DNA of 55,519 nucleotides, taken from the NCBI RefSeq assembly GCF_011839805.1, contig NZ_VWPY01000031.1, positions 1-55,519 on the forward strand, read 5' to 3'. The notes beneath the pieces are model-generated. The model saw nothing but the letters and a program-made list of their open reading frames with translations, searched no databases and was not told the DNA's origin. Position 1 is the first letter of the stretch, and the number at the start of each line of letters is the position of its first letter. Made by a program: the position numbers and the translations under genes. This DNA comes from Kineococcus rubinsiae. GTDB taxonomy: Bacteria > Actinomycetota > Actinomycetes > Actinomycetales > Kineococcaceae. Below, piece by piece: positions 1 to 55,519 of the stretch.

Positions 1-1859
1 GCCGCGACGGCCACCGCCGCGGCCGCCGACCACGCCTGCGGCCGGCACGCGGCCGGGTAGGGCACGGGCGCGGGGACGTCGGCGCGCGCGTCGCCCGAGT
101 GCAGCTCCGGGACCCGGTAGGCGAAGGTCTCCGCCGCGGCCAGCAGGCCGTCGACGAGCACGGCCGCCTCGGCGTCGAAGCCGCCGCGCACCAGCCCGGC
201 CACCGCGATCGCGGTGTCGTGGGCCCACACGGAACCGCCGTGGTAGCTCAGCGGGGAGAACCCCGCGTCGTCGGAGGACATCGTCCGCAGCCCGAAACCC
301 GCGGCGAGCGCCGGAGAGGCCAGGTGCCCGGCGACGACGGCCTCCTCCGCGGCGTCGAGCAGGCCGGTGCCGAGCAGGTGGCCGATGTTCGAGGTGAGGG
401 AGTCGACGGGACGCTTCCGCGCGTCGAGCGCGATCGCGGGCCAGCCCTGCGGGCCGCCGACCCAGAACCGCTCCCGGAACGCCGTCCGCAACCGCTGCGC
501 CCACGCGCGGTGCCCCGCCGCGGGGCGGCCGAACGCCTCGAGGAGGTCCGCTCCCCCGACCGCGGCCGCGTAGGCGTAGCCCTGCACCTCGCAGAGCGCG
601 ATGGGCGCGGTGGCGAGGCCCCCCGCGCGCCACTGCACGGAGTCGCCGGAGTCCTTCCAGCCCTGGTTGGCCAGCCCGCTGCCGGTCGCGTCGACGTACT
701 CGAGGAACCCGTCGCCGTCGGCGTCGCCCGGGCCCTCCTGCCACGCGAGCGCCGCCTCGAGGTGCGGCAGCAGCGCCTCGACCTCGGCGTCGGGCAGGCC
801 CGCGCGCCAGGCGTCGTGCAGCAGGCGGACCCACAGCGATGTGGCGTCGACCGTGCCGTAGTAGACGGGTGGCAGCTGGAACTCCCCCCAGTCCGCGGGG
901 GCGCTGCGCAGCTCGTGGAGGACCTTGCCGGGCTGCTCGGCCGCGGCCGGGTCGTCGCGGCGGCCCTGCCGCGCGGCCAGCACGCGCAGCGTCGAGGCCG
1001 CGAGGTCGGTGCCCAGGGGCAGCAGCATCTGCGCGGTCCACAGGCTGTCGCGGCCGAACAGGGTGAGGTACCAGGGGGCGCCGGCGCCCACGACGACGTC
1101 CGCGGGGCTCGCGACGGGGGCCAGTCGCAGGGCCTCCAGGTCGGCCAGGGCGCGCGACAGCCACCGCGCCAGGCGGACGTCGTCGGAGTCGAGGCGCACC
1201 GCTGCGGCCCAGCCGGCCGGGGCGGGTGGCGCCTGCAGGACGGCCGCGGCGTCGTGCGCGCGCACCGACCAGGTGGCCGTCCAGGTCCCGCCCGGCGCGA
1301 GCTCGACGGGCCACCGCAGCTCGGCGCCCGTGCCGTCGAGGACGACGTCGGCGCCCCCGGGCTCGACCTCGACGCGGACGTCGGGCCCGCTCCAGCCCAG
1401 CGGGGGGACCGGGGCGAGGGGCGGGGTCGCCCGGCCCTGCTTGACGTCGTCCATCGGCGCGAGGTCGCACACCAGCCGCACCCGCACCCTCGTGCGCACG
1501 GGACCCGCCGCCACCGAGCGCACGGTGACGCGCTCCTCGAGCCGCCCGCCGGCCACGCGGCGGCGGCGCTCGACGCGCACGGTCGGGTCGGGCGTCGCGT
1601 CACCGAGGTGGCGGGCCACGGCCACGGCGAGCTGGCCGTCGGCCCCGTCGGGCACCGTCAGCACCGGAACGGGCCGCACGCCGTCGAGGTCGAGCAGGAC
1701 GGCGGACAGGACCCGGACGTCGCCCTCGTAGACGCCCTCCGCCCCCCGCGGCCCGGTGGCCGCGCCGACGTCGCCGTCCGGGCCGCACCAGACCTGGGTG
1801 GTGGCGGACAGGGCGCAGACGAGGTCGTGCAGCCACGGCTGGCGGGCGGGGTCGGTCAC
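1..1859 (-). CDS. Glycogen-debranching-type glycosidase, 3' end cut by window
   Basis: I translated this strand by hand: one open frame runs from a GTG at 1859 to the left edge (619 residues, C-terminus missing). An AGGAG lies just upstream of the GTG. The first ~200 residues look like the beta-rich N-terminal domain of bacterial debranching enzymes. From about residue 260 the sequence becomes an (alpha/alpha)6 glycosidase-like region with segments such as WYLTLFGRDSLW and HGGSVWAHDTAIA, typical of the amylo-alpha-1,6-glucosidase family (GDE_N_bis type). It probably trims alpha-glucan or similar oligosaccharides in the cytoplasm, as no signal peptide is seen. It is divergent from a LacI regulator and a sugar importer, so the pair probably forms one carbohydrate regulon. 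Substrate is not determinable from sequence. Confidence 0.85.
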   Translation of the reverse strand, partial: MTDPARQPWLHDLVCALSATTQVWCGPDGDVGAATGPRGAEGVYEGDVRVLSAVLLDLDGVRPVPVLTVPDGADGQLAVAVARHLGDATPDPTVRVERRRRVAGGRLEERVTVRSVAAGPVRTRVRVRLVCDLAPMDDVKQGRATPPLAPVPPLGWSGPDVRVEVEPGGADVVLDGTGAELRWPVELAPGGTWTATWSVRAHDAAAVLQAPPAPAGWAAAVRLDSDDVRLARWLSRALADLEALRLAPVASPADVVVGAGAPWYLTLFGRDSLWTAQMLLPLGTDLAASTLRVLAARQGRRDDPAAAEQPGKVLHELRSAPADWGEFQLPPVYYGTVDATSLWVRLLHDAWRAGLPDAEVEALLPHLEAALAWQEGPGDADGDGFLEYVDATGSGLANQGWKDSGDSVQWRAGGLATAPIALCEVQGYAYAAAVGGADLLEAFGRPAAGHRAWAQRLRTAFRERFWVGGPQGWPAIALDARKRPVDSLTSNIGHLLGTGLLDAAEEAVVAGHLASPALAAGFGLRTMSSDDAGFSPLSYHGGSVWAHDTAIAVAGLVRGGFDAEAAVLVDGLLAAAETFAYRVPELHSGDARADVPAPVPYPAACRPQAWSAAAAVAVA

Positions 1860-1896
1860 GGGCGCTCCTGGCGGGTCGGGCCGTCTCGACCCTTGG

Positions 1897-1921
1897 TTGG
1901 ATCGATCAAGACGCATCTTGA
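1897..1921. promoter_or_regulatory. Candidate LacI-family operator cluster (upstream)
   Basis: Two overlapping imperfect or perfect dyads lie here: TTGGATCGATCAAG (1897-1910) around a central CG, and TCAAGA-CGCA-TCTTGA (1906-1921), a perfect 6-4-6 inverted repeat that overlaps the -35 of the lacI-type gene. LacI-family sites usually are dyads centred on CG, so one of these is a plausible regulator site controlling both divergent units. Binding is inferred. Confidence 0.5.
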
Positions 1922-1946
1922 CAGGTCGGCGCCGCGGAACGACAGT
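1918..1946 (+). promoter_or_regulatory. Promoter of LacI-type regulator/sugar ABC operon
   Basis: A perfect -35 TTGACA (1918-1923) is followed after exactly 17 bp by GACAGT (1941-1946) as -10. Predicted transcription start is near 1953, about 38 nt before the GTG start. Confidence 0.6.
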
Positions 1947-1962
1947 GTCCCCGACGACGGAG

Positions 1963-1976
1963 TTTGAACGATCAAA
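1963..1976. promoter_or_regulatory. Candidate LacI-family operator (downstream)
   Basis: TTTGAACGATCAAA is a near-perfect dyad with central CG. It sits between the predicted transcription start and the ribosome site GAGGAGG (about 1979-1985), a normal place for an autorepressor roadblock. Confidence 0.55.
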
Positions 1977-1990
1977 ACGAGGAGGACCAC

Positions 1991-2995
1991 GTGCCGGACC
2001 CGGGACGCGCCACCCTCTCCACCGTCGCCCGGGCGGCAGGCGTCTCCCGCCAGACGGTGAGCAACGTCCTGAACACCCCCGAGCGGGTGGGCCCCGAGAC
2101 GGCCGCGCGGGTGCGCGCGGCCATAGCCGCGCAGCGCTACGTCCCCTCCACGGCCGCCCGCCAGCTGCGCACCCGGCGGTCCTCCGCCCTGGGCCTGCGG
2201 CTGCAGCCCGCGGGCGACGGCATCAACGGCTCCGTCCTGGACCGCTTCCTGCACGCGCTGACCGAGCAGGCCCAGGCCGCCGGCTACCGCGTCGTGCTGT
2301 TCACCGCCCCCGACGACACGGCCGAGACCCTCGCCTACGAGCACCTGCTGCGCACGGCCGACCTCGACGGCTTCGTCCTCACCTCCACCCACCAGGGCGA
2401 CCCCCGCACGGCCTGGCTCACGGAGCACGACGTGCCGTTCGTGACGTTCGGGCGGCCCTGGGACACCGTCGACGACGCGGGCCAGCCCTGGGTGGACGTC
2501 GACGGGGCCGCGGGCACGCGCGCCGCGACCGAGCACCTGCTCGCCGCGGGCCACCGCCGCACCGCCTTCCTCGGCTGGCCCGACGGCTCCGAGGTGGGCG
2601 ACGACCGCCGCCGCGGCTGGGAGGAGGCCGTGGCCGCCGCCGGGGCCGAGCCCGGGCCGCGGCTGCAGTCCGTGGACGACGTGCGCGCCGCGCGCGCCCT
2701 GGTCACCGACCTCCTGCGCGACGCGGGCGACGACGCCCCCACCGCCCTGGTCTGCGCGAGCGACTCCCTCGCGCTGGGCGCGCACGGCAGCACGCTGCGC
2801 ACCGGACTCCCCCTGGAGGTCGTCGGCTTCGACGACACCCCGGTGGCCGCGGCGCTGGGCCTGTCCAGCGTCGCGCAGCCGCTCGCCGAGGCCGCGGCCG
2901 CCGCGGTCGAGCAGCTGCTGGACCGCCTCGAGGGGCGCACGGCCCCCCGCGGGCGCCTGCTGGCGCCCCGCCTGGTCGTGCGCCGCCCCACCTGA
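1991..2995 (+). CDS. LacI-family transcriptional regulator
   Basis: 334 residues, normal for the family. The N-terminal HTH (about residues 8-30, TLSTVARAAGVSRQTVSNVL) is a textbook LacI DNA-binding motif, followed by hinge and a periplasmic-binding-protein-like effector domain containing the usual late segment VVGFDDTPVA. I start at GTG 1991 because GAGGAGG lies 5-7 nt upstream; an in-frame TTG at 1964 would lie inside the candidate operator. It precedes the sugar transporter genes by 35 nt and is divergent from the glycosidase, so it is probably the local sugar-responsive repressor. The effector is unknown. Confidence 0.93.
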   Translation: MPDPGRATLSTVARAAGVSRQTVSNVLNTPERVGPETAARVRAAIAAQRYVPSTAARQLRTRRSSALGLRLQPAGDGINGSVLDRFLHALTEQAQAAGYRVVLFTAPDDTAETLAYEHLLRTADLDGFVLTSTHQGDPRTAWLTEHDVPFVTFGRPWDTVDDAGQPWVDVDGAAGTRAATEHLLAAGHRRTAFLGWPDGSEVGDDRRRGWEEAVAAAGAEPGPRLQSVDDVRAARALVTDLLRDAGDDAPTALVCASDSLALGAHGSTLRTGLPLEVVGFDDTPVAAALGLSSVAQPLAEAAAAAVEQLLDRLEGRTAPRGRLLAPRLVVRRPT

Positions 2996-3030
2996 GCACC
3001 ACCCCGGCACCACCCGACGAAGGAGCAACG

Positions 3031-4296
3031 ATGGTCCTGCACCACTCCCCGGCCCGGCGGCGCACGCGCGCCGCGGTCATCGCCGCCGCCACCACGCTCG
3101 GCCTGCTGCTGGCCGGCTGCGGCGGCAGCGGCTTCGACGACACGGGCGGTGCCGCCTCCCCCGACGGCGGCTCGGGCGCGAAGGAGCTGCAGGTGCTCAT
3201 CGGCTCCAGCGGCCAGGCCGAGACGACCGCGGTCACGCAGGCCGCCCAGGCCTGGGGCACGTCCGCGGGCACGGAGGTGTCGGTGACCGCGGCCTCGGAC
3301 CTCAACCAGCAGCTGTCGCAGGGCTTCGCGTCCTCCCAGCCGCCGGACGTGTTCTACGTCGGCTCCGACGTGGTGGCCTCCTACGCCGCCAACGGCTCGC
3401 TCGCCGCCTACGGCGCGGACCTGCCCGGCAGCGACGACTTCTACCCCAACCTGCGCTCGGCCTTCACGGTCGACGGGACGTTCTACTGCGCCCCCAAGGA
3501 CTTCTCCACCCTGGCGCTGATCGTCGACGAGAAGGCCTGGACCGCGGCCGGTCTCACCGACGCCGACGTCCCGACGACCTGGGACCAGCTCGCGACCGTC
3601 GCCGGCCGCCTGACGAGCGGCGACCGCACCGGCCTCGTGACCAGCTCGGAGTACCAGCGCCTCGGCGCGTTCATGGCCGAGGCCGGCGGTTCCCTGGTCA
3701 CCGACGGCAAGGCGACCGCGGACAGCGCCCAGAACGTCGAGGCCCTGCGCTACGTGAAGTCCCTGCTGTCCGCGGGGTCCATGAAGTTCGCGGCCGACGT
3801 CGGCGCGGGGGACGGCACCGAGGCCCTCGGGACCGGCAAGGCGGCCATGACGATCGAGGGCAACTGGGCCGTGGGCGGCATCGCCTCCTCCTACCCGGAC
3901 CTGCAGTACAGGGTGCTCGAGCTGCCCGCCGGCCCCGCCGGCAAGGGCACGCTGTCGTTCACCAACTGCTGGGGCATCGCCGCCGACAGCAAGGCCCAGG
4001 ACCAGGCCGAGGCGCTCGTCGCGTCGCTCACCTCCACCGACCAGCAGCTCGCGTTCACCGAGGCGTTCGGTGTCATGCCGTCCGTGGCCTCGGCCGCCGA
4101 CGGGTTCCGCCAGCAGTTCCCCGCCCAGGCCGCCTTCCTCGCCGGCGCCGACTACGCGAAGACCGTCCCGAACGAGGCCGGCGTCTCCGACGTCGTGAAG
4201 GACCTCAACGCGCAGCTCGAGGGTCTCGCCGCGGGCGACCCGGCCGAGATCCTCGGCAGCACGCAGACGAACCTCGAGGCGGCGTTGAAGGGATGA
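3031..4296 (+). CDS. Sugar ABC transporter substrate-binding lipoprotein
   Basis: 421 residues. The N-terminus has basic residues, a hydrophobic stretch and the lipobox LLAGC (Cys near residue 30), so it is a membrane-anchored lipoprotein. The body (ELQVLIGSSGQAE..., PPDVFYVGSDVV, GKAAMTIEGNWAVGG) is typical of family 1/MalE-like solute-binding proteins. RBS GAAGGAG is 6 nt before the ATG. Its stop overlaps the next permease (ATGA). It should deliver an oligosaccharide to the two permeases downstream; which one cannot be told. Confidence 0.93.
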   Translation: MVLHHSPARRRTRAAVIAAATTLGLLLAGCGGSGFDDTGGAASPDGGSGAKELQVLIGSSGQAETTAVTQAAQAWGTSAGTEVSVTAASDLNQQLSQGFASSQPPDVFYVGSDVVASYAANGSLAAYGADLPGSDDFYPNLRSAFTVDGTFYCAPKDFSTLALIVDEKAWTAAGLTDADVPTTWDQLATVAGRLTSGDRTGLVTSSEYQRLGAFMAEAGGSLVTDGKATADSAQNVEALRYVKSLLSAGSMKFAADVGAGDGTEALGTGKAAMTIEGNWAVGGIASSYPDLQYRVLELPAGPAGKGTLSFTNCWGIAADSKAQDQAEALVASLTSTDQQLAFTEAFGVMPSVASAADGFRQQFPAQAAFLAGADYAKTVPNEAGVSDVVKDLNAQLEGLAAGDPAEILGSTQTNLEAALKG

Positions 4297-5375
4297 GCCG
4301 CGACGTCGCGATCCCGGCGACGACGCCGGCGGCCGCGGGGACGCCGCCGACGACGCGCCCGCGCAGCCCCCACGGACGGCGGCAGGCCCGGGCCGGCTGG
4401 GTCTTCACCGCCCCCGCGCTGCTCCTCGTGCTGCTGTTCGTCGGACTGCCCGTGGTCATGGCCGTCTGGGTCAGCGTCTCGGGCTGGCGGGGCCGCGGCA
4501 GCCCCTTCGCCTCGGGCGTCCCGTTCGTCGGGCTCGACAACTACCGGACGCTGCTGGCGGGCGGCGGGCTGGCGACCCAGGACCTCGGCACCGCGCTGCG
4601 CAACAACTCCTGGTACGTCGTGCTCGTGGTGCCCCTGCAGACCGTCGTCGCGCTGCTGCTCGCGGTCGCGGTGAACCGGCGCACCCTGCGCGGGCGCGGC
4701 TTCTTCCGGACGGCCTTCTACTTCCCGTCCGTCACGAGCTCCGTGGCCATCGTCGTCGTGTTCCTGTTCCTGTTCTCCGCGTCCGGGGCGGTCAACCAGG
4801 TCATCGGGGTGCTGGGGATCGACGGGCCGAACTGGTTCGCCGACCCGCGCGGGGTCCTGCACGTCCTGCTGGGCGGGCTCGGCGGCGGCGAGGCCCCCGG
4901 AGCCCTGGCCGAGCACGGGTTCATCGGCATCTCCTGGTGGGAGTGGCTCGCCGGCCCGAGCGTCGCCATGAGCGCGCTCATCATGCTCGCGGTGTTCACG
5001 ACGTCGGGAACGTTCATGCTGCTGTTCCTGGCGGGCCTGCAGAACATCAGCGCCGAGGTCGAGGAGGCCGCGCTCGTCGACGGCGCCTCGTCGTTCCAGC
5101 GCCTGCGCTACGTGACGGTGCCGATGCTGCGGCCCGTGCTGTTCACGGTCCTCACCCTCGGCCTCGTCGGGACCTGGCAGGTGTTCGACCAGATCTACGC
5201 GGGCACCCAGGGCGGTCCCGCGAAGACGACGATCACCCCGGCGTACCTGTCGTACACGTCGTCCTTCGTCGACCAGCGCTGGGGCCAGGGCGCGGCCATC
5301 GCGTTCATCCTCTTCGCGATCATCGTCGTGCTGACCCTCGTCCAGCGCGCCGTCCTGCGCGGTGACCGCACGTGA
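4293..5375 (+). CDS. Sugar ABC transporter permease (MalF type)
   Basis: 360 residues with about six membrane segments, an extended periplasmic loop around residues 160-220, and the EAA loop EVEEAALVDGASSFQRLRYV (about 255-275) that contacts the ATPase. The ATG overlaps the stop of the binding protein. It pairs with the MalG-type permease that follows. No ATPase gene is present in this unit; many actinobacterial sugar importers borrow a shared MsiK-like ATPase encoded elsewhere. Confidence 0.93.
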   Translation: MSRDVAIPATTPAAAGTPPTTRPRSPHGRRQARAGWVFTAPALLLVLLFVGLPVVMAVWVSVSGWRGRGSPFASGVPFVGLDNYRTLLAGGGLATQDLGTALRNNSWYVVLVVPLQTVVALLLAVAVNRRTLRGRGFFRTAFYFPSVTSSVAIVVVFLFLFSASGAVNQVIGVLGIDGPNWFADPRGVLHVLLGGLGGGEAPGALAEHGFIGISWWEWLAGPSVAMSALIMLAVFTTSGTFMLLFLAGLQNISAEVEEAALVDGASSFQRLRYVTVPMLRPVLFTVLTLGLVGTWQVFDQIYAGTQGGPAKTTITPAYLSYTSSFVDQRWGQGAAIAFILFAIIVVLTLVQRAVLRGDRT

Positions 5376-6259
5376 GCCGCACCGCGCCGGACACCGTCGC
5401 CCGCTCCGCGCCCGCACGCCGACCGGCCCGTCGGCTGCCCGTCGGCGGCCTCGTCGCCTACGCCGTCCTCGTCGTGCTCGCGGTCGTCTACGTGTTCCCC
5501 TTCCTCATCCAGGTGGCCAACGCCTTCAAGACCGACGGGGACGCCACCGCCGACCCGCTGGACCTGCTGCCGCTGCCCGGGACCACGGCCGCGTTCACCA
5601 CCCTGTTCACGCAGCTGGACTTCCCGCGCGCCGCGATGAACTCCGCCGTCGTGGCCGTCGCGGTCACCCTGGGCCGGGTGTTCTTCGACTGCCTCGCCGG
5701 CTACGCGCTGGCCCGGCTGCCCTTCCGCGGCCGCGGCCTCGTCTTCGCGGGGTTCGTCGCCGTCATCGCGGTGCCGCCCGTCGTGCTGCTCATCCCCAAG
5801 TTCCTCGTCCTGAACCAGCTCGGCATCTACGACTCCTACGCGGGCATGATCGTCCCGCTGATGGCGGACGCCGGCGGGGTGTTCATCATGAAGAGCTTCT
5901 TCGAGTCGGTGCCCCGCAGCGTCGAGGAGGCGAGCTACCTCGACGGGGCCGGCACGTTCCGCACCTTCTGGTCGATCGTGCTGCCCATGGCCCGCCCGGC
6001 CGTCGTGACCATCACCATCCTCAGCTTCCAGGCGTCCTGGAACGAGCTCAGCCACTTCGTGGTCTCCCGCTCCAGCCCGGACCTCAACACGCTGACGACG
6101 CTGGTGGCGACGCTGACCAGCGGCGGGGCCTTCGGGCAGGCCAACCAGTACCCGCTGAAGCTGGCCGCGGCCGCGCTCATGACCATCCCCGTGGCCGTGC
6201 TGTTCTTCGTCTTCCAGCGCCAGGTGATGGCCGGCACGGAGGGGGCCGTCAAGGAGTGA
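5372..6259 (+). CDS. Sugar ABC transporter permease (MalG type)
   Basis: 295 residues with six predicted membrane segments and the EAA motif SVEEASYLDGAGTFRTFWSI (about 187-206). The GTG start overlaps the stop of the MalF-type gene, so translation is probably coupled. Last gene of the lacI-binding protein-permease-permease operon; the next gene is convergent 24 bp away. Confidence 0.93.
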   Translation: MSRTAPDTVARSAPARRPARRLPVGGLVAYAVLVVLAVVYVFPFLIQVANAFKTDGDATADPLDLLPLPGTTAAFTTLFTQLDFPRAAMNSAVVAVAVTLGRVFFDCLAGYALARLPFRGRGLVFAGFVAVIAVPPVVLLIPKFLVLNQLGIYDSYAGMIVPLMADAGGVFIMKSFFESVPRSVEEASYLDGAGTFRTFWSIVLPMARPAVVTITILSFQASWNELSHFVVSRSSPDLNTLTTLVATLTSGGAFGQANQYPLKLAAAALMTIPVAVLFFVFQRQVMAGTEGAVKE

Positions 6260-6286
6260 CCGCCCGCGCCGGCCGGACGCGGTTCA
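6257..6286. terminator. Possible shared hairpin between convergent genes
   Basis: TGACCGC at the left and GCGGTTCA at the right can pair with one bulge, and an inner CCGCG/CGCGG pair extends the stem. Both stop codons (6257-6259 and 6284-6286 in reverse) are inside it. No T-run; weak evidence. Confidence 0.35.
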
Positions 6287-7974
6287 GGTGAGCGGGAACG
6301 GGGCGCGCAGCCCCAGCACCACGTTGCGGTCCTGGGGCGTGCCCGAGGTCGGGGAGTCGAACCCCGACCAGGGCGCGTTGCCGGCCAGCTCGCGGTGCAG
6401 CCCGGCGAGGTCCGCGGCCGCGAGCAGCGGCCCCTCGGCGGGCACGACGCGGCCCTCGTGGTCGAGCATCGTGCACGCCACCGCGAGGAACCCGTCACCG
6501 GCGTCGAGCAGCTCCACGACCCGCGCCTGGCAGGGCCAGTCCATGACCGCGCACGTCGTGACCTCCCAGAAGCCCGCCCCCGGCGCCCCCGGGCGCGGGT
6601 GGGCGCGCACGGCGTTGGTGTGGGTGTGCCCGTTCAGCCAGAGCACCACGTTGGGGAAGCGGTGCAGCAGGGCCAGGAGCTGCGGGGTGCCGTGGGCGGG
6701 AGCCCCGCCGTCGGCGAGCCGCGCACCCCGCTGGTTCGTCAGCGTGCCGGAACCGTGGTGGGAGAAGAGGACCACGAGCGCGTCGTCGTTGCCCGTGGCG
6801 ACCTCGTGCCCGTCCTCACCCGTGAACCGGCTGGAGACCGCCACGAGCTCGTCGGTCAGCCAGCGGAACTGCGGGTCGTCCACGCAGCCGTCCGACCCGC
6901 CGGCGAGGGAGTTGGTGTCCAGCGCGAGAAAGCGCACCCCCTCGACGTCGCAGCTGTAGTACGCCGTGCCGTCGCGCCGGTTCGCCTCGGTGAAGCCGTG
7001 GCCCGCGGGCCGCGAGGCCGCGGAGAAGTGCATGTCGACGAACTCGCGGCGGTCGACGGGCCGCCGGGCCGGGTCGGCCGGCACCGAGAGCCCCGCGTCC
7101 CCCTCGCCGAAGAACTCGTGCGGCGCCGTCGTGAACACCTCCAGCGCCTCGGCCCGCGACACGCCGGGCCGCAGGCGGGAGGGCTTGCGGTCCCCGACCA
7201 TCCGGCGGCGAGCTCGGCCGTGACGACGCCCACGCCCTGCACGAGGGCCTCGTGGTTGCCGTAGCAGGCGAGCCACGGCACGAGCAGGCCGGTCGACTCG
7301 AACTCCGCCAGCGCCTGCTCCAGCAGCCGGGGCCGGTCGAGGAAGCCGAACTGCTCGCGCCACAGGTCGTGCCCGCCGTCGGGGCGCCAGAAGATGTCGT
7401 CGGGCCAGCCCTGCGCCTGCACGCTGACGGGCTCACCACCCCCGGACCCGGGCCGCACCCGGCCCCCGTCCATGAGCGCGAGCCAGTTCCGCACCTCGTT
7501 CCACTGGGCGTTGTCGATGGCGTCGCCGGTCGTGACCACGAGGTCCAGACTTCGCCCGGACAGCGGCGCCCCCGCCCCCGCGTGCAGCCCGTTCAGCGTC
7601 GACACCATGGCCTGCATCGCGCGGGCCGTGAGGGCCTCCTGCGGGCGCTGGACCGGGACCAGCTTGGCGAAGGCCGGGTCGCCCATCTCCCGGTTGAAGA
7701 ACTCGAAGCGCGCCGTGGACCCGACGTCGGGCAGCTGCAGGTCGGTGACGTGCGCCAGCGTCAGCAGCGGCCGCACCGTCCCGGCCGTCAGCGCGAACCG
7801 GTTCCCGCCGTCGGCCCCGAGCAGGTCGGCGCGCACGCGGTGGGGTTCCCCCTCGGCGGCCGCGACCCGGCGGTAGGGCTGCAGGGTCCCGTGGCGCAGC
7901 ACGGCCCCCGCCCCCAGCCGGGTGTGCACGGTCAGGCCCGGCGCCCCCGGGACGGGGTGGTGGATGCCGCTCAC
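6284..7974 (-). pseudogene. Metallophosphoesterase, frameshifted near 7202
   Basis: Two frames together make one ~560-residue metallophosphoesterase resembling the actinobacterial PPA1498-type family. The first frame (GTG 7974 to ~7203) holds TLAHVTDLQL, the metal motif TTGDAIDN and CYGNHE. The second (from ~7201 to stop 6284) holds LFSHHGSG and LNGHTHTNAV. The switch is at ...GCCGCC-GG-ATGGTC...: one base inserted or two removed would restore it. All metal ligands are present but split, so the protein is broken unless this is a sequencing error or programmed shift. No signal peptide is visible at the N-terminus. It follows the ATPase of a four-gene importer by 16 nt, suggesting it dephosphorylates or cleaves the imported compound. 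Confidence 0.82.
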
Positions 7975-7999
7975 GCCGCCAGCACTCCGCTCACGCCGC
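7967..7999. repeat. 13-bp direct repeat at ATPase/phosphoesterase junction
   Basis: CCGCTCACGCCGC occurs at 7967-7979 and again at 7987-7999. On the coding strand one copy carries the ATPase stop (GCGTGA) and the other the phosphoesterase start (GTGAGC). A 20-bp tandem duplication of an ancestral GTGA overlap would produce exactly this. Confidence 0.7.
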
Positions 8000-9082
8000 G
8001 GGGACCACGACCACGGCGTCGGGGCGCAGGGTGACGCGCGCCCGGCTGCCGACGGCGAACCGGCCGACCTCGGAGGTGGGCAGCTGGGCCAGCGCCTGCC
8101 CGGCGGCGCCGAGGTCGACCGTGACGCGGCTGACCGCGCCCAGGAACGACGTCGCGACGACCGTACCCACGAGCGGCCCGGACTCCCCCGCGTCCGCGAC
8201 CGCGAGGCCCACGGCCTCGGGGCGCACCACGGCCAGCGCCCGCCCGGTGGGCGCGGCGGGGTCGACCAGCGGCAGGGACACCCCGAGCACGTCGGCCCGG
8301 CCGCCCCCGACCGTCGCGGGCAGCTTCGTGCTGAGGCCGACGAACTCGGCGACGAACGACGAGGACGGGCGGTGGTAGACGTCCGTGGGCGGAGCGAGCT
8401 GCTCGAGGCGGCCGGCGTTCATGACGCCGACGCGGTCGGCGATGGCCAGCGCCTCCTCCTGGTCGTGGGTGACGAACAGCGTCGTCGTGCCCACCTCCAG
8501 CTGCACGCGGCGGATCTCGTCGCGCAGCTGCGCGCGGACCTTGGCGTCCAGCGCGGACAGCGGCTCGTCGAGCAGCAGGACGGTGGGCTGGATCGCCAGC
8601 GCGCGCGCCAGGGCCACGCGCTGCTGCTGCCCGCCGGACATCTGGTGGGCGTAGCGGCCCGCCTGCGCGGACAGGCCCACGAGCTCCAGGACCTCCCCCG
8701 CGCGGCGCGTGCGCTCGCGGTCGGAGATCCCGCGCAGGCGCAGCCCGAAGGCGACGTTCTGCAGCGCCGTCATGTGCGGGAACAGCGAGTAGGCCTGGAA
8801 CACCATGCCCATGCCGCGCTTGTTCGTGGGCAGGTGCGTGACGTCCTGACCGCCCACGACGACGCGGCCGCCGTCGGCGTCCTCGAGGCCCGCGAGCAGG
8901 CGCAGCGCCGTGGTCTTGCCGCACCCCGAGGGGCCGAGCAGGGCGACCATCTCCCCCGGGTGCAGGACGAGGTCGAGGCCGTCCAGGGCAGTGACGCTGC
9001 CGTAGGTGCGGCGCAGCGACTCCAGCCGCACCTCGACGCCGGCGCGGACCCCGGCGGTGGCGGGGGTGGCAGTGGTGGTCAC
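7991..9082 (-). CDS. ABC transporter ATP-binding protein (Pot/Fbp/phosphonate class)
   Basis: 363 residues. Walker A GPSGCGKTT, signature MSGGQQQR, Walker B LLLDEP and switch His (FVTHDQEE) are all present, so it should hydrolyse ATP. The C-terminal ~100 residues form a TOBE-like domain as in spermidine, ferric iron and aminoethylphosphonate importers. Its GTG overlaps the stop of the second permease. Energises the importer encoded by the three upstream genes. Confidence 0.94.
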   Translation of the reverse strand: MTTTATPATAGVRAGVEVRLESLRRTYGSVTALDGLDLVLHPGEMVALLGPSGCGKTTALRLLAGLEDADGGRVVVGGQDVTHLPTNKRGMGMVFQAYSLFPHMTALQNVAFGLRLRGISDRERTRRAGEVLELVGLSAQAGRYAHQMSGGQQQRVALARALAIQPTVLLLDEPLSALDAKVRAQLRDEIRRVQLEVGTTTLFVTHDQEEALAIADRVGVMNAGRLEQLAPPTDVYHRPSSSFVAEFVGLSTKLPATVGGGRADVLGVSLPLVDPAAPTGRALAVVRPEAVGLAVADAGESGPLVGTVVATSFLGAVSRVTVDLGAAGQALAQLPTSEVGRFAVGSRARVTLRPDAVVVVPAA

Positions 9083-9957
9083 GAGGAGCTCCCTCGGGTG
9101 CGGCGGCGGCTGGCGAGGGACAGCAGGAAGAGGAGCAGGAACACCGCGGCGAGCGAGGCCGTGGCCACGGCGTAGGCGACGTTGCTGTTCTGCTGGCTGA
9201 GGTTGTTCATCGCCACCTGGACGTTGACGTAGTTCAGCAGCGAGGCCACCGTGAACTCCCCCAGCACGAGGGCGACGGAGAGGACGGCGGCGTTGAGCAG
9301 GGCGGGCCCGATGTTCGGGGCGATGACCCGCAGCAGCACCGTGGCCCAGCTCGCGCCGAGGCTGCGGGCGGCCTCCGACAGCGTCCGGACGTCGATGGCG
9401 GCGAGGCCGGCGTCGATGGTCCGGTAGCTGTAGGGCAGGACGAGGACGATGTAGGCGAACGTCAGCGCCAGCGGCGACGACTGGTAGGCGCGGGGCGTGA
9501 AGTAGTTGATCCACAGGTAGATCGGCGCCCAGCCGACGACGAGGACGATCGCCGGGATCGTCAGCGGCAGCAGGCAGAGGAACTCCACCAGCCGGCTCAG
9601 CTGCGGCACGCGCAGGCGGATCCACACCATGGTCGGGACCAGCAGCGCCAGCGACAGCACCGAGGTCAGGACCGCGAGCTCGAGCGACGACAGGATCGCG
9701 CCCACGAGGTCGGGGTAGTCGACGATCTGCTGCCACCCCGCGAGGGAGCGCCCGCCGCTGATGCCGCCGGCCCCGCGGGTGGAGAACTCCACCAGCGCGA
9801 GCAGCGGGACGGCGAAGAAGGCGGCGAAGGCGACGAGCAGGACGACCCGCAGGACGGTGCGGCGCCGGGTGGCCCGCCGCCGCAGCCCGGGGACGGCCGG
9901 TGCCGTGGACGGCCCGGTGACGAGCGGCGCCACTCCGGGCGCGAGTTCGGCGCTCAC
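9079..9957 (-). CDS. ABC transporter permease II
   Basis: 292 residues, about six membrane helices, EAA loop SEAARSLGASWATVLLRVI in the second half. The family is that of PotC/FbpB/PhnV-like permeases. GTG 9957 overlaps the stop of permease I, and its stop overlaps the ATPase start, indicating tight translational coupling. Confidence 0.92.
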   Translation of the reverse strand: MSAELAPGVAPLVTGPSTAPAVPGLRRRATRRRTVLRVVLLVAFAAFFAVPLLALVEFSTRGAGGISGGRSLAGWQQIVDYPDLVGAILSSLELAVLTSVLSLALLVPTMVWIRLRVPQLSRLVEFLCLLPLTIPAIVLVVGWAPIYLWINYFTPRAYQSSPLALTFAYIVLVLPYSYRTIDAGLAAIDVRTLSEAARSLGASWATVLLRVIAPNIGPALLNAAVLSVALVLGEFTVASLLNYVNVQVAMNNLSQQNSNVAYAVATASLAAVFLLLFLLSLASRRRTRGSSS

Positions 9958-10811
9958 CGCAGCCACCGCGCGCTGCGGCGCTGCACCAGCGCGTAGAGCG
10001 TCATGGCGACCGCGACGACGAGGATCATCCCGAGCGCGATCGCCTTGCCGGCGTTCGCCTGGCCGAGGATGACCTCGCTCGTCAGGGCGGTGCGGATCTG
10101 CAGCGGCGCGATGACCGCCCCCTGCGAGATCAGCGCCGCGGCCGTCGCGTACGCCGCGAACGCGTTCGCGAAGAGCAGGAGCAGCGCGCCGAGGAACGCC
10201 GGCGTCAGCAGGGGGACGGCCACGTGCCGGAAGTACTGCCAGGAGCTGCCGCCGAGGGTCTCGGCCGCCTCCCGCCACTGCGGGCGGACCCCGTCGAGGG
10301 CGGGCAGGAACACGAGCACCATGAGCGGGATCTGGAAGTAGCTGTAGACGAGCACCAGCCCGGGCAGCTCGTAGAGCCACCCGGTGCCGGGCCGCGGGCC
10401 CACCGCGTCGAGCGCGAGCGTCACGAGGCCCTGGTTGCCGATGGAGGCGATGAACGCGAACGCCAGCGTGACGCCGCCGAACTGCGCCAGCACCCCGCAC
10501 ACCGCGGTCGTCGTGCGGCGCAGCGCCCCGTCGGGGTTCCCCGTCACCACGACCCAGGCCAGCACCGCCCCGAGCACCGCGCCGATCACGGCGCTCGCGG
10601 CGGACAGGGCGATGCTGTTGACGAAGGAGTCGACGACCGTGCGCTCGCCCAGCACGCGGATGTTCGCCAGCGTCGGCCGGTTGGCGACGTCGGTGAAGGC
10701 CCCCGCCGCGACGATCACCGTCGGGGCCAGGAGGAACAGGCCGACGTAGGCGAGGAACGGCAGCGACCCCAGCCACGCGAGACGGCCGCCCGTCACGCGC
10801 CCCCGGCTCAC
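9954..10811 (-). CDS. ABC transporter permease I
   Basis: 285 residues starting VSRGRVTGG, six predicted membrane segments, with the EAA-like loop REAAETLGGSSWQYFRHVAV in its second half. I chose GTG 10811 because it overlaps the stop of the binding protein (GTGA), as at the other joints of this operon; GTG 10796 is an alternative. Pairs with permease II. Confidence 0.92.
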   Translation of the reverse strand: MSRGRVTGGRLAWLGSLPFLAYVGLFLLAPTVIVAAGAFTDVANRPTLANIRVLGERTVVDSFVNSIALSAASAVIGAVLGAVLAWVVVTGNPDGALRRTTTAVCGVLAQFGGVTLAFAFIASIGNQGLVTLALDAVGPRPGTGWLYELPGLVLVYSYFQIPLMVLVFLPALDGVRPQWREAAETLGGSSWQYFRHVAVPLLTPAFLGALLLLFANAFAAYATAAALISQGAVIAPLQIRTALTSEVILGQANAGKAIALGMILVVAVAMTLYALVQRRSARWLR

Positions 10812-11944
10812 CCGATGGCTCCGGCCCAGGTGCTCGCCAGTGCCGTCTTCGCCGTCGTCGCCTGCGCCTCGCTGAGGAAGACGGGCGTGCCCGTCACGGG
10901 CGGCAGCGCGGCGGCCGCCGTCGCGTCGATCGTGCCGGCCGCCGTCATGGCGTCCATCCGCACCGGACGGGCGCCGCCCTTGAGCCACGTGTTCTGGCCC
11001 TCGTCGGAGTACAGGAACTCCTGCCACAGCCGCGCGGCGGCCGGGTTCGGGGCCTGCTTGTTGATGGCCTGCGCGTAGTAGCCGCCCAGCGTGGCGTTCG
11101 GCGGGACGAACACCTTCCAGGTCGGGACCTCCTTGGCGTTGGCCGCCGCGAGGTAGTCCCAGTCGAAGACGACGGGCGTCTCACCGCTCTTGACGGTGGC
11201 CGACGTCGCCTGGACGGGGATGAAGTTCCCGCTGCCCTTCAGGCCCTTGAAGAACTCCACGCCCTTGCTGATGTCGTCCAGCGACCCGCCGTTGGCCAGC
11301 GACGCCATGACGACGCCGTTCAGGGCCGCGTTCGCCTGGGTCGGGTCGCCGTTCAGGGCCACGGAGTTCTTGAACGCCGCCCCCGTGAGGTCGGAGACGT
11401 CCTTGACCTCGGGGAACTTCGAGGAGTCGTACCCGACGGACATGTACCCGCCGTAGTCCTGGACCCACAGCCCCGAGGGCTCCTTCTGCGCCTCGGGGAT
11501 GTCGGCCCAGCCCGCCGTCTTGTAGGGGGCGAACAGCGCGGTGTTGGCGAGGGCGACGGACATGCCGATGTCCAGCACGTCCGGCGCGCGGGAGGTGCCC
11601 TTGAGCTGGTTGACGGCGTTGATCTCGTCCTGGCTCGACCCGTCGGGCGTCGCTGAGTTCACCTTGATGCCGTACTTCGCGGTGAACGCCGAGATCATCT
11701 CGCCGTAGTTCGCCCAGTCCGGCGGGAGCGCGATGACGTTCAGCTGCCCCTCCGCCTTGGCGGCCTTGACCAGCGCGTCCATCCCGCCGGCCTCCTCCGC
11801 GGAGGTCGCCGCACCGGCGCTGCCGGAGCTCTCGCTGGGGGTGGAGCTCGGCGGCGCGGAGCAGGCCGCGAGCAGGGCGAACGACCCGGCCCCGGCCAGC
11901 GCGGTGAGGACCTGGCGGCGGGAGCGGGGGGAGCTGGCGTCCAC
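10808..11944 (-). CDS. ABC transporter substrate-binding lipoprotein (PotD/FbpA-like)
   Basis: 378 residues from GTG 11944, with AGGAGG about 8 nt upstream. The signal region SRRQVLTALAGAG...LLAAC has a twin arginine and a lipobox, suggesting a Tat- or Sec-exported lipoprotein. The body (GQLNVIALPPDWANYGEMI, APDVLDIG, GETPVVFDWDYL) resembles iron/polyamine/phosphonate-type binding proteins. First gene of a binding protein-permease-permease-ATPase-phosphoesterase operon. The phosphoesterase suggests a phosphorylated or phosphodiester substrate; this is inference. Confidence 0.92.
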   Translation of the reverse strand: MDASSPRSRRQVLTALAGAGSFALLAACSAPPSSTPSESSGSAGAATSAEEAGGMDALVKAAKAEGQLNVIALPPDWANYGEMISAFTAKYGIKVNSATPDGSSQDEINAVNQLKGTSRAPDVLDIGMSVALANTALFAPYKTAGWADIPEAQKEPSGLWVQDYGGYMSVGYDSSKFPEVKDVSDLTGAAFKNSVALNGDPTQANAALNGVVMASLANGGSLDDISKGVEFFKGLKGSGNFIPVQATSATVKSGETPVVFDWDYLAAANAKEVPTWKVFVPPNATLGGYYAQAINKQAPNPAAARLWQEFLYSDEGQNTWLKGGARPVRMDAMTAAGTIDATAAAALPPVTGTPVFLSEAQATTAKTALASTWAGAIG

Positions 11945-11969
11945 GAACGGGCCTCCTGAGCAGGACGGC

Positions 11970-12001
11970 AGGGCCGAACGGCCCTGATCTTGCGGACGCT
12001 A
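11970..12001 (-). promoter_or_regulatory. Probable promoter -10 and leader hairpin of ABC importer
   Basis: On the minus strand TAGCGT (12001-11996) fits a -10 about 50 nt before the start. The leader then contains AGGGCC-GTTC-GGCCCT (11985-11970), a 6-bp hairpin ahead of the ribosome site. No convincing -35. Confidence 0.4.
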
Positions 12002-12140
12002 TCCCTCCGGCGCCCGCACCGGTAGCACTTCACCGAAGCGACCCCGGGAGTTAACGCGGCGCGCCGTCCGTCCACCCTCGTGGCCGGGACCTCCGGTGAC
12101 GTCGAAGCCGTCGAGTCACGTTGCGCTGCAACGCGTCACG

Positions 12141-12176
12141 TTGATCCGGCGTTCGAACGCCTGTACGATGAGGGGG
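12141..12176 (+). promoter_or_regulatory. LexA-like box inside a leaderless promoter
   Basis: TTGATC (12141-12146), a 17-bp spacer and TACGAT (12164-12169) form a promoter whose start would fall on the GTG at 12176. The dyad TCGAACGCCTGTACGA (12153-12168) matches the actinobacterial SOS box CGAAC-N4-GTTCG at 9 of 10 positions and covers the -10, so LexA would block it directly. Confidence 0.65.
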
Positions 12177-13608
12177 TGACCGCGACCGTTCCCGATGCCG
12201 CACCGGCGGACCTCACCGCTCCGCGCGGCGTCGTGGAACTGCTCAAGCGCGACGCGGACGCCGCCCAGGCTCGCCTGCTGCTGGGGCTCGCCGCCCGGGT
12301 GCGGGAACTGCGCGACTCCGGGCACCCCGACCTCGTCGGGCTGCGGGCCACCGGCCTGACCGTGGCGGGGCGTCCGGTCGACCTGGTGCACGCCGCGGTG
12401 GACCTGGTGACGGCGGAGTTCGCCGACGCCGCGGGCGTCTCGCTGCCGACGGCGCTGGCCACGGTGTGGGCGGCCTGGTACGACGCCCTCGACCGCGGTC
12501 CCGTGTGGCAGGCCGTGGCCGAGGGGCGCATCAGCACCGAGCAGGCCCGCGCCGTCGAACGCCGCGCGGCCCGCCTGGACCGTCGCGTGGCCGTCCTCAC
12601 CGAGGTCCGCGCGACGGATCGGGCCGTCTCGTGGACCTCGACGTCGTCGAGGGCGAGCCGGTCCTCGACCCGACGGACCGTCCCGCCGTCCTGGCGCGCT
12701 TCCTGGACCAGGCGGTCCGCTGGGCCGAGGAGGGCGTGCCGGCCGAGGCGCTGTCCCGCCGCTGCGACCGGCTCGTCACGACGCTCACCCCGGGTTACGT
12801 CGCCGTGAGCGTCCGGCGGCGCGACGACACCCGGGAGCTCGTCGTGGAGGCCTGCGAGGACGACGCGCACGCCCACGTGACCGCCGTCCTGCCGCGGGCG
12901 GACGCGCTGCGGCTGCGGGCGTGGGCGAACGCCGCCGCGGACGCGACGGCCGACGCCGCGAGCACCGCCGGCCTCGCGGACGACCGCTCCCACGCGACCC
13001 GGGCGAACGACGCCGTCGCCGACCTGCTCGTCGCGGGCCTCGCCCGGGAGGTCCCCGCCCGCGGCGACGCGACCACCCCCGCCGACGCGGAGCACCCGAC
13101 CGCCCGGGGCCGCACCCACCGCCCGGCCTCCAGCGTCCTGGTCCACGTCACCGTCGACGCCGCCACGCTCGCCGGGCTCGACGACCACGACGGCTGGGTG
13201 GCGGGCCTCGGCAGCGTCCCCGCCGACGTGGCGCGGGCCCTGGCCGGGGACGCCGGGGCCGCCTGGCGGGCCCTGGTCCTGGCCCCCGGCACCCGCGAGG
13301 TCGTGGACGTCGCCGCGAACGCCTACCGCCCCACCGCCGCGCTGCGCCGGTTCGTCACCGCCCGCGACGACACCTGCCGCGGCCCGGGCTGCCGGGTCCC
13401 CGCGATCGACTGCGACCTCGACCACGTCGTGGCCTGGCCCGAGGGGGCGAGCACCGCGGACAACCTGCAACCCCTGTGTCGGAGCCACCACCGGTTCAAG
13501 ACCCAGTACGTGTTCGAGACGGCCGCCGGGCAACGGCGCCGCGCCGCCGCACGCCCGCACCGGTCGGCGCCCCCACCACCGGTCGACGACTCACCGCCAC
13601 CGTTCTGA
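12176..13608 (+). pseudogene. DUF222/HNH endonuclease (13E12 type), frameshifted near 12618
   Basis: The first frame (GTG 12176 to ~12616) encodes the DUF222 alpha-helical region ending RVAVLTEVRAT. The second, from ~12619 to 13608, continues GRLVDLDVVEGEPVLD and ends with a clear HNH nuclease: CRGPGCRVP, DCDLDHVVAW, NLQPLCRSHH. Joining them gives ~477 residues, normal for the family, so a base is missing (or two are extra) around 12616-12622. Members of this family are multicopy in actinobacteria and some are LexA-controlled in mycobacteria, which agrees with the SOS-like box. Function in repair or self-DNA processing is unproven. The nuclease part lacks its own start, so the gene is probably inactive if the shift is real. 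Confidence 0.8.
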
Positions 13609-13618
13609 CAGTGGTCAG
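13605..13618. terminator. Short hairpin holding both stop codons
   Basis: CTGAC-AGTG-GTCAG: the stops of the HNH gene (13606-13608) and the convergent Fic gene (13615-13617 in reverse) form the two arms. Five base pairs, no T-run. Confidence 0.35.
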
Positions 13619-14898
13619 CGCCGGGGCACCGCACGGTTCGGCGGCCCCACCCGGGTGTCGAAGGCTGTGCTCGCCAGCTGGCGCTCCGCGTGGTCGACCA
13701 GGGCCAGCACCTCCGAGGCCAGGTACCCCGTCGCGCCCCGCTCCAGCTGGCGACGGCGCAGGATCCCCGCTTCGGCCAGTTCCTCGACGGCTCCTCTGGC
13801 CGCAGGGCCCGAGACGGAGAGGACGCGCTGCACCGTGGCGACCGTCACGACGGGCGCTTCCGGGAGGACGGCGAGGAGCCGAGCGGTCGCCGAACCCGAT
13901 CGCGGCACCTCACGCACACCCGTCGCGGCCCGGTGCCGGGCGAGCCGCACCGTCCAGTCGGCTCGCAGGTCAGACACCTCACTGACGAGGCGACCGGCCT
14001 GCTCGACCGCGACGGCCGCGGCGTCGACGAAGACCTCGAGCCACCGCTCGGTTCCCGCGACGGCCTCGACCGAGTCGGCAGGCCCTTCGTACCTGTAGGC
14101 CGACAGCCCCTCGACGTAGGTGGCTCGCAGGGTCGACAGGACGAGGCTGATGGGGAGCACCGCCTCCCGGGTCAGCCCGCGTCGCGCCAGCACCGTGTGG
14201 ATCAGAGCCCGTCCGACCCGGCCGTTGCCGTCGGTGAAGGGGTGGATGGACTCGAACTGCGCGTGGACGAGTGCGGCCTGGACGAGAGGGGAGTGCACCG
14301 AACCGTTGAGGTAGTCGAGGAGGTCGGCCATGAGGTCGTCGACGTGCCTCGCTGCCGGCGGGACGAACTGCGCGTCGAGCGGATGCCAGTTCGAGCCACC
14401 GATCCAGTTCTGCACGAGACGGATGCCGTGGTGACGCTCTTCAGGGATCAGCGCACTCTGCAGCCGCACGACGTCGTCCACCGCGACGTCGTCGAGTGCG
14501 ACCAGCTCCTCGGTGGCCCGGCGGACGATCGTGATGTTGTTCGCGACGAGACGGGCCTGCTCCCCCACCGTCCGGACCTGCTCCTGCTGAGCGAGCTCCG
14601 CCACGGCGACGTTGGCCGCGGACGGGGCGATCCCCTCGATCAGCGAACTGGCGATGGCTTCAGACCGGAGCAGGAAGCGGGAGACCCCCTCGAGGTCGGC
14701 CCGCCCCGGTCCGTCCGCCAGGGCCCGCACCGAGCGCTCGACGACCGCGATCCTGCGAGCCACTCGTGGAGCGACGACCAGGGGCCGGCGCGCCAGGGGA
14801 TCGGGTCGGTACGTCCGGTAGGGACCGGAGCGGCGGTCGCGGACCGGCAGCCCCGTCTCGTCTCCAGGGACCCACGTCTCCGACTCCCAGGCGGCCAC
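13615..14898 (-). CDS. Fic-family protein (AMPylase fold) with N-terminal inhibitory motif
   Basis: 427 residues from GTG 14898. The Fic core carries HPFTDGNGRVGR (about residue 220), an intact catalytic His-Pro-Phe-x-(D/E)-Gly-Asn-(G/K)-Arg loop. The N-terminal SSLIEGI fits the (S/T)xxxE(G/N) autoinhibitory helix of class II Fic proteins. The C-terminus (about 345-420) looks like a winged helix, found in many Fic proteins of this size. It probably transfers AMP to a protein target under self-inhibition. The target is unknown and no antitoxin gene is adjacent. The start region lies in one arm of a 16-bp inverted repeat. Confidence 0.92.
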   Translation of the reverse strand: MAAWESETWVPGDETGLPVRDRRSGPYRTYRPDPLARRPLVVAPRVARRIAVVERSVRALADGPGRADLEGVSRFLLRSEAIASSLIEGIAPSAANVAVAELAQQEQVRTVGEQARLVANNITIVRRATEELVALDDVAVDDVVRLQSALIPEERHHGIRLVQNWIGGSNWHPLDAQFVPPAARHVDDLMADLLDYLNGSVHSPLVQAALVHAQFESIHPFTDGNGRVGRALIHTVLARRGLTREAVLPISLVLSTLRATYVEGLSAYRYEGPADSVEAVAGTERWLEVFVDAAAVAVEQAGRLVSEVSDLRADWTVRLARHRAATGVREVPRSGSATARLLAVLPEAPVVTVATVQRVLSVSGPAARGAVEELAEAGILRRRQLERGATGYLASEVLALVDHAERQLASTAFDTRVGPPNRAVPRR

Positions 14899-14986
14899 AC
14901 CGCCAACCTTTCACCGGGAGCACCTCGGTGCAAGGTTCAGTACCTAAGGTTTCTCAGAGTCGGCACCGACGAAAGGTTGGCGGTGT
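14897..14986 (-). promoter_or_regulatory. Structured leader or operator array of the Fic gene
   Basis: A perfect 16-bp inverted repeat (arms 14971-14986 and 14897-14912, ACACCGCCAACCTTTC and its complement) encloses 58 nt holding two further dyads: GTCGG-CA-CCGAC (14959-14970) and GCACC-TC-GGTGC (14920-14931). In RNA this would form a three-way junction whose closing stem buries the ribosome site GAAAGG and the GTG start. Four copies of AAGGTT/AACCTT also occur, which alternatively suits a DNA-binding repressor. Confidence 0.5.
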
Positions 14987-15004
14987 TCACCGAGCCAGGG
15001 GCGG

Positions 15005-15685
15005 TCAGCCCCGGAACGCCTCCGGGCGCTCGCGCGGTGCCTCGGCGAGCGCCTCGGTGATGCCGTCGACGCCGGCCTCAGCGCCGTAGACGGGGGTGCC
15101 GGGCTGCTGGTGCCAGGAGTCGGCGAGCGACCCGGCGTCCACCACGTCGAAGCCGACCGCGTCCAGGAGCTGCCCGACGCGCGCCTTGGCGGCGGCGTCG
15201 TCGCCCGCGATCGGCAGGGCCCGGCGCTCCGGGTCGCCCGCGGGGCGGCCCGCGGTGAGCAGGTGCTCGGCGTGGATGCCGTTGAACGCCTTCACCCAGC
15301 GCAGCCGCGACGACGGGTCGAGGTGCTGGGCGACCCACACCGTCTCGGGGGTGCCGTCCTCGAGGGCGTCGATGCGGCCGTCGCGCTCGCGCGGGTAGTA
15401 GTTGCAGGTGTCGACGACGACCGTGCCGTCGGCGACGCCGTCCAGCAGCCCGCCCGGCAGCTGCGGGACGGCCTTCATCGGCACGGTGACGACCACGAGG
15501 TCCGCGCCCGCGGCCGCCTCGGCGTTCGTCACGGCCGTCGCGCCGGTCTCCGCCGCCAGGTCCGCGAGGCTCTCCGGACCGCGGGAGTTCGCCACGCGCA
15601 CCCGGTGGCCCAGGCCCGTGAGGAGCCGCGTGAGGTTCCCGCCGATGTTGCCGGCGCCGATGATCGCGATGTCGAGGGTGTCCAC
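15005..15685 (-). CDS. NAD(P)-binding oxidoreductase (F420-reductase-like)
   Basis: 226 residues. The N-terminus [13 protein letters not shown] is a Rossmann dinucleotide motif, with ANSRGPESL after beta-2 (Arg suggests NADP preference) and [17 protein letters not shown]. This is the compact fold of NADPH:F420 oxidoreductases and related NADP oxidoreductases. GTG 15685 has no clear Shine-Dalgarno; TAGACA six nt upstream could be a -10 for a leaderless message. Substrate is uncertain, as no other F420 gene is nearby. Same strand as the Fic gene. Confidence 0.8.
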
Positions 15686-15763
15686 GGGGCGTGTCTACCA
15701 GGGGCGGCTGGGAGGCGCCGGGTGGAGCGCTCAAGCGACCGCCGGGGGTGCCGATGGAAGATC

Positions 15764-17401
15764 GTGCAGCACATCGAGGACACGCCGCCAGAACGCCCGG
15801 GCCGCCGACGCTTCGCCGACCTCTCGGTCGCCACGAAGCTCGGGGTGCTCGTCACCGTCTCCGCGCTGGTGGCCGCCGCGCTGCTCAGCGTCGGGCTCGT
15901 CGGGGTCGGGGAGGTCAACAGCCGCGCGCAGGCCGTCTACCAGGACGGGCTGCTGCCCGCCGCCGACCTCGGCGCCGTGCGCTCGCAGGCCCTGCAGGCG
16001 CAGCGCGACCTCGCGAACCTGGCGCTCGCCCAGGACGACGCCGCCCGCACCGACCTCCAGGCGCGCATCACCGCCGACGACCAGGCCCTCGACGCCGCCG
16101 CGGAGCGCTACTCCGCCGCCCTCACCAGCGACGCCCAGCGCAGCGCGCTGCGGGAGTTCCACGTGTGGTGGGACTCCTACCGGCTGACCCGCGACAACTT
16201 CCTCGTGCCGCTGGCCACCTCCGACGACCCGGCCGACCGCGGCTCCTTCCAGACCCTCTACCTGGGCAACGTCGCGATCCTCGCCACGAACGCGCAGGAC
16301 TCCCTCGACCGGCTGGCCGACCTCTCCAGCGCCAGCGGCCTCGCCACCGTGAACCAGGCCGCCGACGCCCACCGCCAGGCCCGGCTGCTCATGGTCGCCG
16401 TGGCCCTGGCCGGGCTCCTCGTGAGCGTGCTGCTCGCCGTCTGGATCACCCGCCTCGTCGTCCGCCCGCTGCGCGAGGTCGTCGACGTCCTGCACCGGGT
16501 CGCCGAGGGCGACCTCACCGCCACCGCGCACGTCGACCAGCGCGACGACCTGGGCCGCATGGCCGAGGCGCTCGACGTCGCCACGACCAGCATGCGCCGC
16601 ACCGTGTCCGGGCTGCACGGGGAGGCCAGCGCGCTAGAGACCGCCACCGAGCACCTGCAGGCGACCACCCGGCAGATCGCGGGTTCCGCCGTCGACGTGT
16701 CCGGCCGCGCCGACACCGTCGCCGACGCCGCGGGCGAGGTCAGCAGCCACATCGCCGGCGCCGCCGCGGGTGCGGAGGAGATGGGTTCCTCCATCCGCGA
16801 GATCTCCAGCAACGCCGCCCGCGCCGCCGAGGTGGCCAGCGACGCGGTGCGCATCGCCGGCGACACCGGCGAGACCATGACGAAGCTGGGCCGCTCGTCC
16901 TCCGAGATCGGCGACGTCGTCAAGACGATCACCTCGATCGCGGAGCAGACCAACCTGCTCGCCCTCAACGCGACCATCGAGGCCGCCCGCGCCGGGGACG
17001 CCGGCAAGGGGTTCGCGGTCGTCGCCGGCGAGGTCAAGGAGCTGTCGGGGCAGACCGCGCGGGCCACCGAGAACATCGCCGCCCGCATCGAGACCATCCA
17101 GCGCGACGTCACCGAGGCCGTGGCCGCCATCGCCTCGATCGGTGAGGTCGTCGCCCAGATCAGCGACTACCAGGGCACCATCGCCACCGCCGTCGAGGAG
17201 CAGGCCGCCACGACGCAGGAGATGGGCCGCAGCGTGGCCGACGCCGCGAGCGGTGCGGGTCGCATCGCCGAGACGATCGGCACCGTGGCCGCCGCCGCGC
17301 GCAGCACCGGGTCCGGGGCGTCCGAGTCCGACCGTGCCGTGCGGGAGCTGGCCGAGATGGCCAGCCGCCTGCGCTCCACGGTCTCCCACTTCACCTACTG
17401 A
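15764..17401 (+). CDS. Methyl-accepting chemotaxis protein
   Basis: 545 residues from GTG 15764 (GGAAG just upstream). TM1 about residues 24-46, a helical extracytoplasmic sensor of ~160 residues, TM2 about 207-230, a HAMP linker ([17 protein letters not shown]), then the signalling domain with the conserved hairpin tip [18 protein letters not shown] (about 395-412) and [12 protein letters not shown]. It should signal to CheA/CheW. The gene is 23 nt before a sugar-binding lipoprotein on the same strand, so the two probably act together, with the lipoprotein presenting ligand. Confidence 0.94.
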
Positions 17402-17424
17402 TCCCCGAACCGGAGAGCCCGCTC

Positions 17425-18507
17425 ATGAAGCGCACCGCCGTCCTCGCCCTCGCGGCCGCCGCTCTGGCCACGTCGCTGACCTCCTGCTCCGGAACCGCCA
17501 CGACGTCGACGGCCCCCGCCGGGTCCGCGGCGTCCACCACCGCCCACGACGTCACGTTCCTCGTCCCGAAGACGTCGCTGCGCTACGTCGCCTACGACAG
17601 CCCCTACTTCTCGGTGGAGCTCACCGCGAAGTGCCCCACCTGCACCGTGCACGTGGAGGCCGCGGAGGACCAGGCTACGCAGAACGCCCAGGGCGAGAAG
17701 GCGATCCAGGCCGGCACCGACGCGATCGTGCTCGTGGCGATCGACGGGGCCTCCGCGGGTGGGCTCCTCACGTCGGCGCACTCCGCCGACGTCCCGGTCG
17801 TCGCCTACGACCGGCTCGTGAAGGGCGCCCCCCTGGACTACTACGTCTCCTTCGACGGCAACGCCGTCGGCACCCTCGGCGGGCAGGCGATCCTCGACGC
17901 GGTCGGCAAGGACACCGCGGGCGGCGCGATCGTCATGCTCCAGGGCGACCCCGGCGACAACAACGCCGGGCTGTTCGCCGCGGGCGCGCACTCGGTGCTC
18001 GACGGCAAGGTCGACATCGCCGGCGAGCACTACGTGGCCCAGTGGAGCTCGGCGAACGCCAAGACCGAGATGGAGAAGGCCCTGGGCGAGCTCCACGGGC
18101 GCCGCCTGCTCGGCGTCTACACGGCCTACGACGGGCTGGCCGCGGGCGCGCTCGAGGCCCTCGACGAGGCCGGGATCCACGGCGTCCCCATCACCGGGCA
18201 GGACGCCGAGACCGCTGCGCTGCAGCGCATCATGGGCGGCACGCAGACCATGACGGTGTTCAAGGACCTCCCGCAGCAGGCCCGCACCACGGCCGACCTG
18301 GTCGCCGACGTCCTGGCCGGGCGCACGCCGAAGACCACCGGGACGACGGACAACGGCGCCGGGGCGGTCCCCACCGTCCTCCTGCAGCCGCAGGCGGTCG
18401 GTGCCGCGCAGATCTCCAGCGTCGTGCTGGGGGCGGACTTCACCACCGTCGACGCCCTGTGCGCGGGCGCGGCGGCCCCGGCCTGCGCGACGGCCGGGAT
18501 CAGCTGA
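17425..18507 (+). CDS. Orphan sugar-binding lipoprotein (xylose/ribose-type), chemotaxis partner
   Basis: 360 residues, RBS GGAGAG before ATG 17425. Hydrophobic leader with lipobox LTSC (Cys ~23). The mature part is a type I periplasmic-binding fold: QGEKAIQAGTDAIVLVAIDG, VPVVAYDRLV, GDPGDNNAGL, GVYTAYDGLAAGALEAL and VPITGQDAE resemble XylF-like binders. No permease or ATPase follows; the next gene is convergent. Position directly after a chemoreceptor suggests a sensing rather than a transport role. The ligand is unknown. Confidence 0.9.
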   Translation: MKRTAVLALAAAALATSLTSCSGTATTSTAPAGSAASTTAHDVTFLVPKTSLRYVAYDSPYFSVELTAKCPTCTVHVEAAEDQATQNAQGEKAIQAGTDAIVLVAIDGASAGGLLTSAHSADVPVVAYDRLVKGAPLDYYVSFDGNAVGTLGGQAILDAVGKDTAGGAIVMLQGDPGDNNAGLFAAGAHSVLDGKVDIAGEHYVAQWSSANAKTEMEKALGELHGRRLLGVYTAYDGLAAGALEALDEAGIHGVPITGQDAETAALQRIMGGTQTMTVFKDLPQQARTTADLVADVLAGRTPKTTGTTDNGAGAVPTVLLQPQAVGAAQISSVVLGADFTTVDALCAGAAAPACATAGIS

Positions 18508-18518
18508 GCACCGCTCAG
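18504..18518. terminator. Hairpin holding both stop codons
   Basis: CTGAGC-ACC-GCTCAG: 6-bp stem with the binding-protein stop (18505-18507) and the SDR stop (18515-18517 in reverse) in opposite arms. Confidence 0.4.
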
Positions 18519-19261
18519 AGGATCGTGTAGCCGCCGTCCACGACGAGGGTCTGGCCCACGACGTAGCGCGAGGCGGGGCCCGCGAGGAACGCGACCGCCT
18601 CGGCCACGTCCTCGGGCCGGCCCAGGTCCCCGGCCGGGATCCGCGAGCGCCACACGGCCACGCGCTCCGGGTCGTGCTCGACGTCGTGGCGGGTCATGTC
18701 CGTCAGGACGTAGCCGGGTGAGACGGCGTTGACGCGGACGCCGAACGGGATCCACTCCAGCGCGACCGAGCGCATGAGCGACTCCACGGCGGCCTTCGAC
18801 GCGTTGTAGGCGCCCTGGCGCTGCGGGACGTTGACGATGCGGCCCGAGATCGAGCCGACCATGACGACGGTGCCCGTCCGGCCGCCGTCGCGCACGGACC
18901 GGGCGAAGGCCTGCGCGGGCAGCAGGGTGCCCGTGAGGTTCACGGCCATCACGGCGTCCAGGCGCGCGCGGGTCAGGTCGAGGGCGTCGTCGTTGCCGGC
19001 GATGCCCGCCGCGGTGACCAGCACGTCCGCGGGGCCGAGCACCCGCTCGGCGTCGGCCAGGGCGGCCGTCACGGCGTCCGCGTCGGTGATGTCCACGACG
19101 TGCCCGCTCACCGGGACACCGCACTCGCGCGCCAGCGCCGCCGCCGTCGCGGCCACGTCCGGCAGCAGGTCGAGCAGCGCGACCGGGGCCCCGCCCTGCG
19201 CGAGGCGCCGGGCGCAGGCCAGGCCGATGCCCCGCCCGCCCCCCGTGACGACGGCGCTCAC
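18515..19261 (-). CDS. Short-chain dehydrogenase/reductase
   Basis: 248 residues. Cofactor motif VTGGGRGIG near the N-terminus, NAG-equivalent TAAGIAG, catalytic Ser in VGSISG, and Tyr152/Lys156 in AYNASK; the C-terminus VDGGYTIL is classical. Residue pattern after beta-2 (LLDLLPD) suggests NAD(H). GTG 19261 overlaps the stop of the cupin gene, so it is the last gene of the hem-cupin-SDR run. Substrate unknown; sugar or polyol dehydrogenases of this class are common. Confidence 0.92.
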
Positions 19262-19608
19262 GCCGACGGCCAGCGGACGGTGATCGTGGTCGTCTCCTGC
19301 GTCGCCGAGGACTCCCACGCGTGGGACTCCCCCGGGTACCAGATGACGTAGTCGCCGGAGCGCTGCAGCACGGCCTCGCCGCCGCTGCGGAACCGGATCG
19401 TCTGCCCCCCGCTGACCAGGACGGTCAGCGACGTCTGCGGCTCCGGATCGGTCCACTCGTCGTCGCGGGAGCCGGGCGCGAGGCGCGCCCACTTCACCTC
19501 GACGTCGTCCGTGGCGAGCTCGGGCGCGTGGTCGGCCTTGAAGCCGCCGACGAGCCAGCCGCCGTCGGCCGCGCCGTCCGCGTCGGCGTTGCCCGTGTGG
19601 AAGGTCAC
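19258..19608 (-). CDS. Small cupin-like protein
   Basis: 116 residues. The second half ([17 protein letters not shown]..., [16 protein letters not shown]) resembles a single cupin barrel with a possible metal-binding His near the end. GTG 19608 is 11 nt after hemB and lacks a clear ribosome site. Likely cotranscribed with hemB and coupled to the SDR. Function unknown. Confidence 0.75.
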
Positions 19609-19618
19609 CGGGCGCGGC

Positions 19619-20596
19619 TCAGCCGAGCCAGCCGCGGGCGGCCTCGAGGGCCCAGTACGTGAGGATCACCTGGGCGCCCGCGCGGCGCAGGGCCAGCAGG
19701 CTCTCCAGCGCGACGCGGTCGCGGTCGATCGCCCCGGCCTGGGCGGCGAACTCGACCATCGCGTACTCGCCGGAGACCTGGTAGCTCGCGACCGGGACGT
19801 CGGCGACGTCGGCCACGGCGCGCAGCACGTCGAGGTAGGGCAGGCCCGGCTTGACCATGACGAGGTCCGCGCCCTCGTCGAGGTCCAGGCGGACCTCGCG
19901 CAGGGCCTCGGAGACGTTCGCGGCCGGGTCCTGCTGGTAGGTGCGCCGGTCCCCCGTCAGCTGGGAGTCGACGGCCTCGCGGAACGGGCCGTAGAACGCC
20001 GACGCGTACTTCACGGCGTAGGCGAGCAGGCTGACGTCGTCGCGGCCGGCCTGGTCCAGGACCGTGCGCAGGTGCCCGATCTGGCCGTCCATCATGCCGC
20101 TGGGACCGAGCAGGTGGGCGCCCGCGCGGGCCTGGGCCAGCGCCATCGACGCGTAGCGCTCCAGCGTCCGGTCGTTGTCGACGCGGCCCGCGGCGTCCAG
20201 GACACCGCAGTGGCCGTGGTCGGTGAACTCGTCCAGGCACAGGTCCGCCATCACGACGAGGTCGTCGCCCACGGCGTCGCGCACGTCGGCCAGGGCGACG
20301 TTGAGGATGCCGTCCGGGTCGTCGGCGCCGGAGCCCAGCGCGTCGCGCTCGGTGGGCACGCCGAAGAGCATGATCCCGCCGAGGCCCGCGGCCACGGCCT
20401 CCTTCGCCGTCGCCACCAGCGAGGCGCGGCTGTGCTGCACGACGCCCGGCAGCGTGCGGATGGGCTGCGGCTCGTCCAGGCCCTCCCGCACGAACACGGG
20501 CAGCACCAGGTCGCTCGGGCGAAGGTGCACGTCGGTGACCAGGCGCCGCATCGCCGGCGTCGAGCGCAGCCGGCGGGGGCGGATCGGCAGGCTCAC
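19619..20596 (-). CDS. hemB: Delta-aminolevulinic acid dehydratase (porphobilinogen synthase)
   Basis: 325 residues. Condenses two 5-aminolevulinate molecules to porphobilinogen. The Schiff-base lysines are at about 196 (AYAVKYAS) and 249 (MVKPG). [16 protein letters not shown] is the conserved loop; the Cys triad of the zinc type is only partly present, as in Mg-dependent enzymes. GTG 20596 overlaps the stop of the upstream fused gene. Final heme enzyme gene of the rex-hemA-hemC-hemD-hemB operon. Confidence 0.97.
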
Positions 20597-22293
20597 CGGG
20601 CGCGCCGGCGCGAGGCGGACTTGCGCTGGCTCGGGCGCAGCAGCTCCTCGCCCGACTCCGCCGCACTGGTGCGCAGGCCCTGGCCGTAGGCGGCGAGGGC
20701 GTCGACGAGGGCGTCCGAGCTGGGCTCGGACGCGAGCACGTCCACGCGCAGACCGTGCTCCTCCGCGGTCTTCGCCGTAGCCGGCCCGATGCACGCCACG
20801 ACCGTCGAGGGGTGCGGCTTGCCCGCGATCCCGACGAGGTTGCGCACGGTCGAGCTGGACGTGAAGACGACCGCGTCGAAGGCGCCCGACTTGATGGCGT
20901 CGCGCACGGGCGCGGCGGGCGGGGCGGCGCGCACGGTCCGGTAGGCCGTGACGTCGTCGACCTCCCAGCCGTTCTCCACCAGGCCCGCGACGAGGGTGTC
21001 GGTGGCGATGTCGGCGCGCGGCAGGAACACCCGGTTGATGGGGTCGAGCACGTCGTCGTAGGGCGGCCACGCCTGCAGCAGCCCGGTCGCGGACTGCTCC
21101 TCCTCGGGCACCAGGTCGGGCTCGATCCCCCACTCGCGCAGCGCGTCCGCGGTGACCCCGCCCACGGCGGCGACCTTGAGGCCGCTGAACGCGCGGGCGT
21201 CGAGGCCGTACTCGGTGAACTTCTCGCGCACCGCGCGGACGGCGTTCACCGAGGTGAACCCGATCCACTCGTAGCGGCCCGTCACCAGGCCCTTGACGGC
21301 CTTCTCCATCTGCTGCGGCGTGCGCGGCGGCTCCACCGAGATGGTCGGGACGACCTCGGCGGTGGCGCCGTGCTCGGCGAGGCGCTGGGTCACGCCGCCG
21401 GCCTGCTGCTTGGTGCGGGGCACCAGCACGCGCCAGCCGAAGAGGGCCTTCGTCTCGTACCAGGAAGCCTGCTCGCGCAGGCTCACGACGTCGCCGATGA
21501 CGGCCATCGTCGGGACGCCGTCGCCCGCGGCCGTCGCGGCCGCGGCGAGCTGGTCCAGCGTCGTGGTCAGCGTCGTCTGCGTCGTGGTCGTGCCGTGGGC
21601 CGTGAGCGCGACGGGGGTCGAGCCGTCGCGGCCCGCGGCGAGCAGGCCGACGGCCGCGGCGGCCAGGTCCTGGCTGCCGCCGAGCACCAGCACGGTCGCG
21701 TCCGTCGCGGCGTGCTGCGCCCAGCTCAGCGTGCGGCCGGCGGGGTGGACGATGTGGACGCTCGTCGTCGAGGCGGTCGTCATGGGCACGCCGGCGTAGG
21801 CGGGCACGGCCGTGACGGCCGAGACGCCCGGGACCACGTCGAAGCCGATGCCGGCCTTGCGGCACGCGGACAGCTCGTCCACGAGACCCGTGAACGTCGA
21901 CGGGTCGCCGTCCATGAGCCGGACCACGCGGCCGCCCGCCTTGGCGGCCTTCACGACGATCTTGGCGCGGGCGGCGCGGGCCAGCGGCTGCCCGTCCTCG
22001 CCGGCCCCGGCGTCCACGACCTCGACGCCCTCGCGGCCGTAGCGGGCCACGAGGTCCTCGCGGCTGCCCTGGTCGAGGACGACGACGTCCGCGGTGCCCA
22101 GCAGGTCGACGGCACGCACCGTCAGCAGGCCCGGGTCACCGGGACCCGCGCCCACGAACGACACGTGGCCGAGGGCCTTCGCGGCGGGCCGGACCGTGCG
22201 CCGCGGTGGGGTGCGGGGCGCCGCGATGGTCGGGTCCGTCAGGACCGTCACCTCGGGGGAACCGAGGACCGTGCTGTTCGTCGTGGTGCTCAC
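20593..22293 (-). CDS. hemD: Fused uroporphyrinogen-III methyltransferase / uroporphyrinogen-III synthase
   Basis: 566 residues, two domains. Residues ~40-285 are a CobA/SUMT-like tetrapyrrole methylase ([36 protein letters not shown]). Residues ~300-545 are HemD ([45 protein letters not shown]). The classic methylase motif is intact, so both siroheme/cobalamin and heme branches may be fed from one protein. This fusion is usual in actinobacteria. GTG 22293 overlaps the hemC stop and has GGAGAG upstream. A basic C-terminal tail ([12 protein letters not shown]) is present. Confidence 0.95.
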
Positions 22294-23288
22294 GAGCCAC
22301 TCTCCGTGTCGTGACGAGGACGTGGGTGGTCCTGGGGGTGGGCCAGCAGGGTCGGGGTCGGCTGGGTCGGGGTGGTGCCGGGTCTCGAGGCGCGCGGGGG
22401 CAGGGAGAGGCCCTCGGCGAGCAGGTCCGCAGCCAGGCGGGAGCCGAGCGCGACGGCACCGGCCTCGTCGGTCACGGGCGCGGAGACCTCGCGGCGCACG
22501 AGGCCGTCGAGGCCGCCGACGGCGACGAGGAGGGTGAGGACGCCGTCCGCGCTGGTGGCGTGGGCGCCGACGGGGGCGGAGCAGCCCGCCTCGAGGGCGC
22601 CGAGGACGCAGCGCTCGGCCGCGACCGCGAGCCGGTCGGCGGGCGACTCCAGGGCGGTGAGCGCGGCGCGGACCTCGGCGTCGCCCGAGCGGCACTCCAC
22701 GGCCAGCGCGCCCTGGCCCGGTGCGGGCACGAAGCCCGCCGGGTCCAGCAGCTCGCTCGCCTCGCCGAGGCGGCCGATGCGGTTCAGCCCGGCGGCCGCG
22801 AGCACGACGCCGTCGAGGCGCCCGTCGCCGACCATCCGCAGCCGCGTGTCGATGTTGCCGCGGATCGCGACGACCTCGAGGTCGGGGCGCAGGTCCAGCA
22901 GCAGGGCCCGCCGGCGCGGCGAGCCCGTCCCGACGGTGGCCCCCTGCGGCAGCGCGGCCAGCGTGCGGCCGGCGGCCACGAGGACGTCGCGCGGGTCCTC
23001 GCGCTGCGGCACCGCACCGAGGACGAGGCCGTCGGCGGGCGCGGTCGGCAGGTCCTTCAGCGAGTGCACGGCGAGGTCGACGGTGCCCGCGAGCAGCGCC
23101 TCGCGCAGCGCGGAGACGAAGACGCCGGTGCCGCCGATGACGGCCAGCGGCTCCTTCGAGACGTCGCCGTGCGTGGTGATCTCGACGAGCTCGACCTCGT
23201 GGCCCTCGCGGCGCAGGGCGTCGGCGGCCCACTCGCTCTGGGTGGTGGCGAGCAGGCTCCTGCGCGTGCCCAGCCGCAGCGGCCTCAC
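22290..23288 (-). CDS. hemC: Hydroxymethylbilane synthase
   Basis: 332 residues. Polymerises four porphobilinogens. Conserved GTRRSLLATTQSEW, HSLKDLPT, GTGSPRRRA and the dipyrromethane-cofactor Cys at about 236 (EAGCSAPVG). The last ~25 residues (PTQPTPTLLAHPQ) are a proline-rich tail beyond the usual family end. GTG 23288 overlaps the hemA stop. Confidence 0.97.
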   Translation of the reverse strand: MRPLRLGTRRSLLATTQSEWAADALRREGHEVELVEITTHGDVSKEPLAVIGGTGVFVSALREALLAGTVDLAVHSLKDLPTAPADGLVLGAVPQREDPRDVLVAAGRTLAALPQGATVGTGSPRRRALLLDLRPDLEVVAIRGNIDTRLRMVGDGRLDGVVLAAAGLNRIGRLGEASELLDPAGFVPAPGQGALAVECRSGDAEVRAALTALESPADRLAVAAERCVLGALEAGCSAPVGAHATSADGVLTLLVAVGGLDGLVRREVSAPVTDEAGAVALGSRLAADLLAEGLSLPPRASRPGTTPTQPTPTLLAHPQDHPRPRHDTESGS

Positions 23289-24610
23289 GGCAGCCTGCCC
23301 ACGGCGTCGGCGACGGTCCCGGACAGCGGGGCCTCGCCCACGCGCGCCCCGCCGGCCACCTCGAGGTCGAACAGCGCGCGCAGCGCGGCCGCGTACCCGA
23401 CGCCGCCGGGGGCCTCGGCGAGCTCCTTCACGCGCACGGTCGGCGTGTGCAGCAGCTTCTCCACGATGCGGTGCACCGTGCGGTCCACCTCGGCGCGCAC
23501 CTGCGGCGACAGGTCCGCGCGCTGGTCGAGGCGGCGCATCTCGGTCTCCACGACGTGGCGCGCCTGCGTGCGCAGCGCCACGACGGTCGGCGCGACGTCG
23601 GCCGCGCGCAGCTGCGCGGCGTGGGCCGCGAGCTCCTCCGCGACGATCCCGCGCACGGCGCGCAGGTCGGAGGCGACGCCCGTTCCCGCGAGGTCCTGGC
23701 CCAGGCCCTCGAGGTCGACGAGGTGCGCCCCGGGCAGGGTCGCGACGTCCGGGTCGACGTCGCGCGGCAGCGCGAGGTCGGCGAGGAACAGGGGCCGCTG
23801 CGGGCGGGTCAGGAGGGCGCTGGCGACGACGGCCACGTCCAGGACGTGCCCGACGGCGCCCGTGCAGCTGAGCACGAGGTCCGCGTCGGCGACCTCGGCG
23901 CGCAGGGTGTCCAGGCCAACGGCCCGGCCGCCGATGGCCGCGGCCAGGCGCTGCGCGCGCTCCGGCGTCCGGTTGGCGACGACGACCTGCGCCGGGTTGA
24001 GCCGGGACAGCGTCGTGGCGACCAGGGCGCTCATCGCGCCGGCGCCGACCACGAGCACGTTGCGGCCCTCGACCCCGCCGAGCACGCCCTCGGCGCGCGC
24101 GACGGCCGCGTCGACCAGCGAGGCGCCCGCGGCGTCCAGCCCGGTCTCGGCGTGCGCGCGCTTGCCGACGCGCAGGGCGGCCTGCAGCAGCCGGTCGAGC
24201 TCACCGCCCGAGCCGTCGGTGCGGTGCAGGTCGTGCAGGGCGCCGCGCAGCTGGCCGAGGATCTGGCTCTCGCCCACGGCCATCGAGTCCAGCCCGCAGG
24301 CGACGCGGAAGAGGTGCTCGACGCCCGCGTCGTCGTAGTGGACGTAGAGCTGCTCGCCCAGGTCCTCCAGCGGCACGCCGATGCGGCGCGCGAGGGCGTC
24401 GCCGACGTCGGCGACGCCGCCGTGGAAGCGGTTCACCTCGCAGTAGAGCTCGACGCGGTTGCAGGTGGAGAGCACGAACGCCTCGTCGACGTGCGCCGAC
24501 GCGGTCAGCTCGGCGACGGCGGCCGCCGCGGAGGCGGCGTCGAACGCGGCGCGCTCGAGGACCTCGAGGCCCGCGGTGCGGTGGGACAGGCCCACGACCA
24601 TGAGCGTCAC
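23285..24610 (-). CDS. hemA: Glutamyl-tRNA reductase
   Basis: 441 residues. First enzyme of the C5 route to 5-aminolevulinate. The nucleophile Cys50 is in FVLSTCNRVEL, GESQILGQ is the conserved tRNA/substrate segment, NVLVVGAGAMS the NADPH Rossmann motif, and a C-terminal dimerisation helix domain follows. GTG 24610 directly follows the rex stop; an in-frame ATG at 24601 is possible but would cut the conserved MVVGLSH start. No glutamate-1-semialdehyde aminotransferase gene lies in the window. Confidence 0.97.
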   Translation of the reverse strand: MTLMVVGLSHRTAGLEVLERAAFDAASAAAAVAELTASAHVDEAFVLSTCNRVELYCEVNRFHGGVADVGDALARRIGVPLEDLGEQLYVHYDDAGVEHLFRVACGLDSMAVGESQILGQLRGALHDLHRTDGSGGELDRLLQAALRVGKRAHAETGLDAAGASLVDAAVARAEGVLGGVEGRNVLVVGAGAMSALVATTLSRLNPAQVVVANRTPERAQRLAAAIGGRAVGLDTLRAEVADADLVLSCTGAVGHVLDVAVVASALLTRPQRPLFLADLALPRDVDPDVATLPGAHLVDLEGLGQDLAGTGVASDLRAVRGIVAEELAAHAAQLRAADVAPTVVALRTQARHVVETEMRRLDQRADLSPQVRAEVDRTVHRIVEKLLHTPTVRVKELAEAPGGVGYAAALRALFDLEVAGGARVGEAPLSGTVADAVGRLP

Positions 24611-25348
24611 TCAGACCACCTCCCCGACCCGGACGTGCGCCTTGCGCTGGGCGTGGAAGGCGAGGATCTGCAGCTCCGAGGCGAGGTCGACCTTGCGGAC
24701 GTCGACGTGCTCGGGCACGCGGATGACCGTGGGGGCGAAGTTCAGGACGCTCGTGACGCCGGCCGCGACGAGGCGGTCGCAGACGCCCTGGGCGACGGGG
24801 GCGGGCACGGTGAGCACGCCGATGGTCGCGCCGCCCTCGCGCACGCTCTCCTCCAGGTCGTCCAGGGGCCGCACGGGCATCCCGCTGACGACCTCGCCGA
24901 CCACGGTCGGGTCGACGTCGAAGAGCCCGACGACGCTGAAGCCGCGGGAGGCGAAGCCGCCGTAGCCCGCGAGCGCGTGGCCGAGGTTGCCGATGCCGAC
25001 GATCACGACGCGCCAGCTGGACGTCAGGCCGAGGCGGTCGGCGATGTGCTGGTGCAGCTCGCCGACCTCGTAGCCGACGCCGCGGGTGCCGTAGCTGCCG
25101 AGGTAGGAGAGGTCCTTGCGCAGCTTCGCCGAGCCGACGCCGGCGGCGTCCGCGAGCGCCTCGGAGGACACCGTGCGCAGCCCGGCCTCGGCCAGCGTGG
25201 ACAGGGCACGCAGGTACTGGGGCAGCCGGGAGACGGTCGCCTCGGGCACGTCCGCGGGGCTCGTCACAGCGGATTCGTAGAGTTTGCGCCCGGAGCGCAG
25301 GCGCGCGCTTCCCACCACGTCGTCGTCCACTGCGGTCAGACCTGACAC
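24611..25348 (-). CDS. rex: Redox-sensing transcriptional repressor Rex
   Basis: 245 residues. N-terminal winged helix (LPQYLRALSTLAEAG, SSEALADAAGVGSAKLRKD) and a C-terminal Rossmann domain (VVIVGIGNLGHALAGYGG) binding NAD(H). Rex senses the NADH/NAD ratio and leaves DNA when NADH rises. First gene of the operon, with its own Rex box in front. GTG 25348 follows GAAGAGG very closely; GTG 25327 is an alternative that would drop seven residues. Confidence 0.96.
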   Translation of the reverse strand: MSGLTAVDDDVVGSARLRSGRKLYESAVTSPADVPEATVSRLPQYLRALSTLAEAGLRTVSSEALADAAGVGSAKLRKDLSYLGSYGTRGVGYEVGELHQHIADRLGLTSSWRVVIVGIGNLGHALAGYGGFASRGFSVVGLFDVDPTVVGEVVSGMPVRPLDDLEESVREGGATIGVLTVPAPVAQGVCDRLVAAGVTSVLNFAPTVIRVPEHVDVRKVDLASELQILAFHAQRKAHVRVGEVV

Positions 25349-25383
25349 CCTCTTCGGAGCGGTACCTGCTTCGTGCGACGTCC

Positions 25384-25412
25384 AGCGTAAGCGCTTGTGA
25401 AGGCCCGCACAA
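25384..25412 (-). promoter_or_regulatory. Rex operator overlapping the rex-hemACDB promoter
   Basis: TTGTGAAGGCCCGCACAA (25395-25412) matches the Rex site TTGTGA-N6-TCACAA with one mismatch. On the coding strand TTGTGC (25412-25407) is the -35 and TACGCT (25389-25384) the -10, spaced 17 bp, so Rex would cover the -35 and half the spacer. Transcription start near 25377. Confidence 0.8.
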
Positions 25413-25454
25413 AGTCGTCGGGGCCTCGCGTGACGAGGGTCTCCACCGAGGCCG

Positions 25455-25733
25455 TCACCTGCGGCGACGCCACCACCGGCGCCCCGCGAGGGCCGCGACC
25501 AGGCGCGCCTCGTCGAGGCGGCCGAAGTCGGTCTCGGCGCCGTCGACCAGGACGACGGGCACCCGGTCGGAGTAGCGGCGCAGCAGCTCCGGGTCCGCGT
25601 CGACGTCGACCTCGGTGAACCGCTCCCCCGCCTGCTCCACCGCGCGGCGCACGACCTCCCGGCCGTCGTCGCAGAGGTGGCAGCCCACCCGCGACACCAG
25701 CTGCACGCGTGCGACGCCGTCCGCCTGCTCCAC
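25455..25733 (-). CDS. Glutaredoxin-like protein (DUF836 type)
   Basis: 92 residues with VSRVGCHLCDDG, a CxxC-type thioredoxin-fold active site near the N-terminus, and RVPVVLVDG (cis-Pro loop). Ends in a Trp/Arg-rich tail. GTG 25733 is preceded by a G-rich stretch. It lies upstream of rex on the same strand, in the position of Rv0508 before the mycobacterial hem genes. Probably a dithiol reductase; partner unknown. Confidence 0.85.
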   Translation of the reverse strand: MEQADGVARVQLVSRVGCHLCDDGREVVRRAVEQAGERFTEVDVDADPELLRRYSDRVPVVLVDGAETDFGRLDEARLVAALAGRRWWRRRR

Positions 25734-25755
25734 CCGTTCCCCCCGATCCGCGGCC

Positions 25756-25768
25756 TATGGTGACCGCA
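25756..25768 (+). promoter_or_regulatory. -10 of a probably leaderless HAD gene
   Basis: TATGGT (25756-25761) ends six bases before ATG 25768 and no ribosome site is visible. The -35 region is poor. Confidence 0.45.
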
Positions 25769-26547
25769 TGCCTCAGCCGGCCGAGGCCGCCTTCTTCGAC
25801 CTGGACAACACCATGGTCCGCGGTGCCTCGTTGTACTACCTCGCCCGCGGGCTGCACGCCCGCCACTTCTTCTCCCGCCGGGAGCTGCAGCTGTTCGCGC
25901 GCCGCGCCCTGCACTTCGCGCTGCGCGGGGAGAACCTCGGCCACCTCGTGGAGGTGCGGGAGCTGGCGCTGGCGCTGGTGGCCGGGCACCGGACGGCGGA
26001 CCTGCGGGCCATCGGCGAGGAGGTCTACGACGAGTACGTCGGCGCGAAGGTGCGCCCCGGCACGCAGGCGCTGGCCTCGCGGCACCTGGCCGCGGGCGTC
26101 CCGGTGTGGCTGGTGACGGCCGCGCCCGTGGAGCTCGCCGACGTCATCGCGCGGCGGCTGGGGCTGACCGGGGCGCTGGGCACCGTGGCGGAGAACGTCG
26201 ACGGCACCTACACCGGGCGGCTCATCGGCGAGCCCCTGCACGGCGAGGCCAAGGCGCACGCGGTGCGCGAGCTCGCGGCCCGACTGGGCCTGGACCTGGC
26301 CCGCTGCGCGGCCTACTCCGACTCCGCCAACGACCTGCCGCTGCTGTCGATGGTCGGGCAGCCGGTGGCGATCAACCCCGACGCGACCCTGCGCCGGCAC
26401 GCGAGCGCGCACGGCTGGCCCGTGCACGAGTTCCGGCACTGGCGCACCGCGGCCCGCTGGAGCCTGCGCCTGGGCACGGCCGGCCTCGCCGGCGTGGCGG
26501 TCGTCTCCGTCGCGGGACTGCTGCAACGACGCAGCGGGCGCCCCTGA
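25768..26547 (+). CDS. HAD-IB family phosphatase (SerB-like)
   Basis: 259 residues. Motif I FFDLDNTM places the nucleophile and acid at Asp11/Asp13; motif II is WLVTAAP, and motif III/IV YSDSANDLPLL. The helical cap and size fit the HAD-IB group annotated as phosphoserine phosphatase-like (position of Rv0505c SerB1). A final hydrophobic stretch (GLAGVAVVSVAGLL) could anchor the C-terminus to membrane. ATG 25768 is the only start with a suitable promoter context. Natural substrate uncertain. Confidence 0.9.
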   Translation: MPQPAEAAFFDLDNTMVRGASLYYLARGLHARHFFSRRELQLFARRALHFALRGENLGHLVEVRELALALVAGHRTADLRAIGEEVYDEYVGAKVRPGTQALASRHLAAGVPVWLVTAAPVELADVIARRLGLTGALGTVAENVDGTYTGRLIGEPLHGEAKAHAVRELAARLGLDLARCAAYSDSANDLPLLSMVGQPVAINPDATLRRHASAHGWPVHEFRHWRTAARWSLRLGTAGLAGVAVVSVAGLLQRRSGRP

Positions 26548-26566
26548 CTTCAGGGACGCCCGCTGC
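26531..26566. terminator. Strong hairpin terminator at the end of the HAD gene
   Basis: Arms 26531-26547 and 26550-26566 are 17 nt with one mismatch and a 2-nt loop. The left arm encodes the last residues and the TGA of the HAD gene. It also lies just beyond the convergent bS22 gene, so it may act in both directions. Confidence 0.75.
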
Positions 26567-26584
26567 GCGGTAGCTGGTGTCAGC

Positions 26585-26683
26585 TCACTTCTTGTTGCGA
26601 CGCTGGTGACGCGTGCGGCGAAGCAGCTTGCGGTGCTTCTTCTTCGCCATGCGCTTGCGACGCTTCTTGATGACAGAGCCCAC
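26585..26683 (-). CDS. bS22-type small ribosomal protein (AURKAIP1/COX24 domain)
   Basis: 32 residues, read by hand: MGSVIKKRRKRMAKKK then HRKLLRRTRHQRRNKK. More than half are Lys/Arg. Starts at GTG 26683 with GAGGA seven bases upstream. This is the tiny basic protein found in actinobacteria (Rv0500B-like) and recovered as an extra 30S subunit protein in mycobacteria. It lies downstream of the HTH gene as in M. tuberculosis. Too short for normal gene finders. Confidence 0.93.
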   Translation of the reverse strand: MGSVIKKRRKRMAKKKHRKLLRRTRHQRRNKK

Positions 26684-26758
26684 GGGGGTCCTCGCTCACT
26701 TCGACTTCGACGGGTCTTCTCGCGTCATGCCGCGTGACGCGGCAAACCGCGGGGGAGT

Positions 26759-26959
26759 CTACGCGGTGTCGATGAACGACTGGCGCAGGTAGTCGTTGAC
26801 CGCCCCCTCGGGGACGCGGAACGACCGCCCGACCCGGACCGCGGGGAGGTCCCCGTTGTGCACGAGCCGGTACACCGTCATCTTCGACACGCGCATCATC
26901 GACGCCACCTCGGCCACGGTCAGGAACCGCACGTCGGTCAGCGGGTGGTCATCAGGCAT
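26759..26959 (-). CDS. Small HTH DNA-binding protein (excisionase/BldC-like)
   Basis: 66 residues from ATG 26959. FLTVAEVASMMRVSKMTVYRL is a MerR-like helix-turn-helix, followed by the wing VRVGRSFRVPEGAVNDYL. It matches the conserved actinobacterial Rv0500A-like protein, not a phage excisionase, as no integrase or att site is nearby. Longer in-frame starts exist, but they read into the promoter. Probably a housekeeping or developmental regulator; targets unknown. Confidence 0.88.
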   Translation of the reverse strand: MPDDHPLTDVRFLTVAEVASMMRVSKMTVYRLVHNGDLPAVRVGRSFRVPEGAVNDYLRQSFIDTA

Positions 26960-27097
26960 CCCCACAGCACCCTTCACGTCGCGCGCGCCAGGGCGCGTTG
27001 AGAACCCACTGTAGGGGCAGGAGTGACGACCTGGAAGATCTCTGCGACCACACACTCACCGAGAGTGACAGCACGCGGCGTCACCCGGGCTCGACGC
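26960..27097 (-). promoter_or_regulatory. Promoter region of HTH-bS22 unit
   Basis: TACAGT (27013-27008 on the minus strand) is a likely -10, giving a leader of about 45 nt with AAGGG before the ATG. A small CACTC-N5-GAGTG dyad lies near 27054-27068, after the acuC-side sequence. Nothing else recognised. Confidence 0.4.
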
Positions 27098-28315
27098 TCA
27101 GTCGAAGTCGGGGTCCAGGCCGTGCAGGGGGAAGGCCGCCCGGCGGGTCGCGAGCACCGCGCGGTCCAGCGCCGACTCCGGGTCGTAGCCGGACTCCCAG
27201 CCCGTGTAGTCCGCCGTGCGGCCGTCCGTCATCAGGGGCGGCGCGGGGTGGCCCGTGAGCTCCGCCGCGTGCGCGAGCCACTCCTCCGGCACCGGGGTCG
27301 ACGGGTCCAGGGGCCGGTGGGAGGCGATCGCGACCAGGTGCGCCCACGTGCGGGGCACGACGTCGACGACCTCGTAGCCGCCGCCGCCCAGCGCGAGCCA
27401 GCGCCCGCCCGTCGCCGCGTGCGCGAGCTCGTGCATCGACTCCGACGCCCGGCGCTGGGCGTCCACGGAGACGGTGAGGTGGCCCAGCGGGTCCAGGTCG
27501 TGGGTGTCGCAGCCGTGCTGCGTGACCAGCACGTCGGGGGCGAAGGAGGTCACGAGCTGGGGCACGACGGCGTGCAGCGCCCGCAGCCAGCCCGCGTCCC
27601 CGAGCCCGGCGGGCAGGGCGAGGTTCACGGCACCGCCCAGGGCGTGCGGGCCGCCCAGCTCGTCCGCGTACCCCGTGCCGGGGAAGAGCGTGGTGCCGGA
27701 CTCGTGGACGCTGATCGTCAGCACCCGCGGGTCGTCCCAGAAGGCCGCCTCGGTCCCGTCGCCGTGGTGGACGTCCAGGTCGACGTAGGCGATCCGCTCG
27801 GCCCCCGCGTCGAGCATGGCCCGCATGGCCACGGCCGCGTCGTTGTAGACGCAGAAGCCGCTCGCGCAGCCGGGCTTGGCGTGGTGCATCCCGCCGCAGA
27901 AGTTGACGCCGTGCGGCACCTCGCCGGCCAGCACCGCGCGAGCCAGGTCGACCGAGCCGCCCACGATGCGCGCCGCGGCGTCGTGCATCCCGGGGAACGC
28001 GGGGTCGTCCTCGGTGCCCAGCCCGTAGTCCGCGCGCGCCGTCCGGGGGTCCGCCGACGCGGCCCGCACGGCCCGCACGTAGGCCTCCTCGTGCACGGTC
28101 TGCAGCAGCGCGTCGTCCGCGGGCTGCGCGGAGACCACCGAGAGGCCCGGCACGTCGAACAGGCCCAGCTGGTCGCAGAGGCGGGCCGTGAGGTCCAGGC
28201 GGATCGGGGCCATGGGGTGCCAGCGCCCGAAGTCGTACTGGTTGAAGACCGGGTCCCAGACGACGCGGACCTGCTCGCCGGTGCCGGCGGCCGGGGTGGC
28301 GGGGGTGGGGCTCAC
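27098..28315 (-). CDS. acuC: Acetoin utilization protein AcuC / class I-II histone deacetylase family
   Basis: 405 residues. Zinc-deacetylase motifs are intact: HPMAPIRLDLT, GGMHHAKP (catalytic His pair), YVDLDVHHGDGTE (zinc ligands), HGCDTHDLDP, LALGGGGYE. AcuC removes acetyl groups from lysines, classically activating acetyl-CoA synthetase, so it may tune acetate metabolism. GTG 28315 begins one base after the proC stop (TGACGTG), so it is cotranscribed with proC. Confidence 0.94.
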   Translation of the reverse strand: MSPTPATPAAGTGEQVRVVWDPVFNQYDFGRWHPMAPIRLDLTARLCDQLGLFDVPGLSVVSAQPADDALLQTVHEEAYVRAVRAASADPRTARADYGLGTEDDPAFPGMHDAAARIVGGSVDLARAVLAGEVPHGVNFCGGMHHAKPGCASGFCVYNDAAVAMRAMLDAGAERIAYVDLDVHHGDGTEAAFWDDPRVLTISVHESGTTLFPGTGYADELGGPHALGGAVNLALPAGLGDAGWLRALHAVVPQLVTSFAPDVLVTQHGCDTHDLDPLGHLTVSVDAQRRASESMHELAHAATGGRWLALGGGGYEVVDVVPRTWAHLVAIASHRPLDPSTPVPEEWLAHAAELTGHPAPPLMTDGRTADYTGWESGYDPESALDRAVLATRRAAFPLHGLDPDFD

Positions 28316-28316
28316 G

Positions 28317-29120
28317 TCAGCTGCCCGACAGCTGCCGGGAGCGGGTCCAGGCGGCCTCGACGGCGGAGACCATCGCGGCCCGCACGCCCGACTCGTCGAG
28401 CTGGCGCAGGGCCGCGGCCGTCGTCCCGGCCGGTGAGGTGACCTGCTCGCGCAGGACGGTGGGGTGCTGGCCCGTCTCGCGCAGCATGGCGCCCGCGCCG
28501 ACGACGGTCTGGACGACGAGCTCGGTGGCCGTGGCGCGGGGCAGCCCCAGCAGGACGCCCGCCTCGACCATGGCCTCCACGACGTAGAACACGTACGCGG
28601 GCCCCGACCCCGACAGGGCCGTGACGGCGTCGAGGTGCTTCTCGGCGAGCACCGCGGTGCGCCCGCACGAGCGCAGCAGCTGCTCCGCGAGCGCCAGGTC
28701 CTCCTCGCTGCACGAGCTGCCGGGCGCCAGGCCCGCCATGCCCTCGTCCACGAGGGAGGGGGTGTTCGGCATGACCCGCACGACGGCCGTGCCGGGGCGC
28801 AGCCGCGCCTCGCAGAACGCCGTCGTGATGCCCGCCGCGAGCGAGACCACGAGCGCGTCCGGCGCCAGGTGGCCCGCCAGGGAGTCGAGCAGGTCGCCCA
28901 TGTCCTGCGGCTTCACGGCCAGCACGACGGTGGCGGCCGCGGCGGTCTCGGTCACGTCGTCGACGACCCGGACCCCGAAGCGCTCGTGCAGCTCCTCACC
29001 GCGCCCCGAGCGGCGGTCGACGACCACGACGCTGCCCGGGTCGCGCCCCGCGCGCAGCAGCCCGCCGAGCAGCGTCTGCCCCATCACCCCGGCCCCCACC
29101 AGCGCGAGCGTCTCGCTCAC
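28317..29120 (-). CDS. proC: Pyrroline-5-carboxylate reductase
   Basis: 267 residues. Last step of proline synthesis. N-terminal [18 protein letters not shown] binds NAD(P)[24 protein letters not shown] and [10 protein letters not shown] are family signatures; the C-terminal dimer domain has [16 protein letters not shown] 29120 overlaps the stop of the isomerase gene. Confidence 0.96.
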
Positions 29121-29935
29121 GCGGCGCCGCCCGGCACGTCGGCCATGGCGAGGTGGGTGCGGGCGAAGGCGAGGGCGGCGGCCAGCTCGGCCTCGCGCTC
29201 GGAGCGGCCGCGGGCCTTGCGGGTGTTGACCTCCATCACGACGTTGCCGTCGAAGCCCGAGCGGGCCAGGTGCTGCAGGACCTCGGCGCAGGGCTGCGAG
29301 CCCTCGCCCGGCACCAGGTGCTCGTCCTTGATGGAGCCCGACCCGTCGCACAGGTGCAGGTGCGCGAGGCGGTCGCCGAAGGCCTGCGCCAGGGCGAGCG
29401 CGTCCATCCCCGACGTCGCGGCGTGGGAGATGTCCAGCGTCAGGTGCTCGTAGTCGTGGTCGGTCGGGTCCCAGCCCGGCGCGTAGGCCACGACCTCCCG
29501 GCCGCGCGCCCGCCACGGGAACATGTTCTCCACGGCCAGGACCACGCCCGTGCGCCGCTCGAGCTCCCGGATGCCGTCCACGAAGCCGGAGGCGTAGTCG
29601 CGCTGCCAGCGGAACGGCGGGTGCACGACCACGGTGCTCGCGCCCAGGCCGGCCGCGAGCTCGCACGACTTCTCGACCTTGCCCCACGGGTCACCGCGGC
29701 CCCAGATGCGCTGCGTCAGCAGCAGGGTCGGGGCGTGGATGGAGAGCACGGGCAGCCCGTAGTGCTCGACGAGGCGCTGGATGGCGACGCCGTCCTGGCT
29801 GACCGGGTCGGTCCACACCATGACCTCGAGCCCGTCGTAGCCCAGACGGGAGGCGATCTCGAAGGCCGCCGTCGTGGACTCGGGGTAGGAGCACGAGGTC
29901 GAGAGGCCTACCGGGATGGATCCCATGGCCCCCAC
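29117..29935 (-). CDS. TIM-barrel sugar phosphate isomerase/epimerase family
   Basis: 272 residues. Xylose-isomerase-like barrel with ligands typical of AP endonuclease 2 folds: [43 protein letters not shown] and VVMEVNT. Position and sequence type match Rv0498. GTG 29935 begins one base after the ppx stop; ATG 29926 is an alternative. Substrate unknown; probably binds one divalent metal. Confidence 0.88.
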
Positions 29936-29936
29936 G

Positions 29937-30896
29937 CTAGACCGCGCTCGGCGCGCCGGGCGCCCCGGCGCTCGCCACCGGCGCGGCGATGGCGTCGAAG
30001 CGGCGCAGGATGATCCCCTCGCGCAGCGCCCACGGGCAGACCACGGCCTCCGCGACGCCCAGCAGGTCGAGGGTGGCCTCGGCCACGAGCGCCCCCGCGA
30101 GCAGCTGCGGCGCGCGCTCCTCGCTGACCCCGGGCAGCCGGTGGCGCCCCGCCAGGTCCATCTCCGCGAGCCGCGGCACCCACGGGGTCAGCTCGTCCAG
30201 GCGCAGCCGGGGCCCGGCGGCGGGGGCCGCAGCCCCCGTGACGCGGGCCAGGGTGCGCAGCGTCTTGCTGGTGGCCACCACGAGGTCGGGGGTGCCCGCG
30301 CGCGTCACCTCGCGCACGCAGCTCGCGACCTGGCGGCGCACGTAGCGGCGCGTCTCGCGCACGTCCTCCGGGCTCGGCGGGTCCCCGCGCAGCCGGTCGC
30401 GCGTGAGCCGGCCCGCACCCAGGGGCAGGGAGACCGCGGTGTCGGGGACCTCGTCGAGCCCGGCGGCGATCTCCAGCGAGCCGCCGCCGATGTCGAGGAC
30501 GAGCAGCCGGCCCGCGGACCAGCCGAACCAGCGGCGGACGGCGAGGAAGGTCAGGTCGGCCTCGGCGGAGCCCGGCAGCACCTGCAGCCGCACGCCCGTC
30601 TCGGCCGCGACGTGGTCCAGGACGGCGTCGCCGTTGGCCGCCTCGCGCACGGCGGACGTCGCGAAGGCCAGCAGCTCCTCGGCCCCGGCGTCCTCGGCCG
30701 CGTGCGCCGCCGCGGCGACGGCCGAGGTCAGCGCCGCGACCCCCGCGTCGTCGATCGCCCCGTCGGCGTCCAGGTGCTCGGCCAGGCGCAGCAGGCGCTT
30801 GGTCGAGCTCGCCGGGAGCGGACGGGCGCCGGGGTGGGCGTCGACCACGAGGAGGTGGACCGTGTTGGAGCCCACGTCGAGAACGCCCAGCCGCAT
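29937..30896 (-). CDS. ppx: Exopolyphosphatase / pppGpp phosphatase family
   Basis: 319 residues, the short actinobacterial form (Rv0496-like). [13 protein letters not shown] and [12 protein letters not shown] are the two phosphate-binding loops of the ASKHA fold; [12 protein letters not shown] and [12 protein letters not shown] follow. Hydrolyses polyphosphate and possibly pppGpp. ATG 30896 is six bases after a TACGGT -10, so it is probably leaderless. Head of ppx-isomerase-proC-acuC operon. Confidence 0.93.
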
Positions 30897-30932
30897 GCCG
30901 CGACCGTAGTGGACGACCTACCGTGGTCCGGG
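30896..30932. promoter_or_regulatory. Face-to-face leaderless promoters for ppx and Cys-rich gene
   Basis: Minus strand: TACGGT (30908-30903), then 6 nt, then ATG 30896. Plus strand: TACCGT (30919-30924), then 7 nt, then GTG 30932. Only 35 bp separate the start codons, so the -35 of each promoter falls on the start site of the other and RNA polymerase cannot occupy both. Confidence 0.6.
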
Positions 30933-31726
30933 TGAGCGTCGAGACACCCCTGGACGGCCCGCGGCTGTGGGTCGAGTTCCCCGATCCCGAGGACGGCGGC
31001 GACGCCCCCGACACGGTCTACCGCTGCGACCTGACGTGGCTGACCTCGGACTGGTCGTGCATCTTCGGCAACGGCTGTCCCGGCATCTACGAGGACTCCG
31101 TCAACGTGGGCTGCTGCAGCCTGGGCGCGCACTTCACCGAGCCCGCGGACGAGAAGCGGGTCCGGGCGGCGGTCAAGCGGCTGACCCCCGAGACGTGGCA
31201 GCACTTCGAGACGGGCCGCAAGGCCAACGGCGGCTGGACCGAGGTCGAGGACGGCGCGCGCAAGACCCGCGTCGTCGACGGCGGCTGCATCTTCGCCAAC
31301 CGGCAGGGCTTCGCGGGCGGGGCGGGCTGCGCCCTGCACGTCCTGGCGGTCACCGAGGGCGTGGACCCGCTCACGCTGAAGCCCGACGTGTGCTGGCAGC
31401 TGCCCCTCAAGCGCAGCTACCGCACCGTGACCCGCGGCGACGGCACCACCTACCTCGAGGTGAGCATCGCCGAGTACGACCGCCGCGGCTGGGGCGAGGG
31501 CGGCCACGACCTCGACTGGTACTGCACGGGCAACCCCGCGGCCCACGTCGGCACCCGCCCGGTCTTCCGCAGCATGGAGGCGGAGCTGCGGGAGCTGATC
31601 GGGGACGCGCCCTACGCCGAGCTGGCCCGGCACTGCGACTCGCTCGTGGCCCGCTCGGCGGGCGCGTCGGCGCACCGCCGGCTGCTGCCGCTGACCGTGC
31701 ACCCCGCGGACCGCTCGCGCGCGTGA
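30932..31726 (+). CDS. Conserved Cys-rich protein (Rv0495c-like)
   Basis: 264 residues. Cysteines cluster at 32, 43, 49, 61 and 62 ([17 protein letters not shown]) and recur in [24 protein letters not shown] and WYCTGN, suggesting a bound metal or Fe-S centre like the YkgJ/DUF3109 group. I choose GTG 30932 over 30923 since the first overlaps the -10. Positional and probable sequence counterpart of Rv0495c, divergent from ppx. Function unknown. Confidence 0.85.
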
Positions 31727-31736
31727 GGAGGCCCGC

Positions 31737-32441
31737 GTGAAGGGGGTCGTCCCGAGCCCGAACGTGTGGCACTCCCCCGGCGTGTACGAGCTGGAGAACC
31801 TCGCCGTGGACCGGCCGCAGCAGCTCGAGGCGGCCATGCGGGCCGTGCACGACTGGGCCGGCGCGGACGTCCTGGACGTGGGCTGCGGCACGGGCTTCCA
31901 CCTGCCCCGCTTCGCCGCGAGCGCCGCGACGGTGACGGGCGTCGAGCCGCACCCGCCGCTGGTGGAGCTGGCGCGCCGGCGCACCGCGGGGCTCGAGCGG
32001 GTCCGGGTGCTGGCGGGCTCCGCCGAGGAGCTGCCGCTGCCGGACGCGAGCGTCGACGTCGTGCACGCCCGGTGGGCCTACTTCTTCGGCCCGGGCTGCG
32101 AACCGGGGCTCGCGGAGCTGGACCGCGTGCTGCGGCCCGGGGGGACGGCCTTCGTCATCGACAACGACGCCTCCCGCTCGACGTTCGGCGCCTGGTTCCG
32201 CCGCTCCCTGCCCTCGTGGGACCAGCGCGCCGTCGACCGGTTCTTCGCGCGCCGCGGGTGGGAGCAGCAGCGGCTCACGGTGAGCTGGGAGTTCGACACC
32301 CGCGCGGACCTCGAGGCGGTCGTGGGCATCGAGTTCGCGCCGCGGCTGGCGGCGGAGCTGCTGGCGGAGCACGCCGGGACCTCGGTCGACTACGCGGTGG
32401 TGCTGCGATCGCGCACGCGAGCGTGGATGATGGGGTCATGA
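31737..32441 (+). CDS. SAM-dependent methyltransferase (class I)
   Basis: 234 residues. GTG 31737 follows GAGGAGG. VLDVGCGTGFHLPRF is SAM motif I, TGVEPHPPL motif II, LPLPDASVDVVHARWAYFF motif IV and RVLRPGGTAFVIDND a later strand. Similar to UbiE/Methyltransf_11 small-molecule enzymes. Ten bases after the Cys-rich gene and overlapping the next gene by ATGA. Substrate unknown. Confidence 0.9.
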   Translation: MKGVVPSPNVWHSPGVYELENLAVDRPQQLEAAMRAVHDWAGADVLDVGCGTGFHLPRFAASAATVTGVEPHPPLVELARRRTAGLERVRVLAGSAEELPLPDASVDVVHARWAYFFGPGCEPGLAELDRVLRPGGTAFVIDNDASRSTFGAWFRRSLPSWDQRAVDRFFARRGWEQQRLTVSWEFDTRADLEAVVGIEFAPRLAAELLAEHAGTSVDYAVVLRSRTRAWMMGS

Positions 32442-32803
32442 GCCACGCGCACACGAGCACCGCCCCGACGGACGGCCAGCGGGCGCTGGCCCCCATGCGC
32501 AAGCTGCAGCCGACCCGGGGCGTCGTCGTCGCGCTCGGCGTCTGGGTCGTGGGCCTCGTGCTCGCCGGGATCGTGCCGCTGGTGCTGCTGGGCGCGAACC
32601 CCTACGAGGCCGCGAGCACGTCGCGCATCGTCGTCGGGCTGGCCTTCACGCTCGCCGGCTGCCTGGTCATGGTGTTCTCCGCGTACCTGCTCTACCGCAA
32701 GACCGGCAGCATCGGCGCCGCGATCCTCGCCTTCGTGCCCAGCTTCACCCTGGCCACGCTCGGCATGCTGATGACGACCATGAAGGTCCTCTACGGCACC
32801 TGA
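32438..32803 (+). CDS. Small membrane protein, three predicted helices
   Basis: 121 residues. Helices about residues 29-53, 64-87 and 93-113. ATG 32438 overlaps the methyltransferase stop. Looks like an uncharacterised actinobacterial integral membrane protein; no catalytic motif. Ends ~55 bp before radA. Confidence 0.8.
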   Translation: MSHAHTSTAPTDGQRALAPMRKLQPTRGVVVALGVWVVGLVLAGIVPLVLLGANPYEAASTSRIVVGLAFTLAGCLVMVFSAYLLYRKTGSIGAAILAFVPSFTLATLGMLMTTMKVLYGT

Positions 32804-32828
32804 GACGCCCCGCCCGGCGTGAGAGGGC

Positions 32829-32859
32829 TTGTCGGACGCCGCGTCTAGCGTGACGACCA
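32829..32859 (+). promoter_or_regulatory. PafBC/RecA-independent damage promoter of radA
   Basis: TTGTCGGAC (32829-32837), exactly 8 nt, then TAGCGT (32846-32851). The known consensus is TTGTCRGTG-N8-TANNNT, so 7 of 9 positions of the upstream element match with correct spacing. ATG 32859 follows the -10 by 7 nt, so the message should be leaderless. Confidence 0.65.
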
Positions 32860-34241
32860 TGCCCTCGAAGAGCACGACCCGCACCGTCCGCCCCGCCTAC
32901 GCGTGCGCGGAGTGCGGCTGGCAGACGGCCAAGTGGGCCGGCCGCTGCGGCGAGTGCCAGGCCTGGGGGACGATCGCCGAGCTCGGCTCCCCCGTGGTGC
33001 GCACCACGGTCCCCGCGCAGGTCCGCGAGCCCGCCCGCCCCATCGCCGAGGTGGACGTCGAGGCCGCGCGCGCCACGCCCACCGGCGTCGAGGAGTTCGA
33101 CCGCGTCCTCGGCGGTGGGCTCGTGCCCGGGGCCGTCGTCCTCATGGCGGGCGAGCCCGGCGTCGGCAAGTCCACCCTCCTGCTCGACGCGGCCTCGCGC
33201 GTGGCCTCCAGCGGGCGCACCGTCCTCTACGTCACCGCCGAGGAGTCCGCGGCGCAGGTGCGCCTGCGGGCCGAGCGCATCGGGGCGCTGCGGCCCCGGC
33301 TCCTGCTGACCTCGGAGACCGACCTCGCCACCGTGCTCGGCCACGTCGAGCACTCCGCCCCCGACCTGCTCGTCGTCGACTCGGTGCAGACCGTCGCCTC
33401 GGGTGCTGTGGAGGGCGCGGCGGGCGGCGTCACGCAGGTGCGGGAGGTCGCGGGCGCGCTCATCGCCGCCGCCAAGCGCCGCGGGATGTCGACGCTGCTC
33501 GTCGGGCACGTCACCAAGGACGGCTCGATCGCCGGCCCCCGCACGCTGGAGCACCTCGTCGACGTCGTGTGCCAGTTCGAGGGCGAGCGGCACTCCCGGC
33601 TGCGGCTGCTGCGCGCGGTGAAGAACCGCTACGGCCCGACCGACGAGGTGGGCTGCTTCGACCTGTCCGAGGACGGGATCGCGGGGCTGCCCGACCCGAG
33701 CATGCTGTTCGTCTCCGCGACGCCCGAGCGGGTGCCCGGTACCTGCATCACCGTGACGCTGGAGGGCCGCCGCCCGCTGCTCGCGGAGCTGCAGGCGCTC
33801 GTCGCGAGCGAACCCGCCCCCGGCAGCGCGCGGCGCGTGACGAGCGGGCTGGAGAGCAGCCGGATCGCCATGGTCCTCGCCGTCCTGCAGCGCCGCCTCG
33901 GCCTGAAGATCGCCGACAAGGACACCTACGTCGCCACCGTCGGCGGCGTGAAGCTCACCGAACCCTCCGTCGACCTGGCGGTGGCCCTGGCCGTGGCCAG
34001 CGCGAGCCTCGACGAACCCCTGCCGGCGGGTTTCGTGGCCTTCGGCGAGGTGGGGCTCGCCGGGGAGGTCCGCAGCGTCTCCGGTGTCCCCCGGCGGTTG
34101 TCGGAGGCCGCGCGCCTCGGGTTCACCGCGGCCGTGGTCCCCACGGGATCGGTGCCCCCGGGCAAGGCGCCGGCCGGGATCCGCGTCCACGAGGCCGCGA
34201 CGCTCGCGGACGCCGTGCGCCACGCCCGGCTGGTCCGCTGA
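32859..34241 (+). CDS. radA: DNA repair protein RadA
   Basis: 460 residues. Zinc finger Cys16/19/30/33 (CAECGWQTAKWAGRCGEC), Walker A GEPGVGKST (about 98-106), the RadA-specific KNRYGPTDE and a C-terminal Lon-like domain (SVDLAVALAVASA). It is a RecA-like branch-migration helicase for recombination intermediates. An upstream in-frame TTG exists, but ATG 32859 fits the promoter. Precedes disA by 96 bp, as in most actinobacteria. Confidence 0.97.
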   Translation: MPSKSTTRTVRPAYACAECGWQTAKWAGRCGECQAWGTIAELGSPVVRTTVPAQVREPARPIAEVDVEAARATPTGVEEFDRVLGGGLVPGAVVLMAGEPGVGKSTLLLDAASRVASSGRTVLYVTAEESAAQVRLRAERIGALRPRLLLTSETDLATVLGHVEHSAPDLLVVDSVQTVASGAVEGAAGGVTQVREVAGALIAAAKRRGMSTLLVGHVTKDGSIAGPRTLEHLVDVVCQFEGERHSRLRLLRAVKNRYGPTDEVGCFDLSEDGIAGLPDPSMLFVSATPERVPGTCITVTLEGRRPLLAELQALVASEPAPGSARRVTSGLESSRIAMVLAVLQRRLGLKIADKDTYVATVGGVKLTEPSVDLAVALAVASASLDEPLPAGFVAFGEVGLAGEVRSVSGVPRRLSEAARLGFTAAVVPTGSVPPGKAPAGIRVHEAATLADAVRHARLVR

Positions 34242-34337
34242 GACGCGCACCGGCGGCGCACGGCTAGACTGCGCCGCGACAGGGAGCACCAGAGATCCGA
34301 TCGGCCGTGAGCGGCCCTCGTCCGCGAGGAGGGCACG

Positions 34338-35423
34338 GTGGCGACCGCAGACCGCACGCCCGACGACCTGCTCCGGGCCACCCTCGCGGTGCTGGCCCCG
34401 GGCACAGAACTCCGTGACGGGCTGGAGCGCATCCTCCGGGGCCGCACCGGCGCCCTGATCGTGCTGGGTTTCGACCGCACCGTCGACGCCCTGTCCACCG
34501 GCGGTTTCAGCCTCGACGTGACGTTCTCCGCGACGCGCCTGCGCGAGCTCGCGAAGATGGACGGCGCGATCGTCCTGGACCGCGACGTCTCCCGGATCCT
34601 GCGCGCGGCCGTCCAGCTCGTGCCCGACTCCTCGATCGAGACGTCCGAGTCCGGGACCCGCCACCGCACCGCCGAGCGCGTCGCGAAGCAGACCGGCTAC
34701 CCCGTCATCTCCGTGTCGCAGTCCATGCGCATCGTCGCCGTCTACCTCGGAGCGCGGCGCTACGTGCTCGAGGGTTCCGACGCGATCCTCGGCCGCGCGA
34801 ACCAGGCCCTCGCGACGCTGGAGCGCTACCGCGCCCGCCTCGACGAGGTCACCGGGACGCTGTCGGCGCTGGAGATCGAGGACCTCGTCACGGTCCGCGA
34901 CGTCTGCTCGGTCGTGCAGCGCATCGAGATGGTCCGCCGCATCGCCGACGAGATCTCCGGCTACGTCGTCGAGCTCGGCGTCGACGGCCGGCTGCTGTCC
35001 CTGCAGCTGGACGAGCTCATCGGCGGCGTCGGCCCCGACCGCGAGCTCGTCGTTCGCGACTACTTCGAGTCGACCCGCCACGAGGGCCCGCTCGACGTGG
35101 TGCTGGAGGACCTGGCCGAGGTGGACTCCACCGACCTCGTCGACCTCACGCAGGTCGCCCGGGTGCTGGGGTTCAGCGTCGGCGGGGACTCCCTGGACTC
35201 CGCGGTCAGCCCCAAGGGCTTCCGCCTGCTCAACCGCATCCCGCGCCTGCCCGGCGCGATCGTCGAGCGCCTCGTCGACCAGTTCGGCGACCTGCAGAAG
35301 CTGCTGGCCGCGAGCATCGACGACCTGATGACCGTCGACGGCGTCGGCGAGCAGCGCGCCCGCGCCGTGCGCGAGGGCCTCTCGCGCCTGGCCGAGTCGA
35401 GCATCCTCGAGCGCTACGTCTGA
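34338..35423 (+). CDS. disA: Diadenylate cyclase / DNA integrity scanning protein DisA
   Basis: 361 residues. GTG 34338 with GAGGAGG upstream. The DAC domain holds DGA (about 75-77) and RHR-T (108-111), both needed for c-di-AMP synthesis; the C-terminus has a HhH DNA-binding domain ([16 protein letters not shown]). Unlike radA it has an ordinary leader: TAGACT (34265-34270) could be a -10 giving a ~65-nt 5' UTR. RadA inhibits DisA in other bacteria, so the adjacency is meaningful. Confidence 0.97.
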
Positions 35424-35439
35424 CGGCTCACCCCGTCAG
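35420..35439. terminator. Hairpin between disA and the convergent membrane-protein gene
   Basis: CTGACGG-CTCACC-CCGTCAG. The disA stop is in the left arm and the opposite stop (35428-35430) in the loop. Seven base pairs, no T-run. Confidence 0.5.
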
Positions 35440-36129
35440 CGAGAAGCTCACCGGCGTCAGCGGCACGTCGTTCCACGTCCCGGTGAGCGTGTAGACGCCC
35501 TCCTCGACCGCGGGCAGGCCCGTGGGGCAGCCGGGGGCGGAGCGCTCGCGGCTCCACTTCTGCGTCATGACGGTCGTGTCGGAGTCGTCGCCCTGCTCCT
35601 GGTCCTTCGCGAGCAGCCCGACGGTCGTCGCGGCCGTGGACGGGGCGCAGTCGGCCGAGGAGTACACCTGCGCGCCCGAGGCGTCCCGGACGACGAACGT
35701 CCGGGTGCCGGCGCCCACGCGCGTCTCGCAGCCGGCCCCGGCGGTGTTCTGCACGATGACCTTCAGCTGCGGGTTCGCGTTGGGGCCGTAGACCGGCACG
35801 TCGGTGGCGGCCGTGACGGACAGCTGCGCGGGTGAGCAGGCGACCGACGTGCTGGGCGTGGCCGTCGCCGCCCCCGTCTGGGTGCTGGTGCTGGGGCTGG
35901 GGGTCGCGGGGGCCGAGCTGGGCGGGGGCGTACCCGTGACCGTGGGCGAGACGGCCGCGGGGTCGATGACGCCCTGCCCCTTCGGCTGCGCGTCCGCGTC
36001 GGAGCCCAGGCTGCGCACGAGCACGGTGATCGCGACCACGAGGGCGATCAGCACGAGGACCACCACGAGGCGGCGTCGCCAGTAGGTCGTGCGGCGCTCG
36101 GGCCCGACGGGGTGCAACATGCTGCTCAC
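35428..36129 (-). CDS. Membrane-anchored secreted protein (position of Rv3587c)
   Basis: 233 residues. Short basic N-terminus (PERRTTYWRRR), one membrane helix (LVVVLVLIALVVAITVLV, about 20-37), a Pro/Ser/Thr-rich linker (~60-90) and an extracytoplasmic domain with four Cys that may form disulphides (SVACSPAQ, AGCETRV, SADCAPS, APGCPTG) and an Ig-like beta pattern. GTG 36129 is 7 nt from a TACGGT -10. Lies between disA and mutY, as in mycobacteria. Function unknown. Confidence 0.82.
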   Translation of the reverse strand: MSSMLHPVGPERRTTYWRRRLVVVLVLIALVVAITVLVRSLGSDADAQPKGQGVIDPAAVSPTVTGTPPPSSAPATPSPSTSTQTGAATATPSTSVACSPAQLSVTAATDVPVYGPNANPQLKVIVQNTAGAGCETRVGAGTRTFVVRDASGAQVYSSADCAPSTAATTVGLLAKDQEQGDDSDTTVMTQKWSRERSAPGCPTGLPAVEEGVYTLTGTWNDVPLTPVSFSLTG

Positions 36130-36142
36130 GCGGCGAACCGTA
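36129..36142 (-). promoter_or_regulatory. -10 of leaderless membrane-protein gene
   Basis: TACGGT (36142-36137, minus) then 7 nt then GTG 36129; no ribosome site. Confidence 0.5.
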
Positions 36143-36210
36143 GGGGGCCGGGCGCCTGCGGTGGGGGAAGGCGCGCCGCGCGGCTCGGTTGCGCCGCAAG
36201 GGATCACAGC

Positions 36211-37092
36211 GTGCGACCATCGGGCGTGCTCGACGCCGTCCTCGACTGGTACTCCGCGAACGCCCGGGACCTGCCGTGGCGGGATCCGGAGTGCTCGCCG
36301 TGGGGCGTCCTCGTCAGCGAGGTGATGCTCCAGCAGACGCCCGTGGTCCGCGTCCTGCCCGCCTGGGCGGCGTGGATGGAACGCTGGCCGACGCCGCCCG
36401 ACCTCGCCGCGGACGCCCCGGGCGAGGCCGTGCGGGCCTGGGGACGGCTCGGCTACCCGCGGCGCGCCCTGCGCCTGCACGCCGCCGCCGCGGCCATCAC
36501 CGCCGAGCACGACGGCCGCGTGCCCTCCGAGCACGCCGACCTGCTGGCGCTGCCCGGCGTGGGCGCGTACACCGCGGCTGCGGTCGCGGCCTTCGCCTTC
36601 CGGGCCCGGCACGCCGTCGTGGACACCAACGTCCGCCGGGTGCACGCGCGCGCCGTGACGGGCGCGGCCGAGCCCGCCCCGGCCCTGACCAGCGCCGAGA
36701 CCCGCCTCGCGGTCGACCTGCTGCCCGCCGACCCGGAGACGTCCGCCCGCTGGGGCGTCGCCGTCATGGAGCTCGGGGCGCTGGTCTGCACGGCGCGGGC
36801 CCCGAGGTGCCCGCAGTGCCCGCTGCTCGACGAGTGCGCGTGGGTGCTCGCGGGCCGTCCGGCGCACGAGGGCCCGGCCCGGCGCGGTCAGGCCTGGGCG
36901 GGCACCGACCGGCAGGTCCGCGGGCGGCTGCTCGCGGTGCTGCGGGAGGCGCCCGGCCCCGTGGGGGCGGACGACCTCGCGGCGGCGTGGACGAGCGACG
37001 ACGCGCAGCGCGAGCGCTGCCTGGCGGGGCTCGTCACCGACGGCCTGGTCGAGCCGCTCCCCGACGGCCGCTTCGCCCTGCCGGGCACCTGA
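36211..37092 (+). CDS. mutY: A/G-specific adenine glycosylase
   Basis: 293 residues. HhH-GPD fold: EVMLQQTPV (catalytic Glu), LPGVGAYTAAAVAAFAF hairpin, VVDTNVRRV (catalytic Asp), and the 4Fe-4S ligands C-x6-C-x2-C-x5-C (CTARAPRCPQCPLLDEC). Removes adenine opposite 8-oxoguanine. The tail after the cluster is only ~75 residues with no obvious NUDIX-like domain, a short actinobacterial form. GTG 36211 has AAGGGA upstream; GTG 36226 is an alternative. Confidence 0.94.
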   Translation: MRPSGVLDAVLDWYSANARDLPWRDPECSPWGVLVSEVMLQQTPVVRVLPAWAAWMERWPTPPDLAADAPGEAVRAWGRLGYPRRALRLHAAAAAITAEHDGRVPSEHADLLALPGVGAYTAAAVAAFAFRARHAVVDTNVRRVHARAVTGAAEPAPALTSAETRLAVDLLPADPETSARWGVAVMELGALVCTARAPRCPQCPLLDECAWVLAGRPAHEGPARRGQAWAGTDRQVRGRLLAVLREAPGPVGADDLAAAWTSDDAQRERCLAGLVTDGLVEPLPDGRFALPGT

Positions 37093-37140
37093 CCCCTCCG
37101 TGATCATGCAGGGAATACCTGCATGATCACGGAGGGGTCA
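37090..37140. terminator. Perfect 23-bp inverted repeat: bidirectional terminator
   Basis: Arms 37090-37112 and 37118-37140 are exact complements around the loop GAATA. The arms begin with the mutY TGA and the arfB TGA. The inner part is CCTCCGTGATCATGCAGG. No U-tract, but the stem is very stable in both directions. Confidence 0.85.
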
Positions 37141-37563
37141 GTCGTCGGTGCTGCGGCGCAGGCGCTTGACGTCGCCGCGGGCCCGCTTGCCCTCCAGCCG
37201 CCGCCGCTGCGAACCGCGCGTGGGGCGCGTCGGCCGGCGCTTCGGCGGGTCGGGCGCGACGGCCGCCGCGAGCAGCTCGGTCAGCCGCTGCGCCGCGGCG
37301 GCCCGGTTGCGCAGCTGCGCGCGGTGCTCGGAGGCCACGACGGTGACGACCCCGTCGACGAGGCGCCCCGCGAGCCGCTCCAGCGCCCGCTCGCGCAGGT
37401 CCTCGGGCAGGGCGGGCGAGCGGGCGACGTCGAAGGACAGCTCGACGCGCGAGTCCGTCGTGTTCACGCCCTGCCCGCCCGGCCCGCTCGCCCGGGAGAA
37501 CCGCTCGTGCAGCTCCGCCGCCGGGACGGTGACCCGGCGGTTCACGACCAGGTCACCCTCCAC
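37138..37563 (-). CDS. arfB: Alternative ribosome-rescue factor ArfB (YaeJ, peptidyl-tRNA hydrolase)
   Basis: 141 residues. Release-factor-like domain with SGPGGQGVN (GGQ catalytic motif) and a Lys/Arg-rich C-terminal tail (KRRPTRPTRGSQRRRLEGK) that enters the empty mRNA channel of stalled ribosomes. No stop-codon recognition domain, as expected. Its GTG overlaps the gntP TAG by one base. Confidence 0.93.
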   Translation of the reverse strand: MEGDLVVNRRVTVPAAELHERFSRASGPGGQGVNTTDSRVELSFDVARSPALPEDLRERALERLAGRLVDGVVTVVASEHRAQLRNRAAAAQRLTELLAAAVAPDPPKRRPTRPTRGSQRRRLEGKRARGDVKRLRRSTDD

Positions 37564-38984
37564 TAGGCGACGGTGCTGAGCAGCAGCACCCCGAGGAGCC
37601 CGACGACGGAGATGACGGTCTCCATGACCGACCAGCTCTTCAGCGTCTGCCCGACCGTGAGGCCGAAGAACTGCTTGACCAGCCAGAAGCCCACGTCGTT
37701 GACGTGGGAGAAGAACAGCGAGCCGGCGCCGATGGCGAGCGCGAGCAGCGCGAGGTGGTTGGCGGACAGGTCCCCCGCCAGCGGCGCGACGATGCCGGCC
37801 GCGGTGATGGTGGCCACCGTCGCCGAGCCGGTGGCGACGCGGATGAGGACCGCGACGAGCCAGCCCAGGATCAGCGGCGACAGGCTGAGCGCCGCGGCCT
37901 GCTGGCCGACGAGCTCACCGACCTTCGCGTCCACGAGGACCTGCTTGAACCCGCCGCCCGCCGCGATGATCAGCAGCGTCGAGGCGATGGGCGGCAGCGA
38001 GGCGTCGATCGTGGAACCGATGCGGTGCCGGTCCATGCCGACGCCGAGGCCCAGCAGCAGGATGGCCGCGATGGCGCCCAGGAGCAGCGCCACCAGCGGC
38101 GTGCCGAGCGCGAAGAGCAGGTCGTGGACCGCGTTGCCCTTGGAGGAGACGATCTCCGCCACGGCCCGGGCCAGCATCAGCACGACGGGCAGCAGCACGA
38201 CGGCCAGCGTCGCCGCGAGGCTGGGGCGGCGGGTGCCCTCCTCGGCGCCGCCGAGGTCCCCGCCCGAGGTGGGCAGGTGGCTGGCGTCCTGCGGCCCGAA
38301 GCGGGAGACCAGCGGGGCCAGCAGCGGGCCGGCGATGATGACCGTGGGGATGGCCAGCAGCAGGCCGAAGCCCAGGGTGCGCCCCAGGTCGGCGTTGAGC
38401 TGGGCGATGGCGACCAGCGGCCCCGGGTGCGGCGGCACGAAGCCGTGCAGCACCGAGAGCCCGGCCAGCGCGGGGATGCCGAGCGCGAGCACCGGGCGCC
38501 CCGTGCGCTTGGCGACCAGCAGGACGATCGGGACGATGAGGACGAGGCCGATCTCGAAGAACAGGGGCAGCCCGACCAGGGCCGCCGCACCGGCGAGCGC
38601 CCACGGCAGCCCCCGGCCCGGGACCTTGGCCACGATGCGGTCGACGATCTCGCTGGCTCCCCCGCTGTCGGCGAGGAAGCGGCCGAGCACCGCACCCAGC
38701 GCGACGAGGATGCCGACGTCGGCGAAGGTCTTGCCCGCACCGCCGGCCGTGCCGTCGGCGTCGCCGAGACCGATGGAGAACGACGCGACGATGTCCTGCA
38801 CCGAGAGGCCGGCGACCAGGCCGAGCACGGCGGAGCCGAGCAGCAGGGCGATGAACGGGTTGAGCTTGGCCCACGAGACCGTGACGACGACGACGACGAT
38901 GCCGAGCACCGCGGCGACGACGAGGCGGGTGTCGTGACCTGACCAGGCGGCGGCCTGCACGGCCGCGGCGACGGTTGACTGCAT
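37563..38984 (-). CDS. gntP: Gluconate:H+ symporter (GntP family)
   Basis: 473 residues with about 12-13 membrane helices. Conserved segments include LPLFFEIGLVLIVPIV, GFVPPHPGPLVA and the C-terminal FFSHVNDVGFWLVKQF of the GntP family. Imports gluconate, which the adjacent kinase would phosphorylate. ATG 38984 with GGAG upstream, 13 nt after gntK. Confidence 0.94.
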   Translation of the reverse strand: MQSTVAAAVQAAAWSGHDTRLVVAAVLGIVVVVVTVSWAKLNPFIALLLGSAVLGLVAGLSVQDIVASFSIGLGDADGTAGGAGKTFADVGILVALGAVLGRFLADSGGASEIVDRIVAKVPGRGLPWALAGAAALVGLPLFFEIGLVLIVPIVLLVAKRTGRPVLALGIPALAGLSVLHGFVPPHPGPLVAIAQLNADLGRTLGFGLLLAIPTVIIAGPLLAPLVSRFGPQDASHLPTSGGDLGGAEEGTRRPSLAATLAVVLLPVVLMLARAVAEIVSSKGNAVHDLLFALGTPLVALLLGAIAAILLLGLGVGMDRHRIGSTIDASLPPIASTLLIIAAGGGFKQVLVDAKVGELVGQQAAALSLSPLILGWLVAVLIRVATGSATVATITAAGIVAPLAGDLSANHLALLALAIGAGSLFFSHVNDVGFWLVKQFFGLTVGQTLKSWSVMETVISVVGLLGVLLLSTVA

Positions 38985-38997
38985 GGGCGGGGTCTCC

Positions 38998-39516
38998 TCA
39001 GACGTAGCGCTGCAGGCTGCGGAGCACCTCGGCGAGCACGGCGTCCTCGCCCCCCTCGACGGGGACGACGAAGCCTCGCTCGTCGGGCTGCAGGGGCTGG
39101 AGGGTGTCGAGCTGGCTGCGCAGCAGGGAGGCGGGCATGTAGTGGTTCTCCCGGTGCGCCATCCTGTCGGCCAGGACCGCGGCGGGCACCTCGAGCTCGC
39201 AGAAGACGACCGACGGGTGGCCGTCGGAGAGCAGGTCGCGGTAGCTGCGCTTGAGCGCGGAGCAGGTGACGACCACGCTCTCGCCCAGCTTCTCGCGGTC
39301 GCCGATCCAGGAGGCGATGTCGCGCAGCCAGGGCCAGCGGTCGTCGTCGTCCAGGGGGTGCCCCGAGCGCATCTTCTCGACGTTGGCGGGCGGGTGGAAG
39401 TCGTCGCCCTCGGAGTACTTCCAGCCCAGGGCCTCGGCGGCCCCGGTGGCGACGGTCGTCTTGCCGCTGCCCGAGACGCCCATGACGATCACGGTCGTGG
39501 TGGGGGGGTTGCTCAC
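38998..39516 (-). CDS. gntK: Gluconokinase
   Basis: 172 residues. P-loop MGVSGSGKTTVA, GDDFHPPANVEKM (substrate loop), PLDDDDRWPWL and VVTCSALKRSYRDLL are typical of GntK. Makes 6-phosphogluconate for the pentose phosphate pathway. GTG 39516 overlaps the stop of the acetyltransferase gene. Confidence 0.95.
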   Translation of the reverse strand: MSNPPTTTVIVMGVSGSGKTTVATGAAEALGWKYSEGDDFHPPANVEKMRSGHPLDDDDRWPWLRDIASWIGDREKLGESVVVTCSALKRSYRDLLSDGHPSVVFCELEVPAAVLADRMAHRENHYMPASLLRSQLDTLQPLQPDERGFVVPVEGGEDAVLAEVLRSLQRYV

Positions 39517-40055
39517 GCGGGGTCCTCCTGCTGGCCGGCCGCGGGGACGACCCGCAGCATCCGGGCGTTGCCCAGGGTGTTGGGTTTGACGCGAGCCAGG
39601 TCGAGGAACTCCGCGACCCCCTCGTCGTGGGAGCGCAGCATCTCGGCGTAGACCTCGGGCGCCACGGGGGTGCCCTCGATCTCCACGAAGCCGTGGGCCG
39701 CGAAGAACCGCGTCTCGAAGGTGAGGCAGAACAGCCGGGTGACGCCGAGGTCGTCGGCGCGCTGCAGCAGGGCGTCCAGCAGCCGGTGCCCGACGCCGGT
39801 GCCGCGCAGCCGCGGGTCCACGGCGAGGGTGCGGACCTCGGCGAGGTCCTCCCACAGCACGTGCACGGCCCCGCAGCCGACGACCTCGCCGTCGACCTCG
39901 GCCACGACGAACTCCTGCACGGCCTCGTAGAGGGTGATCGTCTCCTTGGCGAGCAGGATCCGCTCCTGCGCGTAGGACTCGACGAGCCGCCGCATCGCCG
40001 GGACGTCGGGCGTGCGGGCGGGGCGCACCGTCACGACGGTCCCGGCGGTGCTCAC
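39513..40055 (-). CDS. argA: Amino-acid N-acetyltransferase (Rv2747/ArgA-like GNAT)
   Basis: 180 residues from GTG 40055, chosen because GGGAGG lies 9 nt upstream; GTG 40076 would overlap that site. Single GNAT domain: TLYEAVQEFVVAE, GCGAVHVLWEDLAEVRTLAV, LRGTGVGHRLL (acetyl-CoA loop), FETRFFAAHGFVEIEGTPV, EFLDLARVKPNTLGN. This closely follows the mycobacterial single-domain glutamate N-acetyltransferase of arginine synthesis. Odd company for gluconate genes, with which it overlaps. Confidence 0.88.
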   Translation of the reverse strand: MSTAGTVVTVRPARTPDVPAMRRLVESYAQERILLAKETITLYEAVQEFVVAEVDGEVVGCGAVHVLWEDLAEVRTLAVDPRLRGTGVGHRLLDALLQRADDLGVTRLFCLTFETRFFAAHGFVEIEGTPVAPEVYAEMLRSHDEGVAEFLDLARVKPNTLGNARMLRVVPAAGQQEDPA

Positions 40056-40081
40056 AGCGGTGATCCTCCCAGACACGCGCA

Positions 40082-40117
40082 GAGGCCCGGTACCCCCCGC
40101 GGGGGGTACCGGGCCTC
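40082..40117. terminator. 36-bp perfect palindrome after clpC
   Basis: GAGGCCCGGTACCCCCC (40082-40098), GC, then the exact complement (40101-40117). It lies about 20 bp past the clpC stop and would form a very stable hairpin, so it is the likely clpC terminator. No U-run. Confidence 0.8.
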
Positions 40118-40137
40118 GGCGGTCCGATCAGGTCACG

Positions 40138-42645
<2,508 letters not shown>

Positions 42646-42938
42646 GCGGCGCTCCTCGCGGGTGGTCGGGTCCAGGGGGCTGTCCCCCAGCGGACCACTC
42701 CGATGCTAGACCCGGGCACTGCCAGTCTCGCTCCCATCGGCTGTCACCGCGAGGTCGTGAGCTGTTCGTGTCCGGTCGTGGGTACCAACCTGCGCCCCGC
42801 AGGGGGTGTTCCGCCATCCACGTTCGCTGGTGGCGTACTGCGGGAGGGGGTGTGCTGCGGCTATCCTCACGCCACGTGAGGGTGCCGGGGGGCGCCGTCG
42901 CGGGAGGATGCCGGGAGCACCGACCTGTAGGGGGGAAC
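42646..42938. promoter_or_regulatory. Divergent clpC / acyltransferase promoter region
   Basis: 293 bp, no gene. For clpC: TAGCAT (42708-42703) with a 57-nt leader. For the plus-strand gene: TATCCT (42862-42867) with a ~70-nt leader. TTCGCTGGTGGCGTA (42823-42837) partly matches the ClgR site core CGCY-N3-RGCG, but sits rather far from either start. Only moderate support. Confidence 0.35.
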
Positions 42939-43556
42939 GTGGCGCCTGAGACACGCGCGGCCGGGAGCACGCAGGACGGGGAGCCACAGGGCCCGCCGGA
43001 CGCGCCCATCGGCCTGCTCGCGCAGCTGCGGGAGGACGTCCGGCGCAACGACGGCCTCCTGCGGCCGGGGACCCAGGCCGTCGTCGCCTACCGCCTGGGC
43101 GCCTGGTCGCGGACGTCCGCGCCGCCGTGGGCCCGCACGGTGACCCGCAAGCTGACGACGCTCGCCCACGTCCTGGTCCGCAACGCCTACGGCATCGAGC
43201 TGCCGCCCACGGCGGAGCTCGGGCGCCGCGTGAAGGTCGCCCACCAGTCCGGCATCGTCATCCACCCCCACAGCCGCATCGGCGACGACTGCACGCTGCG
43301 CCAGGGCGTCACGCTCGGCGCGGCCATCGCCGACGGCGAGCGCTTCGCCGCCCAGGCCCCCGTCCTCGGTCGCGGCGTGTCCGTCGGCGCGGGTGCGGTC
43401 GTCGTGGGCGCCGTGACGATCGGCGACGGCGCGGTGCTCGGCCCGAACGTCGTGGTCCTCACCAACGTCGGGGCCGGCAGCCGCGTCCTCGCCCCGCCGC
43501 CGCGCACCGTGGGCCTGCCCGCGGCCGTCCTCGCCCGGCAGGAGGGCGAGCGGTGA
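42939..43556 (+). CDS. CysE-like hexapeptide acyltransferase
   Basis: 205 residues from GTG 42939, preceded by a G-rich AGGGGGG. N-terminal helices (LLAQLREDVRRND, QAVVAYRLGAW) and a left-handed beta-helix (VKVAHQSGIVIHPHSRIGDDCTLRQGVTLGAA) as in serine O-acetyltransferase, with His residues at the expected site. Its stop overlaps the FkbH-like gene (GTGA). Given that partner and the ACP, it may transfer an ACP-borne glyceryl or acetyl group rather than make O-acetylserine; no cysK lies here. Confidence 0.85.
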   Translation: MAPETRAAGSTQDGEPQGPPDAPIGLLAQLREDVRRNDGLLRPGTQAVVAYRLGAWSRTSAPPWARTVTRKLTTLAHVLVRNAYGIELPPTAELGRRVKVAHQSGIVIHPHSRIGDDCTLRQGVTLGAAIADGERFAAQAPVLGRGVSVGAGAVVVGAVTIGDGAVLGPNVVVLTNVGAGSRVLAPPPRTVGLPAAVLARQEGER

Positions 43557-45511
43557 GCGCGGAGCAGGCCCGCGGCGCCACCTGGGACACCGCGGCCCCG
43601 CCGGAGCTGCTGCGCCGGGCCGGCGAGCTCGCGGAGCAGGACCCGGCGGCCGCGGTGCGCCTGCTGGGCGCCCTGACCGGCGCGACGACCGAGCTGCCGC
43701 CCTGGCTGGCCGGCGCGCGCCTCGTCGCCGGCCTGCCCGCCGGCTCCTGGGCGCGGCGCACCGTGCGCCTGGCCGTGCTGGGCAGCCACACCACGGGCCA
43801 CCTCGTGCCCCTGCTGCGGCTCGCGGCCGCGGCCCACGGCATCGCCCTGGACCTCTACGAGGCGCCGTACGGGCAGTACCAGCTGGAGGTGCTGGACCCG
43901 CAGTCGCCGCTGCACGCCTTCCGCCCGGAGGTCGTGCTGCTGGCCGTCGACCAGCGCGAGGCCCGCTTCCCGGCGCACTCCGCGACGCCCGCGCAGGACC
44001 TCGAGGCCGAGGCCGCGCGCTGGCGCTCGCTGTGGTCGGCCCTGCGCGACGACCTCGGCGCGCTCGTCCTGCAGACCACCTTCGTGCCCCCCGTCGACGA
44101 CGAGTTCGGCAGCTTCGCCGTCGCGCTGCCCGGCGCCCGCCGCCGGCAGCTGCGCGCCCTGAACCTCGCCCTGGGCGACGACCTGCCCCCCGGCGTGCAC
44201 CTCGTCGACGCCGAGGCCGTCGCGGCCACGGCCGGCGCCCGCACCTACGCCGACGAGCGGTACTGGTTCCTGTCCAAGCACGCCGTCGGCCTCGGCGCCC
44301 TGCCCCTGCTGGCGCGCGCCGTGACCCAGGTGCTCGCCGCGGCCGTCGGCCTGCAGCGCAAGGTCGTCGTCTGCGACCTCGACGGGACCCTGTGGGGCGG
44401 GGTCGTCGGCGAGGACGGCGTCGGGGGCGTGCTCGTGGGCGACGGCCCCGCGGGTGAGGCGTTCCAGGCCTTCCAGGAGCACCTGCGGCGCCTGCAGCAG
44501 CGCGGGGTCCTGCTGGCCGTCGTGTCCAAGAACAACGACGCCGACGCCCGCGCGCCCTTCGAGCAGCGGCCCGAGATGCGGCTCGGGCTGGAGCACTTCG
44601 CGGCCTTCCTGGCCACGTGGGAGCCCAAGGCCGACCAGATCGCCCGGCTCGCCGGGGAGCTCGGCCTCGGCCTGGACTCCTTCGTCTTCGTCGACGACAA
44701 CCCCGTCGAGCGCGAGCAGGTCCGGCGGGCCCTGCCCGAGGTCGGCGTCGTCGCGCTGCCCGCCGACCCCGCGGGCTTCGTCCGGGCCCTCGCGGAGTTC
44801 CCCGGCATGGAGACGGCCTCGCTGACCGAGGAGGACGCCCGGCGCACCTCCTCCTACCGGGCCCGGGCCGAGGTGGCCCGCGCCCGCGACGGGGCCGGCT
44901 CCCGCGAGGAGTTCCTCGCCGGCCTGGAGATGGTGCTGACGGTCGAGCCGGTCGGGGAGGACAACCTGCGCCGGGTCGTCCAGCTCATCGGCAAGACCAA
45001 CCAGTTCAACCTGACCACACGCCGCCACACCGAGGCCGCGGTCCGCGAGCTCGCGGCCCGCCCCGGCGCGGTCGCCCAGGCCCTGCGCCTGCGCGACGCC
45101 CACGCCGACCACGGGCTGATCGGCGTGCTCCTCGCGGTGCCGGAGGAGTCCGACCTCGTCGTCGACACCTGGCTGATGTCCTGCCGCGTGCTCGGCCGGG
45201 GCCTCGAGGGCCCGGCCCTGGCGGGGCTGCTCGAGGCCGCGCGCCGCGACGGCCGGCGCCGCCTCGTGGGCGTCCACGTCCCCAGCGGGCGCAACGAGCC
45301 CGCGGCGCGCGCCTTCGCCGACGCGGGCTTCGTCCCGGACGGCGCGGCGGACGCCGACGGCAGCACCCGGTGGGTGCACCAGGTCTCCGGCGACCCGCTG
45401 CCGGGGCCGCCCGTGCTCATCGACCTGACCCCGGTGGTCGACCTGACCGCCGGCGCACCCCGCCCCCGATCCCTGGAGGACCCGTGCCCCACGACGTCGA
45501 CGACCGCCTGA
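43553..45511 (+). CDS. FkbH-like HAD-IIIC / GNAT protein (glyceryl-ACP forming)
   Basis: 652 residues. N-terminal SGNH-like region (VLGSHTTGHL, VVLLAVDQREA), HAD domain with CDLDGTLWGG (Asp275/Asp277), VVSKNND and VFVDDNPVERE, then a GNAT-like domain containing IGKTNQFNLTTRRH and MSCRVLGRGLEG; Cys544 is the likely thioester Cys. FkbH enzymes dephosphorylate 1,3-bisphosphoglycerate and load glycerate onto an ACP, which is encoded immediately downstream. Usual FkbH partners (dehydrogenases, PKS) are absent. Confidence 0.9.
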   Translation: MSAEQARGATWDTAAPPELLRRAGELAEQDPAAAVRLLGALTGATTELPPWLAGARLVAGLPAGSWARRTVRLAVLGSHTTGHLVPLLRLAAAAHGIALDLYEAPYGQYQLEVLDPQSPLHAFRPEVVLLAVDQREARFPAHSATPAQDLEAEAARWRSLWSALRDDLGALVLQTTFVPPVDDEFGSFAVALPGARRRQLRALNLALGDDLPPGVHLVDAEAVAATAGARTYADERYWFLSKHAVGLGALPLLARAVTQVLAAAVGLQRKVVVCDLDGTLWGGVVGEDGVGGVLVGDGPAGEAFQAFQEHLRRLQQRGVLLAVVSKNNDADARAPFEQRPEMRLGLEHFAAFLATWEPKADQIARLAGELGLGLDSFVFVDDNPVEREQVRRALPEVGVVALPADPAGFVRALAEFPGMETASLTEEDARRTSSYRARAEVARARDGAGSREEFLAGLEMVLTVEPVGEDNLRRVVQLIGKTNQFNLTTRRHTEAAVRELAARPGAVAQALRLRDAHADHGLIGVLLAVPEESDLVVDTWLMSCRVLGRGLEGPALAGLLEAARRDGRRRLVGVHVPSGRNEPAARAFADAGFVPDGAADADGSTRWVHQVSGDPLPGPPVLIDLTPVVDLTAGAPRPRSLEDPCPTTSTTA

Positions 45512-45723
45512 CCCGCGTCTTCCGCGAGGTGCTGGCCGACCCCGGCCTCGAGCTGCACGACGACCTGACCGCGGAGTCGGTGCCCGCGTGGGACTCCCTC
45601 GCGCACGTCGGGCTCATGTTCAGCATCGAGTCCGAGTTCGGCATCGTCTTCAGCGACACGGAGATGTCGGGCTTCGGCACCGTCGGGGAGCTGCGCCGGG
45701 CCGTGGAGCGCAAGGTCTCCTGA
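45484..45723 (+). CDS. Acyl carrier protein
   Basis: 79 residues. WDSLAHVGL carries the phosphopantetheine Ser38; the helical layout (HDDLTAESVPAWDSL, FSIESEFGIVFSD) is that of an ACP. It overlaps the end of the FkbH-like gene by 28 nt and has its own GGAGG inside it. Presumed carrier for the glyceryl unit. Confidence 0.9.
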   Translation: MPHDVDDRLTRVFREVLADPGLELHDDLTAESVPAWDSLAHVGLMFSIESEFGIVFSDTEMSGFGTVGELRRAVERKVS

Positions 45724-45724
45724 C

Positions 45725-45737
45725 GGCCCGCCGGGCC
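45725..45737. terminator. Small hairpin between convergent genes
   Basis: GGCCC-GCC-GGGCC, 5 bp, between the ACP and the GGDEF-EAL stop codons. Weak. Confidence 0.3.
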
Positions 45738-47572
45738 TAGGCGGCGCCGCCGGCGACCAGCGGGCGGCGCTCGTGCACCGGCGCGCGCGCCGCCAGCCAC
45801 GCGTCGAGCTGCGCCGCGGGCATGGGCCGGGCCACGTGGTAGCCCTGCGCCGTCGTGCAGCCGAGGTCGGCGAGCGCCGCGAGCGTGGCGGCGTCCTCGA
45901 TGCCCTCGGCGACGGAGGCCATGCCCAGCCGCGTCGCGAGCTCGATGCCGGTGCGCACGATCGCCGCGCCGCGCGGCTCGTCGAGCATGGCCGTGACGAA
46001 GGACCGGTCGATCTTCAGCTCGCCGACGGGCAGGTCGCGCAGCGAGGCCAGCGAGGTGTAGCCCGTGCCGAAGTCGTCGATCGACAGCGTCGTGCCCAGG
46101 GCCCGCAGCCGCTCCAGCACCGCCTGGGCGCGGCGCGGGTCGGCGATGATCGCGCTCTCGGTGACCTCGAGCTTCAGCAGCCGCGCCGGCAGGCCCGTGC
46201 GGGCCAGCTCGCGGGCCACGCGGTCGGGCAGCGTCTCGTCCAGCAGGCAGCGGGCGGAGACGTTGACGGAGACGACCAGCGGGCGGCCCGCGAGCTCCCA
46301 GCGGCGCGCCTGCTCGCAGGCCTGGGCGAGCACCTCGTGCGTCAGGGGGTGCACGAGGCCGCTGCTCTCGGCGAGCGGCACGAACTCCGACGGGGGCAGC
46401 CGGCCCTCCTGCGGGTGCTCCCAGCGCACGAGCGCCTCGACGCCACGCACGCGGCCGCTGCCCAGGTCGAGCAGCGGCTGGTAGTCCAGCACCAGCTCCC
46501 CCGCGTCGATGCCCGCGCGCAGCTGGGCGAGCAGCCGCAGCTTGCGCGGGTCGTGGTCGTCCAGGGACGAGCGGTAGACGGCCACCGCCTCGTGGGCGGC
46601 CTTGGCGACGTACATCGCGACGTCGGCGTGCTGCAGGAGCGCGGCCTGCGTGTCGCCGTGCTCGGGCGCCACGGCGACGCCCGCGGTCGCGGCGAGCGTG
46701 AGCGTGACGCCGTCGACGAGGAAGGGCTCGTCGAAGGCGTGCAGGACGCGGCGCACGACCCGCAGGACGTCCGCGGTGGCGGCCTCGCCCTCCTCGGGCG
46801 TGGCCAGGACGAGGCCGAACTCGTCGCCGCCCAGGCGCGCCACCAGCTCGCCCTCGCGCAGCGTCTCGCGGATGCGGGGGCCGACCTGGGTGAGCAGCTG
46901 GTCGCCGCAGTGGTGGCCGAGGGTGTCGTTGACCTCCTTGAAGCGGTCGAGGTCGAGCAGCACCACGGCGACGCTGCCGCCCGCGCGGGTCTCCTGCAGC
47001 GCCGCCGCGAGCCGGGTCGTGAAGTGCGCGCGGTTCGGCAGCCCCGTCAGGGCGTCGTGGGCGGCCTGGTGCGCCTGCTCCGCGGCGCGCGCCTCGAGCT
47101 CGCGGGCGAGGTGGCGGGCGTCGGCGAGGGCGCTGGCCTGCGCGCTCAGCATCATCACGAAGTCCGTCACCGGGTCGGCCGCCGCGAAGTGGTCCAGGCG
47201 CAGGCCGAGGCGGTCTAGGTCGGACAGCGTCGTCACCCACGGCGAGCCCAGCAGCAGGACGCCGGCGGGCAGGGTCAGCAGCTGACCGCGCAGCACGAGC
47301 GGGCCGCTCGCGGCGGCGACGAGGACGAGCCCGGTGGGGGCCGGCGCCCCGCGGCCGAAGGACCAGCCGGTGCCCCGCGGGCTGCGGACCACGAGGTGGT
47401 CGGCCACCGCGACCCCCGGCACGAGGCCGGGGCAGGCGGTGCGCAGCGACGGCCCCACGCGGACGGCCGTGCCGGCGCCGTCGAGCACGAGGTGGAAGGG
47501 GAACGCCTCCGCGAGGACCTGCTCGAGCAGGTCGCCGGGGAGGTGGCCAGGGAGGTCGCCCGGACGCGTCAC
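45737..47572 (-). CDS. HNOBA-GGDEF-EAL cyclic di-GMP enzyme, H-NOX partner
   Basis: 611 residues, no membrane helix. N-terminal ~25-155 resembles the HNOBA (H-NOX associated, PAS-like) domain (FPFHLVLDGAG, GSPWVTTLSDLDRLGLRL). A coiled-coil-like helix (SAQASALADARHLARELEARA) leads to GGDEF (canonical at 248-252, RLGGDEFGL) and EAL (EAL at 379-381, with TESAII and DDFGTGYTS). Both catalytic sites look intact, so synthesis and breakdown of c-di-GMP are possible. GTG 47572 overlaps the H-NOX stop. Confidence 0.94.
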   Translation of the reverse strand: MTRPGDLPGHLPGDLLEQVLAEAFPFHLVLDGAGTAVRVGPSLRTACPGLVPGVAVADHLVVRSPRGTGWSFGRGAPAPTGLVLVAAASGPLVLRGQLLTLPAGVLLLGSPWVTTLSDLDRLGLRLDHFAAADPVTDFVMMLSAQASALADARHLARELEARAAEQAHQAAHDALTGLPNRAHFTTRLAAALQETRAGGSVAVVLLDLDRFKEVNDTLGHHCGDQLLTQVGPRIRETLREGELVARLGGDEFGLVLATPEEGEAATADVLRVVRRVLHAFDEPFLVDGVTLTLAATAGVAVAPEHGDTQAALLQHADVAMYVAKAAHEAVAVYRSSLDDHDPRKLRLLAQLRAGIDAGELVLDYQPLLDLGSGRVRGVEALVRWEHPQEGRLPPSEFVPLAESSGLVHPLTHEVLAQACEQARRWELAGRPLVVSVNVSARCLLDETLPDRVARELARTGLPARLLKLEVTESAIIADPRRAQAVLERLRALGTTLSIDDFGTGYTSLASLRDLPVGELKIDRSFVTAMLDEPRGAAIVRTGIELATRLGMASVAEGIEDAATLAALADLGCTTAQGYHVARPMPAAQLDAWLAARAPVHERRPLVAGGAA

Positions 47573-48126
47573 GGGAGCCGCGATGCGTGCCGGACGAGGA
47601 ACTCGTCGTGGTCGGCGCCGTCCGCGGTCGAGCGGGTCCGGGTCGCCGTGGCCACCTGGCCCAGCAGCTCGCCGAGCCCCTCGACGAGGCCGACGACCAT
47701 CGAGGACAGACCGGGCCGGTCGGAGTAGTAGTGCAGCGTGAGGGAGGAGGCGTCGAGCTCGTCGCAGCGGAACGACGGCGGGCGCAGCTCCGGCATCGTC
47801 AGGCTGACCCGGGCGTGCAGGGCGTCCAGCCCGCGCAGGACCTCGGCGACGGAGCCGCCCGCGGCCTGCAGCAGCGGCCCCCAGCCCTGCGCGGCGGTGA
47901 AGGTCACCCAGTGCCGGCCGAAGGCGACGAGGACGTCGTCGACGCTGAGCTGGAGCTCCTCGCTCGCGGCCTGCACGAGCCGGTAGGTGATCTCGTCGGG
48001 GTAGCCGGTCATCCCGACGAAGGAGGACTCGCTCACCTGCGCGCGGGTGCGGATCGCCTCCCACGTGGCGTCGCCCCCCACGGCGCGCGCCAGGTCGGCG
48101 ACGGCGGTGTTGACGAGTCCGTACAC
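47569..48126 (-). CDS. H-NOX heme nitric oxide sensor
   Basis: 185 residues from GTG 48126, with GAGGAGG upstream. Starts MYGLVN like other H-NOX proteins. Proximal heme His104 (LDALHARV), Pro117, and the heme propionate motif YxSxR as Tyr133-Ser135-Arg137. Residues that hold O2 in O2-binding members (distal Tyr, Asn, Trp) are not seen (PGLSSMVVG follows YxSxR), so NO sensing is more likely. Coupled to the GGDEF-EAL gene. Confidence 0.94.
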   Translation of the reverse strand: MYGLVNTAVADLARAVGGDATWEAIRTRAQVSESSFVGMTGYPDEITYRLVQAASEELQLSVDDVLVAFGRHWVTFTAAQGWGPLLQAAGGSVAEVLRGLDALHARVSLTMPELRPPSFRCDELDASSLTLHYYSDRPGLSSMVVGLVEGLGELLGQVATATRTRSTADGADHDEFLVRHASRLP

Positions 48127-48226
48127 GGCAGCCTCCTCGGGACGGGGCAGGCCACGTCGGGGACCCCGCTGTCGGGCATCGGCACGCGCGGGGTGCTCCT
48201 GGAGCGTGTCGCGCCGGCTGCTCCGC

Positions 48227-49417
48227 TCAGCCCCGCGGCGGCACCGGCCGGGGCGGCGGGCCCGCGTAGCGCGCGGCGGGGCGCACGACCCGGCCCTCGC
48301 CGGCCTGCTCGAGGACGTTGGCGCACCACCCGACGACCCGGCTGACGGCGAAGGTGGGCGTGAACAGGACCCGCTCGAGCCCGCAGAGCTCCATCACGAC
48401 GCCCGCGTAGAACTCGACGTTGGCGTGCAGCTCGCGGCCGGGCTTGAGCTCGGCCAGCACCTCCACGACGCGCCGCTCGACGGCCGTCGCGAAGTCCACG
48501 AGGTCGCCGCCGAGCTCCTGCGCCGTCTCCCGCAGCAGGACCGCGCGCGGGTCCGCCGTCCGGTAGACCGCGTGGCCGAAGCCCATGATCCGCTCCCCCG
48601 CCGCGACGCGGGCGCGGACCCAGGCGTCCAGGCGGTCCGGGGAGCCGATGTCGTCGAGGGCCGCGAGGGCCCGGTCCGGTGCGCCGCCGTGCAGCGGTCC
48701 CGAGAAGGCGCCCAGGGCGGCCACGACGGCGGCCGCGACGTCGGCGCCCGTGGAGGCCACGACGCGGGCCGTGAACGTCGAGGCGTTGAAGCCGTGGTCG
48801 AGCGTGGCGACGAGGTAGCGCTCGACGGCGCGCACGTGGCGCGCGTCCGCCTCGCGGCCCGCGAGCATCCACAGCCAGTTCGCGGCGGTGCCGAGGTCGG
48901 CGCGCGGCGCGACGGGGGCGAGACCGGCCCGCAGGCGGTGCAGGGCGGCCAGGACGGTCGGGGTGGCGGCGCACAGCCGCAGCGCGTCGCGGGCCCGCTG
49001 CTCCGGTCCGAGGTCGAGGACGGGCCGCATCCCCTCCTCGGCGGCGAGCAGGGACAGCGCCGTGCGCAGGCCGGTCAGGGGCGCGGCCGCCGCACCGGCC
49101 GCGGCGATCCCGGGCAGGGCGGCCAGCACGGCCGGGCCGAGGGCGCGGGCCCCGCGCACCTCGGCCGCGAAGCCGGCGTGCTCGTCCGCCGAGGGCAGGT
49201 GCCCCCGGTGCAGGAGGAACCAGCCGTCCTCGACGTCGCGGGTGCGGGCCAGCTCCACGCCGGAGTACCCGCGGTAGTGGTAGCTGCCCTCCTGGCCGAG
49301 GACGTCGCCCAGCCGGGTCTCGGTGACCACCACGCCGCGGAGCCCGGCGGGGGCGAGGGGCGGCGCGGGGCGCGCTCCCGAGGTCGTCGTGGTGGTCGTC
49401 GCCGCAGTCGTCGTCAT
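48227..49417 (-). CDS. Citrate synthase family protein
   Basis: 396 residues. His residues in LDHGFNAS, GPLHGGAPD and GFGHAVYRTADPR match the three active-site regions. At the catalytic Asp position the sequence reads NVEFYAG, i.e. Glu instead of the usual Asp, worth noting. ATG 49417 sits six bases from a GACAGT -10, so probably leaderless. A Thr-rich N-terminal stretch (residues 2-10) precedes the fold. Could be citrate or 2-methylcitrate synthase. Divergent from an HTH-fused paralogue. Confidence 0.9.
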   Translation of the reverse strand: MTTTAATTTTTTSGARPAPPLAPAGLRGVVVTETRLGDVLGQEGSYHYRGYSGVELARTRDVEDGWFLLHRGHLPSADEHAGFAAEVRGARALGPAVLAALPGIAAAGAAAAPLTGLRTALSLLAAEEGMRPVLDLGPEQRARDALRLCAATPTVLAALHRLRAGLAPVAPRADLGTAANWLWMLAGREADARHVRAVERYLVATLDHGFNASTFTARVVASTGADVAAAVVAALGAFSGPLHGGAPDRALAALDDIGSPDRLDAWVRARVAAGERIMGFGHAVYRTADPRAVLLRETAQELGGDLVDFATAVERRVVEVLAELKPGRELHANVEFYAGVVMELCGLERVLFTPTFAVSRVVGWCANVLEQAGEGRVVRPAARYAGPPPRPVPPRG

Positions 49418-49469
49418 GCCGGGACTGTCCGGTACTTGACGCGAGTCGTCAACGTTGATCGGATCAACC
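49418..49469. promoter_or_regulatory. Palindromic divergent promoter of the two citrate synthase genes
   Basis: TTGACG-CGAGT-CGTCAA (49436-49452) provides a TTGACG -35 in each direction. Leftward: TTGACG (49452-49447), 17 bp, GACAGT (49429-49424), 6 nt, ATG. Rightward: TTGACG (49436-49441), 17 bp, TCGGAT (49459-49464), 5 nt, GTG. A second dyad GTTGATCGGATCAAC (49454-49468), perfect 7-1-7, covers the rightward -10 and start, as an operator would. Confidence 0.65.
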
Positions 49470-50615
49470 GTGACCACCGTCCTGACCACCGCCGAGGCCG
49501 CGCACCGCCTCGGGGTGAAGCCCCAGACGCTGTACGCCTACGTCAGCCGCGGGCTGCTCACGAGCCGGCGCCGGCCCGGGACCCGCGGCAGCGTCTTCGA
49601 CGCCGACGAGGTCGACCGCCTCGCGGGCCGCGGCCGCGCCGACCGGGTGCCCACGGGCGTGGTCGAGACCGTGCGCACGGCGATCACCTCCCTCGACGGC
49701 GACGACCTGCACTACCGCGGGCACCGCGCGGTCGACCTGGCCCGCACGGCCTCCTTCGAGGCCGTGGCCCGGCTGCTCTGGACGGGCGAGCTCACCGACG
49801 GCCCGTTCGAGGCGCCCGCCGACCTCGTCGCGCTCGTGCGCCGGGCCGTCGCCGTCCTGCCGCCCACGGCCCGCCGCAGCGACCACCTGCGGGTCGGGGT
49901 CGCCGTGCTCGGGGCCGCGGACCCGCTGCGCGCGGACCCCTCGCCCGCCGCCTTCGCCCGCACCGGCGCCCGGGTCATCGCCGTGCTGACGGCCGCCCTG
50001 GCGGCGCGCGAGCACCCGACGGTGGCCGGGCGGCTGTCGTCGGCCCTGCCCGGCGCCCCGGCCCCCGAGCTCCTCGACCCCGTCCTCGTGCTGCTCGCCG
50101 ACCACGGCCTGGCCGTGTCCACCCTCGCGGCCCGGGTCGCCGCGAGCGCCCGCGCGACGCCCTACTCCGTGCTCGCGGCGGGCCTGGCCGCGGCGGACGG
50201 CGACGCGCACGGGTCCGCCAGCACCGTCGCGCACCGCTTCCTCGCCGAGGCGCTCGCGGACCCCCTGGCCGCGCTGGCGGAGCGCTGGCGCGCGGGCGTC
50301 GCGGTCCCCGGCTTCGGGCACGTCCTCTACGCGACCCGCGACCCGCGCGCCGAGGCGCTGCTCGAGACCCTGCCCGACGGCGCGGTGCGCGAGGCCGTGG
50401 AGGTGCTGCGCGACGCCGTGGACGACCTCCCCAACGTGGACCTGGCCCTGGCGGCCTTCCAGCACGCCCACGGCCTGCCCGGCGACGCGGGCGAGCTGCT
50501 CTTCGAGGTGGCCCGTCTGGCCGGCTGGGTCGCCCACGGCCTCGAGGAGCTCGCCGAGCCCAGCGTCCGGTTCCGCGCCGCGGGCCTCTACACGGGTGAG
50601 CCGCCCCGCCGCTGA
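49470..50615 (+). CDS. HTH-fused citrate synthase-like protein (possible regulator)
   Basis: 381 residues. Residues 1-60 form a MerR/excisionase-like HTH (LTTAEAAHRLGVKPQTLYAYV, then RGSVFDADEVDRLAG). The rest is a citrate synthase fold: LADHGLAVS, GDAHGSAS, GFGHVLYATRDPRA and NVDLALAAF keep His, His, His/Arg and Asp at the catalytic positions. The large domain is shorter than in normal enzymes. Could be an enzyme that binds DNA, or a citrate/acyl-CoA-sensing repressor of the divergent gene. GTG 49470 chosen from the promoter; the upstream ATC/ATT start is not used. Confidence 0.85.
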   Translation: MTTVLTTAEAAHRLGVKPQTLYAYVSRGLLTSRRRPGTRGSVFDADEVDRLAGRGRADRVPTGVVETVRTAITSLDGDDLHYRGHRAVDLARTASFEAVARLLWTGELTDGPFEAPADLVALVRRAVAVLPPTARRSDHLRVGVAVLGAADPLRADPSPAAFARTGARVIAVLTAALAAREHPTVAGRLSSALPGAPAPELLDPVLVLLADHGLAVSTLAARVAASARATPYSVLAAGLAAADGDAHGSASTVAHRFLAEALADPLAALAERWRAGVAVPGFGHVLYATRDPRAEALLETLPDGAVREAVEVLRDAVDDLPNVDLALAAFQHAHGLPGDAGELLFEVARLAGWVAHGLEELAEPSVRFRAAGLYTGEPPRR

Positions 50616-50742
50616 GCGGGTGCTGGGGGAACGCTGCGCTGCACAGGAACCCGGGGGCACCGGGCACAGGCCCGGCACAGGCGCCGGGGCGAGCGTCCTG
50701 GAGACGACCGGACCAGCCGGTCGACGCAGAGGGGAGCAGGTC

Positions 50743-51381
50743 GTGAGGAAGAAGATCGCGACAGCACTGGCCATCGGCGCCATCGGCATCGGGGGGCTGG
50801 CCGTGTCGGGGTCGGCGTCCGCCGCCGACGACGCCACCAGCGGGGCGCCGACGTCCCGCATCGAGGCCATCAAGGACGCGCTCGCGGGTCTCGTGGGCGA
50901 CGGGTCGATCTCACAGGACCAGGCGGACGAGGTCGCCACCACGCTGGGGTCCGCGGACCTCGGCCCGGGCGGCGGGCACGGTCCCCACGGCCGCGCCGGC
51001 GGGCCCGACCTGGCCACCGCCGCCACCACGCTGAAGCTCAGCGAGGACGACCTGCGCACCGCGCTGCAGGGCGGGAAGACGCTCGCCCAGGTGGCGGCCG
51101 ACCAGGACGTCGCGGTCGACGACCTCGTCGCGGCGCTGGTGGACGCGGAGAAGGCGCGCATCGCCACGCAGGTGAGCGACGGCGACCTGACCCAGGCGCA
51201 GGCCGACGAGCGGCTGGCGGACCTGACGCAGCGGGTCACCGATCGGGTCAACAGCGCCGGCCGGCCCGGTGGCCGCGGTCCGGCCGGGGACGCCCCGGCG
51301 GCCCCGGCGGCCCCGGACGCCCCGGCGGCTCCCACGGCCCCCAGCGCCTCCCCCAGCGCGACGGCTACGTCGGGGACGTGA
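50743..51381 (+). CDS. Secreted protein of unknown function
   Basis: 212 residues. GTG 50743 with GGGGAG upstream. Signal peptide (KKIATALAIGAIGIGGLAVSG, cleavage after SASA ~27). Mature part is helical (RIEAIKDALAGLVGDGSISQDQ, LKLSEDDLRTALQGGKTLAQVA) and ends in a Pro/Ala-rich tail. Repeated 'short helix with G-S/D-L-T/S-Q-D/A-Q-A-D-E' patterns (GSISQDQADE, GDLTQAQADE) suggest a duplicated unit. No known catalytic motif. The end overlaps the convergent FUSC gene by 17 nt. Confidence 0.78.
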   Translation: MRKKIATALAIGAIGIGGLAVSGSASAADDATSGAPTSRIEAIKDALAGLVGDGSISQDQADEVATTLGSADLGPGGGHGPHGRAGGPDLATAATTLKLSEDDLRTALQGGKTLAQVAADQDVAVDDLVAALVDAEKARIATQVSDGDLTQAQADERLADLTQRVTDRVNSAGRPGGRGPAGDAPAAPAAPDAPAAPTAPSASPSATATSGT

Positions 51382-52420
51382 CGCGGGGCGGCGGGTCCGC
51401 CCGCCGCCCCCGCGTCACGACGGCACCGGCCAGCCCGACGGCGACGCCGATCAGCGTCTCCACCACGCGGTCCCGCAGCAGCGCCCCCACGGGCTGCGGG
51501 GCCGCCAGCTGCACCGAGACCAGCGCGAGCGGGGTGATGAACACCAGGGCCGCGCCGTAGTTGCGGGTGACCAGCAGCTCGGTCGCGGCCTGCAGCGCGA
51601 CGACCACCGCGATGACCGCGGGCACGGGCAGCGACAGCTGCAGCAGGACCGCGGCGAGCACCACGCCCACGAGCGTCCCGGCGGCCCGGTGGACGCCGCG
51701 CAGCACCTGCCCCCGCAGCGACGGCGCCGACAGGGGCACGACGGCCGCGACCATGGCCCACGAGGCGTGCCCCAGGCCGCCGGCCACCGCGAGGCCGCCC
51801 GCGACCCCCACGACGAGGGCGCACCGCACGACGTGGACGACGCGCCGGTGCGCCACCCACGGCGGCGGCGGCGCGGGCGCCGGGACGGCGGGCGCCAAGA
51901 CCCGCTCGAGCAGGCCCAGCAGCACGGCGAGGACCGCGGCCCCGGCCGCGACGGCCACCGCGCGCACGAGGCCCGTCGCGCTGGTCGGCACCGACCCGCA
52001 GGCCGCGACGGCGAAGACGGCGAACAGCGGGCCCGGCGGGCGCCAGTGGAACCGGTCGGACAGGGCCGCGGCGAGCGCCGCCCACAGGGCCGCGACGACG
52101 ACCGCGAGCGTCAGCCGGTGCGGGCTCGTGCCGACGGCCGCCCCGGAGGCGACCGCGGCCGTGAGCACGACGCCGAGGCCCGCCTGCACCCGCCAGCGCC
52201 CGGCCACGGCGGCGCGGCCGCCGTGCACCGACGCGAAGGTCCCGAAGGTGGCGTACAGCGCCAGCTCCAGGTGCCCCAGCGAGGCCAGCACCACCAGCGA
52301 CACGAGCAGGCAGCCGCCCGCGCGCACGGCGACGCGGTGCGCGCCCGGCGCCGGCTCCACGGTGAGCAGCTCCGCGACCAGGGCCGAGCCCGGGCCCCGC
52401 TCCGCGCGGTGCGATCCCAC
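51365..52420 (-). CDS. FUSC-family membrane protein
   Basis: 351 residues from GTG 52420 (AGGA and GGAGG upstream). Two sets of hydrophobic helices flank a central loop (APAPPPPWVAHRRVVHVVRCAL), typical of FUSC/YccS-like proteins related to aromatic acid exporters; RNYGAALVFITPLAL is a family segment. Small C-terminal cytosolic tail. Export role inferred. Confidence 0.88.
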   Translation of the reverse strand: MGSHRAERGPGSALVAELLTVEPAPGAHRVAVRAGGCLLVSLVVLASLGHLELALYATFGTFASVHGGRAAVAGRWRVQAGLGVVLTAAVASGAAVGTSPHRLTLAVVVAALWAALAAALSDRFHWRPPGPLFAVFAVAACGSVPTSATGLVRAVAVAAGAAVLAVLLGLLERVLAPAVPAPAPPPPWVAHRRVVHVVRCALVVGVAGGLAVAGGLGHASWAMVAAVVPLSAPSLRGQVLRGVHRAAGTLVGVVLAAVLLQLSLPVPAVIAVVVALQAATELLVTRNYGAALVFITPLALVSVQLAAPQPVGALLRDRVVETLIGVAVGLAGAVVTRGRRADPPPRVTSPT

Positions 52421-52575
52421 GTCCTGTCGACCTCCTCCGTCGCCGTCGGTGTGCCGTCCATGGTGGCGGACCCCGTGCGGCCCCGGACGCACAGAGTCCC
52501 CTCAGGTCCTGCCTGGGTCCCCGCGAGGTCGGGCGCCGACGCTGGGCGCAGGCACTCGGACGATGGAGGACACCC

Positions 52576-53985
52576 GTGGACGCGAGCACCCTGCTCCCCG
52601 CACCGCCGGCCCGGCCCGCACCCGCGGTCGACGGCCGGCGCGCGCGCCGCGACGCGACCGTGCGGCTCGCCGCAGGCACGGCCCTGTGGGGCGCGCTGCT
52701 CCTGGTCACGTGGTGGTGGGCCGCCGACGGCGGGCTGCGCGACCTCGGCGGCTGGGCCGGCGGCCTCACCTCGGTCGGGCGCTGGAGCGGCCTGACGGCC
52801 TCGCTCCTGCTGCTCGTGCAGGTGCTGCTCATGGCCCGGGTCGCCGTGCTGGAGCAGGCCTTCGGCCAGGACCGGCTCGCCCGGGTGCACCGCTGGGTCG
52901 GCTTCACCTCCTTCGACCTGCTCCTCGTCCACCTCGTGACGATCGTCTGGGGCTACGCGGCCGGGGAGGTGGGGCAGGTCCCCGCGACCACCTGGGACCT
53001 CGTCGTGCACTACCCGGCGGTGCTGCTGGCGACGGCCGCGACGCTGGCCCTGGTCGCCGTCGTGGTGACCAGCGTCCGGGCCGCCCGCCGCCGGCTGCGC
53101 TACGAGTCGTGGCACCTCGTCCACCTCTACGGCTACCTGGGCGCCGGGCTCGCGCTGCCGCACCAGCTCTGGACCGGTCAGCAGTTCCTCGCCTCCCCCG
53201 CCCGGACGGTGTTCTGGTGGGGCGCGTGGGCCGCGGCCGCGGCCGCCGTCCTCGTGTGGCGGATCGCGCTCCCCCTGCGGCGCAGCCTCCGGCACCGCCT
53301 CGTCGTGACCTCGGTGGTCCGCGAGGACACCGACGTCGTCTCCGTCTACCTGACCGGGCACGACCTGGCGGGGCTCGGCGCCGAGGCGGGGCAGTTCCTG
53401 GGGTTCCGGTTCCTCGACGGCCCCGGCTGGACCCGCAACCACCCCTACTCGCTGTCCGCGGCGCCGGACGGCCGCAGCCTGCGGATCAGCGTGCGCACCG
53501 AGGGCGACGGCGGGCAGCGGCTGCTGCGGCTGCGCCCGGGCACCCGCGCCCTGGTCGAGGGCCCGCACGGCCGGCTCAGCGCCCGGGCCCGCACCCGCCC
53601 CGGGGTCGTGCTGATCGGCGCCGGGGTCGGCGTGACGCCCCTGCGCGCGCTCGCCGAAGCCCTGCCCTACGCGCCGGGCGAGGCCGTCCTGCTGCACCGC
53701 CACCGCGGCCGGCCCCTGTTCGCCGCGGAGTTCACCGTGCTGGCCCGCGAGCGCGGTCTGCGCGTGGTGGACCTGCCGGGCTCGCGGCGTGCCGAGGGTT
53801 CCTGGCTGGGGCCGGGCACCCCGCCCGTGGACGACACCCGCGCGCTGCGGCTGCTCGTCCCCGACATCGCCGACCGCGACGTGTTCGTCTGCGGCCCCCG
53901 CGCGTGGGCGGCCGACGTCCACCGCGCCGCCACCGCCGCGGGCGTCCCCGCCGAGCGGCTCCACCTCGAGGACTTCGGAGCGTGA
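52576..53985 (+). CDS. Ferric reductase-like transmembrane FAD/NAD(P)H oxidoreductase
   Basis: 469 residues, GTG 52576 after GGAGG. About six helices with paired His (RVHRWVGFTS, LLVHLVT; SWHLVHLYGY, LPHQLW) that can hold two hemes. The C-terminal half is a ferredoxin-reductase unit: FAD motif RNHPYSLSAAP, NAD(P) loop LIGAGVGVTPL, and VFVCGPRAWAAD. Transfers electrons from NAD(P)H across the membrane, probably to the FMN-binding protein encoded next. Confidence 0.93.
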   Translation: MDASTLLPAPPARPAPAVDGRRARRDATVRLAAGTALWGALLLVTWWWAADGGLRDLGGWAGGLTSVGRWSGLTASLLLLVQVLLMARVAVLEQAFGQDRLARVHRWVGFTSFDLLLVHLVTIVWGYAAGEVGQVPATTWDLVVHYPAVLLATAATLALVAVVVTSVRAARRRLRYESWHLVHLYGYLGAGLALPHQLWTGQQFLASPARTVFWWGAWAAAAAAVLVWRIALPLRRSLRHRLVVTSVVREDTDVVSVYLTGHDLAGLGAEAGQFLGFRFLDGPGWTRNHPYSLSAAPDGRSLRISVRTEGDGGQRLLRLRPGTRALVEGPHGRLSARARTRPGVVLIGAGVGVTPLRALAEALPYAPGEAVLLHRHRGRPLFAAEFTVLARERGLRVVDLPGSRRAEGSWLGPGTPPVDDTRALRLLVPDIADRDVFVCGPRAWAADVHRAATAAGVPAERLHLEDFGA

Positions 53986-53990
53986 GCACC

Positions 53991-54530
53991 ATGAGCACCC
54001 CCGTCCCGGAGGCCCGCCGCCGGCGGCGCCTCGTCGTCACCGGCATGAGCACCCTCACCGCGCTCGTCCTCCTCTTCGGCTACCACACCTCCACCGACCC
54101 CACCGCGAGCGCCGGGACCGTCGCGGTGGGCACCGCGGTCGCGGGGTCCGGTTCCACGAGCTCGGGTTCCACGGGTTCGGGTTCCACGAGCTCGGGTTCC
54201 ACGAGTTCCGGGTCGACGGGTTCCGGTTCGGCGAGTTCGGGTTCGGCGGCGGGCACGACCACCGTCACCGGCGACGCGGCCGACACCCGCTGGGGCCCGG
54301 TGCAGGTGCGGATCACCACGGACGGCTCCACCATCACCGCGGTCGACGTCGTCGAGTTCCCGACGGGGAACGGCCGGGACCAGGAGATCAACGCCTACGC
54401 CGTGCCGGAGCTGGTGCAGGAGACCCTGAGCGCCCAGAGCGCCGACATCGACATGGTCAGCGGCGCCACGGTCACCAGCACCGGATACCTGCAGTCCCTG
54501 CAGAGCGCGCTCGACCAGGCGGGGCTGTGA
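53991..54530 (+). CDS. Membrane-anchored FMN-binding domain protein
   Basis: 179 residues. Basic N-terminus (RRRRRLVVTG), one hydrophobic segment, a low-complexity Gly-Ser-Thr linker (~55-90) and an FMN_bind domain with DMVSGATVTSTGYL; Thr160 of SGAT is the predicted covalent FMN site. ApbE, which would attach FMN, is the next gene. ATG 53991 fits GGAG spacing; GTG 53982, overlapping the previous stop, is an alternative. The twin arginines could suit Tat export. Confidence 0.9.
   Translation: MSTPVPEARRRRRLVVTGMSTLTALVLLFGYHTSTDPTASAGTVAVGTAVAGSGSTSSGSTGSGSTSSGSTSSGSTGSGSASSGSAAGTTTVTGDAADTRWGPVQVRITTDGSTITAVDVVEFPTGNGRDQEINAYAVPELVQETLSAQSADIDMVSGATVTSTGYLQSLQSALDQAGL
54150..54250 (+). repeat. 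15/30-bp tandem repeat encoding a Gly-Ser-Thr linker
   Basis: Units of the form GGTTCCACGAGCTCG repeat about six times. Blocks 54151-54180 and 54181-54210 are nearly identical and later copies are degenerate. In-frame period of 15 lets length vary by whole linker units. Confidence 0.85.
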
Positions 54531-55318
54531 CCACCGCGACGGGTTCCCGGACCGTCCGCCGCGTCGCCCACGTCATGGGGTTCCCCGTGAGCCTGGCCGT
54601 CCGCGGCCGGCACGCCGACGACGCCGCCGGACGGCGCGCGTGGGAGGACGCCGTGGACTCCCTCGCCCGGGCGGAGAGCGTGTTCAGCACCTACCGGGCG
54701 GACTCGTGGATCTCCCGGCTGGACCGCGGCGAGGTGGACGTCGTCGACTGCCCGCCCGAGGTCGCGGAGGTGCTCGCCCTGGGCGACGCGGCCGCCGACG
54801 CCTCCGGCGGCGCGTTCAGCGTCCACCGCCCGCGCCGCGACGGCGGGTTCGGGCTCGACCCGAGCGGCGTCGTCAAGGGCTGGGCGCTGGAGCGGTCCGC
54901 CGCGGCCCTGCGGGCGCTGGACGAGACGGACTTCTGCCTGTCCGGCGGCGGGGACCTGTTGTGCCGCACGCTCGACCCCGCCGCGGAACCCTGGCGGATC
55001 GGGATCGAGGACCCGTTCGCGCCGCAGCGGCTCCTGGCGCGGGTCCCGGTGTCGACGGGGGCCGTCGCCACCTCCGGCACCGCCCACCGCGGCGCCCACG
55101 TCGTGGACGCGCGCACCGGCGCCGCCCCCGCGGCCGTCGCCCAGGTCACCGTCGTCGGGGCCTCCCTCACGTGGGCCGACATCGACGCGACGGCCGCGTT
55201 CGCCCTCGGACCCGACGCCGCCACCTGGCTGTCCACGCGCGCGGGCCGCACCGGCCTCGTCGTGTGGGCCGACGGCACGACCACCCCCGTACCCGACGTC
55301 CAGAGGAGCCAGTGGTGA
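54527..55318 (+). CDS. apbE: FAD:protein FMN transferase
   Basis: 263 residues, GTG 54527 overlapping the previous stop. Family signs: HVMGFPVSL, FSTYRADSWISRL, DPSGVVKGWALERS, CLSGGGDLLCR, and VVDARTG with a late DATAAFALG. Attaches FMN to Thr of the FMN-binding protein. No signal peptide or lipobox is seen, unlike many periplasmic ApbE proteins, so flavinylation may occur in the cytoplasm before export. Confidence 0.92.
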   Translation: MTTATGSRTVRRVAHVMGFPVSLAVRGRHADDAAGRRAWEDAVDSLARAESVFSTYRADSWISRLDRGEVDVVDCPPEVAEVLALGDAAADASGGAFSVHRPRRDGGFGLDPSGVVKGWALERSAAALRALDETDFCLSGGGDLLCRTLDPAAEPWRIGIEDPFAPQRLLARVPVSTGAVATSGTAHRGAHVVDARTGAAPAAVAQVTVVGASLTWADIDATAAFALGPDAATWLSTRAGRTGLVVWADGTTTPVPDVQRSQW

Positions 55319-55519
55319 ACCAGCAGCAGCCCAGCGGATCGCGGTGGGAACCCACCGACGGCCGTTACCCGACCGAGCCCCTGCAGGGCGTCGTCGTGAC
55401 CGCCCCCCGCCCCCTCGACGCGCCGCCCCCGGCCGGGTCGTGGCCCGCGGCACCTCCCACCCGCGACCCGCGCCGCCGGCACCGGCTCGTGCTGGCCGGG
55501 GCCGCGCTGGGCCTCGTGC
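55315..55519 (+). CDS. N-terminus of unknown Pro-rich membrane protein, cut by window
   Basis: At least 68 residues. GTG 55315 overlaps the apbE stop and has GAGGAG upstream. Begins VNQQQPSGSRWEPTDGR, then a Pro-rich stretch and RRRHRLVLAGAALGLV, the start of a membrane segment. Likely the fourth gene of the flavin electron-transfer operon. Function unknown. Confidence 0.75.
   Translation, partial: MNQQQPSGSRWEPTDGRYPTEPLQGVVVTAPRPLDAPPPAGSWPAAPPTRDPRRRHRLVLAGAALGLV

Follow-up and report, generated by a model that had tools for sequence, protein, structure and literature searches.

A citrate synthase fused to a winged helix-turn-helix beside a conserved inverted repeat: a candidate one-component regulator in actinobacteria

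The window analysed here, a 55,519-nucleotide stretch of the Kineococcus rubinsiae genome (contig NZ_VWPY01000031.1), contains two divergent genes whose products match the citrate synthase (CS) family (Table 1). The minus-strand gene product, hereafter the partner, is a full-length CS (Pfam PF00285, 354 bits) that scores just under the CS cut-off of NCBIfam (319.9 against 332). The plus-strand product, hereafter referred to as the fusion, combines in one open reading frame Citrate_synt PF00285 (168 bits, cut-off 27) with three models of MerR-type DNA-binding domains, MerR PF00376 (31 bits, cut-off 28.2), HTH_17 (30 bits, cut-off 27) and MerR_1 PF13411 (26 bits, cut-off 21.6). This bears out the proposal of a first-pass annotation of the sequence that a CS is joined here to a DNA-binding helix-turn-helix (HTH). 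The fusion falls below every CS cut-off of NCBIfam, its best score being 111.6 bits against 421, and on these scores it is a CS-fold protein of no named CS family. A gap of 52 bp, as annotated, separates the partner ATG (49417) from the fusion GTG (49470).

Table 1. Features of the divergent locus in the window; promoter boxes and operator elements are putative.
Feature	Position	Strand	Basis and remarks
CitA-type citrate synthase (partner), Glu at catalytic Asp position	48227..49417	-	Pfam, NCBIfam, residue comparison
HTH-citrate synthase fusion gene	49470..50615	+	381 aa from GTG 49470; alternative TTG 49455
Winged HTH domain, BldC/MerR type	49470..49646	+	residues 1-59; Pfam, PDB profile search, AlphaFold2 and Foldseek
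CS domain of fusion	49683..50612	+	residues about 72-381; Pfam and fold comparison
Candidate core operator GTTGATCGGATCAAC, perfect 7-1-7 dyad	49454..49468		sequence and locus comparison
Extra conserved half-site GTCAA	49448..49452		sequence logo; overlaps putative -35 of partner
Putative -35 TTGACG, fusion promoter	49436..49441	+	same layout in 7/7 same-genus loci including the window
Putative -10 TCGGAT, fusion promoter	49459..49464	+	17 bp spacer; 5 nt before GTG; genus comparison
Putative -35 TTGACG, partner promoter	49447..49452	-	logo and genus comparison
Putative -10 GACAGT, partner promoter	49424..49429	-	17 bp spacer; 6 nt before partner ATG

A profile search of the PDB returned BldC (6amk and 6ama) as the best matches of the fusion HTH (E 0.004-0.006). 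Structure prediction also supported the assignment: the AlphaFold2 model of the domain had a pLDDT of 87.6, and its top Foldseek match was a BldC-DNA complex (TM 0.74-0.78, E 0.002). SoxR and NmlR were matched as well, the three proteins covering E 0.002-0.01; no Foldseek match reached E 0.001 or better. Pfam and fold matches together place the domain among winged HTHs of the MerR type. Proteins of the MerR superfamily have a C-terminal coiled-coil dimerisation helix. No such helix was found in the fusion, where a linker modelled with low confidence joins the HTH to the CS fold.

Catalytic-type residues are retained in the fusion, as the annotation had stated: H247, H284 and D324 are all present, and a nearby Asn is replaced by Ala. 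Among 120 fusions the two catalytic His columns are kept in 119 and 116 and the Asp in 119, while four columns, one His and three Arg, which we take to be substrate-binding, are invariant (120/120). The Asn, present in 107 of 107 CS rows, is missing from 118 of the 120 fusions, with Ala at this position in 112. The His of the GFGH motif is lost in four fusions (A, M, T and T) whose operator is intact; two of the four come from the same genus as the window. In a tree of 28 rows the fusions all lie on one side of a branch (SH-aLRT 100). With the catalytic His columns and the Asp retained in most of them, the fusions could still be catalytically active. The invariance of the four substrate-binding columns makes it plausible that the fusion is a metabolite sensor. 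The GFGH His is presumably the residue studied in Caulobacter CitA. In the available part of that work, such a His is also important for oxaloacetate binding (PMC7083601), so ligand binding would be doubtful in the four fusions that lack it.

The partner carries the motif NVEF, with Glu in place of the catalytic Asp, which the first-pass annotation took as a hint that the roles of enzyme and sensor are swapped. We rejected this reading, because Glu is the norm of the partner family. It is found in 101 of 101 partners in which the column is filled (four rows are gapped there) and in the solved CitA chains of M. tuberculosis and B. subtilis (2c6x, B. subtilis 'citrate synthase 1'), and it marks the partner as CitA-type. 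Of the two proteins, the fusion would be the one to have moved away from catalysis, if one of them has, given its Asn-to-Ala replacement (112/120) and the loss of the GFGH His (4/120).

The intergenic gap contains the dyad TTGACG/CGTCAA (49436-49441 and 49447-49452), which, in agreement with the annotation, would supply both -35 boxes. It also contains a perfect 7-1-7 dyad, GTTGATC-G-GATCAAC, surrounded by a longer imperfect repeat. The annotation had placed this dyad over the fusion start; the dyad is there, but a single base separates it from the GTG. A possible alternative start, TTG 49455, would fall within it. Since GTG or ATG directly follows the dyad in six relatives from the same genus, GTG 49470 is likely the fusion start. 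At the other end of the gene, the fusion match of one locus (L117) has a TGA at codon 361 of 365, most likely its natural end. A sigma-70 consensus scan of the region found no promoter, and the boxes in Table 1 were deduced from conservation within the genus, where GACNNT of the partner -10 is kept in 7/7 loci, the window included. With these boxes the fusion transcript is likely leaderless. GTCAA and the core form a candidate extended operator (49448-49468), the core of which would cover the -10 of the fusion promoter and lie upstream of the partner -35. MerR superfamily operators lie between -35 and -10 boxes separated by a long spacer of 19-20 bp; such a placement was not found here, the putative spacers being 17-18 bp.

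Regions upstream of the fusion gene were compared in 136 distinct loci. The core consensus RTTGAY-N3-RTCAAY, usually with GTCAA in front, was present in 122, and TCAAY preceded the core in 114 of these. Eight of the 14 loci without an exact core are near-misses by eye. Neither core nor near-miss was seen upstream of the fusion in four loci (L007, L022, L055 and L158), and L169 and L174 were counted as lacking it, their matches beginning inside the protein with the upstream region beyond the match. In the first 107 loci (window and two duplicate loci included) this type of core occurred upstream of the fusion in 100, as against 4 of 5,350 dinucleotide shuffles of the same upstream regions, with no occurrence at all in 395,483 bases of downstream sequence from these loci. 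This cross-locus comparison backs the earlier proposal that a CS with an HTH lies next to a candidate operator positioned to control both itself and the divergent CS. HTH and enzyme fold are found in one chain beside a candidate operator, as in an enzyme-derived one-component regulator.

A class sample of 36 genomes with the fusion and 161 others was searched for a strict form of the site, which was found in 23 and 6 genomes, respectively (Fisher p 1e-15). One strict site adjoins the fusion in all 23, and strict sites away from it occur at three places in two fusion genomes (G131 and G162). No CS or fusion was detected in the stretches surrounding the strict sites of the six non-fusion genomes. 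The window's own 4.88-Mb genome has the strict form once. The strict pattern is absent from ten fusion genomes, all of one genus (g46); four of these have a locus with a core (L008, L011, L012 and L025), and there the GTCAA half-site is missing. The core is retained where the neighbour is a non-homologous HMGL-family enzyme (L028-L030, L153 and L173) and where no CS was found beside the fusion (L031, L099, L102, L111 and L172). The dyad stays with the fusion when the neighbour changes, and genomes that lack the fusion seldom have it. By NCBIfam the HMGL-family neighbour is nearest to homocitrate and isopropylmalate synthases, below every cut-off; it may be linked to Re-citrate synthase. That it is the sole (Re-type) citrate synthase is not supported, as 10 of 10 genomes tested have at least one CS gene besides the fusion.

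Two Streptomyces genomes (G018 and G112), with neither partner nor operator at the fusion, were first counted against a local regulator, until a relaxed scan revealed that in both of them a CoA-transferase III-like gene (on a Pfam basis for the G018 gene) is preceded by an exact ATTGATTGAATCAAT. The scan found three places in G018 and two in G112, this site included; its background is 2-6 places per Streptomyces genome, and a reversed-pattern control gave 0-2. Of 30 Streptomyces, 17 have the fusion, and in 9 of these a core precedes the CoA-transferase gene, as opposed to none of the 13 that lack the fusion (p 0.003); a phylogenetic test of this link had low power, with only 2 phylogenetically independent starred pairs. 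The CoA-transferase gene is a candidate second target in Streptomyces.

The genes after the fusion in Streptomyces loci were recognised by eye from their translations as, presumably, sucrase/ferredoxin-like and kinase genes. In S. coelicolor, SCO5830 (sucrase/ferredoxin-like) and the kinase SCO5829 adjoin SCO5831, and by gene order we take SCO5831/SCO5832 (citA3/citA4) to be the same divergent pair. The distances of a listed MtrA site, -92 from SCO5831 and -16 from SCO5832, fit SCO5831 being the fusion (PMC12323332, available part). In the portions of the literature at hand, SCO5831 is described as a citrate synthase (in part as a putative one) or as citrate synthase-like, with no mention of a DNA-binding domain, an operator or autoregulation.

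Taken together, the fusion is probably a one-component transcription regulator in which a converted CS serves as the sensor, with putative DNA binding and a putative ligand (probability about 0.8). CS enzymes are homodimers. A dimer of CS domains would hold two BldC/MerR-type winged HTHs, and these would bind the inverted repeat. In this genus a protein bound to the repeat would sit on the putative -10 and start of the fusion gene, and the fusion should therefore repress itself. The divergent promoter overlaps that of the fusion, and its putative -35 merges with the added GTCAA half-site, which could bring the secondary CitA-type CS under control too. Oxaloacetate (or citrate), perhaps with acyl-CoA, may alter the grip on DNA from the retained substrate pocket, which would make CS expression depend on the substrate or product of the enzyme. 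Predictions of this model are the promoters, the ligand, the geometry of the dimer, its binding to DNA and whether control is negative or positive.

Repression of both genes, as the annotation had it, is not settled, and activation of the partner is also possible, because, seen from the partner, the dyad sits at its putative -35 or slightly upstream of it. The fusion could then recruit RNA polymerase just upstream of that box while repressing itself, to which we give somewhat less than an even chance. If partner mRNA starts at its ATG, the dyad centre would be at about -44, and in the 92 loci with a spacer of 3 conservation is higher in the flank facing the CS gene (0.40 bits versus 0.12 on the fusion side), in register with the dyad; GTCAA, however, overlaps the -35, which would fit occlusion as well. 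Some trigger enzymes, such as PutA, bind their own promoters, and a bifunctional fusion, a working citrate or 2-methylcitrate synthase that does the same, would be in keeping with the equivalents of H274, H320 and D375 in the window and most fusions and with citrate and 2-methylcitrate synthases being the nearest folds to its CS part. We consider this rather unlikely, in view of the Ala that replaces the otherwise invariant Asn and of the four fusions whose GFGH His is gone while the operator is intact.

Far less probable is an HTH that aids oligomerisation without binding DNA, the dyad belonging to MtrA, GlnR or another regulator. According to the available part of PMC12323332, MtrA does bind between SCO5831 and SCO5832, and both genes are raised at late time points in the mtrA mutant. 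However, the listed MtrA site TTGACTTAACTGTCCA, compared with the conserved block of the analysed loci rather than with S. coelicolor's own sequence, resembles the block over the partner's putative -10 and not the dyad, which accompanies the fusion beside various neighbours and seldom occurs in its absence. Slimmer still is the chance that the dyad is no more than a stretch common to two overlapping promoters, with a pair of -35 boxes conserved because RNA polymerase needs them. The partner's putative -35 and the fusion's putative -10 overlap the extended operator in this genus, but in the spacer-3 loci the core and GTCAA are almost fixed next to a poorly conserved fusion side, and the core persists beside different neighbours and precedes an unrelated CoA-transferase gene. 

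A broader reading, for which we see even odds, is of an undescribed actinobacterial regulator family whose CS fold senses oxaloacetate/acyl-CoA and which would govern an adjacent secondary condensing enzyme (CitA-type CS or an unrelated HMGL-family synthase) and the Streptomyces CoA-transferase gene, gauging flux by binding the controlled enzyme's own substrates.

No paper on the function of an HTH-citrate synthase was found among the matches listed for the open-access literature. BldC, by sequence and fold the nearest solved HTH, is a small stand-alone protein that binds direct repeats, whereas the candidate site of the fusion is an inverted repeat. B. subtilis CitA (2c6x), a Glu-type CS like the window partner, diverges from its regulator CitR, which unlike the fusion is a LysR protein and not a CS. 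MocR/GabR proteins, as described in the sources at hand, likewise join an HTH to an enzyme-derived sensor, an aminotransferase-like domain, but differ in HTH family, enzyme fold and cofactor. Caulobacter CitA is a moonlighting CS with a regulatory role independent of catalysis, as changing a His required for catalysis did not abolish it; the available part of the paper mentions no HTH, and the protein acts on CtrA, by a route its authors suspect to be indirect (PMC7083601).

Since a probable DNA site is kept beside the fusion gene across many actinobacteria, our analysis suggests that a metabolic enzyme has evolved into a switch controlling the gene of a citrate-making enzyme next to it. One conserved DNA site can be offered for genes that the Streptomyces literature at hand treats as further citrate synthases, and at least one of the citrate synthase genes of S. 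coelicolor may encode a regulator and not an enzyme. If true, a domain derived from CS that acts directly as a transcriptional sensor would represent a new class of sensor, and the presence of several citrate synthase genes in actinobacteria would become easier to understand.

In the fusion ORF a MerR-type HTH is followed by a citrate synthase (CS) domain, in line with the first-pass annotation, which had placed a MerR-like HTH at its N-terminus. The two dyads described there in the 52-bp gap between the fusion and its divergent CS partner, TTGACG/CGTCAA and GTTGATC-G-GATCAAC, are both present. Fusion and partner share 31% identity (aligned part only), and the host genome contains four PF00285 genes. 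The gene that follows the fusion has a signal-peptide-like start by eye, and Pfam and NCBIfam returned no match for it. About 100 bp past the partner's stop codon, on the same strand, lies an H-NOX haem-NO-binding gene; a GGDEF/EAL protein with HNOBA similarity is also encoded on this strand, and the two are a possible nitric-oxide to c-di-GMP pair.

Coordinates of the fusion, its partner and flanking genes in the window
Feature	Position	Strand	Content
HTH-CS fusion ORF	49455/49470-50615	+	MerR-type HTH joined to CS domain
Full-length CS ORF, partner of fusion	48227-49417	-	
Gene after fusion	50743-51381	+	
H-NOX gene	47569-48126	-	
H-NOX and GGDEF/EAL stretch	45737-48126	-	

Structure prediction, proposed earlier as a check on the HTH, returned a winged fold. 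In an AlphaFold2 model built on 34 aligned fusions (mean pLDDT 92.5), residues 4-58 form a helix-helix-wing-helix, residues 58-64 a poorly defined linker, and the CS fold starts from about residue 72. The isolated HTH resembles BldC-DNA complexes, SoxR and HiNmlR, with E values of 0.002 and above, unsurprising for a domain of 59 residues. The closest folds to the whole model are citrate and 2-methylcitrate synthases. In one same-genus relative (L118), a 15-bp tandem repeat (AREIG, five residues) extends the fusion N-terminus between start codon and HTH, upstream of position 1501.

Relatives were collected from several samples. Matches at E 1e-20 were found in 68 of 197 genomes of the class; the 36 at E 1e-30 or better were taken as HTH fusions, the listed match covering the CS part only in a few of them (e.g. 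G038, G162). Matches were also obtained in 9 of 39 near relatives, among them 6 of the 10 other genomes of the window's genus, and in 31 of 296 genomes of the phylum (CS part alone in two of the 31). From the named-genome scan, 80 of 582 confirmed relatives among the matches listed were taken in. The resulting 107-locus set comprises L005-L031 and L035-L114, with L103 and L104 duplicating L021 and L009.

The putative operator is conserved upstream of the fusion. Of 107 loci, 100 have the core dyad (RTTGAY-N3-RTCAAY) in the 450 bp upstream, compared with 4 of 5,350 in a shuffle control and no sites in 395,483 bases downstream in the same loci; the consensus is GTCAAYRTTGAT-NNN-RTCAAYR. With later loci added, the core was found in 122 of 136 distinct loci, its spacer being 3 (92 loci), 4 (9), 5 (3), 6 (16) or 7 (2), and the 18 with the longest spacers (6 or 7) include 13 from one family of the phylum sample, f65. 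TCAAY precedes the core in 114 of the 122. No core was found in L007, L022, L023, L039, L042, L055, L066, L122, L152, L154, L158, L164, L169 and L174; eight of these 14 appear by eye to be near-misses, and in L169 and L174 the sequence begins inside the protein.

The site also tracks the fusion gene across genomes. A strict pattern, TCAAYRTTGAYN{3,6}RTCAAY, scanned in the 197 class-sample genomes, was present in 29: 23 fusion genomes out of 36, with a site adjoining the fusion by coordinates in every one of the 23, versus 6 of the 161 outside the fusion set (Fisher p 1.2e-15). In the stretches examined around the site in those six, no CS or fusion was found. Extra strict sites away from the fusion occur at three places in two of the 23 (G131 and G162). 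Of the 13 fusion genomes lacking it, ten are of genus g46, and the others are G018, G112 and, with a single-letter difference in its left half-site, G116. In the window's own genome a looser pattern matches three places, two of them without the extended half-site and with no CS or fusion found beside them.

Neither partner nor operator stands beside the fusion in G018 and G112, and in both an exact ATTGATTGAATCAAT precedes a CoA-transferase III-like gene (Pfam, for the G018 gene), a second candidate target. This gene was searched for in 61 Streptomyces; 41 carry it at E 1e-100, and the best 30 loci of the 41 were read. The core precedes it in nine, all with the fusion; among the other 21 the fusion is present in 8 and absent in 13 (p 0.003), though a phylogenetic check gave only two independent starred pairs. 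A degenerate core with 1 or 2 mismatches precedes the gene in four of these 21 genomes, of which three contain the fusion. Beside the fusion, 16 of the 17 fusion-bearing genomes have the operator, the exception being G018. The dyad lies shortly before the CoA-transferase III start in some Streptomyces (L175:3096-3110, L176:3203-3217, L177-L206), and several have a conserved block, ACTGCATAGTGCAGTCATG, after it.

A minus-strand CS match was found upstream of the fusion in 98 of 107 loci, more than 400 bp off in two (L055, L077). In four of the 98, all Streptomyces (L009 and its duplicate L104, L061, L077), the partner reads short to the first stop, giving 28 to 310 residues; the partner gene may have been disrupted in these loci, with the fusion and its operator still in place, or these may be sequencing errors. 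A divergent HMGL-family, homocitrate-synthase-like gene replaces CS in L028, L029, L030, L152 and L153, and L173 has a distant one; five of the six keep the core, L152 having a shorter palindrome only. The core is retained with no CS found beside it in L031, L099, L102, L111 and L172. The partner in L041 (Actinoplanes) is of the M. tuberculosis CitA type (PRK12350, 572 bits, cut-off 332). In a tree of 50 CS domains the 28 fusions sit together to one side of a branch whose SH-aLRT is 100. L122 encodes a divergent paralogue of the fusion with Leu and Tyr for the catalytic His and Asp; it faces a flavoprotein-like gene across a degenerate operator-like sequence.

Active-site columns were compared between 120 fusions and 107 CS rows (105 divergent partners and two own paralogues), with residue names and roles as in pig CS. 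Equivalents of the substrate-binding H238, R329, R401 and R421 are present in all 120 fusions, H274 and D375 in 119 each, and H320 in 116 (exceptions A, M, T, T). The Asn of the HGFNAST motif, invariant in the CS rows (107/107), is replaced by Ala in 112 fusions, by Ser in 4 and by Pro in 2, and is kept as Asn in 2; the equally invariant Met of MGFGH (107/107) is Pro in 118 of 120. The substrate-binding columns are retained and, from these counts, substrate binding looks more strictly conserved than catalysis, with the reservation that the GFGH His also joins in oxaloacetate binding. Same-genus fusions L119 and L120 have Thr for this His and keep the operator; they are candidates for natural, catalytically dead regulators. 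We take the GFGH His to be the Caulobacter CitA residue matching E. coli GltA H306. That His was described as critical for oxaloacetate binding, and changing it abolished enzyme function and left cell-cycle control intact (available part of PMC7083601). The partners have Glu at the Asp position in 101 of 101 filled columns (four rows have a gap), like CitA of M. tuberculosis and B. subtilis.

The seven same-genus loci, that of the window among them, all have TTGAC(N)-17/18 bp-TCNNAT-CAACC-GTG/ATG on the plus strand; on the minus strand each shows TTGAC-17/18 bp-GACNNT-6 or 7 nt-start codon. We infer two divergent, overlapping, leaderless promoters that would be mutually exclusive in use; the dyad would cover the fusion's putative -10, and the preceding GTCAA would merge with the partner's putative -35. 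Outside the genus the fusion start is farther from the dyad in most loci, and in the 92 spacer-3 loci the CS side is more conserved (0.40 vs 0.12 bits per position on the fusion side).

The pair is taken to correspond to citA3/citA4 (SCO5831/SCO5832) in S. coelicolor. According to the portion of PMC12323332 available, MtrA binds between the two genes, and both are higher at late times in an mtrA mutant. Proteome and transcriptome studies list SCO5831 as a citrate synthase-like protein (PMC9739823, PMC8981147, PMC7324645, in the parts available), and the available text of these four papers makes no mention of an HTH. Literature searches aimed at a citrate synthase with an HTH, or at its function, found none among the papers listed. 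The architecture is not new, because the domain combination is visible to Pfam; its function and operator appear undescribed within the literature searched. The fusion may repress the partner, as the first-pass annotation had it, or activate it. Residual catalysis by the fusion is doubtful, and the chances are roughly even that its ligand is oxaloacetate or citrate, whether alone or together with acyl-CoA. With a probability of about 0.8, the fusion binds the dyad DNA and represses itself.
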